DNA of 53,306 bases from Candidatus Levyibacteriota bacterium (lineage in GTDB: Bacteria; Patescibacteriota; Microgenomatia; Levybacterales; UBA12049): positions 1-53,306 of the forward strand of contig JAGOPV010000006.1 in the NCBI GenBank assembly GCA_017991775.1, in the 5' to 3' direction. The notes under the pieces are model-generated. The model had not been told where the DNA came from, did not search any database, and was given only the letters and a program-made list of their open reading frames with translations. Shown one piece after another: positions 1 to 53,306 of this stretch; the first letter of the stretch is position 1; each line of letters opens with the position of its first letter. Position numbers and translations under genes: made by a program.

Positions 1-1
1 C

Positions 2-2446
2 CCTGCGCTCTATCTGAATAGTCTTACTGGTAAAGGGGTTCACCTCGTCACTGTTAATGACTACCTTGCTCGTCGCGATGCTGGCTGGATGGGTCCAATT
101 TTCCACTTCCTCGGAGTCTCCATCGCCTCAATGATCAATGATCAGTCTTTTATCTATGATCCCTCCTACAAAGCTCCTGATGCAAATGAAGAAAGACTCA
201 AGCATCTTCGTCCAATCTCTCGAAAAGAAGCATATGAGGCAGATGTTCTTTATGGAATTAATTCAGAGTTCGGGTTTGATTATCTTCGCGACAATATGGC
301 CCGAACAGTTGAGGAGAGAGTTCAGCGCAATTTCTACTATGCAATTGTCGATGAAGTCGACTCAGTCTTGATTGACGAAGCCCGAACTCCTCACATCATC
401 TCAGCTCCAGATGAGGCTCCATCTGCGAAGTATTATGAGTATGCAAAGGTTGTAGGTAAATTATCCTCAGATGTTGATTATAAGATTGATGAGAAGATGA
501 GAACTGCTCATCTGACAGATCATGGTATTGGAAAGATCGAAAAACTTTTTGGCCTTGCCAATATATACGAGCAGGATTTTGATACAGTCTATCACCTAGA
601 GGCTGCTCTCAAGGCGCGTACTCTTTTCCACAAAGAAAAAGATTATATCGTCAAAGATAATGAAGTTATTTTGGTAGATGAATTTACTGGAAGACTTATG
701 GAGGGACGAAGACTTTCAGAGGGACTTCATCAGGCAATTGAGGCGAAAGAAAATGTACCAATTCAGCGTGAGTCACGAGCGCTAGCTACTGTTTCTCTGC
801 AGAACTATTTTAGAATGTATGAAAAACTTGCAGGTATGACTGGTACTGCAGTGACCGAGGCAGAGGAGTTCAATAAGATCTATAAACTAGATGTTGTTGT
901 GATCCCTACTCACAATAACACTGCTCGCGAAGACCTCTCAGATGTAGTCTATAAGACAACACGTGCGAAGCTGTCAGCTGTGGCTGAGGAAGTGGCGAGG
1001 GTTCATCAGACTGGTCAGCCTGTTCTAATAGGTACGACCTCAATTGAAAAGAATGAAATGATCTCACAACTTCTTAAGCGAAAAGGTGTGAAGCATGAAG
1101 TACTTAATGCAAAGAATCACGCGCAGGAAGCTCAGATCATTGCACAGGCTGGAAAAGTTAATGCAGTTACTGTTGCTACAAATATGGCCGGTCGAGGTGT
1201 GGACATCATTCTTGGAGGAGCTGCTCCTGAGAAAAAAGCTGAAATGAAGAAATGGGAGAAGGATCATCAAGCAGTTCTGGATCTAGGTGGACTTTATGTT
1301 ATCGGAACAGAGAGGCATGAATCACGTCGTATCGACAATCAGCTCAGAGGACGATCTGGTCGTCAGGGTGATCCGGGAAAGTCACAGTTCTTCGTCGCGC
1401 TAGATGATGAGATTATGAGACTTTTTGGTGGCGACAGGATCGCGGGCTTAATGACGAAATTCAATATGCCTGAGGATCAGCCACTTACTCACTCGCTCGT
1501 CTCAAAGGCGATTGAAAATGCGCAGGTCAAAGTAGAGGGCTTTTATTTTGATAGTCGTAAGCAAGTTGTTGAGTATGATGATGTTCTTAATAAGCAGCGA
1601 GAGATTATTTATAAAGAGAGACGAAGAATTGTAGAGGCTCAGGCAGATGACGGAACTCAGAAAGAAGAAGTCCTTGAGAGAATTCATGAAGCAGTTGAAG
1701 CAATAGTTGTTGATGCGAGTAATGCTTCGTTTGACGAGTCAAACGATATAGATACTCAAACCATCAGAGATTTTACGACCATCGTGCCATTTGATGAGCA
1801 TTCACAGGGTCATTTGGCTGAGCAGCTGAGAGCTCTTCATACGACTGAGGAGAAGGTGGAGTTCTTGCATAAATTGGCAACAGATATCTATGAACAGCGT
1901 GAGCAGCAGATGACAAAAGAAGTCGTCCGCAATGTTGAGCGTCAGCAGCTTTTGCAGATTATCGATACTCTTTGGACAGATCATCTAGATGCGATTGAAC
2001 ATCTTCGACAAGGAGTGCAGCTTCGTGGATATGCGCAGCGTGATCCACTTGTTGAGTATAAGAACGAAGCATACACTATGTTCCAATCTCTCCTCGCAAC
2101 GATCGATGATCAGTTCGTGCATCTAGTCTACAGATATCAGATCACCGATCAGCCAATTCACACCCATGTTAATTTAGAGAGTTATGCTACTAATGTACCT
2201 GAGGGCGAGCAAAGCGATGGAGTAAAAAAGAAGTCAGCAAACAGCAAACAGCAAACAGCAAAAAATATTCAACAACTAGGAGCCGGTAGTGAGATCCAAG
2301 AAGTAAAGAAAACAGATAGCATCATCAATAAAGACAAATTAGGTCGCCAAGCTGAGCTTGGCAATAACCCAGCTAAGCTGGGTCGCAACGACCCATGTTG
2401 GTGTGGAAGTGGAAAGAAGTACAAAAAATGCCACTACCCAAATTAA
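2..2446 (+). CDS. secA: Preprotein translocase ATPase SecA (5' end outside window)
   Basis: SecA is the motor ATPase that pushes unfolded preproteins through SecYEG. The open frame reaches back to base 2, so about 814 residues are present and the Walker A region is upstream. The first codons already read as SecA (VTVNDYLARRDAGWMG). Also visible are the DEVD Walker B box near nt 350, the TGTAVTEAEEF segment near 840, NMAGRGVDI near 1180, and RGRSGRQGDPG near 1345. A SEC-C zinc tail (CWCGSGKKYKKCH) closes the protein. The linker before this tail (nt 2215-2345) is low-complexity and carries a 7-bp tandem repeat and three palindromes described separately. secD and secF lie 37 kb away in the same window. 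Confidence 0.98.
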   Translation, partial: PALYLNSLTGKGVHLVTVNDYLARRDAGWMGPIFHFLGVSIASMINDQSFIYDPSYKAPDANEERLKHLRPISRKEAYEADVLYGINSEFGFDYLRDNMARTVEERVQRNFYYAIVDEVDSVLIDEARTPHIISAPDEAPSAKYYEYAKVVGKLSSDVDYKIDEKMRTAHLTDHGIGKIEKLFGLANIYEQDFDTVYHLEAALKARTLFHKEKDYIVKDNEVILVDEFTGRLMEGRRLSEGLHQAIEAKENVPIQRESRALATVSLQNYFRMYEKLAGMTGTAVTEAEEFNKIYKLDVVVIPTHNNTAREDLSDVVYKTTRAKLSAVAEEVARVHQTGQPVLIGTTSIEKNEMISQLLKRKGVKHEVLNAKNHAQEAQIIAQAGKVNAVTVATNMAGRGVDIILGGAAPEKKAEMKKWEKDHQAVLDLGGLYVIGTERHESRRIDNQLRGRSGRQGDPGKSQFFVALDDEIMRLFGGDRIAGLMTKFNMPEDQPLTHSLVSKAIENAQVKVEGFYFDSRKQVVEYDDVLNKQREIIYKERRRIVEAQADDGTQKEEVLERIHEAVEAIVVDASNASFDESNDIDTQTIRDFTTIVPFDEHSQGHLAEQLRALHTTEEKVEFLHKLATDIYEQREQQMTKEVVRNVERQQLLQIIDTLWTDHLDAIEHLRQGVQLRGYAQRDPLVEYKNEAYTMFQSLLATIDDQFVHLVYRYQITDQPIHTHVNLESYATNVPEGEQSDGVKKKSANSKQQTAKNIQQLGAGSEIQEVKKTDSIINKDKLGRQAELGNNPAKLGRNDPCWCGSGKKYKKCHYPN
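2235..2262 (+). repeat. Four tandem copies of a 7-bp unit (CAGCAAA) inside secA
   Basis: Four perfect copies of CAGCAAA lie head to tail in the disordered linker of SecA, encoding a Ser/Asn/Gln/Lys-rich stretch. The unit is not a multiple of three, so gain or loss of a single copy would shift the frame and remove the zinc-binding tail. A second four-copy heptamer array is in the transketolase gene at 15398. Confidence 0.9.
2346..2394. repeat. Cluster of three perfect palindromes at the 3' end of secA
   Basis: Three perfect inverted repeats follow each other inside the coding sequence: GCCAAGCT/AGCTTGGC around one base (2346-2362), ACCCAGCT/AGCTGGGT around one base (2367-2383), and GGGTCG/CGACCC around CAA (2380-2394). 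The second and third share GGGT, so as RNA hairpins they exclude each other. They encode the residues just before the conserved SEC-C tail. No other copy was noticed in the window. Confidence 0.9.
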
Positions 2447-2484
2447 CATATTGCCCCAGTTAATTTTATAATTCCTAGCTCTGA

Positions 2485-2490
2485 TATACT
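2485..2490 (+). promoter_or_regulatory. Extended -10 box for the DMT transporter gene
   Basis: TGA-TATACT ends 6 nt before the ATG at 2497. This predicts transcription starting at the start codon (leaderless). No good -35 element is seen. Confidence 0.65.
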
Positions 2491-2496
2491 TTCTCC

Positions 2497-3348
2497 ATGT
2501 CTTGGCAAATCCTCGTAGGTATAAGCGTACTTCTATTCTCTCTGAATGGATTGTTTCATCGAACGATAATGAGAGATATAAAGTCTGACCCATATACGCA
2601 GACAATTATATTCTATGGACTAGGTGGTATTTTTATTTTGCTACTTTCGTTATTGAACGGCGGAGTAAATCTATCATTTCGAGCTGAGCAACTACCATAC
2701 ATAGTTCTTCTAACAATTTTTGCTACATCTGCACCTGTTCTAGCCTTTAAATCTTTAAAACTTATTCAAGCATCTGAAAGTAGTATATTGCTGTCGAGTC
2801 AGCGACTTTGGATAGTCATCGGAGCCTTTTTGTTCTTGCGTGAAGATTTTTCATATAGCAAATTGTTTGGTGTAATTATTGTAATAATAGGAATAACAAT
2901 TGCTCAATGGAAAAATAAAAAGTTCGTTATTAATCAAGGAGTTATATTTGCGCTTCTTGCTGCTGTGGCTTATGGTCTCACTGAGATTATTTCATTTTAC
3001 CTACTAAGAGATTTAGATACGATTACATTTACCGTACTCCTTTCGTTCCTCCCTGTAATCGCTCTTTTATTAATAAAGCCAGGATGTATAAAAAAATTAG
3101 CACTTTATTTTAGACCTAAGTACGCAATAAATATTACTATAGTCTCTGTAAATGATGCCATTGCAACACTCTTTCTCTTTTATGCATATCAAGTTGGGAG
3201 AAATGCAGCACAGATAGCACCGATTATGGCGACTCAAACAATTCTAACTGTAATTTTTGCAATAATAATATTAAAAGAAAGAGAAAATACGGTTAGGAAT
3301 ATTATTGGAGCATGTATTGTAGTCTTGGGTGTACTCTTAGTCTTATAA
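2497..3348 (+). CDS. EamA/DMT-family membrane transporter
   Basis: The 283-residue protein is almost wholly hydrophobic, with about ten predicted membrane spans arranged as two EamA-like halves (roughly residues 1-135 and 145-283). This is the usual size and layout of drug/metabolite transporters; the substrate cannot be told from sequence. The ATG at 2497 is supported by a TATACT box exactly 6 nt upstream. The gene is more AT-rich than secA and follows it by 50 bases. The next gene is on the opposite strand, so it is probably transcribed alone. Confidence 0.85.
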   Translation: MSWQILVGISVLLFSLNGLFHRTIMRDIKSDPYTQTIIFYGLGGIFILLLSLLNGGVNLSFRAEQLPYIVLLTIFATSAPVLAFKSLKLIQASESSILLSSQRLWIVIGAFLFLREDFSYSKLFGVIIVIIGITIAQWKNKKFVINQGVIFALLAAVAYGLTEIISFYLLRDLDTITFTVLLSFLPVIALLLIKPGCIKKLALYFRPKYAINITIVSVNDAIATLFLFYAYQVGRNAAQIAPIMATQTILTVIFAIIILKERENTVRNIIGACIVVLGVLLVL

Positions 3349-3451
3349 GTGGTACCAAATTGACTATCAGTTACCTCCCCTCCAAAGGCTGGTAAATGCC
3401 AGCGGGCAGGCAAAAATGTCATTTTCCTAACTAGGATTTAAAATATATGAG

Positions 3452-3489
3452 TGAGAAAGCGGAATGCATTGGTGATGCATAGTTTCTCA
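3452..3489. repeat. Inverted repeat at the 3' end of the HExxH gene
   Basis: Outer arms TGAGAAA/TTTCTCA (3452-3458 and 3483-3489) enclose inner arms ATGCAT/ATGCAT (3464-3469 and 3475-3480) with a 5-base loop. One arm includes the TGA stop of the minus-strand gene ending at 3487. It could act as a 3' stabiliser or weak terminator. The following minus-strand sequence is AT-rich but lacks a clean U-run. The rest of the 138-base gap 3349-3486 holds nothing recognisable. Confidence 0.5.
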
Positions 3490-4233
3490 TTTCGACCAAT
3501 ATCTAACTCTATCGCTTGGAATTGTCAAACGCTCGTGAATATGGTTGTCTACAACATCTGGTGTAAATATTTGATTTGATCCACGTGTAAATGGGCGGAT
3601 TACATTTGCTGCATATGCCCAAGCATCTCTTTCTTCTCGCAAATGATAAGCGAGGTCCTCAGTCGATGGAACATTGGTGAGTGATTCACATGCGAAATAC
3701 TTTTCCATCGCCTCTTTTAACTCATTTGGATCTTTTCCTGACAATTTTTCAATATGACCTCTCTCATGGATTGCAGTGAGTATAGCTTCTGGGATCGATA
3801 GATCACCATTTATAAGAATTGTTTTGTTGCGTATATTTGCTAGGCCGGCCAATTCATATCTTGGGCTTTCTGGATTAAAAATAAGGCTCCATTCATCAGG
3901 AACTAAGTCAGAAAGATGCAGCTCATTTCCGCTATTATCCGCGAGAGAAAATCCTGTGAGCTTTCTATATCCCTTGTTGTATGCTGTTAATCTTTCCTTT
4001 GCTTCAATCTGAGGTTTGTCGATGATGTTATCGAGACCTCGGTAATTCAAATGAAGAGTTAAGCCATCTCTTTCTACTGTAGCTCCGCCTGATTCTGAGT
4101 ATTGAATTTCTCCGATGGGTTTTTGGAAATAAAAAGAACGAAGCATACCCCTTTCGTCTTCGAGGCTACTATCTTTTCTATCGCTCGGCTCAATAACCCT
4201 TGCGATGTAATCCATACTTGATTCTTCAGCCAT
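3487..4233 (-). CDS. Putative HExxH metallopeptidase-like protein
   Basis: I do not recognise this 248-residue soluble protein as a named family. It contains HERGH at residues 156-160 within the helix-like stretch AILTAIHERGHIEKL, the HExxH signature of zinc-dependent peptidases. A downstream acidic segment (EERDAWAYA, about residues 203-211) could supply a third ligand, as in ImmA/IrrE-like peptidases. No signal peptide or membrane span is visible. The ATG at 4233 is supported by TATAAT ending exactly 6 nt upstream, so the gene is probably leaderless and separately transcribed. The target is unknown. Confidence 0.7.
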   Translation of the reverse strand: MAEESSMDYIARVIEPSDRKDSSLEDERGMLRSFYFQKPIGEIQYSESGGATVERDGLTLHLNYRGLDNIIDKPQIEAKERLTAYNKGYRKLTGFSLADNSGNELHLSDLVPDEWSLIFNPESPRYELAGLANIRNKTILINGDLSIPEAILTAIHERGHIEKLSGKDPNELKEAMEKYFACESLTNVPSTEDLAYHLREERDAWAYAANVIRPFTRGSNQIFTPDVVDNHIHERLTIPSDRVRYWSK

Positions 4234-4239
4234 GAATTA

Positions 4240-4245
4240 ATTATA
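4240..4245 (-). promoter_or_regulatory. -10 box for the HExxH gene
   Basis: On the minus strand TATAAT is followed by 6 nt and then the ATG at 4233, predicting a leaderless transcript. Confidence 0.7.
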
Positions 4246-4331
4246 GAGCTTCTGTATAGATAAAAAATAGAGCTCTAGTGTTACGAACCCTGGCCTGTAT
4301 CCCCTGTAGTTGAACAGAGGTTATAATGTCA

Positions 4332-5054
4332 CTATTCTAATGATGCAATCTCCGGGTTCCTCAAGTGTCTTATTTTTTTAAAATATAAATTCTTCCAGTA
4401 AAGATAGAACGGGAGTACTAATGTCCCTGTTGAGAAATAGAAAAGTATGTCTTCTAAAGGCGCTGAGAGTATATAAATTCCAAAGAGGTTCTCATGCTTC
4501 CATGTTGTGGCAACAAAGTCTGGCGAAAGAAAGCTTATTATCGTAAAAACTAAAATCGACCAGAACATAAAGAGAAGTCCTGAGGCAATTGAAGCGAAAA
4601 AAAGATCCCTTCGTTTAGTTAATAGTACAAGCCACATAAAAAATGATCCTAATAATGTTGCATAAAATGAATTAATTTTTAATATCCAAAAGAGTGTCAA
4701 GGTGGCGATGAGAGATATACCGATAATTACGACTATCTGAAAATTATTTGCTCCAGTCTTTGTCATAGGATAAAATTTTCTCTTCGAGAATATTGAGAAG
4801 ATAGCAAGCGCCACACCACCCGCTGTAAATCCATGAAGAATATCCTCGAACCCTATCAAGGTATTAGATATGGTCTGCGGATTCCACCAGTCATTTCTCC
4901 AAAGAAGAGTTTGGCCGATTAACCCAGCAAGAATAAGCCATATTCCCATTTCTACCATACCTCTACGCCAGCCTGGTCTTATGTAGAAAAATATTATCCA
5001 GGGAACGGCAAATATGAGCGAAAAAATGAGATAGGAATATTGAAGCAAAATCAT
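4332..5054 (-). CDS. Membrane protein with lycopene cyclase-like domain
   Basis: The 240-residue integral membrane protein has about seven hydrophobic spans. It has two acidic motifs in equivalent settings, GFEDILHGF in the first half and APLEDILFYF in the second. These resemble the conserved acidic motifs of the heterodimeric lycopene cyclase (CrtYc/CrtYd-like) family. No other carotenoid gene is in the window, so cyclisation of lycopene is not established and the fold may serve another role. A longer TTG start at 5069 is possible. ATG 5054 is preferred because TATAGT ends exactly 6 nt before it. Confidence 0.65.
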   Translation of the reverse strand: MILLQYSYLIFSLIFAVPWIIFFYIRPGWRRGMVEMGIWLILAGLIGQTLLWRNDWWNPQTISNTLIGFEDILHGFTAGGVALAIFSIFSKRKFYPMTKTGANNFQIVVIIGISLIATLTLFWILKINSFYATLLGSFFMWLVLLTKRRDLFFASIASGLLFMFWSILVFTIISFLSPDFVATTWKHENLFGIYILSAPLEDILFYFSTGTLVLPFYLYWKNLYFKKIRHLRNPEIASLE

Positions 5055-5060
5055 AATACT

Positions 5061-5066
5061 ACTATA
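5061..5066 (-). promoter_or_regulatory. -10 box for the lycopene cyclase-like gene
   Basis: Minus-strand TATAGT, 6-nt gap, then ATG at 5054. It diverges from the + strand TATACT at 5165; the two promoters share this 122-base intergenic region. Confidence 0.65.
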
Positions 5067-5164
5067 CAAGACAATATATGAGATTTATAGCATCCATAAA
5101 AATATACATATTGTTGCGCTTTACAGCTCAACCTTTCTTTATAGTATTCGAATTGTGGCTCTAG

Positions 5165-5170
5165 TATACT
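5165..5170 (+). promoter_or_regulatory. -10 box for the 750-aa secreted/membrane protein gene
   Basis: TATACT ends 6 nt before ATG 5177. It therefore favours that ATG over the in-frame TTG at 5171. Confidence 0.65.
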
Positions 5171-5176
5171 TTGGAT

Positions 5177-7429
5177 ATGAAGAAAGTGCTTCTCTTTGTT
5201 TTTCTCCTTGGACTAGTTGGTACCCCCTCAAAAGCTCTGGCTGCAGACCAGCTTCCATCTATCAGTGTCATCAATCAAATTCGTGGACCACAGCTTGGTC
5301 TTGAGAAAGCAGATCTCCTGACTAGTCTTAAAGGGCAGTTCGCGATTACAAAAAAATATGATGTGAGAGCGACATGGCTTTGGCAGTACTCTGCACTTGA
5401 GGATCGTAAATTAACTGCATATGCTCGGGAAGAAATGAAGGATCAAGAAATGGCAATCTTCCTAGAGATTGATCGTAATTTCGCTGAAAAGTCGGTTGTG
5501 CTTTATCGAGGTCAGGGTCCTTGGTATTTTTCAGACGGACTTTTTCTCTTCTCATATGATCAATCAGAAAGAAAGAAATATATAGATGTTGTCTTCTCAA
5601 AATTTTATGACACGTTTGGATACTTCCCTAAAAGTGTTGGTGCTTGGTGGATAGACGCATGGTCGCTTTCCTACATGCATGATAAATATGGCGTGACATC
5701 ATCGTTGCGCGCAGCAGACCAGTTGGATCTAGATGTCTACTCAATATGGGGGACACCCTGGAGCATTAGTTATCTTGCGTCCTCTACAAATGCAGGTATT
5801 CCAGCACAGAGTATTGAGAAAAGTTCTGGGGTATTGATGTTGCAGTGGGCAAGTCGAGATCCAGTTCTTGGGTATGGGGCATCTCCAAGTGCAAGCCTGT
5901 ATAGCCTTCAAGACTATTTTCACTTTAAAGAAAACGCATATTTCACAGATCTCTTGAAGACATACTTGGATGGGCCAACCAAAAATGCAGTCATTGGACT
6001 CGAGGGGGGATATGCGCCAATTTCATATGAGGGAATGTACGAGCGACATCTTAAAGTTGCCTCAGAATTAGTTAAGAATAAAGAAGTGCAGATACTCCCT
6101 GCTAGAGAGTATGCAGATAAATATTTTAATAGTCTTTATAAGGATGGGGTATATCTCTTGAGGAAAGATTCAGAGACTGGTGACCAAGCATTTTGGTATC
6201 AAAGCTCAAAATATAGGATTGGCATTAGAAGGGTAGGGTCACAATTATTCATAGCTGATATCCGAGACTATACCAAGATGCTTGCCGAGGAATATTATCT
6301 TTCTCCAAATACGCAAGGATATCTTCGAATTGATGAGCCCTCTATGCTTGACTCCTCACGTTTTCAAAAGGATCTAAAAGTAATTTCTGATGATGCAGAA
6401 GAGCTTTATGTTAAAGATGTAGAAGGTAAAACAGTTCTTTTATCTGGAGACAAAAAAGTAGTTGAGTTGGATAGTCAGTCGTATAAATTCCTTGGAATCA
6501 AAAGAATAGATGGACTAAGTTTGCAAGAAACATTTGTACATTCTCGATTCTCAATTTGGATAAAACTGTTCGTTGTTATTGTCAGTCTCTATATTGCATT
6601 AACTTTATTTGTGGTGAGAAAAAAGAAAAATAAAGTTATTGTAACTCTTTCATTATTTTTGCCATTACTATTCTCCATCTACTACTTGCAGTATGCACTA
6701 AAGGATATTGCTCTATTTATTTTAGATACAAAGATGATGTTATTCTCACCGTTACTACTTCTGCCATTCTCAATTCCCACAAATATAATTGTAGGTTTAT
6801 TTGTTATGCCATTTAGTATTCTACTTTTCCTTCACTATTTTTTAGTTGTCAGGAAAGATAAGAGATCTATGCAGATCTTTACTATAATTATGCTGGGATT
6901 CACATTCATCTATCTTAAGCTTCCGTATTTTCCTCTCAACAAAACAACTGCAATAATTGCTGGCTTTACTATTTTTCTTATTGTTCTTATTAAACTTTTG
7001 TATCTGCATAGACAAAGAAGAAATATTGAAAAGATGAGATATGGGTTATTACTCATTTCAATTTCTGTAATTTTGATGGGGATCACTGTTGTATTCTCAA
7101 GACAGCAATATATATTGAGTCAATTTGAATTGCATGCACTTGAGAAGCTCAGGGCACAAAGCAATTCGGTAGTTTATCTTAGTTCGTCGTATCTCCCAAT
7201 TTATAAGTCTTCCGCGCCACTACTTTGGAAGTATCCAATCACAGGACAGCTTTTGACACAAAGACGATGGGAGTACAGAACTGACTTTATTAAGTCATCT
7301 GATGGAGACCATCAGGAATTGATATTTATCCCTCGTTATCTTGGCGCTGGCATTGATGCGAAGGGAATTCAGGAGCATTTATTTAAACCGATTTTTGATA
7401 ACTCGAACATTGTTATCTATAAGAAGTAA
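5177..7429 (+). CDS. Secreted/membrane protein with a possible deacetylase/glycosidase-like barrel
   Basis: The 750-residue protein starts with a signal peptide (MKKVLLFVFLLGLVG, probable cleavage after ALAA). It has a large extracytoplasmic domain of about 450 residues, then five to seven membrane spans (about residues 455-650) and a C-terminal outer segment. The outer domain has alternating strand/helix stretches and phrases such as VGAWWIDAWSLSYMHDKYG that recall the (beta/alpha) barrels of polysaccharide deacetylases and GH57/GH38-type hydrolases. The catalytic residues could not be assigned, so the activity is a guess. It is probably a cell-envelope glycan enzyme or sensor. The 3' end abuts the convergent HD gene, 2 bases away. 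Confidence 0.6.
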   Translation: MKKVLLFVFLLGLVGTPSKALAADQLPSISVINQIRGPQLGLEKADLLTSLKGQFAITKKYDVRATWLWQYSALEDRKLTAYAREEMKDQEMAIFLEIDRNFAEKSVVLYRGQGPWYFSDGLFLFSYDQSERKKYIDVVFSKFYDTFGYFPKSVGAWWIDAWSLSYMHDKYGVTSSLRAADQLDLDVYSIWGTPWSISYLASSTNAGIPAQSIEKSSGVLMLQWASRDPVLGYGASPSASLYSLQDYFHFKENAYFTDLLKTYLDGPTKNAVIGLEGGYAPISYEGMYERHLKVASELVKNKEVQILPAREYADKYFNSLYKDGVYLLRKDSETGDQAFWYQSSKYRIGIRRVGSQLFIADIRDYTKMLAEEYYLSPNTQGYLRIDEPSMLDSSRFQKDLKVISDDAEELYVKDVEGKTVLLSGDKKVVELDSQSYKFLGIKRIDGLSLQETFVHSRFSIWIKLFVVIVSLYIALTLFVVRKKKNKVIVTLSLFLPLLFSIYYLQYALKDIALFILDTKMMLFSPLLLLPFSIPTNIIVGLFVMPFSILLFLHYFLVVRKDKRSMQIFTIIMLGFTFIYLKLPYFPLNKTTAIIAGFTIFLIVLIKLLYLHRQRRNIEKMRYGLLLISISVILMGITVVFSRQQYILSQFELHALEKLRAQSNSVVYLSSSYLPIYKSSAPLLWKYPITGQLLTQRRWEYRTDFIKSSDGDHQELIFIPRYLGAGIDAKGIQEHLFKPIFDNSNIVIYKK

Positions 7430-7431
7430 AA

Positions 7432-8922
7432 TTATTTTTCCCAAGGAATTGTTCCCTCGCGTTTTTGATATTGATAGAGATGGTGTTTGATGAAGATATC
7501 TAACTGTTTTGCGCCGAGATTATTGCCTTCTTTAACCAATAGTTTCTCAAGCTGTCTAACATATGGAAATAGTTTAGCAGCAATTATTCTTGAATGAATT
7601 GGTGCATACGTCTTCATATCAATACTATGTGTTATGACATAGTGATCGCCTTGTATGGTGTCCATGATCTTTGTCATCAAGGATTCTTTGTCCTGGGTAT
7701 TGGGGTCATTCTTCTCAGTTTCGTATCGTTGATTTGTTCGTAGTAAAGAACGAGCTGATTTTTTAGGGAGGATAGATGTTAGTCCTGTAAATGCATCTTG
7801 CTCGACTGCTGCTCTATTTTTACCGACCCCTTGTAATTGCAGCACTGCAGAGATATCTCCCTGCTCTATCTCGCCTATATCATGAATAAAGAGCATCTGG
7901 CTTACGACTTGGACATTAAGTGATCTTGATACATTTCCAATTATTGGGTGAAGAATATCCCAGAATAGAGTTACTGAAAAAAGATGTTCACTAACTGACT
8001 CTTCTCCAATAGTTGCGAGGTCTTTTGTTGGATCTTTCATAAATGGTGCACCTCTAAATCTCATCCTTCCATATAATTGATAGATACTCTTCATGAAAAG
8101 ATATGCTTTATCTAGTTCAGCAAATAAGACATTCTCAGACTTTGTTAGGGGAGAGTAGTCAGTGTCTTTTATTAGTCCATTGATAATTCCATCACTTACC
8201 ATTTGAGCCCCATTCTTTTCATAGAGGAAAAGATAAAATTTTATAAGTATTCTAGCTTCTTCATATGCAAGTAGGTCAGTCTTTTTCAGTGATTCGAGAA
8301 GTCGGCTAGTATATGGGAAAAATCCTGCATCCATCACTTTTTGATAGGTTTCTTTGTAGGTTGAGAAATCAATACTGTTGGTAAGAAGATAGTGTCCACC
8401 TTGAAGCATATCGATTACTTTGGCTGTCAGAACAGTTATATCGGTATTTGTTTTGTCAGATTTAGCTTTTTCATAACGTTGGCTTGTATCATTGAAGACG
8501 CTCCTTGATTTGGATGGAAGTTTTTTAAGAAGCATATTAAATGCTTTCTCCTCAACTACTTTTCTATTTTTCCCCTTACCTTTTAATTGATTTTCTGCGC
8601 TGACATCGCCTTTTGCTATCTCACCTATATCATGAATAAGGATCATTCGCTGGATTGCTTCCTGATCAATGTATTTGTTGAGATTTGGGAGTGTCGGTGC
8701 AAGAAGCTCCCATAAAAGTGTAGAGGAGAAAAGGTGCTCTGCTACTGATTCTTCACCGAGCTCAGAGAGTTCTGGAGTAGGAACCTTCATGTAGTCTGAT
8801 CCGCGAAATCTCATTCTTCCGTAGAGTTTGTAGGACTCTTCCATAAAGGTAAAGACCCCTGAGAGTCGAGGGTAAAGATCTAATTCTTGTATAGTTATTG
8901 CTGAATAGATAAATTTGCTCAT
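7432..8922 (-). CDS. Tandem-duplicated HD-domain hydrolase (YfbR/HDDC2-like)
   Basis: The 496-residue protein consists of two homologous halves offset by exactly 250 residues. LYGRMRFRG occurs at 33-41 and 283-291, EESVAEHLF/EESVSEHLF at 57-65 and 307-315, and the HD pair in IHDIGEI at 97-98 and 347-348. This pattern (EH, then HD and GEI...GD) is that of HD hydrolases related to 5'-deoxynucleotidase YfbR/HDDC2, which normally have one domain of about 200 residues. Both halves keep the metal-binding residues. The ATG overlaps the stop of the upstream methyltransferase gene by 4 bp (ATGA), so the two are co-translated. The substrate is probably a nucleotide (family inference). Confidence 0.8.
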   Translation of the reverse strand: MSKFIYSAITIQELDLYPRLSGVFTFMEESYKLYGRMRFRGSDYMKVPTPELSELGEESVAEHLFSSTLLWELLAPTLPNLNKYIDQEAIQRMILIHDIGEIAKGDVSAENQLKGKGKNRKVVEEKAFNMLLKKLPSKSRSVFNDTSQRYEKAKSDKTNTDITVLTAKVIDMLQGGHYLLTNSIDFSTYKETYQKVMDAGFFPYTSRLLESLKKTDLLAYEEARILIKFYLFLYEKNGAQMVSDGIINGLIKDTDYSPLTKSENVLFAELDKAYLFMKSIYQLYGRMRFRGAPFMKDPTKDLATIGEESVSEHLFSVTLFWDILHPIIGNVSRSLNVQVVSQMLFIHDIGEIEQGDISAVLQLQGVGKNRAAVEQDAFTGLTSILPKKSARSLLRTNQRYETEKNDPNTQDKESLMTKIMDTIQGDHYVITHSIDMKTYAPIHSRIIAAKLFPYVRQLEKLLVKEGNNLGAKQLDIFIKHHLYQYQKREGTIPWEK

Positions 8923-9902
8923 AGATACGTCGCAAGGTCCGTAGTTTGAGCAGTTTTTACTATCTTTGAAACGAAAAATCCTTCATACATCTGGCTTGGA
9001 ATTAAACGCAGTGATTTAGAAAGAGATGGATCAAAGTTCTTATCCTTCCACGTAGTTAGCCCGTTCATGCTGCCAGTTAGCCCATCTAATTTTATTTCTT
9101 CAAGATGAACTTTTCCCGCTTCTTTCTCAAGAACCCAATCAATGACTTCTTCATTCTCTTCAGGCGAGATTGTGCAAGTAGAGTAGATGATAGATCCTCC
9201 AATCTTTGTAGCACTAATTGCAGAGCGAAGAAGGTATTTTTGCCTGTGTGCCAACTCTTTCACTTTCTTTGAAGACCAATCTTTGAAAGTGTTTGGATCA
9301 TCTGTCTTGAATCTTCCTTCCATGCTACATGGTACATCAACAAGCGTTGTATCAAAGAGCTCAGGATATTTTTTCCATATCTGCTCTCCATGGATATAGG
9401 TAAGTGTGGTGTTGGTGACATGGTAATTTCTAAGATTTTCTTTGAGCTTATACATTCGGGCACGGCTGATATCATTTGCAATGATAGTCCCCGTATTGTG
9501 CATTAGAGCAGCAAGTTGCGTTGTTTTACTTCCAGGTGCTGCGGCGATATCAAGGACTGTGTCATTTCTAGATGGGTTCATGACTAATGCTGGGATCATG
9601 CTTGAGAGACTTTGAATATATATCTTACCCTCACCATATAATGGTAACGCCATAACTTGCGCTGTGGTTGCACTTGAAAGAACCAGTGCTGATGAGTACC
9701 ATGCTACATCTTCAAACTGGATTGAATTAGCCTGCAGTATTTCTTTGACCTCTTCATTTGACGAGGTAAGCGTATTAATTCGGATTGTGAGTGGAGAATA
9801 GGACGAGAATGATTCTAAAATACCTGGGTGCATCGGGGAAGGGAAAATAGCTTCAATTCTCTCGATAAAGTCTTGTGGAAGTGATGTGGTAGCCTCTTTC
9901 AT
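8919..9902 (-). CDS. RsmB/NOP2/Sun-family RNA m5C methyltransferase
   Basis: This SAM-dependent enzyme methylates C5 of cytosine in rRNA or tRNA. The 327-residue chain has the SAM site DIAAAPGSKTTQ (about residues 118-129). The two catalytic cysteines of the family are in DVPCSMEGR (C192) and STCTISPEENEE (C243). No N-terminal NusB-like domain is present, so it is a short single-domain form. An in-frame extension to 9956 exists. ATG 9902 is chosen because TATAAT ends exactly 6 nt before it and the homology begins there. It forms a two-gene operon with the HD protein. Confidence 0.9.
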   Translation of the reverse strand: MKEATTSLPQDFIERIEAIFPSPMHPGILESFSSYSPLTIRINTLTSSNEEVKEILQANSIQFEDVAWYSSALVLSSATTAQVMALPLYGEGKIYIQSLSSMIPALVMNPSRNDTVLDIAAAPGSKTTQLAALMHNTGTIIANDISRARMYKLKENLRNYHVTNTTLTYIHGEQIWKKYPELFDTTLVDVPCSMEGRFKTDDPNTFKDWSSKKVKELAHRQKYLLRSAISATKIGGSIIYSTCTISPEENEEVIDWVLEKEAGKVHLEEIKLDGLTGSMNGLTTWKDKNFDPSLSKSLRLIPSQMYEGFFVSKIVKTAQTTDLATYL

Positions 9903-9908
9903 GGATGC

Positions 9909-9914
9909 ATTATA
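9909..9914 (-). promoter_or_regulatory. -10 box for the RNA methyltransferase operon
   Basis: Minus-strand TATAAT, 6-nt gap, ATG at 9902; predicted leaderless start of the methyltransferase-HD operon. Confidence 0.7.
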
Positions 9915-9963
9915 CACAATGTGGGATTTGACTGAGAGGACGAAAAATGTCACCATAAGGACA

Positions 9964-10860
9964 ATGCCATTTCCTATTTCAGCTTCACCATCCTCTGATT
10001 ATCAAAAACTCCATGCTCTCTTTAGCGATAGGCACAGAACCATTAAGGAAAGACTCCTGACAAAGCATAAAGACTCGGTTGAGTGGATTATGAAGAATAT
10101 TCCAGCAAAAGAGCATATTGCTGCTGGATCTCTCAGTGGGCTCCTGCTTTTTGCTCCACCTGTCATTGGTACGTCAGTCGGTCCATCTACAGATTCACAG
10201 TCAGTTGGGGCACCGATGATTAAAGATGAGACATTTCTTATTACTGATTTAGCCAAACTTTTGCCAGATGAGGTCGGTCCTTTAACGCCCGATCAAGAGG
10301 CTACCATCTCAGGAGTGTTATCAAGAGAATATGGATTTGATGTTAAGCCTGAGATTGATGGAATCAGACTTAATAGAAGTTATGGATATATAGGCGCAGA
10401 GCAACATCTTATGCGTTATCCAGGGGATACAATGGCCTCCCACTTCTCTACAGCTGATGAAGCATTTGTATATGGAAAATCAGGCATGGCACCAGGGCGT
10501 GGTGCATGGGGGTATTTTACAACTTCTAAGTATGAGATGACTCAAAAAGACATTGATCGAGAGAAGTATTACCTAGCTGTTCAGACATTTCTAGCACCTG
10601 GATTTCACGATAATGTAAAAAAGTATGTTGATTTTTTTAAGTATAGGAAAATGCTTGTGATAAATCCCCAAAATGGTAAGGCGATGGTAGTGGTTATCGG
10701 TGATGCAGGACCTGCACAATGGACTGGTAAGCAGCTTGGAGGATCGCCTGAGGTCATGAAGTACCTTGAGCGAGTTGATGGGAGAGCAAAGGGTGCAGTG
10801 CTTTATTTCTTTATAGATGATCCAGATGATAAAATTCCATTAGGTCCAGTTGAGTTATAA
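9964..10860 (+). CDS. Membrane-anchored protein with a possible double-psi beta-barrel domain
   Basis: The protein has 298 residues if it begins at ATG 9964. In-frame ATGs at 9901 and 9919 are possible and I see no decisive promoter or SD. A single hydrophobic segment (about residues 52-72) would anchor it, leaving a C-terminal outer domain. The segment VINPQNGKAMVVVIGDAGPAQWTGKQLGGSPEVMKYL resembles the (N)GK-V-V-I-D-GP core of RlpA/3D-type double-psi barrels, which act on peptidoglycan. The resemblance is by eye only. It sits before other envelope genes; the next promoter overlaps its stop codon. Confidence 0.55.
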   Translation: MPFPISASPSSDYQKLHALFSDRHRTIKERLLTKHKDSVEWIMKNIPAKEHIAAGSLSGLLLFAPPVIGTSVGPSTDSQSVGAPMIKDETFLITDLAKLLPDEVGPLTPDQEATISGVLSREYGFDVKPEIDGIRLNRSYGYIGAEQHLMRYPGDTMASHFSTADEAFVYGKSGMAPGRGAWGYFTTSKYEMTQKDIDREKYYLAVQTFLAPGFHDNVKKYVDFFKYRKMLVINPQNGKAMVVVIGDAGPAQWTGKQLGGSPEVMKYLERVDGRAKGAVLYFFIDDPDDKIPLGPVEL

Positions 10861-10861
10861 T
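10856..10861 (+). promoter_or_regulatory. -10 box overlapping the upstream stop codon
   Basis: TATAAT overlaps the TAA stop of the previous gene (10858-10860) and ends 6 nt before ATG 10868. This implies a separate leaderless transcript despite an intergenic distance of 7 bases. Confidence 0.65.
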
Positions 10862-10867
10862 AAAAAT

Positions 10868-11212
10868 ATGAGTAATAGAAAGCAGTTCTATCATACGGTT
10901 GTTCAGACTGATTCAATCACAGTCATTCTTTCAGAGATGGATCTATCAGATCAGGAGCGTGTGCATTTAAGTCATATTATGGAGTCTAGTCTTCATCACG
11001 CAATCCTTGATGCGATCCTCTCAGAGCTATCAGCAACTGATAAGAAATTGTTCTTAAAAGAGCTTGCAAATGATGATCATGATGCAGTTTGGAAGTTCTT
11101 AAAAGATAAAATAGATGGAATCGAAGATAGGATAGTTAAAGTGTCAGATGATCTTAAAAAGGAGCTTCACGAAGACGTGAAGAAAGTTAAAAATGATAAA
11201 GAAAAAAAATAA
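10868..11212 (+). CDS. Small conserved helical protein, function unknown
   Basis: This 114-residue soluble protein is rich in charged helices and ends in a lysine-rich tail (DVKKVKNDKEKK). No family is recognised. ATG 10868 is chosen over an in-frame TTG at 10850 because TATAAT lies exactly 6 nt upstream. Its 3' end overlaps the start of the LytR_C-domain gene by 20 bases in another frame, suggesting coupled translation. A partner role for that membrane protein is possible but unsupported. Confidence 0.6.
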   Translation: MSNRKQFYHTVVQTDSITVILSEMDLSDQERVHLSHIMESSLHHAILDAILSELSATDKKLFLKELANDDHDAVWKFLKDKIDGIEDRIVKVSDDLKKELHEDVKKVKNDKEKK

Positions 11213-12293
11213 TCTGCCATCTCTTATCTATCTAACTGATAGCTCACTTTCTATTCAGACAGAGAAGAAGGTGCTTATAACGATTTCTTATCCCAAAGAG
11301 TTGGTCAAAGACAAGACCATTTTAGATGGTGATGCGTTATCTTCATTTATTTCTGCAAAGTTAGACAAGCTCCCTGATCTTAAGAGCGTTAAGGTAGTAG
11401 TGATTGGTAAAGGAATTCTTTTTCAAACGGCCACACTCCTTGAGGGCTCAGATAATAAAGAGAAAGAGTTTTTTGCATCAATTCCATTTGATAAGTCAGA
11501 TATAGTTGAGAGAAGAATCCAAACTAGGACTAAGGAGTATATTCTTGTAACAAACAAGAAATTTTATCAAATTGTTATTTCTGCGTTGAAGGAGCAGTCT
11601 TCTTCTATCTCATCAGTTGTTCCACTGTCACTTTTTGTTGATGAAGTTGATGAGGATGTACTTACTCCCGCAGATGTAAGGGCTATTTTCTCAAAAGAGC
11701 AGCTCTACTCACAGGCCAACTTTCTTGAGTCATCCACAGATATTTTAGATTCAAAAGAAGACACCGAAGTTAACGTTCCCCAAGCCTCAACTACTTTGGA
11801 TGCTCCCGGGCATATTCCACCTTTTACGCTTGTAAAGAAATGGAACATGACCGCACTCTTAGTTATCTTAGGTTTCTTAGTTATCTCAACCTTGGTATTT
11901 GGCGGTTTCCTTTTTATGGAGCAAAAAAGATTTGGGATCGTTCCAACTCCAACTCCAGTAATCTCAGAAGTTACACCGGAGCCAACTGAGCCTACTATAG
12001 AAGAGGTAGATAAAGGATCCCTCACGGTCAGCGTGCTAAATGGTACAGGCACTGCAGGGCAGGCAGGAAAAGTGAAATCTATCATGGAGGAATTGGGTTA
12101 TAACAGTATTAGTACAGGAAATGCAGACTCTACAAATAACTCAAAAACTACAGTTTCTTTCTCTGAAAAGGTCTCAAAATTAAGAAGTGATGAGATAGTC
12201 AAGGCGCTTGAAAAAACTTTCAGTAGTGTGACGAGGGCAACAGATGACTCAATTACGAATGATATTTTAGTCGTAACAGGTGTTGAGAAGTAA
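11193..12293 (+). CDS. Membrane protein with PilM-like N-terminus and LytR_C domain
   Basis: The 366-residue protein has a cytoplasmic part of about 220 residues. Its strand/helix pattern and ending (FYQIVISALKEQSSSISSVVPLSLF) recall PilM/GspL actin-like domains. One membrane span follows (about 222-243), then a Pro/Thr-rich linker. The outer C-terminal domain starts LTVSVLNGTGTAGQAGKV, which is the LytR_C hallmark. It may connect a cytoplasmic assembly to the wall, but the role is inferred. It overlaps the upstream small gene by 20 bases and meets the convergent glycosidase gene with no gap. Confidence 0.75.
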   Translation: MIKKKNNLPSLIYLTDSSLSIQTEKKVLITISYPKELVKDKTILDGDALSSFISAKLDKLPDLKSVKVVVIGKGILFQTATLLEGSDNKEKEFFASIPFDKSDIVERRIQTRTKEYILVTNKKFYQIVISALKEQSSSISSVVPLSLFVDEVDEDVLTPADVRAIFSKEQLYSQANFLESSTDILDSKEDTEVNVPQASTTLDAPGHIPPFTLVKKWNMTALLVILGFLVISTLVFGGFLFMEQKRFGIVPTPTPVISEVTPEPTEPTIEEVDKGSLTVSVLNGTGTAGQAGKVKSIMEELGYNSISTGNADSTNNSKTTVSFSEKVSKLRSDEIVKALEKTFSSVTRATDDSITNDILVVTGVEK

Positions 12294-13463
12294 CTACCTT
12301 CTAACAAAGAGAACAGCATTCGGGATATTTCTTCCAGGTCCCGCTTTATAGCCTCCAGACCAAAGCGCGGTTGATCCACCACTATCTAAGTTAAGTGCAT
12401 TTTCAAGCCCAAGTGTTTTGAGCACATACGCGACCTCAGCAACGGTTGCATTGTAGACTACACCGATGTAGACAGTGCTTCCCTTACTGCCAACAAAGCT
12501 TCTTGTTCCCTTACTGCCTTTCTTAGGATCTCCATCTCCGCCAAATGCTATATTTCCGCCTGAGAGAAGGAGAGGTTGGTTGGCGATAACTCCATCAACT
12601 CCAGTGTCTCTACCCCAACCTGATGACTGCCCTATGAATCGTGCAAATCCATTTCCAAAGACTGCTACGGGAACGTTGCTGTACACGTTATTATCTGAAT
12701 TGAAGTAGGTTTTATTCTTGTTCATGACAAGAGTGTCAAATGAGTTGGTCTTGCCCGCGCAGGTCGGATACGAAGCAGGACAAAAGTACGATCCATTCAC
12801 GCCAGCATATGCCCCATTTCTTGCTACATAGTCTCCAAGTGAGAGAACTGGACAGTTATCTCTGCAGTCACTATCTGAGGCTGTATCGACAATGACTTTT
12901 GTCGAGCTAAGATCTCCAGCGATAAGAGAAACAGTATACTCTCCAATTCCAGCATTTACTTTTTGTGTACTAAAGCCGCTTTGTGGTGCAGTATTGTTAG
13001 CTGGTGCATTAGAAAGCGAAGGTGAGGAGGCAGTCGTAGCAGCCGCCTTTTGTGCATCATCCTCGATTTTTTTTGAGAGAGTTGTTAAGAGGCTTGAGGC
13101 AGATGCATATTTTCGATCTGCGAGGAGTGCAAGACTACTTGTTAGGTCTTTTTCATAGTCAGCTGTCTTTTGCTTTTGATCGCGCAGATCCTGGATTGCT
13201 TCATAGACTTTTACAGCTTTTTTATAAGTCTCTTCGATAGATTTGATCACACTTTCAAGATCGTTATTTCTTTTCACCTGATCCACATTTTTTAGAGAAC
13301 TAAGTTCTTTTTTCGTCTCGTCTAGTTTTTGCTTAGTTGACTTGAAGTCTGAGCCTGCAGTTACTGAGAGATTGATGAGGAAAACTATTACTGCTACCAT
13401 CACTGCAATTGGTGCGATGTACCAGAAGTGGAAGAGTATTTTCTTTAGATGTCCATTGGGCAT
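12294..13463 (-). CDS. Membrane-anchored phosphodiester glycosidase (NAGPA-like)
   Basis: The 389-residue protein has an N-terminal anchor (about 11-32) and a coiled coil (about 35-135, with many Lys/Glu/Leu heptads). A short linker leads to a NAGPA/DUF2233 phosphodiester glycosidase domain. Family marks are GVNGSYFCP, the Cys pairs DCRDNCP and CPASYPTC, and NLDSGGSTALW near the end. Such domains cleave sugar phosphodiesters; the coiled coil plus outer hydrolase suggests cell-wall work. ATG 13463 has TATCCT exactly 6 nt upstream with TGc before it (extended -10). Confidence 0.85.
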   Translation of the reverse strand: MPNGHLKKILFHFWYIAPIAVMVAVIVFLINLSVTAGSDFKSTKQKLDETKKELSSLKNVDQVKRNNDLESVIKSIEETYKKAVKVYEAIQDLRDQKQKTADYEKDLTSSLALLADRKYASASSLLTTLSKKIEDDAQKAAATTASSPSLSNAPANNTAPQSGFSTQKVNAGIGEYTVSLIAGDLSSTKVIVDTASDSDCRDNCPVLSLGDYVARNGAYAGVNGSYFCPASYPTCAGKTNSFDTLVMNKNKTYFNSDNNVYSNVPVAVFGNGFARFIGQSSGWGRDTGVDGVIANQPLLLSGGNIAFGGDGDPKKGSKGTRSFVGSKGSTVYIGVVYNATVAEVAYVLKTLGLENALNLDSGGSTALWSGGYKAGPGRNIPNAVLFVRR

Positions 13464-13469
13464 ACGATT

Positions 13470-13475
13470 AGGATA
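13470..13475 (-). promoter_or_regulatory. Extended -10 box for the phosphodiester glycosidase gene
   Basis: Minus-strand TGC-TATCCT ends 6 nt before ATG 13463. Confidence 0.55.
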
Positions 13476-13494
13476 GCAGCTTTGGGAGATTATT

Positions 13495-14334
13495 TCAGGT
13501 GTTTAGGTATGATTTGAACCTATCAAGATTTGCTTTGTCGGGACCTTCTTTATTTATACCTGGGACTTCAAGTAGAAAGGGAATATCTCGAGTGAGAGGA
13601 TCGTTGACGAGTAATTTAAATGTCTCCTCAGGAATTTGGCCAAAACCTAGATTCTCATGTCGATCTCTAAATGACCCACATTCATCTCGACTATCATTAA
13701 TCTGAAAAAGTTCTAGCTTCTCCATGCCCACAAGTCTTTCAAAATTATCAAAATATCTCTTAAAAAGTTCTGGAGTTGAGAGGTCGTATCCTGCGCCCCA
13801 GAGGTGGCATGTATCAAGACACACTCGTACTCTTTTGTGATTGAGTTCCTTAATGATGAACCCAAGCTCTTCTAATGACCAGTTAAGTTTCTTATTCCCC
13901 GCGTTCTCAATGATAAAGAGTGAGTTGTCTGGAGTGTTCTCAAGGACTTGCATAACATTCTCAAAGACGATTGAGTACTGTGCCGGAGTAGGCTTTTCCT
14001 CTTGCCTATATGAACCCAGATGTATGATCGATCCTCGCACCTGCATTTTTGCTGCAAGAGTTAATTCATCTGTAAGTGTTCTGACAGACGCCGATCCGAT
14101 TCGCTGATTGTCGGCAAAATTCACAAGATATGAGGCATGAAAATAAACTGGATCGATTGAGAGGTCATTCTTTACTGTAGCGAATTGATCAATTACTTCA
14201 TCTGTGACTGGCTTGACGCCCCAATTGCGAGGCGACGAGGAGAAAATTTGCACACAATTGCCACCAATTTCAACTGTCTTCGTAAGCGCATTGGTATATC
14301 CGCCTGCAACTGAGAGATGTCCGCCAACTTTCAT
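13495..14334 (-). CDS. nfo: Endonuclease IV (AP endonuclease)
   Basis: Nfo cuts DNA 5' of abasic sites in base excision repair using three zinc ions. The 279-residue length fits the TIM-barrel family. Typical features are GGHLSVAGGY at the start, FSSSPRNW, YFHASYLVNFA, IIENAG, VCLDTCHLWGAGYD, NDSRDECGSFRDRHENLGFG and LLEVPG, which carry the zinc His/Asp/Glu ligands. ATG 14334 is the family start; the upstream in-frame extension is rejected. A TATAAT ends 9 nt before it. The gene diverges from an alkA-like glycosylase, its functional partner, with only 39 bases between starts. Confidence 0.95.
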   Translation of the reverse strand: MKVGGHLSVAGGYTNALTKTVEIGGNCVQIFSSSPRNWGVKPVTDEVIDQFATVKNDLSIDPVYFHASYLVNFADNQRIGSASVRTLTDELTLAAKMQVRGSIIHLGSYRQEEKPTPAQYSIVFENVMQVLENTPDNSLFIIENAGNKKLNWSLEELGFIIKELNHKRVRVCLDTCHLWGAGYDLSTPELFKRYFDNFERLVGMEKLELFQINDSRDECGSFRDRHENLGFGQIPEETFKLLVNDPLTRDIPFLLEVPGINKEGPDKANLDRFKSYLNT

Positions 14335-14343
14335 ATCTTTGGT

Positions 14344-14349
14344 ATTATA
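14344..14349 (-). promoter_or_regulatory. -10 box for nfo
   Basis: Minus-strand TATAAT, 9-nt gap, ATG 14334: a leader of about 3 nt. Confidence 0.6.
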
Positions 14350-14361
14350 CGATATCTGTGA

Positions 14362-14367
14362 TATAAC
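14362..14367 (+). promoter_or_regulatory. Extended -10 box for the alkA-like gene
   Basis: TGA-TATAAC ends 6 nt before the GTG start at 14374. It lies back to back with the nfo promoter: the -10 boxes are 12 bases apart, so binding at one likely excludes the other. Confidence 0.6.
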
Positions 14368-14373
14368 AAGTGC

Positions 14374-14985
14374 GTGATCACCTCTGAAATAGAAAAAGAA
14401 GCTATCCTCCATATCTCAAAAGTAGATCCACTTATGGGTGAAATTATCAAAAAAGTCGGCCCACTCAGCTGGGAGCAAGATGAGAGCTATTTCTTCAGTC
14501 TTACATCCTCAATCGTTGGTCAACAACTATCTGTGAAGGCTGCTCGAACAATCTGGCTTCGATTTGAAACCTTGTTGAAAGGTGGAAAGGTGACTCCCGA
14601 GAATATCCTGGCACTGCCAGACCAGTCAATTCGTGATGCTGGAGTTTCTTGGCAGAAGATAAGTTATATAAAGGATCTTGCACAAAAGACTCTTGAGAGC
14701 GGGATACTTTTTGAGCAATTCGACATTATGACTGACGAGGAAATCATCACAGAGCTTATCAAAGTAAAAGGAATTGGTCGATGGACTGCTGAGATGTTCT
14801 TGATGTTTCGAATGCAAAGACCCGATGTTTTTTCGTACGGCGACCTGGGACTTAGGCGTGGACTGCAGAAAGTATATGGTTTAAAGGCAGAGCCGACAGA
14901 GAAGCAGGCAGAAAGAATTGTTAAGAAATGGTCACCATTTAAGACAATTGGATCACAGTATCTTTGGAAAAGCCTCGAGCTTTAA
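14374..14985 (+). CDS. DNA-3-methyladenine glycosylase II-like (HhH-GPD)
   Basis: The 203-residue protein removes alkylated bases, leaving abasic sites for Nfo. It contains SIVGQQLSVKAA, the helix-hairpin-helix KGIGRWTAEMFLMF (about residues 129-142), and the downstream catalytic Asp region VFSYGDLGLRRGLQ, as in AlkA-family members without the N-terminal domain. The start is GTG 14374, set by TATAAC ending 6 nt upstream. The divergent pairing with nfo suggests coordinated repair expression. Confidence 0.9.
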   Translation: MITSEIEKEAILHISKVDPLMGEIIKKVGPLSWEQDESYFFSLTSSIVGQQLSVKAARTIWLRFETLLKGGKVTPENILALPDQSIRDAGVSWQKISYIKDLAQKTLESGILFEQFDIMTDEEIITELIKVKGIGRWTAEMFLMFRMQRPDVFSYGDLGLRRGLQKVYGLKAEPTEKQAERIVKKWSPFKTIGSQYLWKSLEL

Positions 14986-14987
14986 GC

Positions 14988-14993
14988 TATTAT
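14988..14993 (+). promoter_or_regulatory. -10 box for tkt
   Basis: TATTAT ends 6 nt before ATG 15000 and overlaps nothing but the 14-base gap after the glycosylase gene. Confidence 0.55.
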
Positions 14994-14999
14994 AGATAT

Positions 15000-16853
15000 A
15001 TGCCTGCCTCCCAAATCCAACAAAAAGCCAGCCTTCTTCGATCGCTTTGTCTATCTTCAACAACTCACGCAGGATCTGGGCACCCAACCTCATGTTTAAG
15101 CGCTACCGACTTGATGGCAGTTCTCTTTGAGAGCTACTTTCACTTCGATATAACTACCCCTGACAGTCTTTCGAATGATCGCCTCGTTCTATCAAAGGGA
15201 CATAGTGCACCACTTCTTTATGCTCTTTTTGGCATGAGTGGAGCATATCCTTTAGGCGATGTGGACTCATTGCGTAAATTCGGTAGTATTTTTGAAGGTC
15301 ATCCCACGTCTCATTTTCCCTTTGCTCAAGGTGCGACAGGATCACTGGGTCAAGGGCTCTCAATTGGCGCAGGTATTGCGCTTGGAATGCAGAAGAAATA
15401 TCAAAAATCAAATATCAAATATCAAATTCCCAAAGCCTATGTTCTTTTGGGGGATGGAGAGATGGCTGAGGGTCAGAACTGGGAAGCTGCAAATTTTGCG
15501 AGTCATTACGGCCTATCCAACCTCATTGCAATTGTTGATGTAAATTCACTGGGACAGAGTCAGAAGACAATGTTCAAAAACGCGAGTGAATATGAAAAGC
15601 GGTTTAAGGCCTTTGGTTTTGAGACGTATCTCATCGATGGGCATGATTATGCTCAGATCCAGGAGGCACTTGGTAAAGCGTCTACCTCAGAAATTCCGGT
15701 TGCAATAATCGGAAAAACGGTCAAAGGAAAAGGTATCTCATTTCTTGAAGGAAAAGAGGGTTGGCATGGAAAGGCGTTAAGTGAAGAGGAGTTGAGTAAG
15801 GCATCTGCTGAATTGGGCCAAGTAGATGAGTCTTTGCGATTTGATCTCAGTATTCCTTCTCTTAACTCACTTGCATTGAAAAAAGATGCTGAGAAGATCA
15901 ATATCACAAAGATCATCGAGAAAAACGACGTAGCGACAAGAGAGGCCTTTGGGCAAGCTCTGACCACGTATGGCTCAACAGACGAATCATTAATCGTTTT
16001 AGATGGAGACGTGCAGAATTCAACATATACACAGCAATTTGCAAAAGTGTATCAGGAGAGATTTGTACAGACATTTATCGCAGAGCAGAATATGGTCTCA
16101 GTTGCAGTGGGGTTATCTAAAATTGGTTTTAATCCTGTGGTTGCAACCTTTGCAAGTTTTTTGACTAGAGCAGCTGATCAGATTCGTATGGCGGCGATCT
16201 CTAGCTCAAGAATTCATTTTGTTGGTTCTCATGTTGGAGTCTCAATTGGTGAGGATGGTCCATCACAAATGGGGCTTGAAGACATATCACTCTTTGGTAC
16301 GATTCCTGGATCAGTTGTTGTTCAGCCCAGTGATGCGATCTCAGCGAGAATACTTACTCACGAAACTCTCGCACATAAGGGGATTACGTATCTCCGCACA
16401 TTGAGGCCTAAGACTGGGCAGATTTATAAAGCAGGGGAGTTGTTTCCGATTGGTGGCTCAAAAGTCTTGATGCAAAGTAATGATGATCTTCTCACAATTG
16501 TCGCGACCGGTATTGCAGTTCATGAAGCAATGAAAGCTGCAGCAGAGCTATCAAGAAGTGGAATTTCAATTAGAGTTATAGACTGTTATAGTATTAAGCC
16601 ACTTGATAGGCAGGGGATTATTGATGCGGTCGAGTCGACCACGGAGAAAGTTGTTATTACTGTTGAGGATCATTTTGAGCACGGTGGTTTTGGCGATTTT
16701 GTTCTAGATGCACTTAAAGACATTGATGTGAAGGTAATAAAATTAGCTGTTAAACATATCTCGGAGTCTGGGAAGAAGGACGAACTTATGCATGAAGCAG
16801 AAATTGATAAAGACGCAATAATTCAAGTGGTAAGAAAGGTAGTGGGCTTGTGA
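15000..16853 (+). CDS. tkt: Transketolase
   Basis: Transketolase moves two-carbon units between sugar phosphates in the non-oxidative pentose phosphate pathway, using thiamine diphosphate and a divalent metal. The single 617-residue chain carries THAGSGHPTSCLSATDL, the ThDP motif LLGDGEMAEGQNWEA with its metal ligands, SLGQ, and the C-half catalytic glutamate in FIAEQNM. The loop before the ThDP motif (KKYQKSNIKYQIPKAYV) is lengthened by a heptamer repeat. ATG 15000 is preferred to an upstream in-frame start because of TATTAT 6 nt upstream. It ends in TGA overlapping the next GTG by 4 bp. Confidence 0.95.
   Translation: MPASQIQQKASLLRSLCLSSTTHAGSGHPTSCLSATDLMAVLFESYFHFDITTPDSLSNDRLVLSKGHSAPLLYALFGMSGAYPLGDVDSLRKFGSIFEGHPTSHFPFAQGATGSLGQGLSIGAGIALGMQKKYQKSNIKYQIPKAYVLLGDGEMAEGQNWEAANFASHYGLSNLIAIVDVNSLGQSQKTMFKNASEYEKRFKAFGFETYLIDGHDYAQIQEALGKASTSEIPVAIIGKTVKGKGISFLEGKEGWHGKALSEEELSKASAELGQVDESLRFDLSIPSLNSLALKKDAEKINITKIIEKNDVATREAFGQALTTYGSTDESLIVLDGDVQNSTYTQQFAKVYQERFVQTFIAEQNMVSVAVGLSKIGFNPVVATFASFLTRAADQIRMAAISSSRIHFVGSHVGVSIGEDGPSQMGLEDISLFGTIPGSVVVQPSDAISARILTHETLAHKGITYLRTLRPKTGQIYKAGELFPIGGSKVLMQSNDDLLTIVATGIAVHEAMKAAAELSRSGISIRVIDCYSIKPLDRQGIIDAVESTTEKVVITVEDHFEHGGFGDFVLDALKDIDVKVIKLAVKHISESGKKDELMHEAEIDKDAIIQVVRKVVGL
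15398..15425 (+). repeat. Heptanucleotide tandem repeat (ATATCAA-type, 4 units) in tkt
   Basis: Units ATATCAA, AAATCAA, ATATCAA, ATATCAA lie head to tail, 28 bases in all. They fall in a surface loop of transketolase next to the ThDP motif, so the insertion is tolerated in frame as a whole but single-unit changes would frameshift. The size and copy number match the secA array at 2235. Confidence 0.85.
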
Positions 16854-17236
16854 TCTCGCCACATCATCATGAAAAGAGGAAAATACTCCTGCATATTTTT
16901 GGATTCTTTTTTGTAGTTGCCTTGATAGGTCTTCTTTTTGTATTCGATCGACCTATCAGAAGAGCGATGAGCGTTCCACGACAGCTTGTTGCTGGAGTTC
17001 AGGATAAGAATGCTAAAGAGGTTGATCAGACTGAATTTAAAGAAGAAATTACCGATGATTCATTGGATATTGTTGAGGGCATAAAACACCAAGTGATGAA
17101 TACTACACTTTCAGATCTTGTGACAATGGCTAGAAGAACTGAGAAGGTGATAAAAGATATAAATAGTGCAAAAGATGGATTTGAAGATTTTGTACATTCA
17201 ATTTCACTCCCCAAAAGTCTCCCCCTTAATAAATGA
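16850..17236 (+). CDS. Small single-span membrane protein, unknown
   Basis: This 128-residue protein starts at GTG 16850, overlapping the tkt stop by 4 bp (GTGA), so it is translationally coupled. One membrane span (about residues 13-33, ILLHIFGFFFVVALIGLLFVF) is followed by a positively charged and then acidic, probably helical outer or inner segment. No family is recognised. Its place between tkt and prfB says little about function. Confidence 0.6.
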   Translation: MISPHHHEKRKILLHIFGFFFVVALIGLLFVFDRPIRRAMSVPRQLVAGVQDKNAKEVDQTEFKEEITDDSLDIVEGIKHQVMNTTLSDLVTMARRTEKVIKDINSAKDGFEDFVHSISLPKSLPLNK

Positions 17237-17242
17237 TATAAT
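17237..17242 (+). promoter_or_regulatory. Extended -10 box for prfB
   Basis: TGA-TATAAT, a perfect -10, ends 6 nt before ATG 17249. Confidence 0.7.
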
Positions 17243-17248
17243 TCCCCA

Positions 17249-18256
17249 ATGGAAGACATTAAAAATAGGATTCAAAAACTAGTTGAAAAATTAGATATTC
17301 AGACTAAGAAGAAAAAAATTCTGGAGCTTCAAGAAGAAAGTGCGCAGTCTGATTTCTGGCAAGATCATACAGCTGCTGGAGAGAAGATGAAAGAGCTCTC
17401 GGCGTTACAAAAAGAAGTTGAGGAGGTAGAGCTCCTTGAGTTGTGGGCACAGGAGGGTGAGGAGCAGGAAGCAGAAAAACTTTTGAAAAAGATGGAGACA
17501 CTACTCTATTTCTCATCTGAATATGACGAGGGCGATGCTATTCTCGCAATTCATTCAGGGCAGGGTGGTACTGAGGCAATGGATTGGACAGAGATGCTTT
17601 ATCGTATGTACACTCGATATTTTGAGAAAAAAGGCTGGGGATTTGAGGTCTTAGATGAGACTCCTGGTGAGGAGGCTGGAATCAAGAGCATTACCATAGC
17701 TGTCACTGGAAAATACTCTTACGGTCTCTTAAAACATGAAATGGGTGTGCATAGACTTGTTAGGCAGTCTCCTTTTAACGCTGATAAATTGCGTCAAACC
17801 TCGTTTGCGATGGTTGAGGTTCTTCCACAAATTGATCAAGCAGGCGGAATTGAGATTCGTGATGATGAAATAGAGTTCGATGCGTTCCGTGCTGGAGGAC
17901 ATGGTGGGCAGAATGTAAATAAAGTCTCAACTGCAGTGCGACTTAAGCATATCCCTTCAGGATTAGTTGTTACAGCCTCAGTTGAACGTCATCAAAATCA
18001 GAATAGAGAATTTGCCATGAAGCTTTTGAAGGCCAAGCTATGGCAGATTCAAGAGGATGATAGACGCAAAGAAGAGCAGCGTATGAAAGGTGGATATGTG
18101 ACGCCTGGATGGGGAAATCAGATCCGCTCATATGTTCTGCATCCATATAAGATGGTTAAAGATCTGCGTACAGGAGTCGAGACTGGAAATACAGATGCCG
18201 TGCTTGATGGAGAATTGGATCAATTTATTGAAGAAGAGCTGCGACAGCTCTCCTAG
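17249..18256 (+). CDS. prfB: Peptide chain release factor 2
   Basis: RF2 ends translation at UAA and UGA. The stop-recognition tripeptide SPF is at residues 174-176 and the peptidyl-hydrolysis GGQ at 219-221 (GGHGGQNVNKVSTAVR). At 335 residues it is slightly shorter than E. coli RF2 and is encoded in one uninterrupted frame. The programmed +1 frameshift with in-frame UGA that autoregulates many prfB genes is absent: the ATG is fixed by TATAAT 6 nt upstream. Its presence argues against UGA recoding in this genome. Confidence 0.97.
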   Translation: MEDIKNRIQKLVEKLDIQTKKKKILELQEESAQSDFWQDHTAAGEKMKELSALQKEVEEVELLELWAQEGEEQEAEKLLKKMETLLYFSSEYDEGDAILAIHSGQGGTEAMDWTEMLYRMYTRYFEKKGWGFEVLDETPGEEAGIKSITIAVTGKYSYGLLKHEMGVHRLVRQSPFNADKLRQTSFAMVEVLPQIDQAGGIEIRDDEIEFDAFRAGGHGGQNVNKVSTAVRLKHIPSGLVVTASVERHQNQNREFAMKLLKAKLWQIQEDDRRKEEQRMKGGYVTPGWGNQIRSYVLHPYKMVKDLRTGVETGNTDAVLDGELDQFIEEELRQLS

Positions 18257-18320
18257 ATGGGTTGTCAAAACTCCACAAATATGGTTAACTAGTTCTTAGA
18301 CTCATCGGGAGTCTGATGAT

Positions 18321-18797
18321 ATGGATAGTGCGAAGACTGATAAGAAAATGGATCAACCAGCTGATGAAGCAGTTATGCAGTCATTTTCTCCTAAGAAAAC
18401 AGGTAAAAATTCAAATATGAAAATTGTCGGAATATTTATTGCAGTAATCCTCTTTGGCCTTGGGTCCGGATATGTTCTTGCTTCAAAAAATAGTTCCTCT
18501 GATAATTCAGGAAGCAATGTATCTCTGATGGGTGCTGAAAAAGGTAAGATATTTGGAGCGGAATCTACAAAGGGATTTGACAGTCCAGCTGAGGGCATTA
18601 TCAAAGAGGGTGGTATTGAGGGAGAAGGTGCTTTTCATATGGAGCGCCCAGGCGGGGACGATCAGACTGTTTATCTAACATCATCCTCAGTTGATATCGG
18701 AAAATTCATTAATAAAAAAGTGCGAGTCTGGGGCAAGAGCCAGGATGCTCAGCACGCAGGATGGTTACTTGATGTTGGCAGGCTAGAGGTATTATAA
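18321..18797 (+). CDS. Membrane-anchored protein with small C-terminal beta domain
   Basis: The 158-residue protein has a charged N-terminus, one membrane span (about residues 34-54, IVGIFIAVILFGLGSGYVLA), a Ser/Gly-rich linker and a C-terminal domain (about 95-158). The pattern VYLTSSSVDIGKFINKKVRVWGK...GWLLDVGRLEVL recalls OB-like barrels seen in small CPR envelope proteins. No named family is assigned. It precedes ftsE by 36 bases and may be read through into the division operon. Confidence 0.65.
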   Translation: MDSAKTDKKMDQPADEAVMQSFSPKKTGKNSNMKIVGIFIAVILFGLGSGYVLASKNSSSDNSGSNVSLMGAEKGKIFGAESTKGFDSPAEGIIKEGGIEGEGAFHMERPGGDDQTVYLTSSSVDIGKFINKKVRVWGKSQDAQHAGWLLDVGRLEVL

Positions 18798-18833
18798 AAA
18801 TCTCCACGTCCTGTCCATTACTTAACACCCATT

Positions 18834-19601
18834 ATGATACGTTTAGCGGATGTTTCCAAAACATACGGAACAGGCAGCACTGCCCTTTCCAACATATCTT
18901 TTGACATTGATAAAGGAGAATTTGTTTTCTTAATGGGTCCATCGGGCTCTGGCAAGACAACGCTCTTGAGGTTAATGATCAAAGATATGGAAGCTACCTC
19001 AGGAAGTATTATTGTCAATAATACAGACGTTACCCACCTCCCAAAATCAAAAATACCTCAGCTACGTAAGCTTATTGGCGTAGTTTTTCAAGATCTAAAG
19101 ATGTTGATGGATAGAACGATCTTTGAAAATATCGCACTACCTCTTGAAATGGCTGGCGCAAGCAAGGAGGAGGCTACAATGAGAGTCGATGCGATCCTTA
19201 AGCAGGTGGGAATTGAGGGACATGCAGACAAATTTCCAATCCAGCTTTCCGGTGGAGAATTACAAAGAGCTGCGATTGCTCGTGCTCTGGTCTTTTCGCC
19301 AGAAATATTACTAGCAGATGAGCCAACCGGTAACTTAGATAACACCACCTCATGGGAAATCGTTAAACTCTTGCAAGATATAAATAAGATGGGTACAACT
19401 GTTGTAATGGCGACACACAACACGGAAGTTATTGATAGTCTCAAGAAGCGAACAATTGCACTTGAAAAAGGAAAGCTCATGCATGACTCAAAAAAGCCAG
19501 AGGCTTCGCATGCGCATACAAAAGTTCATGAAAAAAAAGTTGAAGATGACACTTTGGTAAAAGATGCATTAGAGAAAGGAGAAGTGAATGAAAACGCTTA
19601 G
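18834..19601 (+). CDS. ftsE: Cell-division ABC transporter ATPase FtsE
   Basis: FtsE is the ATPase of the FtsEX complex that activates wall hydrolases at the septum. Walker A is GPSGSGKTT (35-43). The ABC signature LSGGELQRAAIARAL, the Walker B/D-loop LLADEPTGNLD and the switch histidine in MATHNTEV all match. The 255-residue chain has a charged C-terminal extension rich in Lys/Glu/His beyond the usual ~225 residues. A weak TTAACA box sits 6 nt before the ATG, and TTGATG-18-TATAAA at 18769-18798 would give a leader of about 30 nt. It overlaps ftsX by 14 bases. Confidence 0.95.
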   Translation: MIRLADVSKTYGTGSTALSNISFDIDKGEFVFLMGPSGSGKTTLLRLMIKDMEATSGSIIVNNTDVTHLPKSKIPQLRKLIGVVFQDLKMLMDRTIFENIALPLEMAGASKEEATMRVDAILKQVGIEGHADKFPIQLSGGELQRAAIARALVFSPEILLADEPTGNLDNTTSWEIVKLLQDINKMGTTVVMATHNTEVIDSLKKRTIALEKGKLMHDSKKPEASHAHTKVHEKKVEDDTLVKDALEKGEVNENA

Positions 19602-20454
19602 TACAACCTGGAAGCACATGCGACGATCTCCGTATCAGTCACTGGCTGCGATCATGATCATGATGCTGACCTTTCTTGTTATCTCAATATTCACACTCCT
19701 CATTGTTAGTTCTTCGCAAATAATTTCCTACTTTGAATCATCACCCAAGGTGACAGCTTTCTTCAAAGAGGACACAAAGCAAGAAAGTATCGATGCTCTC
19801 GCTTCGCAATTGAAATCAAGTGGTAAGGTTGCTGACGTAACGTTTGTTTCAAAGAGTGAAGCTTTTAAAAGATATAGCAATTGGAATAAAGACAACCCGG
19901 TTCTTTTGGATCTCGTGAACGCAGATGTGCTGCCTGCATCGCTTGAGATATCAACCTATAAAATCGAGGATCTGGATACCGTTGCGAAGCTTCTTCATGA
20001 CTCATCAGATGTTTCAGATGTCGTCTTTTTGAAAGATGTGGTCTCGACACTTATTACGTGGACAGATGCGGTTCGCAAGATAGGACTTGCACTTATCGTG
20101 ATACTTTCGATCGTATCCGTTTTTGTTATGGCGACGATCATCGGATTTAAGATTTCACAAAAGAGAGAGGAGATCGAAATTATGAGACTTCTCAGCGCTA
20201 CAAATTGGTATATCAGATGGCCATTCCTTCTGGAGGGAATGTTCTATGGAGTCATGGGAGCGTTCTTTGGCTGGCTTTTCATGTTTGGAATGACCCTTTA
20301 TGCTAAGCCGTTTCTCCTTGGATTTATGCGAGATATACCACTTGTGACACTTAATCCTGGATTTCTTTTGATGCTCTTGGGTGTCGAGATACTTCTTGCA
20401 ATCCTTCTTGGTATTGTCGCGAGCTTTACGGCGGTACTACGCTATCTCAAATAA
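19588..20454 (+). CDS. ftsX: Cell-division protein FtsX
   Basis: The 288-residue FtsX has the standard four membrane spans (about 20-42, 155-180, 210-232, 255-280) with an outer domain of about 110 residues between spans 1 and 2. Typical wording is KVTAFFKEDT and the FtsX/MacB permease core with KREEIEIMRLLSATNWYIRWPFLLEG. It transmits FtsE ATP hydrolysis across the membrane to a periplasmic/outer hydrolase. A clear Shine-Dalgarno AAAGGAG (19575-19581) ends 6 nt before its ATG inside ftsE, unlike the leaderless first genes of operons. Confidence 0.95.
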   Translation: MKTLSTTWKHMRRSPYQSLAAIMIMMLTFLVISIFTLLIVSSSQIISYFESSPKVTAFFKEDTKQESIDALASQLKSSGKVADVTFVSKSEAFKRYSNWNKDNPVLLDLVNADVLPASLEISTYKIEDLDTVAKLLHDSSDVSDVVFLKDVVSTLITWTDAVRKIGLALIVILSIVSVFVMATIIGFKISQKREEIEIMRLLSATNWYIRWPFLLEGMFYGVMGAFFGWLFMFGMTLYAKPFLLGFMRDIPLVTLNPGFLLMLLGVEILLAILLGIVASFTAVLRYLK

Positions 20455-20464
20455 TTTTGCCCAT

Positions 20465-21700
20465 ATGATAGAAAAAACTACTCGCATTGTTGTCCTCTCT
20501 GCTTTCGTTCTTGCGCTTATATTTCATACATCCATTAGCTTTGCAGATGATTCGCTGACGCCAACTCCTACGACAGATCCTGCTGCAACTCAAGGAGTTA
20601 GCGATAGGATTAAGGAACTCGAGAAGCAGTTGGCAGCAGTTAAGTCAGAAGAAAAGACTTTATCTTCACAAATCTCAGTGATGGATAATCAAATCAAACT
20701 GACAGAGTATAGGATCCAAGCAACGGGTGATCAGCTCGAGACTTTGGAAGAAGATATCGATAGCGCTGATAAGAAAATTGATAACTTAGAAGGCTCGCTT
20801 GATAACATTACCAAGACGTTGATGGATCGTATTTCGGCCACATATCAGTTGGGTGCAGTGCAGCCACTTGAGATGTTGCTTTCATCAGGAAGTTTTACCG
20901 ATTTTGTGAACAAAACAAATTATGTAAAGATCGTTCAAGAGCATGATAAAAAGCTTATGTATAACACGGTCCAGGCAAAGAATGACTACATCAATCAAAA
21001 AGAGATATTTGAGGAGAAAAAAGTGAAAGTTGTAGCGTTAAAATCCCAACTGGAAGATTATACTGCAGAGCTAGATGCTCAGAAGAGTCAAAAGCAGAAG
21101 TTGCTTGCTGAGACACAGGGAAGTGAGGCAAATTACCAGAGACTGCTTAACCAAGCTAGGGCACAGCTTGCTGGATTTAGTCGCTTTACTGCCAATCAGG
21201 GTGGAGCTTCTCTGCTCGGGGGTCAAACTTCCTGCGACGATTGGGGCTGTTATTACAACCAGCGTGATAGTTCATGGGGCGGAAGTTCACTCAACGGGAC
21301 ACAGTACACGCTCGCAAGTGATGGTTGCCTTGTGACCTCAGTTGCTATGGTCTATTCGCATTATGGTCATCGATCTGTTACCCCAGCAACGATTAATGGA
21401 ATTTCAAGTAATTTTGCATCATATTATCCCGCATATCTCAATAAAAGTGTCTCTGCTGATGGGAAATCTTCAACTCGGGTTTCAGTATCCCTTGACAGTG
21501 AGCTATCTCAAGGAAGACCTGTTATCGTTGGCGTGAGTTATGACGGCGGGCCGATCGCAGATCATTTTGTCGTAATTATAAGTGGATCAAATGGGGCATA
21601 TCAGATGAATGATCCATATATTCCAAATGGAAAAAATATTTCATTTAATGCACATTATTCAGTTGGAAGTATTCGTTCCACTGAGAGATTGAGCATGTAG
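20465..21700 (+). CDS. Secreted coiled-coil C39-like peptidase (FtsEX-linked, PcsB/EnvC analogue)
   Basis: The 411-residue protein has a signal peptide (about residues 1-25), a long coiled coil (about 38-235, built like PcsB/EnvC), and a C-terminal C39-like cysteine peptidase domain. The domain has candidate catalytic residues Cys in ASDGCLVTSVAMV, His in ADHFVVI and Asp in NDPY. It lies 10 bases after ftsX. By analogy with PcsB (CHAP) and EnvC (LytM regulator) it should be the hydrolase switched by FtsEX, here with a different catalytic domain. ATG 20465 is chosen because the signal peptide begins there; the upstream in-frame sequence is within ftsX. Confidence 0.85.
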   Translation: MIEKTTRIVVLSAFVLALIFHTSISFADDSLTPTPTTDPAATQGVSDRIKELEKQLAAVKSEEKTLSSQISVMDNQIKLTEYRIQATGDQLETLEEDIDSADKKIDNLEGSLDNITKTLMDRISATYQLGAVQPLEMLLSSGSFTDFVNKTNYVKIVQEHDKKLMYNTVQAKNDYINQKEIFEEKKVKVVALKSQLEDYTAELDAQKSQKQKLLAETQGSEANYQRLLNQARAQLAGFSRFTANQGGASLLGGQTSCDDWGCYYNQRDSSWGGSSLNGTQYTLASDGCLVTSVAMVYSHYGHRSVTPATINGISSNFASYYPAYLNKSVSADGKSSTRVSVSLDSELSQGRPVIVGVSYDGGPIADHFVVIISGSNGAYQMNDPYIPNGKNISFNAHYSVGSIRSTERLSM

Positions 21701-21753
21701 TCCACTTGCAATTATCCTCCTCTTGGCGCCACAATAAGCTCATCCATATAGAT

Positions 21754-22524
21754 ATGAAAAAAGCTTGTTTTGCGAGTGCGCTTGTTCTTCTACTCTTGGT
21801 AGTTGGACCTCAGTCTATTTTTGCTGTTGGGCTTGAATTTAGCGCCCCAAGTCAAATCACTGATCAGCCTTTTAGTGTCGACGCAGTAATATCTGGCGCA
21901 TCTTTTGGTCAAAATTATGTCAGAGTTGATCTCTATAAAGATGGAACAACCGAATATTTTGCAGAGACTTTCAATGGATCGAGCTGGGTAGATGGTTCGG
22001 ATGGTAGATTATATCTTCCGGTTCACATTGCCTCCAATCAGGCGCAAATTACGATTCAAGCACGTGTTGGGAATCCTTCAAGCTCAAAGTATCAAGGAAG
22101 TGGTAGCTATAAGTTGAGAGTGAGAAGGTACACGGCATCAGGATCAGTTGCGGCAAATGATAGCTATGTGCCTCTAGATATTGCAATAAATTATATATTC
22201 CCAACCCCAACCTCAACCCAAATTACACCCTCAAGCACTCCGAGAGTTGTGACAGCTACACCAGTAAAGGCAAGTAGTACACTAGCTGTCGCTACATTAT
22301 CTGAAGAGGTTGACAAGGAAGAGATAGTTACTCGTACTTATCCAACAGCAGTTCTTGGAATAGATCATGAAAGAGATCTAATAGTCACTCCTACTAGATC
22401 TGTGTCGCAGGTTAGTGGAGATGATAAAATTGATTTGCTTCCAGCTATTTTCTTTCTCGCCGGAGGAGGATTTATAGCTAGTTGTGGTATACTCATATAT
22501 CGAAATTGGAGACTAAAAAGCTAA
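21754..22524 (+). CDS. Secreted protein with C-terminal membrane anchor, unknown
   Basis: The 256-residue protein has a signal peptide (MKKACFASALVLLLLVVG, residues 1-22), a beta-rich domain of about 110 residues, and a Pro/Thr/Ser-rich linker (TPTSTQITPSSTP). A C-terminal span (about 228-250) is followed by a short basic tail. This is the layout of a surface protein held by its C-terminus. The family is not recognised. The stop TAA overlaps the tsaE ATG by one base, so the genes are co-transcribed. Confidence 0.65.
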   Translation: MKKACFASALVLLLLVVGPQSIFAVGLEFSAPSQITDQPFSVDAVISGASFGQNYVRVDLYKDGTTEYFAETFNGSSWVDGSDGRLYLPVHIASNQAQITIQARVGNPSSSKYQGSGSYKLRVRRYTASGSVAANDSYVPLDIAINYIFPTPTSTQITPSSTPRVVTATPVKASSTLAVATLSEEVDKEEIVTRTYPTAVLGIDHERDLIVTPTRSVSQVSGDDKIDLLPAIFFLAGGGFIASCGILIYRNWRLKS

Positions 22525-22952
22525 TGAACAAAATAATAACACATAATCTCGAAGAGACTGAGCGAGTTGCACGAGAATTTGCACAGAAGTTACAAGCTGG
22601 TGATGTAGTTGCCTTGATTGGAGATTTAGGTAGTGGAAAGACGACTTTTACCCAATTTGTCGCAAGAGAAATGGGTGCTATTGCAATTGTGAATTCCCCA
22701 ACATTTCTCATTCAGAAGGAATACAGGCTGAAAAATGAGAGGGGAATTGAGATGCTTTATCATCTTGATCTTTATCGCCTAGAGAATGAGAGACAGGTTG
22801 AAGAGGTTGGGCTAAAAGAGATACTCTTAGATGAGAAAGGCATAACATTTATAGAATGGCCAGAGAAAGCTGATGCGTTTATGCCAAAGGATTCTTATAA
22901 AATTATCTTTGCTCACGTTGATGATACGACAAGAGAGATTGAGATCACCTAA
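22524..22952 (+). CDS. tsaE: tRNA t6A biosynthesis ATPase TsaE
   Basis: TsaE is the small ATPase that supports the TsaBD complex in making N6-threonylcarbamoyladenosine at tRNA position 37. The 142-residue length is standard. Walker A GDLGSGKTT lies at 33-41; NSPTFLIQKEY, LYHLDLYRL and FIEWPEKA are family marks. The ATG shares one base with the preceding stop (TAATG). It begins a tsaE-tsaC-tsaB run; tsaD is not in the window. Confidence 0.95.
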   Translation: MNKIITHNLEETERVAREFAQKLQAGDVVALIGDLGSGKTTFTQFVAREMGAIAIVNSPTFLIQKEYRLKNERGIEMLYHLDLYRLENERQVEEVGLKEILLDEKGITFIEWPEKADAFMPKDSYKIIFAHVDDTTREIEIT

Positions 22953-22953
22953 C

Positions 22954-23526
22954 ATGGATCATATTCAAAAAGCAGTACAAATTCTAAAAGATGGTGGCAT
23001 CGTTATTTTCCCAACTGACACAGCCTTTGGCATTGGCTGTCTTGCTGGAAATTATAAATCGATGGTGAGGCTTTTTGAGCTTCGACAGAGACCACTCACT
23101 CAGCCAACTCCAGTTCTTGTGAGTTCGCTTGAAATGGCAAAGCGATATGGTGACTTTTCAGGAAAAGTAATCTCTCAATTTGTTGAGCCTTTTTGGCCTG
23201 GTGCTTTAACGCTTATTGTCCCTGCAAAGTCTGGAGAAAATTTATTGGCCCAAAATCTCGAACATGTTGGGCTAAGATTTCCCAATCATAAAACTACCCA
23301 GGCGATTATTGAAGGATGTGGAGCTGCGATTTTTGGTCCTTCTGCTAACTTTCACGGATTTCCAACCCCATTTGCGTTTGATGATCTAGATCCAAAACTT
23401 ATGGAATTAGTTGACTATGTTGTGCCTGGACAGACTAATGGAATTTTTAAGTCATCCACAATTATCGACACAACCGTAGAACCGATGCAGATTGTAAGAT
23501 CTGGTGGGGTGGAGGTAGCTCTTTGA
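22954..23526 (+). CDS. tsaC: Threonylcarbamoyl-AMP synthase (Sua5/YrdC family)
   Basis: The enzyme makes threonylcarbamoyl-AMP from threonine, bicarbonate and ATP, the first step of t6A synthesis. The 190 residues match the YrdC domain: IVIFPTDTAFGIGCLA, ELRQRPLTQPTPVLVSS, FWPGALTLIV, VGLRFPNH, FGPSANFHG and the ending IVRSGG. There is no C-terminal Sua5 domain. It starts 1 base after the tsaE stop and ends in TGA overlapping the next TTG start. Confidence 0.95.
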   Translation: MDHIQKAVQILKDGGIVIFPTDTAFGIGCLAGNYKSMVRLFELRQRPLTQPTPVLVSSLEMAKRYGDFSGKVISQFVEPFWPGALTLIVPAKSGENLLAQNLEHVGLRFPNHKTTQAIIEGCGAAIFGPSANFHGFPTPFAFDDLDPKLMELVDYVVPGQTNGIFKSSTIIDTTVEPMQIVRSGGVEVAL

Positions 23527-23846
23527 GTCAATTGGTGCTAGTTACTATTGATCTATCAGATAGGGAGTTGGCAAGAGTCATCCTCTCGGTTCAGGGTGAA
23601 GAATTTGAGTACAAAGAAGTCACAGATACAAGAAAGCCTCAGTTGGCGCTTGTACTTTTGCAGAAGTCATTGAAGGACCATAATTTAGAAATGAAGGACA
23701 TCACTGGACTGTATGCCCCTGTTGGCAGCGGATCTTTTACCGGACTTCGCGTAGGAGCTGCAATTATTAACACACTAGGTAGTGTCCTTAAAATCTCTAT
23801 TAACGATAATGAGCCTGGAGTGCTTGTTGAACCTCTATACGAATAA
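23523..23846 (+). CDS. tsaB: Truncated TsaB-like t6A protein
   Basis: TsaB is the pseudo-enzyme partner of TsaD. The 107-residue product keeps the family signature GSGSFTGLRVGAAIINTL (about residues 67-84) but lacks the C-terminal half of usual TsaB (about 220 residues). It is preceded by a complete first lobe, then a short acidic tail and stop. No frameshifted remnant of the second lobe follows, because the next promoter and gene start 15 bases on; it looks like a true minimal form. The start is probably TTG 23523, overlapping the tsaC stop (TTGA). The context beside tsaE and tsaC supports the call. Confidence 0.75.
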   Translation: MSQLVLVTIDLSDRELARVILSVQGEEFEYKEVTDTRKPQLALVLLQKSLKDHNLEMKDITGLYAPVGSGSFTGLRVGAAIINTLGSVLKISINDNEPGVLVEPLYE

Positions 23847-23854
23847 GCTATACT
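23827..23854 (+). promoter_or_regulatory. Promoter for the CAP-domain gene
   Basis: TTGAAC (23827-23832), a 16-nt spacer, and TATACT (23849-23854), which ends 6 nt before ATG 23861. The -35 lies within the last codons of tsaB. Confidence 0.65.
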
Positions 23855-23860
23855 GGATGG

Positions 23861-24727
23861 ATGAGAGGATTTCTGCACCACCTTTTCTTGCCACGACCAA
23901 GTAATAATCACCGAGCTCGCTTGCTCCACCACTCAAGTCTTTTGGTTTTTGCACTTCTTTTTTTTGTACTTCAACTTTCATTTGGATTCGTTAAAAGTCA
24001 CACTCAAGATGTCTTAGGAATTCAGTACTCAATTTCCGTGGATGATTTGCTCGTCATGACAAATGCTAGGAGAGAAGCTGCTGGTGCTTCCCCTCTAACT
24101 CTCAATGATCAGCTTGCAGAGGCAGCAAGAAATAAAGCATCTGATATGTTCTCGAAGAATTATTGGGCTCATTTTGCCCCAGATGGAAGTACATCACCAT
24201 GGTCATTTATCAAATCTTCCGGGTATGAATATAGCTATGCAGGAGAAAATTTAGCAAGAGGGTATACTTCAGCATCCGATGTGGTTGATGCATGGATGGC
24301 AAGTCCCACCCATAAAGAGAATATGGTCTCAAAGAATTATGACAACGTAGGATTTGCAATCGTCCCTGGGATGCTGACAGGTGATGATACTGTTCTTGTA
24401 GTCCAGATGTTTGGAAGAAAGAGCGGAGCATCAGCGCCTGTTATCGCTGGCCAGGCAGCGAATGCATCTCCGATTGATGAAGTATCAAAGCCATTGGGTA
24501 GCGGCTCAATACAAGGTGCGAGCGTGCCGTTGATAGACTCATCTTCAATGCAGAAAAATATAGCCCTACTTTTCTTAGGCGCTATGCTCCTACTTCTAGG
24601 TATCGATCTTTTTATCATCAGGCGTCGTCAGGTTGTGCGAATTATCTCTCACAACATAGATGAGATCATTTTCTTTGGATTTGTGTTGACGCTTGTTATT
24701 ATTATTGGTGGAGGAAGCATACTATGA
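23861..24727 (+). CDS. Membrane-anchored CAP/SCP domain protein
   Basis: The 288-residue protein has an N-terminal span (about 25-45) and an outer CAP domain (about 58-185). Family-like pieces are LVMTNARREAAGASPLTLNDQLAEAARNKASDM, YWAHFAPDG, AGENLARGY, DVVDAWMASPTHKENMVSKNYDNVGFAI and VVQMFG. Two further spans lie near the C-terminus (about 230-252 and 265-287). CAP proteins are secreted and bind lipids or other ligands; the exact role in CPR bacteria is not known. The ATG is set by TATACT 6 nt upstream. It overlaps the next gene by 4 bp. Confidence 0.88.
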   Translation: MRGFLHHLFLPRPSNNHRARLLHHSSLLVFALLFFVLQLSFGFVKSHTQDVLGIQYSISVDDLLVMTNARREAAGASPLTLNDQLAEAARNKASDMFSKNYWAHFAPDGSTSPWSFIKSSGYEYSYAGENLARGYTSASDVVDAWMASPTHKENMVSKNYDNVGFAIVPGMLTGDDTVLVVQMFGRKSGASAPVIAGQAANASPIDEVSKPLGSGSIQGASVPLIDSSSMQKNIALLFLGAMLLLLGIDLFIIRRRQVVRIISHNIDEIIFFGFVLTLVIIIGGGSIL

Positions 24728-24975
24728 CAAAGAGAAAGCATTTTTGGTACTACACTCTCCTAGCTAGTGTTCTTATACTCGGATTATTCTTAATTGTAGG
24801 CATAAAGATCGATAAAACATTTCAATTACTCGCATTTATAGGCATAACGCTTGCATATATCGTTATTGGAATTGTTCACCATAAGACAGAGCATGATTTA
24901 CATACAAAAGTTGTGATAGAATACATTTTGATGGGATTATTAGGTATCGCCATCATGTTTTTTTTGCTACAATAA
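24724..24975 (+). CDS. Small integral membrane protein, unknown
   Basis: This 83-residue protein has three short hydrophobic stretches (about 9-26, 33-50 and 64-82), with a His/Lys-rich loop (HHKTEHDLHTK). Its ATG overlaps the CAP gene stop (ATGA), implying co-translation and perhaps a shared complex. No family is recognised. Confidence 0.6.
   Translation: MTKRKHFWYYTLLASVLILGLFLIVGIKIDKTFQLLAFIGITLAYIVIGIVHHKTEHDLHTKVVIEYILMGLLGIAIMFFLLQ
24968..24973 (+). promoter_or_regulatory. -10 box for the nucleotide-sugar cluster
   Basis: TACAAT ends 8 nt before the rfbA ATG at 24982 and overlaps the end of the upstream small gene. It would start the cluster with a leader of 1-2 nt. Confidence 0.5.
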
Positions 24976-24981
24976 CAAAAT

Positions 24982-25707
24982 ATGAAGGGTATTGTACTCG
25001 CAGGAGGTAGGGCGACAAGGCTTCGTCCCCTCACAAAAATTACTTCAAAGCAATTATTGCCGGTTTATAATAAGCCGATGATTTACTATCCACTTCAAAC
25101 CCTCATCGGTGCTGGTATTACTGAGATTTTGATCATAGTAGCTCCAGAATACTCTGGTCACTTCCTTAATCTCCTTGGGTCAGGCGCTGATTTTGGTGCG
25201 AAATTTACATATGAAATTCAGGAAGAGCCTCGTGGTCTGGCTGATGCCTTTGTGGTTGGCGAGAGCTTTATTGGCGGAGATAGTGCAGCAATGATTCTTG
25301 GTGATAACATTTTTGATGAAGATTTTAGTGATGTGATCAAGGACTTTAAGAGTGGGGCAGTGGTATTTGCAAAGGAAGTTCCAGATGCTAATCGATATGG
25401 GGTAATTGAATTTGATGATAATCACAAAGTTCTTTCAATTGTTGAGAAGCCAGAGCATCCAAAGAGCAATTTTGCTATGGTTGGACTTTATATCGTTGAT
25501 AAACGAGCATCGGCTTTCGCCAAGAAAGTAAAACCGTCCGCACGCGGTGAAGTTGAGATCGTTGACCTTGTGAATCAGTACAGGGATATAGGCGAACTGA
25601 GAGTGGACTTTGTAAGAGGGATCTGGGAGGATGCAGGGACATTTGACTCACTTTTGAGAGTAAATAACTACATGGCTGGGAAAATTGCGAAGGAGCACGG
25701 ACAATGA
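24982..25707 (+). CDS. rfbA: Glucose-1-phosphate thymidylyltransferase-like nucleotidyltransferase
   Basis: It joins a sugar-1-phosphate to dTTP, making dTDP-glucose, which the next gene uses. The 241-residue chain is the short form. The nucleotide-binding start is LAGGRATRLRPLT (the usual second Gly of the GxGTR motif is Ala). PVYNKPMIYYPLQTL, LGDNIF and VEKPEHPKSNFAMVGLYI are family features. It overlaps rfbB by 4 bp, which fixes the pathway assignment. Confidence 0.9.
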   Translation: MKGIVLAGGRATRLRPLTKITSKQLLPVYNKPMIYYPLQTLIGAGITEILIIVAPEYSGHFLNLLGSGADFGAKFTYEIQEEPRGLADAFVVGESFIGGDSAAMILGDNIFDEDFSDVIKDFKSGAVVFAKEVPDANRYGVIEFDDNHKVLSIVEKPEHPKSNFAMVGLYIVDKRASAFAKKVKPSARGEVEIVDLVNQYRDIGELRVDFVRGIWEDAGTFDSLLRVNNYMAGKIAKEHGQ

Positions 25708-26762
25708 AGTTATTAGTTTGTGGAGGTGCTGGATTTATTGGTACCAATTTTATCAAGCATATGCTCTCAACGTATCCTGAGTATGAGATCGTAAATTACG
25801 ATAAGTTAACTTACGCAGGTAACCTCGAGAATCTTACTGATGTTGAAAATAATCCACACTACACCTTTGTCCAGGGTGATATCACTGATCTTGAAAAACT
25901 AAATCAAGTTATGAAAGAGCATGGTATTACTCATGTGATAAATTTTGCTGCAGAAACACATGTTGATCGCTCCATTCATGGAGGAACAAAAGAATTCGTT
26001 CTGACTAATACACTTGGTGTTCAGATGGTGCTTGATGCGGTGAGAGCAAATAGTATTGAAAAGTTCATTAATGTCTCAACAGATGAGGTGTACGGCTCGC
26101 TTCCACTGGATGGCAAAGAGCTATTTACTGAAAGCACTCCAATCTGGCCAAATATGCCATATGCTGCTGCAAAGGCTGGAGGAGATATCATGTGTAATGC
26201 GTACTGGGTCACTCATAAAGTCCCTGTAATCGTTACTCATTGCTCTAATAATTATGGTCCATATCAGTTCCCCGAGAAGATTATTCCATACTTTGTTTTT
26301 AAGTTATTGAAAGGCGAAAAAGTTCCTGTTTATGGAGATGGTCTCAATGTTCGGGACTGGATCCATGCTGTAGATCATTCAAAGGCACTCGACCTTCTTT
26401 TACATAAGGGTAATGTTGGAGAAGTCTATAATATCGGTTCTGATAATGAGCGAAATAACCTCGAACTAACCAAAATGATTCTCTCAATTATGGGTCTTGG
26501 TGAGGATATGATTGAATATATTGAGGATAGACCAGGACATGATAGGCGATATGCTATAGATGCATCAAAAATTACCGCACTTGGCTGGAAGCCAGACTAT
26601 CCACGAGAAGAATTTGAGCGTGGACTAACTGAGACGATCAACTGGTATAAGGAAAATACTGCATGGGTTGAGCAGATTCGATCAAAAAAGACAGGCGAGA
26701 TGAATACATTTCAAAATACCCTAGAGCGAACTCAGACTCAGCAAAAATCTTCAACCGAGTAA
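25704..26762 (+). CDS. rfbB: dTDP-glucose 4,6-dehydratase
   Basis: This NAD-dependent SDR turns dTDP-glucose into dTDP-4-oxo-6-deoxyglucose. The 352-residue protein has GGAGFIGTNF for NAD binding, YDKLTYAGN, STDEVYGSL, the YxxxK pair in PYAAAKAGGD, and THCSNNYGPYQFPEKIIP. A C-terminal tail rich in Thr/Gln/Ser is longer than usual. A Shine-Dalgarno AAGGAG (25690-25695) ends 8 nt before the ATG, inside rfbA. Confidence 0.95.
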   Translation: MKLLVCGGAGFIGTNFIKHMLSTYPEYEIVNYDKLTYAGNLENLTDVENNPHYTFVQGDITDLEKLNQVMKEHGITHVINFAAETHVDRSIHGGTKEFVLTNTLGVQMVLDAVRANSIEKFINVSTDEVYGSLPLDGKELFTESTPIWPNMPYAAAKAGGDIMCNAYWVTHKVPVIVTHCSNNYGPYQFPEKIIPYFVFKLLKGEKVPVYGDGLNVRDWIHAVDHSKALDLLLHKGNVGEVYNIGSDNERNNLELTKMILSIMGLGEDMIEYIEDRPGHDRRYAIDASKITALGWKPDYPREEFERGLTETINWYKENTAWVEQIRSKKTGEMNTFQNTLERTQTQQKSSTE

Positions 26763-26766
26763 ATTC

Positions 26767-27186
26767 ATGAATAAGACCTTTACCCTCTTTGACTTGCCCC
26801 AGATCAAAAGTAAGCATGATTTCCTTATGCATCCTATGGAATTAAAAGATATCATCCCTTTTGAAGTCAAAAGAGTTTATTTTATCACCGATTCAAAGAC
26901 TGGAATTACAGGTGAACATTGCCACTATGCTGAGGAAGAATTTTTCTTTTTAATTCAAGGAACAGGAACGCTCGTCATTGATAAAGGTGAAGGAAAAGTG
27001 GAGGTCAGAATGGTCGGTGGAGTCAAGGGCGCCTATGTTCCTGCATACGTTTGGCATGGCTTTAAAGATCTGTCATCAGATGCGATTGTTTTTGCACTTA
27101 GTTCAACGAATTACAATCCCGATCGATCTGATTACCTTGAGGATTATCAGACTTATCTCCCGCTGCGAGATCAGCATCTCGAATAA
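26767..27186 (+). CDS. QdtA/FdtA-type (WxcM-like) sugar 3,4-ketoisomerase cupin
   Basis: The 139-residue single cupin reads GEHCHYAEEEFFFLIQGTGTLVID, then PAYVWHGFKDLSSDAIVFALSS and YNPDRSDYLEDYQTYL. This is the pattern of QdtA/FdtA/WxcM enzymes that isomerise dTDP-4-oxo-6-deoxyglucose to a 3-oxo sugar. It is not RmlC, which is about 180 residues with different motifs. It starts 4 bases after rfbB. The aminotransferase that normally follows (QdtB/FdtB) is not in the window, so the final sugar is uncertain. Confidence 0.8.
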   Translation: MNKTFTLFDLPQIKSKHDFLMHPMELKDIIPFEVKRVYFITDSKTGITGEHCHYAEEEFFFLIQGTGTLVIDKGEGKVEVRMVGGVKGAYVPAYVWHGFKDLSSDAIVFALSSTNYNPDRSDYLEDYQTYLPLRDQHLE

Positions 27187-27190
27187 TTTT

Positions 27191-28069
27191 ATGGATCCAA
27201 AAAAGCAAATCATTGGCATAGGCCTTTCTGGTCTAATCGGCACACGTATTCAGGAGCTTCTTTCTAGCACTTTTGATTTTTTTCCAATGAGCACTGAGCA
27301 GGGCCTAGATATTACAAAGAAAGACTCGCTAGACGTTGTGGCAGATCATTCTAGTGAGACTGTGTTGCTACTTGCAGCAAAAGCAGATGTTGATGGATGC
27401 GAGAAGGATAAGGAGCAGGGTGAGACTGGTGCTGCATGGATGATCAATGTTAAAGGTGTCGAGAATGTAATTGAGGCATGTCAGAAGAAAAATAAGCATC
27501 TTATTTATGTTTCAACAGACTTTGTTTTTAATGGAGAAGATACGCCAGAGGGCGGATATACAGAAGAGAGCACACCAGAACCGATCAACTGGTATGGAAA
27601 GACAAAATATGAAGCTGAAAAGCGAGTCCAGGCATCTGGTCTATCTCATGCAATTGTCAGGCCAGCATATCCTTATCGAAAAGAATTTGAGATAAAAAAA
27701 GATTTCTATCGCGCTATTCGCGATCGTCTCGCATCAGGTCTAGAAGTGAGAGCAGTTACAGATCATTATTTTAACCCAACACTTATTGATGACTTTGCCT
27801 ATGGTCTTGAAGCAATGTTTAGTTCAAGCGAAAATGGAATTTTTCACTTAGTCGGGTCAAGCACTGTATCTCCATTTGAGGCTGCACAAATGATAGCAAA
27901 TAAATTTGATCTCGATGCTTCGTTGGTAAAGCCGACTACGCGGGCAGAATACTTCGAGGGAAAAGCTCAAAGGCCTTTTAAATTAGCTATGAATAATGAT
28001 AAAATAACAAAGCTTGGTGTTTCGATGCACAGCTTTGAAGAAGGCCTAGATATCATTCGTAAGCAATAA
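27191..28069 (+). CDS. RmlD-like NAD(P)-dependent sugar reductase
   Basis: The 292-residue SDR resembles dTDP-4-dehydrorhamnose reductase: GIGLSGLIGTRI near the start, LDITKKDSL, AAKADVDGCE, VSTDFVFNGE, the YxxxK pair in NWYGKTKYEAE and IVRPAYPY. In the rhamnose pathway RmlD acts after RmlC, which is missing here, so the true substrate may be the product of the neighbouring ketoisomerase. ATG 27191 is taken as the start because the Rossmann motif begins there; the longer upstream frame lies within the cupin gene. Confidence 0.8.
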   Translation: MDPKKQIIGIGLSGLIGTRIQELLSSTFDFFPMSTEQGLDITKKDSLDVVADHSSETVLLLAAKADVDGCEKDKEQGETGAAWMINVKGVENVIEACQKKNKHLIYVSTDFVFNGEDTPEGGYTEESTPEPINWYGKTKYEAEKRVQASGLSHAIVRPAYPYRKEFEIKKDFYRAIRDRLASGLEVRAVTDHYFNPTLIDDFAYGLEAMFSSSENGIFHLVGSSTVSPFEAAQMIANKFDLDASLVKPTTRAEYFEGKAQRPFKLAMNNDKITKLGVSMHSFEEGLDIIRKQ

Positions 28070-28071
28070 TT

Positions 28072-29370
28072 ATGACTATTACATTTGTAGGACATGGATA
28101 TGTTGGACTCGTGAGCGCGACAGTTTTTGCAGATCTTGGAAATAAGGTTTGGGTGATTGGGCATACGCCAGAGAAAGTTGAGGGATTGAAGAAGGGTATT
28201 GTTCCTATCTATGAGCCTGGTCTTGACGAGATGGTAAAGCGAAATGTTGATGCTGGCCGGCTTCTCTTTACACTTGATTATGAGCCATCTATTAAGGAAT
28301 CTGAGGTTGTGTTTATTGCAGTTGGAACGCCTCCACAGCCAACTGGAGAGGCTGATCTTTCAGTTGTATATGATGTTGCAGAGAAGATTGGTAAGCATCT
28401 TGGAGATTATACAGTTGTAATTACTAAAAGTACTGTGCCAATTGGGACAAATAGGGAAGTTCAGAAGATTATTAATAGCGTAAAACCAGAGTCTGCTATA
28501 TTTGATATTGCCTCAGTTCCAGAATTTCTTCGAGAGGGTCAAGCAATCGGCGATACGCAGCATCCTGATAGAGTCGTGATTGGAAGCGACACTAAGAAAG
28601 CGCGAGATCTCCTCTTGAGTCTCCATGCCCCACTCGGTGGAGAGAGCGTTCTAACAACAATCGAGACAGCAGAGATGATCAAGTATGCATCTAACGCATT
28701 TCTCTCAGTTAAAATATCATTCGCGAATGCTATTGCAGATCTATCTGAGCGTGTTGGTGCAGATGGTCCCGATGTTCTCGCTGGTGTTGGCCTCGATAAG
28801 AGAATTGGAAAAGCATTCCTAAATGCAGGCGTTGGATATGGGGGAAGTTGTTTTCCAAAGGATGTTAAAGCATTGATAGCTATTGGTGATCAGTATGGAT
28901 ATGACTTCACACTTTTACGGGATGTTGAGGCTATCAATAAGCATGCGATGCTTCGGACTGTGGCTAAGGCTAAGACTATGCTGGGTGACTTGAATGGTAA
29001 AACGATTGCAGTTCTGGGACTTGCATTCAAGCCAGACACTGACGACATGAGAGATGCACCATCGCTTGTAATTATCCCCGAACTACTCTCAGCAGGCGCC
29101 ACTGTCAAGACTTTTGATCCGATTGCCCAAGAGAATGCTAAGAAAATTCTTAAAGCCCATGAGGGAATCACGTTTACTGATGATGCATATGCGGCTGTTA
29201 AGGATGCTGACTTATTGATGGTTTTGACAGAGTGGAATGAATTTAAAGAGATTGATCTCTCTAAGGTAAAAGAGCTAATGACCGGTAAATCAATTATTGA
29301 TGGTCGAAATATCTATGATCCTCAGATCGTTAAGGAAATCGGTTTTGATTATAAAGGCGTTGGAAGATAA
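28072..29370 (+). CDS. ugd: UDP-glucose 6-dehydrogenase
   Basis: It oxidises UDP-glucose to UDP-glucuronate with two NAD+. The 432-residue protein has GHGYVGLVSATVFADLG, VGTPPQPTGEADLS, STVPIGTN, PEFLREGQAI, the AEMIKYASNAFLSVKISFAN helix, the catalytic Cys in GVGYGGSCFPKD, and LAFKPDTDDMRDAPS. It starts 2 bases after the reductase gene. Its product feeds the UDP-glucuronate decarboxylase three genes on. Confidence 0.97.
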   Translation: MTITFVGHGYVGLVSATVFADLGNKVWVIGHTPEKVEGLKKGIVPIYEPGLDEMVKRNVDAGRLLFTLDYEPSIKESEVVFIAVGTPPQPTGEADLSVVYDVAEKIGKHLGDYTVVITKSTVPIGTNREVQKIINSVKPESAIFDIASVPEFLREGQAIGDTQHPDRVVIGSDTKKARDLLLSLHAPLGGESVLTTIETAEMIKYASNAFLSVKISFANAIADLSERVGADGPDVLAGVGLDKRIGKAFLNAGVGYGGSCFPKDVKALIAIGDQYGYDFTLLRDVEAINKHAMLRTVAKAKTMLGDLNGKTIAVLGLAFKPDTDDMRDAPSLVIIPELLSAGATVKTFDPIAQENAKKILKAHEGITFTDDAYAAVKDADLLMVLTEWNEFKEIDLSKVKELMTGKSIIDGRNIYDPQIVKEIGFDYKGVGR

Positions 29371-29385
29371 ACCTTCTTTTGTAAA

Positions 29386-30342
29386 ATGAAAAAAGTTCTC
29401 ATAACTGGCATCTCCGGCTTTGCTGGTAAGCACCTCGCCTCACTTCTCGTACAAAATCCTGTGCTCCAAATCCATGGAACATTTCACTCCGCTGGATCTG
29501 ATGCAAAGTTAGCAGAATTGAAAGATAGGGTTACGCTTTCTCAGGTTGATCTCTCCAACAAGGAAGAAGTTGAGGCATTAATTAGCTCTATATCTCCAGA
29601 ACAGGTATATCATTTAGCTGCACAGACATCGCCATCTGAGAGCTTGAAGAATCCCGCGGAAACACTTAGCACAAATACACTTTCGCAACTGTATCTATTA
29701 GAGGCGCTTGATGCCCTGCCAAATCATCCAAGAATTGTGACTGTTACATCATCTGAAATCTATGGAAAAGTAGCCTTTTCAGACTTGCCAGTCAATGAGT
29801 CCACCACATTTAGGCCAATTAGCCCATATGCCGTCTCAAAAATCACACAGGATTATTTGTCTTACTATTATTTCTTAGTTAAGAAAATGAATATTATTAG
29901 AGCAAGACCATTTAATCATACTGGATCAGGCCAGGAAAAATTTGTTGTGCCAGCCTTTGCGCGTCAAATTGCTCAAATTGAAAAGGGAGTAAGTACATCA
30001 AGTGTTGTGAGAGTTGGTAATCTCGCAGCAAAAAAAGATTTTTCAGATGTCCGAGATATTGTGCGAGGGTATGCATTGTTAATGGAAAAGGGAATTCCTG
30101 GTGAAGCATATAATTTAGGATCTGGGAAATCAGTCTCCATTCAATGGATGCTCGACACTCTTCTTTCTTTCTCTGATAAGCAGATAGAAGTTGAGATTGA
30201 TCAGGCATTATTTAGACCGCTTGATATAGAGGATATTTATGCTGATAACACTAGAATCACAAATGATACAGGCTGGAAGCCAGAGATTTCTCTAGAAAAA
30301 ACATTGAAAGACGTGCTAGACTATTTTAGAGAAGTTGTATAG
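29386..30342 (+). CDS. rmd: GDP-6-deoxy-D-mannose reductase-like SDR
   Basis: The 318-residue SDR has GISGFAGKHLA, HLAAQTSPSESLKNP, VTSSEIYGKV, the YxxxK pair in PYAVSKITQDYLS, and RPFNHTGSGQEKFVVPAFARQIA. The last motif is typical of RMD, which reduces GDP-4-oxo-6-deoxymannose to GDP-D-rhamnose, rather than GDP-fucose synthase. Its place directly before gmd, which makes the substrate, supports this. Confidence 0.82.
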   Translation: MKKVLITGISGFAGKHLASLLVQNPVLQIHGTFHSAGSDAKLAELKDRVTLSQVDLSNKEEVEALISSISPEQVYHLAAQTSPSESLKNPAETLSTNTLSQLYLLEALDALPNHPRIVTVTSSEIYGKVAFSDLPVNESTTFRPISPYAVSKITQDYLSYYYFLVKKMNIIRARPFNHTGSGQEKFVVPAFARQIAQIEKGVSTSSVVRVGNLAAKKDFSDVRDIVRGYALLMEKGIPGEAYNLGSGKSVSIQWMLDTLLSFSDKQIEVEIDQALFRPLDIEDIYADNTRITNDTGWKPEISLEKTLKDVLDYFREVV

Positions 30343-30356
30343 AATTGATTAAATAA

Positions 30357-31340
<984 letters not shown>

Positions 31341-31367
31341 TCCCTTCTTTTGCCGTTCTTTTCCTGG

Positions 31368-31373
31368 TACAAT
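31368..31373 (+). promoter_or_regulatory. Extended -10 box inside the sugar cluster
   Basis: TGG-TACAAT ends 6 nt before ATG 31380. It gives the decarboxylase and glycosyltransferase genes their own leaderless transcript and rejects the in-frame start at 31350. Confidence 0.6.
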
Positions 31374-31379
31374 TATTCT

Positions 31380-32333
31380 ATGAAGACAGTCCTTGTTGTT
31401 GGTGGTGCTGGTTTTTTGGGATCTCATTTATGTGACGCGTTACTTAAGAAGGAGTACAGCGTTGTCTGTGTCGACAACCTTCTCACTGGGTCTGAAAAAA
31501 ATATTGAGCATCTAAAGGATGAGAGTAGATTTACCTTTCTCAATCACAATGTGATTGAACCACTTCACTTTGGGGGAGAGATAGATGCGATCTTTCATTT
31601 GGCCTCTCCAGCCTCTCCAAATCATCATAGCCACTTAAGTTACCATGCTCTTCCTATGGAGACTATGCTCGTAAATACTCAAGGAACACGATTTCTTTTA
31701 GAGCTAGCTAAAGAGAAAAATGCTAAATTTCTCTACGCTTCAACCTCTGAGGCATATGGCGATCCACTAGTACATCCACAGGTGGAGGAGTACAGAGGCA
31801 ATGTCTCAACTATAGGGCCACGCTCAGTCTATGATGAAGCAAAGCGATTTGGCGAGACTATAACTGCATATTATGCAAGGTCAGAGGATGTAGACTCGAG
31901 AATAGTGCGTATCTTTAATACTTATGGCCCACGAATGGCTAGTGATGATGGGCGTATGGTTATAGTTTTTGCAAAGCAAGCACTCTCGAATGAAGACATA
32001 ACGCTCTTTGGTGATGGATCTCAGACGAGGTCACTGTGTTTTGTCTCGGATCTGGTTGATGGATTGATAAAATTAATGTTCACATCTGGCACTAGAGGCG
32101 AAGTTGTAAATTTAGGATCATCAAGTGAGCACACAATATTAGAGTATGCTACTCTAATTAAGAAGCTTATTGGATCGACAAGTAGGATAGTTACATCAGA
32201 AAAATTGCCTGAAGACGACCCATTACGACGACGTCCAGATATTACAAAAGCGAAAAAGCTTTTAAATTGGGAGCCGGTTGTTCCACTTGAAGATGGACTG
32301 AGAGAATTAATAGCTTATTGTAAGCAGTTATGA
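31380..32333 (+). CDS. UDP-glucuronate decarboxylase-like SDR
   Basis: The 317-residue SDR matches UDP-xylose synthases: VVGGAGFLGSHLCDALL, VDNLLTGSEKNI, the tell-tale HLASPASPNHHSHLSYHALPMETMLVNTQGT, ASTSEAYGDP, RSVYDEAKRFGE (YxxxK), RIFNTYGPRM and RRRPDITKAKKLLNWEP. It would turn the UDP-glucuronate from ugd into UDP-xylose. The 3' end overlaps the glycosyltransferase start by 4 bp. Confidence 0.9.
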   Translation: MKTVLVVGGAGFLGSHLCDALLKKEYSVVCVDNLLTGSEKNIEHLKDESRFTFLNHNVIEPLHFGGEIDAIFHLASPASPNHHSHLSYHALPMETMLVNTQGTRFLLELAKEKNAKFLYASTSEAYGDPLVHPQVEEYRGNVSTIGPRSVYDEAKRFGETITAYYARSEDVDSRIVRIFNTYGPRMASDDGRMVIVFAKQALSNEDITLFGDGSQTRSLCFVSDLVDGLIKLMFTSGTRGEVVNLGSSSEHTILEYATLIKKLIGSTSRIVTSEKLPEDDPLRRRPDITKAKKLLNWEPVVPLEDGLRELIAYCKQL

Positions 32334-33445
32334 AAATAGTAGTAATAATTCCAACATATAATGAAAAGGAGAACATCGAGAAGATGTTGCCTCATCTGGA
32401 GAGTGAAGTATTTCCTCACATTAAAGATCATGAGATGTTTATTCTTGTTGCAGATGATGCATCTCCCGATGGAACAGCAGAAGTTGTAAAGACAGCTATG
32501 AAGAAGTGGAGGAATATTGAGTTACTAAATGGCTCAAAGAAGGGTCTTGGTGCTGCATATGTCCGAGCAATGCATTATGCAATGGATGAGATGAAAGCAG
32601 ATGCAGTAATTGAGTTTGATGCAGATTTTCAGCATGATCCCAAAGGCATACGGGATCTAGTCGAAGCAATGGATAAGGGGTATGACTATGTAATCGGCAG
32701 TCGATATATTAAAGGTGGTCAGATACCAAAAGAATGGGGAATTCACAGAAAATTCATGAGCTTTTTTGGTGGATTATTTGCGAGAATTGTCCTACTTCAC
32801 TTCAATGTTCATGATATGACATCAGGCTTTAAGTTAACAAAGACATCGATACTAAGTCAGATTGATATTGATCACCTCTATTCAAAATATTATGCATATA
32901 AGATTCAGATTCTCCATGACCTGCTTCTCAAAAAAGCGAAGATGACAGAGGTCCCCGTCATTTTTTATGAGAGAGTCAGGGGCTCTAGTAAGATCGAGCA
33001 AAAAGATCTTTTTGACTCATTTTATGTTGTGGTAAGGCTTCGACTGCGAGACTCAAAAAAATTTATTAAGTTTTTAATGGTTGGAGGTTTTGGATTTATT
33101 TTGAACGCTTTGATCTTGCGGCTCCTTGTTGATGGAGGAGGATGGCATCCTGCGTCTGCAAATTTGGTAGGTGCTGCTGCAGCAATTTTCTCCAATTACA
33201 ACTTCAATAATTTGTGGACATTTAAGGAGCGACGGGCAAAAACAATTTTCCAGTACTTTTTAAAAATGCTCCAATTTTATCTCACTTCATCAATTGGAGT
33301 TATTCTTATTCAGACAGGAACGATTTTCGTTGGAACACATTTGGTCGGGCAAGAGCATTATTTCCAGTTCTTTATCCTAGGCACATTCTTCCTCTTGATT
33401 TGGAATTTCACCCTCTATAATAAGATCATTTGGAGAAAGAAATAA
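32330..33445 (+). CDS. Dolichol-phosphate-mannose-synthase-like GT2 fused to GtrA
   Basis: The 371-residue fusion has a GT-A domain (about 1-235) with VIIPTYNEKENIEK, VADDASPDGTAE, EFDADFQHDPKGI and VIGSRYIKGGQIP, followed by a GtrA-type four-span membrane domain (about 245-370, FLMVGGFGFILNALILRLLVD). Such proteins charge a polyprenyl phosphate with a sugar from a nucleotide donor and help pass it across the membrane. Coupling (ATGA) to the UDP-sugar gene suggests use of the cluster's sugars. Confidence 0.92.
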   Translation: MKIVVIIPTYNEKENIEKMLPHLESEVFPHIKDHEMFILVADDASPDGTAEVVKTAMKKWRNIELLNGSKKGLGAAYVRAMHYAMDEMKADAVIEFDADFQHDPKGIRDLVEAMDKGYDYVIGSRYIKGGQIPKEWGIHRKFMSFFGGLFARIVLLHFNVHDMTSGFKLTKTSILSQIDIDHLYSKYYAYKIQILHDLLLKKAKMTEVPVIFYERVRGSSKIEQKDLFDSFYVVVRLRLRDSKKFIKFLMVGGFGFILNALILRLLVDGGGWHPASANLVGAAAAIFSNYNFNNLWTFKERRAKTIFQYFLKMLQFYLTSSIGVILIQTGTIFVGTHLVGQEHYFQFFILGTFFLLIWNFTLYNKIIWRKK

Positions 33446-33453
33446 TCTCGCTT

Positions 33454-35019
33454 ATGTGGAAAAGAATATCCTCTCATCTGCCAGAAAGAAGAGTCCTTTT
33501 TGTTCTTCTTGCAATACTAGTGCTCGCTTCATTCCTTCGACTATACAGGATATCAGATTATATGACGTTCTTGGGCGATGAGGGTAGAGATGTATTGGTT
33601 GCAAAGCACATTCTTGAAGGTGAGCTGACATTTCTTGGGCCTCGCGCCTCAGCTGGAGACTTCTACCTTGGTCCTATTTATTACTACTTTATGGCTCCGT
33701 TTCTTTTTCTTTTCAATCTTAATCCAGTCGGTCCTGCGGTTATGATTGCTCTTTTTGGAATAGCTACAGTCTTTCTTGTCTATTACGTGACATCAAAGCT
33801 TGTTAACACAACAGGTGGACTTGTCGCAGCAGGTCTGTATGCTGTTTCTCCATTGGTGATTGTCTATTCGCGCTCTTCATGGAATCCAAACCTTATGCCA
33901 CCGGTCACAATTTCCATGCTTTACCTTCTCTACCTTGCAGTTAAGTCTCCTAGTTGGAAAAAATATATTGGAGTAGGATTGTTGTTTGGAATCGCCTTAC
34001 AACTTCATTATCTTGAGTTATTCGTCGCTATCATCATCGTGTTATTCACATTTCTTGGTAGGTATTTAGTTCAAAAAAAATCAATTATAAAAGAATCACT
34101 CGTAGCATATGGGCAGATGCTCGTTGGATTCCTCATTACTTTTTCACCTTTTATTGCCTTTGAAGTTAAGAATCACTTTCCTAATACACAGACCATTTTT
34201 GGCTTTGTTTTCTCTACGAGTGCACAGGCACAAGGAACGACATCTCATGAGCCGTTTTTGAATATAGTTAAGGATGTACTTTTTAGACTTTTTGGAAGAC
34301 TACTCCTGAGTTTTCCTACTAATGATCACATGTATAAATTCACTGATACTGAGTTATCGTTGTGGGGAGCAGGTGTTATTATTTTATGCATTGTTTCAAT
34401 CTTTTTCATATATCGCATTAAAGACAATGTAACGAAATTATTTCTTCTACTTTGGTTAGTGTGTGGAGTTGCCCTTTTTGGATTTTATAAAAAGCCAATC
34501 TATGATTATTATTTTGAGTTCATGTTCCCATTGCCATTTATTCTTTATGGGAATATTGCGGCTCAAGCGATAAAAAAGTCAGTAAACTGGATTATTAAGT
34601 ATTTTGTCGTTGGTATTACTATATTTTTATTTGTACTCAATCTCTATGGAATGCCTTTTAAATTCGAGCCAAACAGACAGAAAGATCAGGTAAAGTCGAT
34701 TGCAGACTTTGTGCTTTCCAAGACTGATAATAAGCCATACAACTTTGCATTAATTACCCCTGGAAATTCTGACCATGGGTATAGATATTTCTTTGAAGCT
34801 GCTGGGCGAAAGCCTGTTGGTATAGAAAATCAAATTAATGATCCCAAAAGGACAACGGTAACTGACCAACTTCTTGTTGTCTGTGAAGATGTGGGGTGTC
34901 TTCCGCTAGGGAATCCACTATTTGAAGTAGCCGGATTTGGTAGGGCAGAAATAGCAGGCGAATGGAATGTCTCAGTTGTAAAAGTTTATAAGCTAGTTCA
35001 TTATGAAGGTAACAACTGA
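33454..35019 (+). CDS. GT-C (GT39/ArnT-like) membrane glycosyltransferase
   Basis: The 521-residue protein has about eleven membrane spans and the early loop FLGDEGRDVLVAKHILEGE with acidic residues, as in PMT/ArnT-type enzymes that take sugars from polyprenyl phosphate. GPIYYYFMAPFL and SPLVIVYSRSSWNPNLMP are also typical. It follows the polyprenyl-phosphate GT, which would supply the donor, by 8 bases. The ATG at 33454 is taken over an in-frame TTG at 33430. The 3' end overlaps a small zinc-ribbon gene by 17 bases. Confidence 0.85.
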   Translation: MWKRISSHLPERRVLFVLLAILVLASFLRLYRISDYMTFLGDEGRDVLVAKHILEGELTFLGPRASAGDFYLGPIYYYFMAPFLFLFNLNPVGPAVMIALFGIATVFLVYYVTSKLVNTTGGLVAAGLYAVSPLVIVYSRSSWNPNLMPPVTISMLYLLYLAVKSPSWKKYIGVGLLFGIALQLHYLELFVAIIIVLFTFLGRYLVQKKSIIKESLVAYGQMLVGFLITFSPFIAFEVKNHFPNTQTIFGFVFSTSAQAQGTTSHEPFLNIVKDVLFRLFGRLLLSFPTNDHMYKFTDTELSLWGAGVIILCIVSIFFIYRIKDNVTKLFLLLWLVCGVALFGFYKKPIYDYYFEFMFPLPFILYGNIAAQAIKKSVNWIIKYFVVGITIFLFVLNLYGMPFKFEPNRQKDQVKSIADFVLSKTDNKPYNFALITPGNSDHGYRYFFEAAGRKPVGIENQINDPKRTTVTDQLLVVCEDVGCLPLGNPLFEVAGFGRAEIAGEWNVSVVKVYKLVHYEGNN

Positions 35020-35161
35020 GGGTATTTACGAGTATGTTGAGGAAGGGAATTCATTCATAGCTCAACTTTGCCCAGTATGTAAAAGTCCTATAGGTGTAAT
35101 GCCTGGTAGTCGAGATGCAGTTTGCCATATCTGTGGGTACAAAGATCCGTGTTGTGAATAG
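35003..35161 (+). CDS. 52-residue zinc-ribbon miniprotein
   Basis: A short frame encodes 52 residues with LCPVCKSPIG (Cys 23 and 26) and VCHICGYKDPCCE (Cys 41, 44, 50, 51). The CxxC-x14-CxxC spacing is right for a small zinc ribbon. It starts inside the last 17 bases of the glycosyltransferase gene in another frame and ends 24 bases before mscL. No clear SD or -10 is seen. The regular Cys pairs make chance unlikely, though expression is unproven. Confidence 0.65.
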   Translation: MKVTTEGIYEYVEEGNSFIAQLCPVCKSPIGVMPGSRDAVCHICGYKDPCCE

Positions 35162-35167
35162 TTATGG

Positions 35168-35178
35168 AAGGAGGTGAT
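35168..35178 (+). promoter_or_regulatory. Full-length Shine-Dalgarno for mscL
   Basis: AAGGAGGTGAT is a perfect match to the 3' end of 16S rRNA. It ends 7 nt before ATG 35186, fixing that start over the GTG at 35174, which lies within the SD itself. Confidence 0.9.
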
Positions 35179-35185
35179 TTCATGT

Positions 35186-35488
35186 ATGAAAGGTTTTTTA
35201 ACATTTGTTCGTGAGCAAGGAGTTGTCGGGCTTGCAGTTGGCTTTATTCTAGGTGGATCTGTTTCAAAAGTTGTTACATCGATTGTGACTGATTTGATCA
35301 ATCCCTTTATTGGTATTATTCTTGGGTCAACAAAAGGGCTCGAGGGTGCTTATTTGAGTATTGCCGGTGCGCATATAAAGTACGGTCATTTCTTGAGTGT
35401 ACTGATTGATTTTATTATCGTTGCTTTAGTTGTTTATGTTCTGGTGAAGGCAATGAAGTTTGACAGATTAGATAAAAAGAAGGAATAA
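35186..35488 (+). CDS. mscL: Large-conductance mechanosensitive channel
   Basis: MscL opens under membrane tension to release solutes in osmotic downshock. The 100-residue protein is short for the family (usually 120-150). It keeps the N-terminal helix MKGFLTFVREQGVVGLAVGFILGGSVSKVV with its TM1 glycines, a second span (about 73-92, VLIDFIIVALVVYVLVKAM) and a basic C-terminal end. The periplasmic loop is shortened. It converges on nth with no gap. Confidence 0.92.
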   Translation: MKGFLTFVREQGVVGLAVGFILGGSVSKVVTSIVTDLINPFIGIILGSTKGLEGAYLSIAGAHIKYGHFLSVLIDFIIVALVVYVLVKAMKFDRLDKKKE

Positions 35489-36112
35489 CTACGAGATGTA
35501 AAGATCTGAAAGGACGTCTGTCACGTCCTTTCTAGGTCTTGCGGGAGCATACTCTCTCCCGTAAAGGATGAGGAGATGGGGGAACTCAATCCATCTATCT
35601 TTTGGAACAATCTTCATGAGATCTTCTTCGATTTTCTCAGGTTTGTCAGATGAACTCAGGCCAAGCCTTCCACATGCACGAATAACATGTGTATCTACCA
35701 CAATCCCTTCTGATTTATGGAATGCGTCTCCAAGCACTACATTGGCTGTTTTTCTTGCGACACCAGGAAGAGCATCTAGCTCCTCCATAGTATCTGGAAC
35801 TTCTCCTGCATGATTTGCTACGATTTGCTCGGCAGCTGCTTTAATATTCTTAGATTTATTTCCATGAAATGTGACTTTCTTGATCATCTCGTCTATTTCC
35901 TCAACTGATGCCTTTGCAAGTTCTTTTGGCGATGGATATTTTTCAAAAAATAAAGGAGTGACAGAATTTATTAGCTTGTCAGTGCACTGCGCAGAAAGTA
36001 TTGTCGCAATGAGAAGTTCATAAGGATTTTTAAAATCTAAAGCGGTTCTAGGGCTTGGATAAATCTTGATGAGTCTTTTATAGACCTCGTCAGCTTTTTG
36101 CTCTGATGTCAT
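35489..36112 (-). CDS. nth: Endonuclease III
   Basis: Nth is a DNA glycosylase/AP lyase for oxidised pyrimidines. The 207-residue protein has LIATILSAQCTDKLIN, the helix-hairpin-helix DALPGVARKTANVVLGDAF with the catalytic Lys of the LPGVARKTA motif, and the catalytic Asp in VDTHVIRACGRLGL. The usual C-terminal [4Fe-4S] Cys cluster (Cx6Cx2Cx5C) is missing: the end reads GREYAPARPRKDVTDVL. It is thus a cluster-less form. TAGAAA lies 6 nt before ATG 36112 as a weak -10. Confidence 0.93.
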   Translation of the reverse strand: MTSEQKADEVYKRLIKIYPSPRTALDFKNPYELLIATILSAQCTDKLINSVTPLFFEKYPSPKELAKASVEEIDEMIKKVTFHGNKSKNIKAAAEQIVANHAGEVPDTMEELDALPGVARKTANVVLGDAFHKSEGIVVDTHVIRACGRLGLSSSDKPEKIEEDLMKIVPKDRWIEFPHLLILYGREYAPARPRKDVTDVLSDLYIS

Positions 36113-36200
36113 GATACATTTCTACAATAAGCAAACGCATAATGCAAGATAATTATATCGAGCATTAGCTTTTTAAAGCTCTGTACATTTCTTGATCAAT

Positions 36201-36227
36201 AAAAAACCCCTGCTCAAGGAGCAAGGG
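36201..36227 (-). terminator. Intrinsic terminator after the DUF5679 gene
   Basis: On the minus strand CCCUUGCUC and GAGCAGGGG form a 9-bp stem (one G-U pair) around a CUU loop, followed by UUUUUU. It lies 56 bases after the DUF5679 stop and before nth, so it insulates nth from upstream reading. The rest of 36113-36282 holds nothing recognisable. Confidence 0.85.
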
Positions 36228-36282
36228 TAATTTATTTTTGTTTCTTGAAAATTCTTAAGGAACTTTCAAGAAGAGAACAGCA

Positions 36283-36429
36283 TTACTTAGCTTTACCAAT
36301 TCTGTACATTCCTGTACCACAAACTGGACACTTTCCTTTCATAGCTGGTTTACCATTCTTCATGGTAACTGGCTCTGCATTAGGATCGTCGCGCTTTTCT
36401 CTGCATTTAACACAATACATACTTGCCAT
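36283..36429 (-). CDS. DUF5679-type zinc-ribbon miniprotein
   Basis: This 48-residue protein has Cys pairs YCVKC (6 and 9) and CPVCG (34 and 37) separated by a VTMKNGKPAMKG strand. This is the pattern of the small DUF5679 proteins common in CPR bacteria; the function is unknown and nucleic-acid binding is possible. A strong Shine-Dalgarno (GGAGGTGA, minus strand, 36445-36438) ends 8 nt before the ATG. The ~100-base leader can fold so as to hide this SD, and an intrinsic terminator follows the gene. Confidence 0.85.
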   Translation of the reverse strand: MASMYCVKCREKRDDPNAEPVTMKNGKPAMKGKCPVCGTGMYRIGKAK

Positions 36430-36437
36430 AGGATAAC

Positions 36438-36473
36438 TCACCTCCCCTCTCTTCCCGGGCAGCGAGAAGGTGA
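36438..36473 (-). promoter_or_regulatory. Possible SD-sequestering hairpin upstream of the DUF5679 gene
   Basis: On the minus strand TCACCT-TCTC (36473-36464) can pair with GAGA and AGGTGA (36451-36448 and 36443-36438), leaving a GGGG bulge and a 12-nt loop with CCCGGG. The AGGTGA arm is the core of the Shine-Dalgarno, so folding would block translation. Confidence 0.4.
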
Positions 36474-36537
36474 ACCCTCCGCAATTGCTCTGGGATACAA
36501 AGTAAAAATAGTGAGTGTGTGTTGCATAGAATTGAGC

Positions 36538-36807
36538 CTAGACGGATCTTATGAAAAAGAATATCACAAGCTCAACGAGAATGATAGCTCCTGTGATCAG
36601 AGCTGTGTGGATGAGGTCTTTACCCACATAGGAATAATCGTTGGTGTGGATCGATGTAATGCCTGCTATTGAGGATGAATTAGGTAGATTTCCTTTAGAA
36701 TTTGTAGGTGCTGAGTAGGAGAATGTTCCTGATGAAGATAGGCTAGCGCTGTGTGGGCGCAAGTCACTTGAAATCTTTTCCTGGCGAGTTTTTCTCTTTT
36801 TTGCCAT
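36538..36807 (-). CDS. Small C-terminally anchored membrane protein
   Basis: The 89-residue protein has a basic N-terminus (MAKKRKTRQEKI), a Ser-rich middle, and one C-terminal membrane span (about 67-87, LIHTALITGAIILVELVIFFFI). It looks tail-anchored with the N-terminus in the cytoplasm. Function is unknown. It is transcribed away from the DUF4446 gene from a symmetric divergent promoter region. It ends about 108 bases before the DUF5679 start; that gap holds a leader with an SD hairpin. Confidence 0.6.
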   Translation of the reverse strand: MAKKRKTRQEKISSDLRPHSASLSSSGTFSYSAPTNSKGNLPNSSSIAGITSIHTNDYSYVGKDLIHTALITGAIILVELVIFFFIRSV

Positions 36808-36818
36808 TCTAGTAGCCT

Positions 36819-36848
36819 AGGTTACACTATTGACATTGAGGCTGTCAA
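36819..36848 (-). promoter_or_regulatory. Promoter for the small anchored protein gene
   Basis: Minus-strand TTGACA (36848-36843), 18-nt spacer, TAACCT (36824-36819), 11 nt to ATG 36807. A weaker TAGGCT lies 6 nt from the ATG. The -35 forms an inverted repeat with that of the + strand promoter. Confidence 0.55.
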
Positions 36849-36859
36849 GAGGCTAAGAT
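36830..36859 (+). promoter_or_regulatory. Promoter for the DUF4446 gene
   Basis: Perfect -35 TTGACA (36830-36835), 18-nt spacer, -10 TAAGAT (36854-36859), then 6 nt to ATG 36866. It is one of the few full -35/-10 promoters in the window, and predicted leaderless. Confidence 0.75.
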
Positions 36860-36865
36860 GGCCAT

Positions 36866-37330
36866 ATGTTCCCTCTCATTTTGGCCGCTATTGTTCTTCT
36901 TGTGATCTGGTCTATTGCCCTTACAATTATCCTTTTTCGCACCAAGAGCCACTATGATCTTTTAGTCAAAGATACTACCGGAGCAGATCTTACGACTATT
37001 CTTCAAGCAATCGTAAAAGAAATGCAGGGAATGAAAAAGGATATTGCATTGCTTAAGGATCAATGTGTTAGAATTGAAAAAGAAGGTCAATTTCACATAC
37101 AGAAAATTGGTCTTCTTCGCTTTAATCCATTTAAAGATACAGGTGGTGATCAAAGCTTTATAATCTCGATGCTGGATTCATTTGATACTGGTATCGTTAT
37201 ATCGGGGTTATATTCGAGGTCAGGGACCAGATGGTATGCAAAAAAAGTAGAAAAGGGAACAGGGGTCGAGCATGAGCTCTCAATAGAAGAAAAGAAAGCT
37301 ATCGAAACCGCAAAGCCCATAAAAAAGTAA
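36866..37330 (+). CDS. DUF4446 family membrane protein
   Basis: The 154-residue protein has an N-terminal membrane span (about 3-24), a short coiled coil, and the DUF4446 core IGLLRFNPFKDTGGDQSFIISMLDSFDTGIVISGLYSRSGTRWYAKKVEKG. The family is widespread in Gram-positive and CPR bacteria, with no known function. It is the first gene of a likely two-gene unit with the DUF3048 gene, 3 bases downstream. Confidence 0.9.
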   Translation: MFPLILAAIVLLVIWSIALTIILFRTKSHYDLLVKDTTGADLTTILQAIVKEMQGMKKDIALLKDQCVRIEKEGQFHIQKIGLLRFNPFKDTGGDQSFIISMLDSFDTGIVISGLYSRSGTRWYAKKVEKGTGVEHELSIEEKKAIETAKPIKK

Positions 37331-37333
37331 GCT

Positions 37334-38497
37334 ATGAAAAATAACAAACTGCTCATTATTCTTGGATGTTTAGGTGTTTATCTCCTCACTGCAGGTGCTT
37401 CCTATATGTATTTCTCAAATCAGTCATCGGCATCATCTACTGTGATCACCGGTAAAGTTGACAATGACTACGGCGCACTTGCCTTTGATGATGGAAAACC
37501 AAAAACTGAAAGTTGCCCACTTAATGGAGTTAAGTATTCAAAAGATCAGGAGAAGTGGTGGCAGACACATAGGCCACTTGGTGTCATGATCGAAAATTCA
37601 GTTGATGCTCGACCTCAGTCAGGTCTTTCATTTGCTGATGTGGTTTATGAGGCAGTTGCAGAGGGTGGTATCACTAGATTCTTATCTGTTTTTTACTGTC
37701 AGGATGCGGGATTTGTTGGACCAGTTCGATCAGCAAGAACATATTTTCTTGATTTTATCTCTGAGTATGGTGCATTCCCACTTTATGCTCATGTAGGTGG
37801 TGCAAATACGCCTGGAAAAGCAAATGCGTTAGGTCAGATTGTTGACTATGGATGGAGTGTTTATAACGATTTGAATCAGTTCTCAATTGGATTTCCAACA
37901 TTTAAGAGAGATGAGAGTAGACTTGGCAGATCAGTAGCCACAGAGCACACTATGTACTCAACAACGCGTGCGCTTTGGGATGTCGGGAAAGATCGAGGAC
38001 TTACCAACAAAGATGAAGATGGTGCTAGTTGGGATGAGTCATTTGTTGAGTACACCTTTAAAAATGATGCGTCAGTTTCAGAGCGCGGGAAAAGTCAGAT
38101 TGTTGATGTTGATTTCTGGACGAGTCAACCTAACTTCTCAGTTGAGTGGGTGTATGATCCAGCAACAAATCTTTATATGAGAAGTGTTGGCGGAGATAAG
38201 CATCTTGATAATAATACAAAGAAACAATTATCTGCAAAGAACGTTGTAATTCTCTATATGTCAGAAGCTAGAGCTAATGATGGATATGAAGGCAATCTTC
38301 ATTTGCTTTACGGAACAAAAGGTACAGGTGACGCGGTTATATTTCAAGATGGTAAGCAAATTAAAGGTGAATGGAGCAAGGATGATCGTGAATCTCGGAC
38401 TCTTCTCACAGATGCTTCTGGCAAAAAAATCTCATTTAATCGCGGTGTGATATGGTTTCAGATCGTCCCCGATGATAGTCCTATTAGCGTGAAGTAA
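37334..38497 (+). CDS. DUF3048 (YerB-like) anchored outer protein
   Basis: The 387-residue protein has an N-terminal anchor (about 5-27) and an outer DUF3048 region: RPLGVMIENSVDARPQSGLSFADVVYEAVAEGGITRF, GPVRSARTYF, then a second part with FTFKNDASV-like and IWFQIVP stretches. B. subtilis YerB is the best-known relative and is a lipoprotein of unknown role. Here the anchor is a membrane span without a lipobox Cys. It follows DUF4446 by 3 bases. Confidence 0.9.
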   Translation: MKNNKLLIILGCLGVYLLTAGASYMYFSNQSSASSTVITGKVDNDYGALAFDDGKPKTESCPLNGVKYSKDQEKWWQTHRPLGVMIENSVDARPQSGLSFADVVYEAVAEGGITRFLSVFYCQDAGFVGPVRSARTYFLDFISEYGAFPLYAHVGGANTPGKANALGQIVDYGWSVYNDLNQFSIGFPTFKRDESRLGRSVATEHTMYSTTRALWDVGKDRGLTNKDEDGASWDESFVEYTFKNDASVSERGKSQIVDVDFWTSQPNFSVEWVYDPATNLYMRSVGGDKHLDNNTKKQLSAKNVVILYMSEARANDGYEGNLHLLYGTKGTGDAVIFQDGKQIKGEWSKDDRESRTLLTDASGKKISFNRGVIWFQIVPDDSPISVK

Positions 38498-38544
38498 GAG
38501 TAGGTATTGTATCCAGATAAGAGATTTCCCGTTGCAAGAGTAGG
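38496..38544 (+). repeat. 9-bp direct repeat flanking/inside the promoter of the wHTH gene
   Basis: AAGAGTAGG occurs at 38496-38504 and again at 38536-38544, 40 bases apart (close to four helical turns). The second copy is in the -35/-10 spacer of the downstream promoter, a good place for an operator. Confidence 0.5.
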
Positions 38545-38560
38545 ATCTTTGTTATATAGT
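38532..38560 (+). promoter_or_regulatory. Promoter for the wHTH-secD-secF operon
   Basis: TTGCAA (38532-38537), 17-nt spacer, TATAGT (38555-38560). The ATG at 38580 is 19 nt on, giving a leader of about 13 nt without an SD. Confidence 0.6.
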
Positions 38561-38579
38561 ATAGCGACATTGTCCGCCT

Positions 38580-39155
38580 ATGTTTTCTGATCTCATTACA
38601 TCCAAGTCTCGCACAAATCTTCTGAATGTTTTTCTTGCTCAACCTTATGAAATGTATCATGTTCGTGAGTGTGTGAGGCGCACAGGGGATGAGATCAATG
38701 CAGTTAGGCGAGAGTTGCTCTATCTTGAAAAGCATGGGATTTTAGAGAAAGAGCAGAGAGCAAATAGAGTGTATTATTCATTGGACAAGACATACCCTTA
38801 TTACTTTGATTTGCTTGCAATGGGGGTAAAGACGATTGGACTTGGGAGTGAGGTATTGAAAAATAGAGTTAAGCTTGGCAAGATAAAGTATGCGATGTTT
38901 TCTACTCGATTTGTGAGACGAACAAAGAAAAGTCCAGACGATGTTGATTTTATAGTAATTGGTGAAGTGGTATTACCAGAATTAGCAGCACTTGTAAGAA
39001 CTGAGGAGCAAAGACTTGAGAGAGAGATTAACTATACAGCTATGACCGAAGATGAATTTAAATTTAGAAAAACACGAAATGATCCGTTTATTTCGACAAT
39101 TCTTGTCAGTGGAAGAGTAATGTTGGTAGGAGATGAGGAAGGGCTACTAGCATGA
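38580..39155 (+). CDS. Winged-helix regulator with nucleotidyltransferase-like domain
   Basis: The 191-residue protein has a winged helix (about 5-75: NLLNVFLAQPYEMYHVRECVRRTGDEINAVRRELLYLEKHGILEKEQRANRVYYSLD) and a C-terminal part resembling a minimal nucleotidyltransferase fold (SPDDVDFIVIGEV, DEFKFRKTRNDPFISTILVSGRVMLVGDEEGL). The usual catalytic GS motif is absent, so catalysis is doubtful. Related wHTH-NTase proteins are thought to be transcription factors. It overlaps secD by 4 bp, and repeats in its promoter could be its own operator. Confidence 0.75.
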   Translation: MFSDLITSKSRTNLLNVFLAQPYEMYHVRECVRRTGDEINAVRRELLYLEKHGILEKEQRANRVYYSLDKTYPYYFDLLAMGVKTIGLGSEVLKNRVKLGKIKYAMFSTRFVRRTKKSPDDVDFIVIGEVVLPELAALVRTEEQRLEREINYTAMTEDEFKFRKTRNDPFISTILVSGRVMLVGDEEGLLA

Positions 39156-40489
39156 GATCTCGACCATCAGGTTTTTTAGTCCTCGTAATTATCTTCGTTA
39201 CAGTTATCTGCTTCTTGATTAATGTTCCAGACTCTTACAAATTTCAAGTGCGAGAGATCAAATTAGTCAACATGAACACGCTTCTCTCACCTCTTGGGCT
39301 TTCCCAGAGTGTTGATTTTAGAAAAGGGCTTGATCTTGAAGGTGGCACAAGTATTACACTTCAAGCAGATATGAAAGACGTGCCAAGTGCATCTCGTAAA
39401 GATGCGCTTGAGTCTGCCAAAGAGGTCATAGAGCGAAGGATTAACTATTTCGGCGTATCTGAGCCTGTCATTCAGACATCTCTAGCGAACAACAATTATA
39501 GAATTATCGTTGAGATCCCAGGCATCACAGATGTAAATCAAGCAGTTGCTCTTGTGGGTAAGACGGCTCAGCTATCATTCTGGGAGTCAGGAGAGGCATC
39601 AGGATCTGCACAGCAGGCATCTGCATCTGCACTTCCAATAGGCGTAGCTGAGATTTTGGGACCTGGCGCAAAGCCTACTTCGCTTACGGGGAGTGATCTT
39701 AAGAAGGCAGCAGTAACATTTAATCCAAATACAGGCGAGCCACAGGTCGATCTTTCATTTACATCAGGTGGAGCGAAGAAGTTCGGAGATATTACAAAGC
39801 GAAACGTTGGTAAGATAGTCGGAATTGTCCTTGATAATACGCTAATTCAGTATCCAAGAGTTAATCAGCCTATTTTGACAGGTAATGCACAGATCACAGG
39901 TGGATTTAATGTTGAGCAGGCTAAGGCACTTCAAATTCAACTCAATGCAGGAGCACTTCCTGTGTCTCTTGAAGTTCTAGCACAGCGAGCAATTGGTGCC
40001 AGCCTCGGAGATGAGACACTGCAGAAGAGCGTTATAGCAGGTTTAATTGGTTTTCTTGCCATCACCATATTCATGATTGGACTTTATGGAAGACTCGGAG
40101 CAATCGCCTCGCTTGCGTTAGTCGTTTATACGTTGATTAACCTCACAATTTATAGATTAGTTCCAATTACGCTTACACTTGCTGGGATTGCTGGCTTTAT
40201 TTTATCAATTGGCATTGCGGTTGATGCTAATATTTTAATTTTTGAGAGAATACGGGAGGAAGTAAGAAAAGGTAAATCTATTCACGCTTCAATAGATATT
40301 GGATTTTCAAGAGCATGGGCATCAATTCGAGACTCAAATATCGCAAGTCTTATTACAAGTGCAATACTGATGATCATGGCTACGGGAATCGTGCGAGGAT
40401 TTGCGCTGACATTGGCAATTGGAGTTTTGGTATCATTGTTCTCTGCAGTTGTTGTGACCAAAACATTATTAAGAATTGTTTATAAATAA
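39152..40489 (+). CDS. secD: Protein translocase subunit SecD
   Basis: SecD with SecF uses the proton motive force to draw exported proteins outward after SecA-driven transport. The 445-residue form has TM1 (about 7-25), LDLEGGTSITLQAD, an outer P1 domain with ERRINYFGVSEPVIQ, and the SecD/SecF membrane core with GFILSIGIAVDANILIFERIREE. It is shorter than E. coli SecD (615) because of a smaller outer domain, as in many Gram-positives. The ATG overlaps the regulator gene stop (ATGA). Confidence 0.97.
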   Translation: MRSRPSGFLVLVIIFVTVICFLINVPDSYKFQVREIKLVNMNTLLSPLGLSQSVDFRKGLDLEGGTSITLQADMKDVPSASRKDALESAKEVIERRINYFGVSEPVIQTSLANNNYRIIVEIPGITDVNQAVALVGKTAQLSFWESGEASGSAQQASASALPIGVAEILGPGAKPTSLTGSDLKKAAVTFNPNTGEPQVDLSFTSGGAKKFGDITKRNVGKIVGIVLDNTLIQYPRVNQPILTGNAQITGGFNVEQAKALQIQLNAGALPVSLEVLAQRAIGASLGDETLQKSVIAGLIGFLAITIFMIGLYGRLGAIASLALVVYTLINLTIYRLVPITLTLAGIAGFILSIGIAVDANILIFERIREEVRKGKSIHASIDIGFSRAWASIRDSNIASLITSAILMIMATGIVRGFALTLAIGVLVSLFSAVVVTKTLLRIVYK

Positions 40490-40492
40490 TTT

Positions 40493-41410
40493 ATGTTAGA
40501 TATAATAGGTAAAAAGAATATTTATTTTTTAATTTCACTGATCGTGATCATCCCGGGTCTCGTATCTCTCTTTATTTTTGGACTGAGACTTTCGATTGAA
40601 TTTACTGGAGGATCAAGGCTTACTCTTGTTTATCCAAAGACAGTTGATCAGAAGTTAGTACAGGATATTAGATCTACATTTGAAGAAGCTATGGTTGAAG
40701 TCTCTTCTATCTCGCCGGCAAAAACATCTGTAATTGTCCGCACAGCACCAATGACCCAGAAACAAGATATTCAGATCACGGACGCTTTAAGGGAGAAGAC
40801 AGGTCAATTTACTCAGGCAGATTTTGATACGGTTGGACCAGTCATTGGTCAGGAGACAACAAACAAAGCAGTGCTGGCAGTACTCTTTGCCTCAATCTTG
40901 ATCGTTATTTATATCGCAATGTCATTTAGGAAAGTTCCAAGACCTGCAAGTAGTTGGAGATTTGGAGTTTGTGCTATCCTAGCTGTCTTGCATGATGCAT
41001 TAGTGCTCATTGGTATTTTCTCTCTGCTTGGACACTTCCTTCATGTTGAAGTAGATAGCCTTTTTATTACAGCTGTATTAACTGTTATTGGGTTCTCGGT
41101 TCATGATACTATCGTAGTTTTTGATCGTATCCGTGAAAATCTCCTAAAAACGAGCGGGATTCCCTTCCCACAGCTTGTAAATAATTCTATTCTTCAGACG
41201 ATCACACGCTCACTCAATACTTCACTTACAGCTATTATTGTGCTCGTAACGTTACTTATTTTTGGAGGGGAAAGTGTGAGATGGTTCGTCGTAGCACTTC
41301 TTATTGGAATTATCAGTGGAACTTACTCAAGCATTTTTAATGCTGCACCACTTCTTGTCACCTGGCAGGAATGGGATCTTAAGAGAAAGAAGAGCATTAC
41401 TTCAAAATAA
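40493..41410 (+). CDS. secF: Protein translocase subunit SecF
   Basis: The 305-residue partner of SecD has FGLRLSIEFTGGSRLTL after TM1, a short outer domain, the core spans with LTVIGFSVHDTIVVFDRIREN, and a final LLIFGGESVRWF...GTYSSIFNAAPLL. It lies 3 bases after secD. The 3' end overlaps the convergent NTPase gene by 14 bases. Confidence 0.97.
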   Translation: MLDIIGKKNIYFLISLIVIIPGLVSLFIFGLRLSIEFTGGSRLTLVYPKTVDQKLVQDIRSTFEEAMVEVSSISPAKTSVIVRTAPMTQKQDIQITDALREKTGQFTQADFDTVGPVIGQETTNKAVLAVLFASILIVIYIAMSFRKVPRPASSWRFGVCAILAVLHDALVLIGIFSLLGHFLHVEVDSLFITAVLTVIGFSVHDTIVVFDRIRENLLKTSGIPFPQLVNNSILQTITRSLNTSLTAIIVLVTLLIFGGESVRWFVVALLIGIISGTYSSIFNAAPLLVTWQEWDLKRKKSITSK

Positions 41411-41963
41411 ATTCAGGCCTATTCAATTTTATCCATTCAGCGAATTCATTATATAGAGGTGACGACTCAAGAACACTAGGATCATCCTCAAGTTTTTTAG
41501 CAATAGTTACCCCATCATCTGACATTGAAATTATTTCCTGAGCTGGAAGCGCTTTTCCCTGTTTCTTTGTTAAAATTGTACCAATGTGATCGGCTGTAAA
41601 AAACTGTGGACCATTATGATCGATAAAACAGATAGTGTCATGAAGAATTACCTCTCGATTATTTTTTCCTTCCATAAGCCTAAGAAGATCATCAGTTGTT
41701 AGCCAATTATTTATGTAGTGCATAAATGGACCAGGAAAGCCATTTAATGCGGTTATGGCCCATGAATGATCAGAGATGAATAGTGGCTGTTTTAATACTG
41801 TAAAAGCAGACTCTGCTTTTTTAATTGAAATCTCTTTAAAATCTTCTGATTGAACCTCGTCAATATTTAATCCTTGAGAAGTAAAATCAATCCTGTGTGG
41901 AGAAAGAAATTTATTTGCAATTTCAATTTTACTTGCATTGGAAGTTACAAAAATTAAAGACAT
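41397..41963 (-). CDS. Divergent HAM1/RdgB-like NTP pyrophosphatase
   Basis: The 188-residue protein looks like the enzymes that hydrolyse non-canonical purine NTPs (dITP, XTP). The start FVTSNASKIEIA matches the (V)TxNxxK nucleotide motif, and ISDHSWAITALNGFPGPF corresponds to ADDSGLxVxALxGxPG. The C-terminal SHR motif that closes the base pocket is not found, and several other positions differ, so substrate range may be altered. ATG 41963 lies 1 base after the yqeY stop. Confidence 0.75.
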   Translation of the reverse strand: MSLIFVTSNASKIEIANKFLSPHRIDFTSQGLNIDEVQSEDFKEISIKKAESAFTVLKQPLFISDHSWAITALNGFPGPFMHYINNWLTTDDLLRLMEGKNNREVILHDTICFIDHNGPQFFTADHIGTILTKKQGKALPAQEIISMSDDGVTIAKKLEDDPSVLESSPLYNEFAEWIKLNRPEFILK

Positions 41964-41964
41964 T

Positions 41965-42417
41965 TTAAGATGAGAGGATTTCGCGAACAATTTTACTAAC
42001 TAGGCTGCCATCAGCCTTGCCTTTCGTCTGGGGACTTAGGGCTCCCATGACTTTACCCATGTCTGAAGCACTTGATGCTCCAGTATCAGTAATCGTTTTT
42101 GCTACTAGTGTACGTATTTCCTCCTCAGTCATTTGTGCTGGAAGGTACTTGCTGATCATGTCGAGTTCTTGCTGCTCTTTCTCCGCTAGCTCTGGTCTAC
42201 CGCCTGTTGTGAACTGCTCAATTGAGTCTCTACGCTGCTTTGCTTGAGCCTGAATCACATTCATCACATCTTCGTCGGTAGCAGTGTATCCTGCTCCTCC
42301 CTTATTTATTTCATAGTACTGGACTGCTGAAATGATCATGCGAAGAACTGAAGTCTGTTCAGTGTCCCTTGCGAGCATAGAGGCTTTGAGATCGTCTTTT
42401 AGTTGTTGTAATGACAT
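41965..42417 (-). CDS. GatB/YqeY domain protein
   Basis: The 150-residue helical protein reads LKDDLKASMLARDTEQTSVLRMIISAVQYYEINKG, then EQFTTGGRPELAEKEQQELDMISKYLPAQMTEEEI and DMGKVMGALSPQTKGKADGSLVSKIVREIL. This is the stand-alone YqeY family, which shares only the tRNA-tail domain with GatB. The role is unknown; tRNA binding is likely. A TACACT box with TGc before it ends 9 nt before the ATG. It heads a two-gene unit with the NTPase. Confidence 0.93.
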   Translation of the reverse strand: MSLQQLKDDLKASMLARDTEQTSVLRMIISAVQYYEINKGGAGYTATDEDVMNVIQAQAKQRRDSIEQFTTGGRPELAEKEQQELDMISKYLPAQMTEEEIRTLVAKTITDTGASSASDMGKVMGALSPQTKGKADGSLVSKIVREILSS

Positions 42418-42426
42418 AGTAATTGC

Positions 42427-42432
42427 AGTGTA
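42427..42432 (-). promoter_or_regulatory. Extended -10 box for yqeY
   Basis: Minus-strand TGC-TACACT ends 9 nt before ATG 42417. Confidence 0.5.
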
Positions 42433-42448
42433 GCATACTTATGCTCAT

Positions 42449-43234
42449 TTAATAAAGTTTAGTTACACCGTTTCTGAGAACTTTTTTAAAGCTAGACCTA
42501 AGAAGAAGCAGTCCAAGAGTTAGATAGACGATGTTAAGTCCAAGGCCAATAAAGAACTTATTACTGTCAAAGTGGCCTGTTGCAACCACTTCCCGCATGC
42601 CTTCAAATACGTAACTTGTAGGCAGAAAATGAGCGATAGTTTGAGCCCAATCCGGTAATATTGTGATGGGATAATAGATCGCAGAGAATGGTGCGAAAAT
42701 CCATGGCATACTCCATGCAAGTGTTTGTACTTTAGTTCCAAAGCGCATGACTATGCTTGCAATAATAAATCCAACCCACCACCCCGACAACAGAAGTATA
42801 AAGGCAAAAGGCAGGAGGCTGAATCCATAGACAAAAATACTGGTTTTATACAGAATCAGCGCAATACCTGAGGCAAATAGGAAGCTCATGATGCCCTTTG
42901 TAATACCCATGAAAAGCCATGCTGATACCCATTCAGAAAACTTAAGTGGAGTTATGAAGATATTAATCATATTTCTATTCCAGAGTTCCTCAAGAAGTCC
43001 AATTGAGATTTCATACTGTGCTCTCCAAAAAATGATCCAGAATACAATTCCTGAGACAATAATCAGCAGTATATTAGTGTCCCCACCTGAGGTCTGCTTG
43101 ATATATGCGCTTGTAAGACCCCAGAGAAGGAGGTCTAAAAGTGGCCAATAGAAAGCATCTGACATCTTGTCATAGCTGTGACGAAATGCAAATAAATGCC
43201 TAAGAATTATTCCAAAAATTCGGTGTAATTTCAT
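42449..43234 (-). CDS. ABC-2 type exporter permease
   Basis: The 261-residue protein has six membrane spans in the ABC-2 layout and family phrases such as NMINIFITPLKFSEWVSAWLFMGITKGI and MPWIFAPFSAIYYPITILPDWAQTIAHFLPTSYVFEGMREV. It is the membrane half of an exporter with the upstream ATPase, overlapping it by 4 bp. The substrate could be a lipid, glycan or drug; nothing here decides. Confidence 0.92.
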   Translation of the reverse strand: MKLHRIFGIILRHLFAFRHSYDKMSDAFYWPLLDLLLWGLTSAYIKQTSGGDTNILLIIVSGIVFWIIFWRAQYEISIGLLEELWNRNMINIFITPLKFSEWVSAWLFMGITKGIMSFLFASGIALILYKTSIFVYGFSLLPFAFILLLSGWWVGFIIASIVMRFGTKVQTLAWSMPWIFAPFSAIYYPITILPDWAQTIAHFLPTSYVFEGMREVVATGHFDSNKFFIGLGLNIVYLTLGLLLLRSSFKKVLRNGVTKLY

Positions 43235-44163
43235 ATTAGTTTTTTTGACTTTTGCAAAAAATAATCTTCAAGCGATGGTTTGTCGATGCTAATTTCTTCA
43301 AAGAGAATATTATTCTCTGATAATTCTCTCAAGAATTCTGCAATCTCTTTTTCCTTTACATCTATTCTCAATTTGTTTTTACCTACTTCTATATACGACA
43401 ACTTTTTTGAGATGCAGTGACTAATAAGGGCTTTGCTATTTTTCTGTGAGAATAGTTCGACGTGACATAGTTCAATTGAGCGAGCCAACTTCTCTGGAGT
43501 ATCATTTGCAATTATTTCTCCATGATTAATAAAGAGGACTCTGTCACAGAGTTCCTCTACTTCAGACATATTGTGAGAGGTGAAGAGAATTGAAAGCGAG
43601 TATTTCTTTCGCTCACTTTGAATAAAATCTCTAATGTACAAAGCTACATCAGGGTCAAGAGATGCGGTGGGCTCATCCAGAAGGAGTATTTTGGGAGAGT
43701 TAAGAAATGCTTTTGCTATGTTTACTCGCGTCATTTGCCCAGCAGAGAGCTGTCCGATACTTTTGTGCAAAATTTCTTCTAATCTAAATGTCTCAACAAT
43801 TTCCTTAACCCTAGCCTTCCGATTTTTAATCGAATAGAGATATGATAGGTACGTTAAGTTTTCCCAAACTGTAAGATTCCAGGGAAGGTTGGTATAGGTT
43901 GATGAAAAGTTAACTTGCTCTAATATTTCTTCTCTGTTTGATTGAATATCTTTTCCAAAATAAGAAACCGATCCTGAAGTTGGCGTGAGCAACCCCATTA
44001 AAAGCTGTATGGTTGTTGTCTTTCCAGCTCCATTTGGCCCCAAAAATCCTAGTATCTCACCCTCCTTAACAGAAAAGGATATGTTATTAACTGCAGTAAA
44101 GCTCTTAGGTCCACTGCCATAGATTTTGACGAGATTTCTCACCTCAATTACTGATTTTTTCAT
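43231..44163 (-). CDS. ABC transporter ATPase (ABC-2 exporter)
   Basis: The 310-residue ATPase has Walker A GPNGAGKTTT (about 39-48), the signature LSAGQMTRVNIAKAF (SAGQ in place of SGGQ), Walker B ILLLDEPTASLDP, and the switch His in FTSHNMSE. The C-terminal extension (about 225-310) is typical of DrrA/CcmA-type exporters. It pairs with the permease downstream. No clear promoter was assigned. The 169-base gap 44164-44332 after the DUF2079 gene shows no recognisable element. Confidence 0.93.
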   Translation of the reverse strand: MKKSVIEVRNLVKIYGSGPKSFTAVNNISFSVKEGEILGFLGPNGAGKTTTIQLLMGLLTPTSGSVSYFGKDIQSNREEILEQVNFSSTYTNLPWNLTVWENLTYLSYLYSIKNRKARVKEIVETFRLEEILHKSIGQLSAGQMTRVNIAKAFLNSPKILLLDEPTASLDPDVALYIRDFIQSERKKYSLSILFTSHNMSEVEELCDRVLFINHGEIIANDTPEKLARSIELCHVELFSQKNSKALISHCISKKLSYIEVGKNKLRIDVKEKEIAEFLRELSENNILFEEISIDKPSLEDYFLQKSKKLI

Positions 44164-44332
44164 AAAGATTATTTTGATTAAGCGCCAGAAATGAGGAGAG
44201 TAAATGACTAGAGGTTGCTAGTAATTTTTTGTGTTGTTCGTATCATGATAATAGATTGTGACAATTCTCCGCAGCTGTTGGCAACTCAGCTATAAATCAT
44301 TATAGAAAGAAGGTCAAAGTTTTGCAAGCATC

Positions 44333-45778
44333 TTAGAGGACTTTATAAATTTTAGCAGTGTCAATTTGTTTAAAAAGAGTTATCCTTTTTTCTTTTTCAA
44401 GATTTGTAAGTGCATTTATAAATTCATCATGATTTGTGAGCCAGTGTCTTGTATCCCATTCAGTTGATGTATCAACGATGATGAATTCAGGATTGCCAGG
44501 CCATCGTAGCCAGTCGCACGTTGGATTGCCGCATGGTGAATCGTTACTGAAATTCTTTTTCTCGGGCCATAATGTAAAAATATTCTCTCTATGATTAATA
44601 TGGGGAGTAATATTGTTTTGTGATGCTACAGCGGCAGTTTCTGGTAGTTCCGGTAGAATTTTTTCAATATTTATTGCTCCAATAGGTTTAGTCCAGAACC
44701 AACTCTTTGCAAAGTAGCTAAGTGGTAAATGAAGAATGTATTGCATTCCTAATGCAAAGAGTAGGATATATGCACCAGTTATCCAATGATTCAATTTTTT
44801 AAATTTTACAATCGAGTAAATTGTGCCTAAGGCGAGAAGTGTTGCAAGTGTGACCCGGTAATGAAGAAAAATACTTTGGGCTGAGGTGACATAGTCACTT
44901 CCTAGGACAAAATAATGCCCCATATCTGCTAGAACAGGAATGACAAAAAGTGGTGCGAGTAGGGGGAGAAAGCCAAACCACGCCAAAGAATAGATGATGA
45001 CGTCTCTTTTTGCTGTGGTGTCATAAAAGTTTCTCAGATCTATATTTGAGAGGAGCCCGTTCTCATTTTGAAATCTATATCCATCCTTTGTGAAGTGGGG
45101 GAAATAAACATAGAAAATCAGGAGGATGTATCCAACTGATCCGCCCATGATATAGATAAGAGGTCTCCATTTTGTTTTGAGGTAATATATTCCAGCTAGT
45201 AGAAATGTGAGGAGGGCTATATCCTCCTTGCAGGAAAGTAATAGGATGAAAAAGATCGTCATCCATTTTGTATCTTTCTTTTCAATAAAGTAGATAAACC
45301 ATGGGAGAAATGATGCTGCAAAAACCAGACTATGTACATCAGCCCAGATGGCATTTTGAATTCCATAAAAAAGGAGGAAGCTAATTAATATGGAATAGGA
45401 GAGAACAGGCTTGAGCTTCTTCATCTTTGCGATAAAGAAAATAGGTAGTGCAGAGAAGCTAATTGCAAATGCCTGAAGAGCAATAAGAATTCTTACATCA
45501 TTTGCTATCCAATAAATGGGCGATATAAGTCCATAAATTATTTCAACATGATCAGTAAATAGCGAGGTGAATGCATAGGCATGAGGTGTCGATATTGGAT
45601 TTTTGAATTGACTCATCAGCCATATTCCTTGATCGCTGACTGCGAGGTCATATCCAGAGAGAAAGTGGTCATGCTTAACAATTGAGAGCATAGAGTATGC
45701 AATGGCAAAAAGGAGACAAATAGCATACGGCAAATAGCGTATGACAAATTGTAGTATGGGATTGTTTCTAAGAATCAT
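44333..45778 (-). CDS. DUF2079 membrane protein (GT-C-like)
   Basis: The 481-residue protein has about ten membrane spans, an early loop GYDLAVSDQGIWLMSQFKNP, and ILLLSCKEDIALLTFLLAGIY. These match DUF2079, a family thought to share the GT-C glycosyltransferase fold. The C-terminal ~110 residues are soluble. It overlaps the CCA-adding enzyme stop by 4 bp (ATGA), so the two are co-translated although functionally unrelated. Confidence 0.85.
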   Translation of the reverse strand: MILRNNPILQFVIRYLPYAICLLFAIAYSMLSIVKHDHFLSGYDLAVSDQGIWLMSQFKNPISTPHAYAFTSLFTDHVEIIYGLISPIYWIANDVRILIALQAFAISFSALPIFFIAKMKKLKPVLSYSILISFLLFYGIQNAIWADVHSLVFAASFLPWFIYFIEKKDTKWMTIFFILLLSCKEDIALLTFLLAGIYYLKTKWRPLIYIMGGSVGYILLIFYVYFPHFTKDGYRFQNENGLLSNIDLRNFYDTTAKRDVIIYSLAWFGFLPLLAPLFVIPVLADMGHYFVLGSDYVTSAQSIFLHYRVTLATLLALGTIYSIVKFKKLNHWITGAYILLFALGMQYILHLPLSYFAKSWFWTKPIGAINIEKILPELPETAAVASQNNITPHINHRENIFTLWPEKKNFSNDSPCGNPTCDWLRWPGNPEFIIVDTSTEWDTRHWLTNHDEFINALTNLEKEKRITLFKQIDTAKIYKVL

Positions 45779-47157
45779 ACAAGTTCTTTAACTCTCGTGA
45801 GTAGGAATTCACGCGTATTTTTTGAAAGATCCTCATCAACCTCCTCAAAAAGTTTTTGAAGAAGATCGCCCACTTCTCGACCCGGCTTTATTCCTAATTC
45901 AGACATAAGATCATTGCCATCAACTGCAAGATCTTTTGTGGAGAATGGTAGCGGTGCGAGCTGTACTTCGACTCTTTTTTTAAAGAGAGTCAATCTCCAA
46001 CTTTCGGCTGTTTGAGTTCCTCCTCCAAGCCGATCTCCAATTCTCAGATCCATCATGTCTTTTACATTCTCAACTCCAATTCTTCGTATAAATCTTCTGA
46101 CTGCACTGTCTGTGATATGTTCGTCAACTGTGAACATATGCCACCGAATTAATTTGGCAACTTTCTCCCGATCTCTTCTTGAGAATCGGAGTCTATCACA
46201 TATTTCATACGCCATCTTACTCCCAACAATCTCGTGATTATGAAAAATAACAAGCCCATCACGATCTGGCGTGGCGACTCTTGGCTTGCCAACATCATGA
46301 ATGAGTGTTGCAAATCTCACCAACGGGTCTTTTGATGGGCAAAACTTTAAAGAGAATACGTTATGTTCAAAAACGTCCGTTGTATGATGTCTGCCGGGGC
46401 GTTTTTGCGATATGCCGACACCCTCTAGTAATTCTGGGAGGATAAATGTGAGGATCCCTGTATTTTTGAGTATCATTATTCCCTCAAAAGGATAATCGCT
46501 CCCCAGTATTTTCATAAATTCATCTCGAATTCTTTCCTGGGATATATTTTTAATAAGAGTTGCATCATTTGTGACAGCTGAAAGTGTATCTTCCTCAATA
46601 GTGAATGAGAGTTGTGTTGCAAATCTAATTGCCCGCATGAGTCGTAGCGCATCTTCCTTAAAGCGTTCATTTGGATCGCCAACTGCGCGAATGAGTTTGG
46701 CATCAAGATCCTTTCTACCATTATATGGGTCGATAATTGAATCGCTCGTTACGTCCAATGGACGAATATTTCTTGGCTGAAGTTCAAGTGCCATGGCATT
46801 AATAGTAAAATCTCTTCTTGAGAGATCTTCCTCAATTGTCTTGCCCCAGGACACCTTATCTGGATGTCGATTGTTCGCATAGCCCTCCTCAGTTCTAAAT
46901 GTGGTAATTTCAACAACTATTTTCTCCTGATTAAACATGAGGGGAATCCCCACAGTTCCGAATACGTTGTCATAGAATCCCTCAGGGAAAAGCGAAAGGA
47001 TTTGCTCTGGAGTTGCATTGGTGGTTAGATCCCAATCCTTGACTTGCTTTTCAAGTAAGATATTACGTAGAGAGCCACCGACAAGGAACAGCGTGAAGTT
47101 ATTCTCAGAGAATTTTAGGGCAATGTCATTAATGAATTCTGGAATTGTTATTTGCAT
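45775..47157 (-). CDS. CCA-adding enzyme / poly(A) polymerase family with HD domain
   Basis: The enzyme adds or repairs the 3' CCA of tRNAs. The 460-residue protein has the class II nucleotidyltransferase head FLVGGSLRNILLEKQVKDWDLTT (GG, then DxD), DFTINAMALE, the RNA-binding part with RFKEDALRLMRAIRFATQLSF, and an HD domain with LIHDVGKPRV and FHNHEIVGSKMA for metal-dependent phosphohydrolysis. ATG 47157 is chosen because homology begins there; the in-frame extension to 47361 runs across the divergent recJ start. Confidence 0.93.
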   Translation of the reverse strand: MQITIPEFINDIALKFSENNFTLFLVGGSLRNILLEKQVKDWDLTTNATPEQILSLFPEGFYDNVFGTVGIPLMFNQEKIVVEITTFRTEEGYANNRHPDKVSWGKTIEEDLSRRDFTINAMALELQPRNIRPLDVTSDSIIDPYNGRKDLDAKLIRAVGDPNERFKEDALRLMRAIRFATQLSFTIEEDTLSAVTNDATLIKNISQERIRDEFMKILGSDYPFEGIMILKNTGILTFILPELLEGVGISQKRPGRHHTTDVFEHNVFSLKFCPSKDPLVRFATLIHDVGKPRVATPDRDGLVIFHNHEIVGSKMAYEICDRLRFSRRDREKVAKLIRWHMFTVDEHITDSAVRRFIRRIGVENVKDMMDLRIGDRLGGGTQTAESWRLTLFKKRVEVQLAPLPFSTKDLAVDGNDLMSELGIKPGREVGDLLQKLFEEVDEDLSKNTREFLLTRVKELV

Positions 47158-47215
47158 AGTATTTGATTCATAATGGGGCTTGTAATAGTATAGCAAAACT
47201 ATATTTATGTAACTT

Positions 47216-48892
47216 ATGAATATTAGTGAAAAGAAATGGATTGTTAGTGATTCGACTACATATAGCGATCCTGATTCAGTCGTAAATGCTCTCTTAGCTA
47301 CCAGGGGAATAGATGATAAAAGTAAGCAATCATTTCTCAAACCTATGCTATCAAGCCTCACTCTTGAGTCAGTAGGGATAGATAGTCAGGGAGTAAGAAA
47401 GGCAATAAAGCGGATTAAGATTGCCATTGATAAAAAAGAGCAAATTATTGTCTATGGGGATTATGATGTTGATGGCATAACTGGCGCTGCGATACTTTGG
47501 GAGACTTTGTATGCACTTGGTGGAAATGTCCTGCCATACATTCCTCACCGAGTGGATGAGGGATATGGCCTGTCAGAGAAGGGAATACAGAACCTACTTG
47601 CTTCTACTCCTCCTAAGCTCATCATTACAGTAGATAATGGTATAGTCGCACATACCGCTGTGGATTTTGCAAAAAAGCATGGAATTGATGTAATCATTAC
47701 TGACCACCATGTGGTTGATGGAGATCGTGCACTTCCAGATGCGCATTCATTTGTTCATACAACTAAGCTTTGTGGCTCATCAGTTGCTTTGCTTTTCTCC
47801 AAAGAAATAAAGGATCAATTTGCAGATTCAGCCTCAGAATTCGATAAAGAGCACCTCATTCTTGCAGCCTTAGCAACGGTTGCTGATCTTGTCTCACTGA
47901 CTCAGGAAAATAGAACTATTCTTATGGTGGGATTGAAATTGATTCGCTCCACAGAGCGGATTGGCCTTCGAGAACTACTCAAGATCTCAGGTCTTGAGGG
48001 TAAAGAAATTGGAGTTTACGAGATTGGTCATATCATCGCGCCTCGTCTCAATGCAGCTGGGAGAATAGAAAGTGGGATGGATAGTCTTCGCTTGCTTTGT
48101 ACAAAAGATAGTAAAAAGGCCCAAGAACTGGCGAGTGCGCTTGATGAGGTCAATAAAAAAAGACAAATTCTCATGAAGGATTCAGCACTCCTTGCTATTG
48201 AGAGAGCGAGATCAATTCAGCAGGATAAGAAAATTATCATCGTGGATGAAGAAGAATTTGAAGAGGGAATAATCGGACTTGTGGCAGGTAAGCTGGTAGA
48301 AGAATTTTATAAGCCCTCTATTGCAATAGCTAAAAGGGCTGATGTAAGTAAGGGATCTGTTCGTTCAGTCAGTGGCGTAAATATAATCGAAATGCTTCGA
48401 TTAAAATCTGATCTATTTATTAATGCAGGCGGGCACCCAATGGCTGCAGGATTTACTGTCAAAACAAGTAATATTGAAATAATGAAGAAAGTGCTTGAAA
48501 GTATTGCTGAAGAAATTGTAACGTTGGATCATCTGCTTCGTGCAATTAAGATTGATCTTTTTATACCACTCTCCTTTTCGCTAACTGAACTGTATGGTCA
48601 AATACAAGCACTTGCACCTTTTGGCATGGGCAACCCTGAGCCATTATTTTTAGCAAAGAACGTTATTATTCGTGATAAGCGGATTATCGGTAAAGATCAG
48701 ACGCATGTGAGATTTGTATTGTCAGCAGATGAGATTTCAACGCCATTTGAAGCTATTGCATTCGGTATGGCAGAGAAGTCTGTTGGTATTGAAAAAGACG
48801 ATACGATTGATATTGCCTACACCTTAGACACCAACACGTGGAATGATGTGACAAAGTTGCAGCTGAAACTAAGAGATTTTAGGCGAAGTTAA
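47216..48892 (+). CDS. recJ: Single-strand DNA exonuclease RecJ
   Basis: RecJ degrades single-stranded DNA 5' to 3' in recombination and repair. The 558 residues include the DHH motifs VYGDYDVDGITGAAILWETL, IITVDNGI, VIITDHHVVDG, and ATVADLVSL, plus the DHHA1 part with FINAGGHPMAAGFTV, followed by the C-terminal OB part (APFGMGNPEPLFLAKNV). A TATATT box ends 10 nt before the ATG as a possible promoter. The 3' end overlaps the convergent small gene by 4 bases. Confidence 0.96.
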   Translation: MNISEKKWIVSDSTTYSDPDSVVNALLATRGIDDKSKQSFLKPMLSSLTLESVGIDSQGVRKAIKRIKIAIDKKEQIIVYGDYDVDGITGAAILWETLYALGGNVLPYIPHRVDEGYGLSEKGIQNLLASTPPKLIITVDNGIVAHTAVDFAKKHGIDVIITDHHVVDGDRALPDAHSFVHTTKLCGSSVALLFSKEIKDQFADSASEFDKEHLILAALATVADLVSLTQENRTILMVGLKLIRSTERIGLRELLKISGLEGKEIGVYEIGHIIAPRLNAAGRIESGMDSLRLLCTKDSKKAQELASALDEVNKKRQILMKDSALLAIERARSIQQDKKIIIVDEEEFEEGIIGLVAGKLVEEFYKPSIAIAKRADVSKGSVRSVSGVNIIEMLRLKSDLFINAGGHPMAAGFTVKTSNIEIMKKVLESIAEEIVTLDHLLRAIKIDLFIPLSFSLTELYGQIQALAPFGMGNPEPLFLAKNVIIRDKRIIGKDQTHVRFVLSADEISTPFEAIAFGMAEKSVGIEKDDTIDIAYTLDTNTWNDVTKLQLKLRDFRRS

Positions 48893-49260
48893 TCGCTAGA
48901 TGTGTATCCTATGATTTGATTACCTACTTGTCTTCCTCTTTGAACTTCCTCAACAATGCTCAGTTTATCGCCATAATGACTATCAGCGACTTGAAGGATA
49001 TGTGCTAGTTGCTGCTCATGAGTTCGTTCCCCTGTTTTGTCCCCGTTTTCTCTTGCTAGGATATACGCATTTACTATTTGTGCATGTTGCTCTGCATGCC
49101 TAGTTAATTGGTCGGCAACGTCCATATGTGCGATTTCCCAGAGCGGAACTGATGCAGTTCGTGCAAGCTCAAGTGCAGCTGCTCGTTGCTCAGGGTTTTT
49201 CACAATAGCATGATATGCAGGTTTAATTTCTGTATGTGGTGTTTTTCTAAATTCGCTCAT
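48889..49260 (-). CDS. Unrecognised small helical protein under attenuator-like leader
   Basis: This 123-residue soluble protein is mostly helical, with many His, Gln and Glu (EIAHMDVADQLTRHAEQHAQIVNAYILARENGDKTGE). It matches no family I know. ATG 49260 is the preferred start; GTG at 49350 would force translation through the terminator hairpin. No -10 lies close upstream. Instead, a near-consensus promoter sits about 120 bases back, with a leader ORF and alternative hairpins between, so expression is probably conditional. It has no operon partner. Confidence 0.65.
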   Translation of the reverse strand: MSEFRKTPHTEIKPAYHAIVKNPEQRAAALELARTASVPLWEIAHMDVADQLTRHAEQHAQIVNAYILARENGDKTGERTHEQQLAHILQVADSHYGDKLSIVEEVQRGRQVGNQIIGYTSSD

Positions 49261-49268
49261 ATTTTTCC

Positions 49269-49321
49269 AAAAAAAAATCTCCCAGTGAGGGAGATTGTGT
49301 ATGCACGCATGACAATCTCCC
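49269..49321 (-). promoter_or_regulatory. Attenuator: alternative antiterminator/terminator hairpins
   Basis: On the minus strand segment 1 GGGAGATTG (49321-49313) can pair over 9 bp with segment 2 CAATCTCCC (49297-49289). Segment 2 can instead pair over 8 bp (AATCTCCC) with segment 3 GGGAGATT (49283-49276), giving a 5-nt loop and a run of U that ends 8 nt before the ATG. The 1:2 and 2:3 structures exclude each other, as in classical attenuators. Confidence 0.75.
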
Positions 49322-49322
49322 G

Positions 49323-49373
49323 CTAGGAATAGCGATCGAACATGTGGCACGCGTTTTGAATTGAAGTTGTCAT
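49323..49373 (-). CDS. 16-codon leader peptide
   Basis: The short frame encodes MTTSIQNACHMFDRYS and stops (TAG) one base before attenuator segment 1. Its ATG is 9 nt after the TATAAT box, the same spacing as nfo, yqeY and gltX, so it should be read as a near-leaderless ORF. A ribosome at its stop codon would cover segment 1. There is no run of one amino acid, so a regulatory codon cannot be named. Confidence 0.5.
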   Translation of the reverse strand: MTTSIQNACHMFDRYS

Positions 49374-49382
49374 ACGAAGGTC

Positions 49383-49412
49383 ATTATAGACTCATTCTTT
49401 CGATCTTGTCAA
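49383..49412 (-). promoter_or_regulatory. Near-consensus promoter for the attenuated gene
   Basis: Minus-strand TTGACA (49412-49407), 18-nt spacer, TATAAT (49388-49383). It has the best combination of -35 and -10 in the window. Its -35 overlaps that of the divergent aspS promoter. Confidence 0.8.
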
Positions 49413-49434
49413 TAAAGGCATTTCAATGTATCAT
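49406..49434 (+). promoter_or_regulatory. Promoter for aspS
   Basis: TTGTCA (49406-49411), 17-nt spacer, TATCAT (49429-49434), giving a leader of about 13 nt to ATG 49454. The -35 overlaps the minus-strand TTGACA, so the two promoters should compete. Confidence 0.65.
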
Positions 49435-49453
49435 ATGCGAAGCAAATTAAAAT

Positions 49454-50794
49454 ATGAATAGAACACTTATTAAAAATGTTATTGTTTCTGTCGGAGAGAA
49501 AGTTCTGCTTCAAGGATGGGTTGATACAAAAAGAGACCACGGCAAATTAACCTTCATAGACCTTCGAGATCGATCTGGAAAAGTTCAATGTGTCGGATTT
49601 GAGAAGATGAGTGATCTGACTATCCAATCAGCTGTTGAGTTAACTGGAACTGTGAAGGCTCGTCCTGAAAGAATGGTCAATAAAGAACTTCCAACAGGAA
49701 CAGTTGAGATAGATGTTGAAGAATATACAGTTCTTGGTAAAGCAGAACCACTACCATTTGACATCGGCAAGAAAGAGTTAGATTTAGAGCTCCCCACATT
49801 ACTCGATCATCGTGGTCTTACCTTAAGACATCCAAAGGTGCAGGCTATTTTTAAGGTTCAAGCAGTAATTATTGATTCATTTAGAGAGTTCATGAAGTCA
49901 CAAGACTTTATGGAATTTCAAGCTCCCGCGATTACCCCTGCGGTTGCAGAAGGTGGATCAGAAGTTTTTGAAGTTGGATATTTCGAGCATAAGGCATATT
50001 TAACTCAGAGCCCACAGTTATATAAGCAAATAGTTATGAGTGCTTTTGAAAGAGTATTTAGCGTAAATAAGGTTTTTAGAGCAGAGCCTAGTATAACGAC
50101 ACGACACTTAACCGAGATAGTTTCACTTGATGCGGAGATGGCATTCATTAAGGATTGGAAGGACGTCCGAGATATGGCAGATCAAACGGTAAAATATATC
50201 TTTAAGCAATTGGAAGAAAAATGTCAGAATGAACTTGCGTTATTCGATGTAACTTTACCCACTGTAATTGAACAAACGCCTACAATGAGTCTTAAAGAAG
50301 CACAGGAAAAAATTTATGAAAATTCAAAGAGGGATGTTCGAAATGAAAAAGATCTTAATCCCGAAGACGAGCGCGAGATATGCGACATTGTAAAAAGAGA
50401 GACTGGTTCAGATCTTGTATTTATTTATGGGTATCCAACTAAGAAAAAACCATTTTATGTTTATCCAAATCCCGAAAATCCTGAAGTAAATGAAGGGATG
50501 GATCTTTTATGTAGAGGACTTGAATGGCTGTCTGGTGGACGAAGGGTAAATGATTATTCACAACTTTTAGATCAAGTTCGAGAGTGGGGAATGGACCCGG
50601 AGAAGATCAAACTATTCCTGGAAGCATTTAAGTATGGTGTCCCTCCTGAAGGTGGATTTGCATTTGGTGCAGAGAGAATTACGATGCAGGTATTGGGCTT
50701 GAAAAATGTGAGAGAAGCAGTTATGTTCCCACGAGACATGGAAAGAGTTGATTTCAGATTGTCCTCAACTGATAATACAGAGCAAAATAGCTGA
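49454..50794 (+). CDS. aspS: Archaeal/eukaryotic-type aspartyl-tRNA synthetase
   Basis: The 446-residue class II enzyme has an OB anticodon domain (about 1-110: VLLQGWVDTKRDHGKLTFIDLRDRSG) and a catalytic domain with TQSPQLYKQ, motif 2 VFRAEPSITTRHLTEIVSLDAEMAF, and motif 3 GFAFGAERITMQVLGLKNVREAVMFPRD. It lacks the large GAD insert of bacterial AspRS. This is the archaeal-type AspS2, often non-discriminating (charging tRNA-Asn too, then needing GatCAB). AsnRS is a less likely alternative. Confidence 0.85.
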   Translation: MNRTLIKNVIVSVGEKVLLQGWVDTKRDHGKLTFIDLRDRSGKVQCVGFEKMSDLTIQSAVELTGTVKARPERMVNKELPTGTVEIDVEEYTVLGKAEPLPFDIGKKELDLELPTLLDHRGLTLRHPKVQAIFKVQAVIIDSFREFMKSQDFMEFQAPAITPAVAEGGSEVFEVGYFEHKAYLTQSPQLYKQIVMSAFERVFSVNKVFRAEPSITTRHLTEIVSLDAEMAFIKDWKDVRDMADQTVKYIFKQLEEKCQNELALFDVTLPTVIEQTPTMSLKEAQEKIYENSKRDVRNEKDLNPEDEREICDIVKRETGSDLVFIYGYPTKKKPFYVYPNPENPEVNEGMDLLCRGLEWLSGGRRVNDYSQLLDQVREWGMDPEKIKLFLEAFKYGVPPEGGFAFGAERITMQVLGLKNVREAVMFPRDMERVDFRLSSTDNTEQNS

Positions 50795-50810
50795 GACAGT
50801 TATTTCTTGC

Positions 50811-50816
50811 TATACT
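50811..50816 (+). promoter_or_regulatory. -10 box for the D,D-carboxypeptidase gene
   Basis: TATACT ends 6 nt before ATG 50823. This rejects the longer in-frame start at 50748. Confidence 0.7.
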
Positions 50817-50822
50817 ACGTCA

Positions 50823-51779
50823 ATGTCAGCTTCTCCTCATATCCACCGTGCAAAGAGCACACTTACGCATGTAGATAAGCATTCTCACCTTTATCTCCTG
50901 CCTATCATCCTCCTGGTCATTTACTTCATCCTCTCAAGTACGGTAGCGATATTTTCTAAAAGAGTTACCCTCCTTAAGCTTACGAATGCAACACAGAGTC
51001 AAAAGATTGTGTCATACCCATACTTTAGCAGGTCAATAGAGCCCTATCTTTCAGCGGAGTCTGCGATCATCATGGATAAAGATTCATACGCAGTTCTTTT
51101 TGAGAAGAATAGCCAGACTCGATTTTCAATGGCTTCAACTACAAAGGTTATGACTGCGCTAACCGCGCTTGATTACTATAAAGATACAGATATTCTTACT
51201 GCTAGAAGAAGTGAAGTCGAGGGAGTTAATGTTGGGCTGAAAATTGGTGAGAGAATGTATTTTAATGATGCGTTGTATGCGATGTTGTTACCTTCTGGAA
51301 ATGATGTGGCCTATCTTTTTGCAGATAATTATCCTGGTGGTAAGGCAGAATTTCTCAAAGCAATGAATGAGAAGGCAAGATCTTTGCACCTTGAAAACAC
51401 TCACTATGAAGACCCAGCAGGACTCAACGATGATGGCAACTATACGACAGCTCGGGACCTGGCTAGACTTGGAATGGCAGCAAGTGCTAATCCCGTACTA
51501 GCAAAAGTAATGGGGTCAAAATTTCAGTTCGTGACTGATGTGAGCAAGTCTCATAAATTTAATCTAACCAACTTGAATAAGCTGCTCGGTTCGTACGGAG
51601 TTATTGGTGGAAAGACTGGTTTTACTGAGGGGGCTGAGGGCGTTCTTATGACAATTGCAGACATTAAAGGAAGAAAATATATTGTTGTAGTAATGCGAAG
51701 TGAAGATAGATTCTTAGATACTCAACAGTTGTTAATGCCGCTACAGGAAAGTGTTGTTGAGTTTACTCCCGGAGTTTAA
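50823..51779 (+). CDS. D-alanyl-D-alanine carboxypeptidase (PBP5/DacF family)
   Basis: The enzyme trims the terminal D-Ala of peptidoglycan stem peptides outside the membrane. The 318-residue protein has an N-terminal anchor (about 22-44) and the three serine-peptidase motifs: SxxK as STTK (105-108), SGN (158-160) and KTG (264-266). There is no PBP5-like C-terminal beta domain or amphipathic helix, so the N-terminal span holds it. ATG 50823 fits the TATACT box 6 nt upstream. Its 3' end overlaps the convergent gene by 4 bases. Confidence 0.95.
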   Translation: MSASPHIHRAKSTLTHVDKHSHLYLLPIILLVIYFILSSTVAIFSKRVTLLKLTNATQSQKIVSYPYFSRSIEPYLSAESAIIMDKDSYAVLFEKNSQTRFSMASTTKVMTALTALDYYKDTDILTARRSEVEGVNVGLKIGERMYFNDALYAMLLPSGNDVAYLFADNYPGGKAEFLKAMNEKARSLHLENTHYEDPAGLNDDGNYTTARDLARLGMAASANPVLAKVMGSKFQFVTDVSKSHKFNLTNLNKLLGSYGVIGGKTGFTEGAEGVLMTIADIKGRKYIVVVMRSEDRFLDTQQLLMPLQESVVEFTPGV

Positions 51780-52822
51780 TTCGCTTTATTGATCCACTCT
51801 GATTTGACCGCAGATACGTATGCGCTAAATCCATCCTTGCCTTCAAATACAAAAACTGGCATGACATATTCTTGCTTTGCGACACCAAGATAATATCCAA
51901 GGTAGACTTTTTTGATAACTATGTCAGTGCTACTTCCAAAATATGATCCTACATATGCACCATTCTTCTTAAGGAGAGAGTATGCATCGTTTACACTAAT
52001 AAGTGGATATGTTGAAGACTCGTTGCTAATAGTTTGGTGATTAAAACTTGCTTCCATCAGCTCTCTTGTATTGGCACCCCCAACAATAAAATGCATCGTT
52101 GTGTGGGGTGGGTTTGGGTAGACGATTTGAAATTTATCAAGATCTGATTGGTAGAGATCGATACGTGCAATTTGTGCATCTGATGGTGTGAGTGCGGCTA
52201 CTAACTTTTCATCTTCTAACTTGAGTAAATCAACGTTAGTTTGGAGAATATCTATATCTGATGGGAAAAGTCCAAGTAGTGACAGAAATTCAGTGACTTC
52301 ATTTTTAGCATTTTCCTCGTTCACTCTTCCATTAGCCGCAAGATCTGGATAAGTAAGGAAGTTGGAGTCGATACTAAAGTCTTTTGAAACGATATTTACT
52401 GTGAGTCTTTTTTCTGGGCGAACTACCTCATTCCACGCGTAAGTAGTGTCATTTAATTTGGTCCGATTGAACGTGAATGAAGTTTTGGCAACAAGACTTT
52501 GAGTAGATTGAAGCGAGAGCAGATTTGGTTCACTTACTACGGTTTTGTAGACTTTCAATCTATCGGGAAACTCGCCAAGATTACCAGAGACGGTATCAAG
52601 GCTGTATTTATATTTTTCCTGCGTCACACTTTCTGGAAAAACTAGTGGTGGAAGTGCGTTAAATGCAGCTTCAGGAGCAGGACCTGGTTTGGGGAAAAGG
52701 CTTGAGTAGAGTGAGACGGCACCCTTTGAGAGAAAAAAGAGTAAGATTGCGAGGAGAATCCCTCCACCGCCAAATATAGCTACTTTTTTAGTAATGGAGG
52801 TAGCTTGGGACAGAGTAGGCAT
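51776..52822 (-). CDS. Membrane-anchored outer protein, unknown
   Basis: The 348-residue protein has one N-terminal span (about 15-40, VAIFGGGGILLAILLFFLSKGAVSLY), then a Pro-rich stretch and an outer beta-rich domain of about 290 residues. ESVTQEKYKYSLDTVSGNLGEFPDRLKVYKTV and the ending YLGYYLGVAKQEYVMPVFVFEGKDGFSAYVSAVKSEW are regular enough to be a conserved domain, but I cannot name it. ATG 52822 is supported by TATACT 6 nt upstream. It diverges from gltX. Confidence 0.65.
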   Translation of the reverse strand: MPTLSQATSITKKVAIFGGGGILLAILLFFLSKGAVSLYSSLFPKPGPAPEAAFNALPPLVFPESVTQEKYKYSLDTVSGNLGEFPDRLKVYKTVVSEPNLLSLQSTQSLVAKTSFTFNRTKLNDTTYAWNEVVRPEKRLTVNIVSKDFSIDSNFLTYPDLAANGRVNEENAKNEVTEFLSLLGLFPSDIDILQTNVDLLKLEDEKLVAALTPSDAQIARIDLYQSDLDKFQIVYPNPPHTTMHFIVGGANTRELMEASFNHQTISNESSTYPLISVNDAYSLLKKNGAYVGSYFGSSTDIVIKKVYLGYYLGVAKQEYVMPVFVFEGKDGFSAYVSAVKSEWINKAN

Positions 52823-52828
52823 GTATTG

Positions 52829-52834
52829 AGTATA
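52829..52834 (-). promoter_or_regulatory. -10 box for the anchored outer protein gene
   Basis: Minus-strand TATACT ends 6 nt before ATG 52822; it is back to back with the gltX -10, 14 bases away. Confidence 0.65.
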
Positions 52835-52848
52835 AGTAATCACAAATG

Positions 52849-52854
52849 TATAAT
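52849..52854 (+). promoter_or_regulatory. -10 box for gltX
   Basis: TATAAT ends 9 nt before ATG 52864. Confidence 0.6.
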
Positions 52855-52863
52855 CAACTTACT

Positions 52864-53306
52864 ATGAAACAAGTACGTACTAGAATAGCACCTTCTCCAA
52901 CTGGATATCCCCATATTGGCACTGTCTATCAAGTGTTGTTCGACTATGCTTATGCAAGAAAATATGACGGTAAATTTATACTTCGTATTGAGGATACTGA
53001 CCGAGCTAGGTTTGTTGATGGAGCAGAAGAGGTTATTTATTCTGCCCTAGATTGGTTTAGTCTATCACCAGACGAGAGTCCATTGCATCAAGGTGAGTAT
53101 GGTCCTTATAGGCAGTCAGAGAGACTACCAATTTATAGGAAGTATGCAGATGAGCTTGTTGAAAAGGGTCATGCATATCTATGTTTTTGTACTAAAGAAC
53201 GTCTTGAAGAGATGCGAAAAGGAATGGAGCAGCGGCATGAAATGCCAATGTATGACAGAAAATGCAGGAGCCTTTCACCTGAGGAGATAAAGAATCAGTT
53301 GGCTGC
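52864..53306 (+). CDS. gltX: Glutamyl-tRNA synthetase (3' end outside window)
   Basis: This class I synthetase charges tRNA with glutamate. The first 147 residues are present, with the opening MKQVRTRIAPSPTGYPHIGT holding the HIGH-like PHIGT motif, then KFILRIEDTDRARFVDGAEEVIYSALDW, GPYRQSERLPIYRKYADEL and GHAYLCFCTKERLEEMR. All match bacterial GltX closely. The frame stays open to the window edge. It lies 41 bases from the divergent unknown gene. Confidence 0.97.
   Translation, partial: MKQVRTRIAPSPTGYPHIGTVYQVLFDYAYARKYDGKFILRIEDTDRARFVDGAEEVIYSALDWFSLSPDESPLHQGEYGPYRQSERLPIYRKYADELVEKGHAYLCFCTKERLEEMRKGMEQRHEMPMYDRKCRSLSPEEIKNQLA

Follow-up and report, generated by a model that had tools for sequence, protein, structure and literature searches.

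A probable ribosome-mediated transcription attenuator with a mixed-codon leader between recJ and asnS in Candidatus Levyibacteriota

The leader in the recJ-asnS gap

Candidatus Levyibacteriota is a phylum within the Microgenomates group of the Patescibacteria. The window analyzed here, i.e., the whole contig stretch of 53,306 nucleotides from one such genome, carries recJ and an asnS-like gene on the plus strand; between them, on the minus strand, lie a promoter, a short leader ORF, a set of competing RNA arms and a small gene:

47216-48892, plus strand: recJ, the convergent neighbour, given as context only
48889-49260, minus strand: gene of a 123-aa orphan protein, convergent with recJ (ATG at 49260, coding 49260-48892 plus the stop codon)
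49269-49277, minus strand: run of nine T, which completes the intrinsic terminator; its first two T double as the end of arm 3
49276-49283, minus strand: arm 3, GGGAGATT, the 3' arm of the terminator (sequence pairing)
49289-49298, minus strand: arm 2, ACAATCTCCC, common to the antiterminator and the terminator (sequence pairing, kept in relatives)
49312-49321, minus strand: arm 1, GGGAGATTGT, 10 nt, the 5' arm of the antiterminator, starting 1 nt past the stop codon
49323-49373, minus strand: leader ORF of 16 codons, MTTSIQNACHMFDRYS (ATG at 49373, coding 49373-49326, stop TAG 49325-49323)
49367-49376, minus strand: arm 0, CGTATGACAA, whose candidate partner TTGTCATGCG (49315-49306) would, when paired without a ribosome, cover arm 1 (RNA folding)
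49383-49412, minus strand: promoter TTGACA-18-TATAAT, 12 of 12 positions as in the consensus (-35 TTGACA 49412-49407, 18-nt spacer, -10 TATAAT 49388-49383)
49454-50794, plus strand: asnS-like class II tRNA synthetase gene (Pfam tRNA-synt_2), the divergent neighbour, outside the switch

The promoter is of the sigma-70 type and the top promoter match in the region 40000-53306. The leader ATG lies 9 nt downstream of its -10 element, exactly as an earlier sequence-only reading had described promoter and ORF, and the corresponding distance is 5-14 nt in most members of the class discussed below, from which the ORF is probably leaderless. The antiterminator formed by arms 1 and 2 has 10 bp and a 13-nt loop; the terminator formed by arms 2 and 3 has 8 bp followed by the nine T, and the T-run ends 8 nt before the ATG of the downstream gene. 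Arm 2 can pair with either arm 1 or arm 3, which makes the two hairpins mutually exclusive. The sequence-only reading had placed the antiterminator segment correctly at 1 nt after the stop codon and had given the terminator hairpin and its U-run as they stand in the sequence; its 9-nt segment and 15-nt spacing are corrected here to 10 and 13 nt.

Such an arrangement is seldom produced by base composition. None of 2000 dinucleotide shuffles of the leader reached an equal antiterminator, the complete leader fold has a z of -3.0, and the terminator is the strongest of the scanned region. Scanning both strands of the 53-kb window revealed one structure of this kind, at the leader. It is single copy in the host genome (813 kb), on which ground a repeat or mobile element was rejected. 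No Rfam covariance model matched the window at gathering scores, whether of a riboswitch, a T-box or another described leader. The host genome also contains a second attenuator of the same design and another sequence (G000:C10:63206-63264), with the leader MRTQIISSKSKKNFS, ahead of a 356-aa gene without Pfam match.

The 123-aa protein, which the sequence-only reading had called unrecognised, is indeed so: the Pfam search gave nothing above the cut-off, and zero relatives were found in 99 relatives' genomes, genome contigs and viral contigs. A structure model from the single sequence is all-helical and of low confidence (pLDDT 60). The benefit that this gene would draw from such control is not arguable, because it is an orphan. 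The asnS-like gene is divergent from the switch and has its own promoter side, and a link between the two through Asn codons was sought in the recJ/asnS leaders, with nothing consistent.

Conservation at the recJ-asnS locus in relatives

The recJ-asnS gene order is retained across most of the family, and in most relatives a TTGACAAG promoter lies at the equivalent place in the gap, opposite to asnS and ahead of small genes that differ from one relative to another. Many of the leaders share the design of the window: an ORF of 14-20 codons, a stop codon a few nt from arm 1, arms 1:2 and 2:3, a T-run and the ATG of a gene. To avoid circularity, the position of the ORF was assessed after arms and promoter had been located with ORFs ignored; an ORF was then counted when it started 3-14 nt after the -10 and stopped between -3 and +4 nt from arm 1. 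Among the 16 leaders of relatives that had been defined by structure, 12 had an ORF so placed, versus 0.26 expected from shuffles (P ~1e-19, treating as independent loci that come from related genomes and are not so). The four misses include L009 and L078, whose ORF starts further on, and L088, where the script mis-assigned the promoter; the only true miss is L029, where promoter and arms are present and there is no stop codon ahead of arm 1.

A plain MAFFT alignment of the leaders was out of register, and the arms were then registered by hand, with the loops shortened. In this alignment, which is biased toward structure, both stems stay paired through paired changes (0 of 500 shuffles). More weight is given to the ORF-position test than to the stem pair counts, because hand registration leans towards structure. 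On both points the comparison with related genomes that the sequence-only reading had proposed strongly supports the switch.

The genes under the recJ/asnS leaders show homology only between close relatives and none across genera. Judged from these sequences, the switch at recJ/asnS is retained while the gene below it changes. Several relatives (L086, L089, L091, L093, L097, L098) have promoter and gene and no attenuator, so the switch is dispensable.

Other arrangements were noted in the same gap. Inverted or repeated TTGACAAG/CTTGTCA copies surround the promoter at L086, L089, L091, L101 and L103, from which the attenuator is absent; these repeats are perhaps the putative site for a DNA-binding regulator. 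Variant leaders occur at L007, L079, L080, L083 and L092 and at L081 and L082; one type has GAAG/CTTC arms, and in another the leader ORF is followed directly by a single terminator, with no antiterminator visible. One relative (L018, G005:C6) carries a tandem pair of attenuators upstream of successive small genes.

The same anatomy upstream of amino-acid genes

A covariance model of the leaders detected further copies in 32 of 61 genomes of the family (E 0.01) and, across the class, in 29 of 187 (E 0.001). The loci were rescanned for the full anatomy, with scanner thresholds that had been fixed after the first loci were seen, and the genes were named by NCBIfam and Pfam. The full anatomy was observed, with cognate codons in the leader ORF, upstream of genes for amino-acid metabolism and tRNA synthetases:

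pheS, Phe runs: MTGKLALTSFFFFSHC, MLQPLSFSFSFRI, MILTIFSTNFFFRV
AlaX-PheS fusion: MKSVNTFAFFFTS
thrS, Thr: MNQAVTLTTTTTR
hisG, HH: MLKVKAAHHNLS
ilvA, Ile: MNKNQIITITTIPS, MKIQKITIIDFITS
cysteine-synthase-like gene, CCC: MIICCCAIFP
DAHP synthase: MNSLTPTWSKYYFYFTS
SAM hydrolase, Met: MSKLIQTSMMMVMRAG

When the genes were shuffled among the leaders, 0 of 200000 permutations reached the observed match between codons and genes. As a forward test, pheS and thrS neighbourhoods were inspected afterwards for leaders. Clean, Phe-rich matches were present upstream of pheS (MKALDFFFYFTFAS, MQVPTITQTAFFKFFFT, MENFGFFYFTS, MRNIFFTCACSLS, MRKHQLNFWFYYYFTS), with another gene or a gap in between for most; MRNIFFTCACSLS had already come up in the earlier locus scan. 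A further leader near pheS, MTSFIYTSFCFRI, has a weak promoter. Thr-rich leaders were found at thrS (MLSTANHTTILFTTA, MIELINATTQLITTP, MQLNYRPTTTLSTATV). The majority of the pheS and thrS loci inspected showed no such leader, so this control is patchy. Scanning 381 kb of asnS loci of other phyla gave zero matches. The scanner matches L282 and L302, which are a single place, were set aside as apparent false positives in a coding sequence.

Several loci of the class deserve a separate mention. The fusion gene (L203:2-1366:-, G233:C6) joins an AlaX-like alanyl-tRNA editing domain in frame to the N-terminal part of PheS, below a Phe-rich leader. Genes resembling PIG-L-type deacetylases follow the Cys-rich leaders LCCGNLS, CCCAPLT and VCCTSC (L110, L112 and L219, the last assigned by eye only), a possible sign of a thiol compound derived from Cys. 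Two small orphan genes of other families (L119, L217) stand below the near-identical Phe-rich leaders MQNLRRNFGFFFTFA and MQNQRRNFNFFFTFA.

Mechanism, signal and significance

The window leader was folded with ribosome-covered parts masked, for an assumed footprint size. With the ribosome on codons 2-14, the antiterminator is predicted to form ahead of arm 3 synthesis (P 0.86-0.95); with the ribosome at the stop codon, arm 1 is masked and the terminator is favoured, in agreement with the sequence-only reading. That reading had assigned antitermination to a stalled or absent ribosome alike. The stalled case is upheld by the folding, whereas without a ribosome CGUAUGACAA at the start codon is predicted to pair with UUGUCAUGCG, covering arm 1, and the terminator would result. 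This extra pairing between leader ORF and post-stop linker exceeds that of shuffled ORFs across 45 loci (Fisher 1e-17) and at the 18 testable recJ/asnS loci (3e-10); in the window taken by itself it does not reach significance (p 0.18). With arm 3 present, the equilibrium fold often returns to the terminator, and the on state therefore has to be established co-transcriptionally.

We infer the start of transcription, the behaviour of the ribosome, and the direction and breadth of the response as follows. RNA polymerase would start about 2-3 nt upstream of the leader ATG, and a ribosome would translate the leaderless 16-codon ORF behind it. On prompt arrival at the stop codon, the ribosome would hide arm 1, arms 2 and 3 would form the terminator and the 123-aa gene would be off. 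A ribosome slowed or stalled inside the ORF would leave arm 1 free to capture arm 2 while arm 3 has yet to be transcribed, allowing read-through into the gene. Were the ribosome absent, arm 0 could cover arm 1 and the terminator would form again, as in trp. We consider it very probable that the switch of the window is a ribosome-mediated transcription attenuator controlling the 123-aa gene; what is observed directly is the anatomy, the conservation of ORF and arms, and the recurrence of this design, with matching codons, ahead of amino-acid genes.

What the leader senses is less certain than attenuation itself. A run of control codons was sought in the window leader and not found: 13 of its 15 residues are distinct (p 0.008, by a test devised after the peptide was seen), and the last nine all differ. 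Among the recJ/asnS leaders no residue or codon is recurrent, and they are more varied than their pooled composition (p 0.006). A general sensor is preferred because there is no single-codon run in the window leader, and slow translation or a general shortage of amino acids is its most likely signal, as far as the codons suggest. The same attenuator might be specific to one amino acid, e.g., Asn, Ser, Met or Cys, if a few codons sufficed. Most other clear members of the class do carry cognate codons, and NN occurs in the recJ/asnS leaders L009, L078, L019 and L032; however, in L009 and L078 these codons overlap bases able to pair with arm 1, and neither the nine differing residues at the end of the window leader nor the lack of a recurrent residue across the recJ/asnS leaders fits such a response, which we regard as unlikely. 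Induction by ribosome-targeting antibiotics or inhibitors, like that of erm and ABC-F leaders, would be mechanically compatible with a mixed-codon leader and an antiterminator formed on stalling. It appears rather improbable, as no resistance-like domain is present in the downstream protein, which moreover varies between genera, and as the same anatomy serves amino-acid genes.

Two further explanations dispense with ribosome-mediated control. The strength of the terminator would suit a constitutive early stop, from which a short RNA or peptide is made with fixed read-through and no regulation, but different genera share both the stop codon next to arm 1 and the competition between pairings, and the matches between codons and genes elsewhere demand regulation; this is very unlikely. 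Hardly any credence is given to the idea that the inverted repeats are the DNA site of a regulator or a mobile repeat, with the ORF present by chance. The arms are near-palindromic and some relatives without the attenuator have inverted repeats of the promoter sequence, yet the structure occurs once in the genome, the position of the ORF has the P of ~1e-19 given above, and stop codon, T-run and ORF are conserved.

The preferred reading has familiar counterparts. Ribosome-mediated transcription attenuation is classical, with leaders of the trp, his, phe, thr and ilv type, such as E. coli trpL. The switch of the window shares with trp-type attenuators a short leader ORF that ends directly ahead of the second pairing region, the competition of arms 1:2 and 2:3, joined by a candidate 0:1 pairing, the intrinsic terminator and the antiterminator that would follow stalling; it differs in having no run of control codons, a presumed leaderless start, an orphan gene and a host among the Patescibacteria. 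Since the search for control codons came out negative, it is placed as a general attenuator outside the amino-acid-specific family. Mixed-codon leaders that answer slowed or stalled ribosomes are known from the antibiotic-inducible erm, ABC-F and bmr attenuators, which control resistance genes, whereas no such gene follows the present leader. In Actinobacteria, classical attenuators such as those of trp and leuS precede amino-acid and tRNA-synthetase genes (PMC1262725). They too combine a leader ORF with an antiterminator and a terminator, but they belong to another phylum and their leaders contain runs of regulatory codons. Leaderless, cysteine-rich short ORFs have been proposed as attenuators in mycobacteria (PMC4633059), and leaderless mycobacterial Cys attenuators were reported by Canestrari et al. 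2020, as cited in PMC9094748. There, as predicted here, the transcript begins with a leader ORF that reports translation to the genes downstream; those leaders are Cys-specific, and no conserved terminator hairpin was found ahead of the mycobacterial cys operon (PMC1262725), whereas terminator and antiterminator are clear in the present leader. The leaderless leader peptide, which the sequence-only reading had expected to be new, is therefore not new in principle. For the Candidate Phyla Radiation, Patescibacteria and Parcubacteria, a search of the open-access literature found no paper on leader-peptide or transcription attenuation.

Patescibacteria, with their reduced genomes, are commonly thought to be poor in gene regulation. 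It is quite possible, if somewhat short of probable, that Microgenomates possess undescribed, widespread leaderless leader-peptide attenuators and that one of them, beside asnS, acquired a mixed-codon leader and a broad response to translation stress, while unrelated small orphan genes were exchanged below it and promoter, ORF and RNA switch stayed constant. The numerous attenuators whose codons match their genes, read from sequence alone within one class, would provide predicted amino-acid responses for genes of uncultured cells, and they would imply that transcription and translation are coupled in Microgenomates. The locus of the window, with its constant switch over varying genes, may point to small, fast-changing stress proteins.
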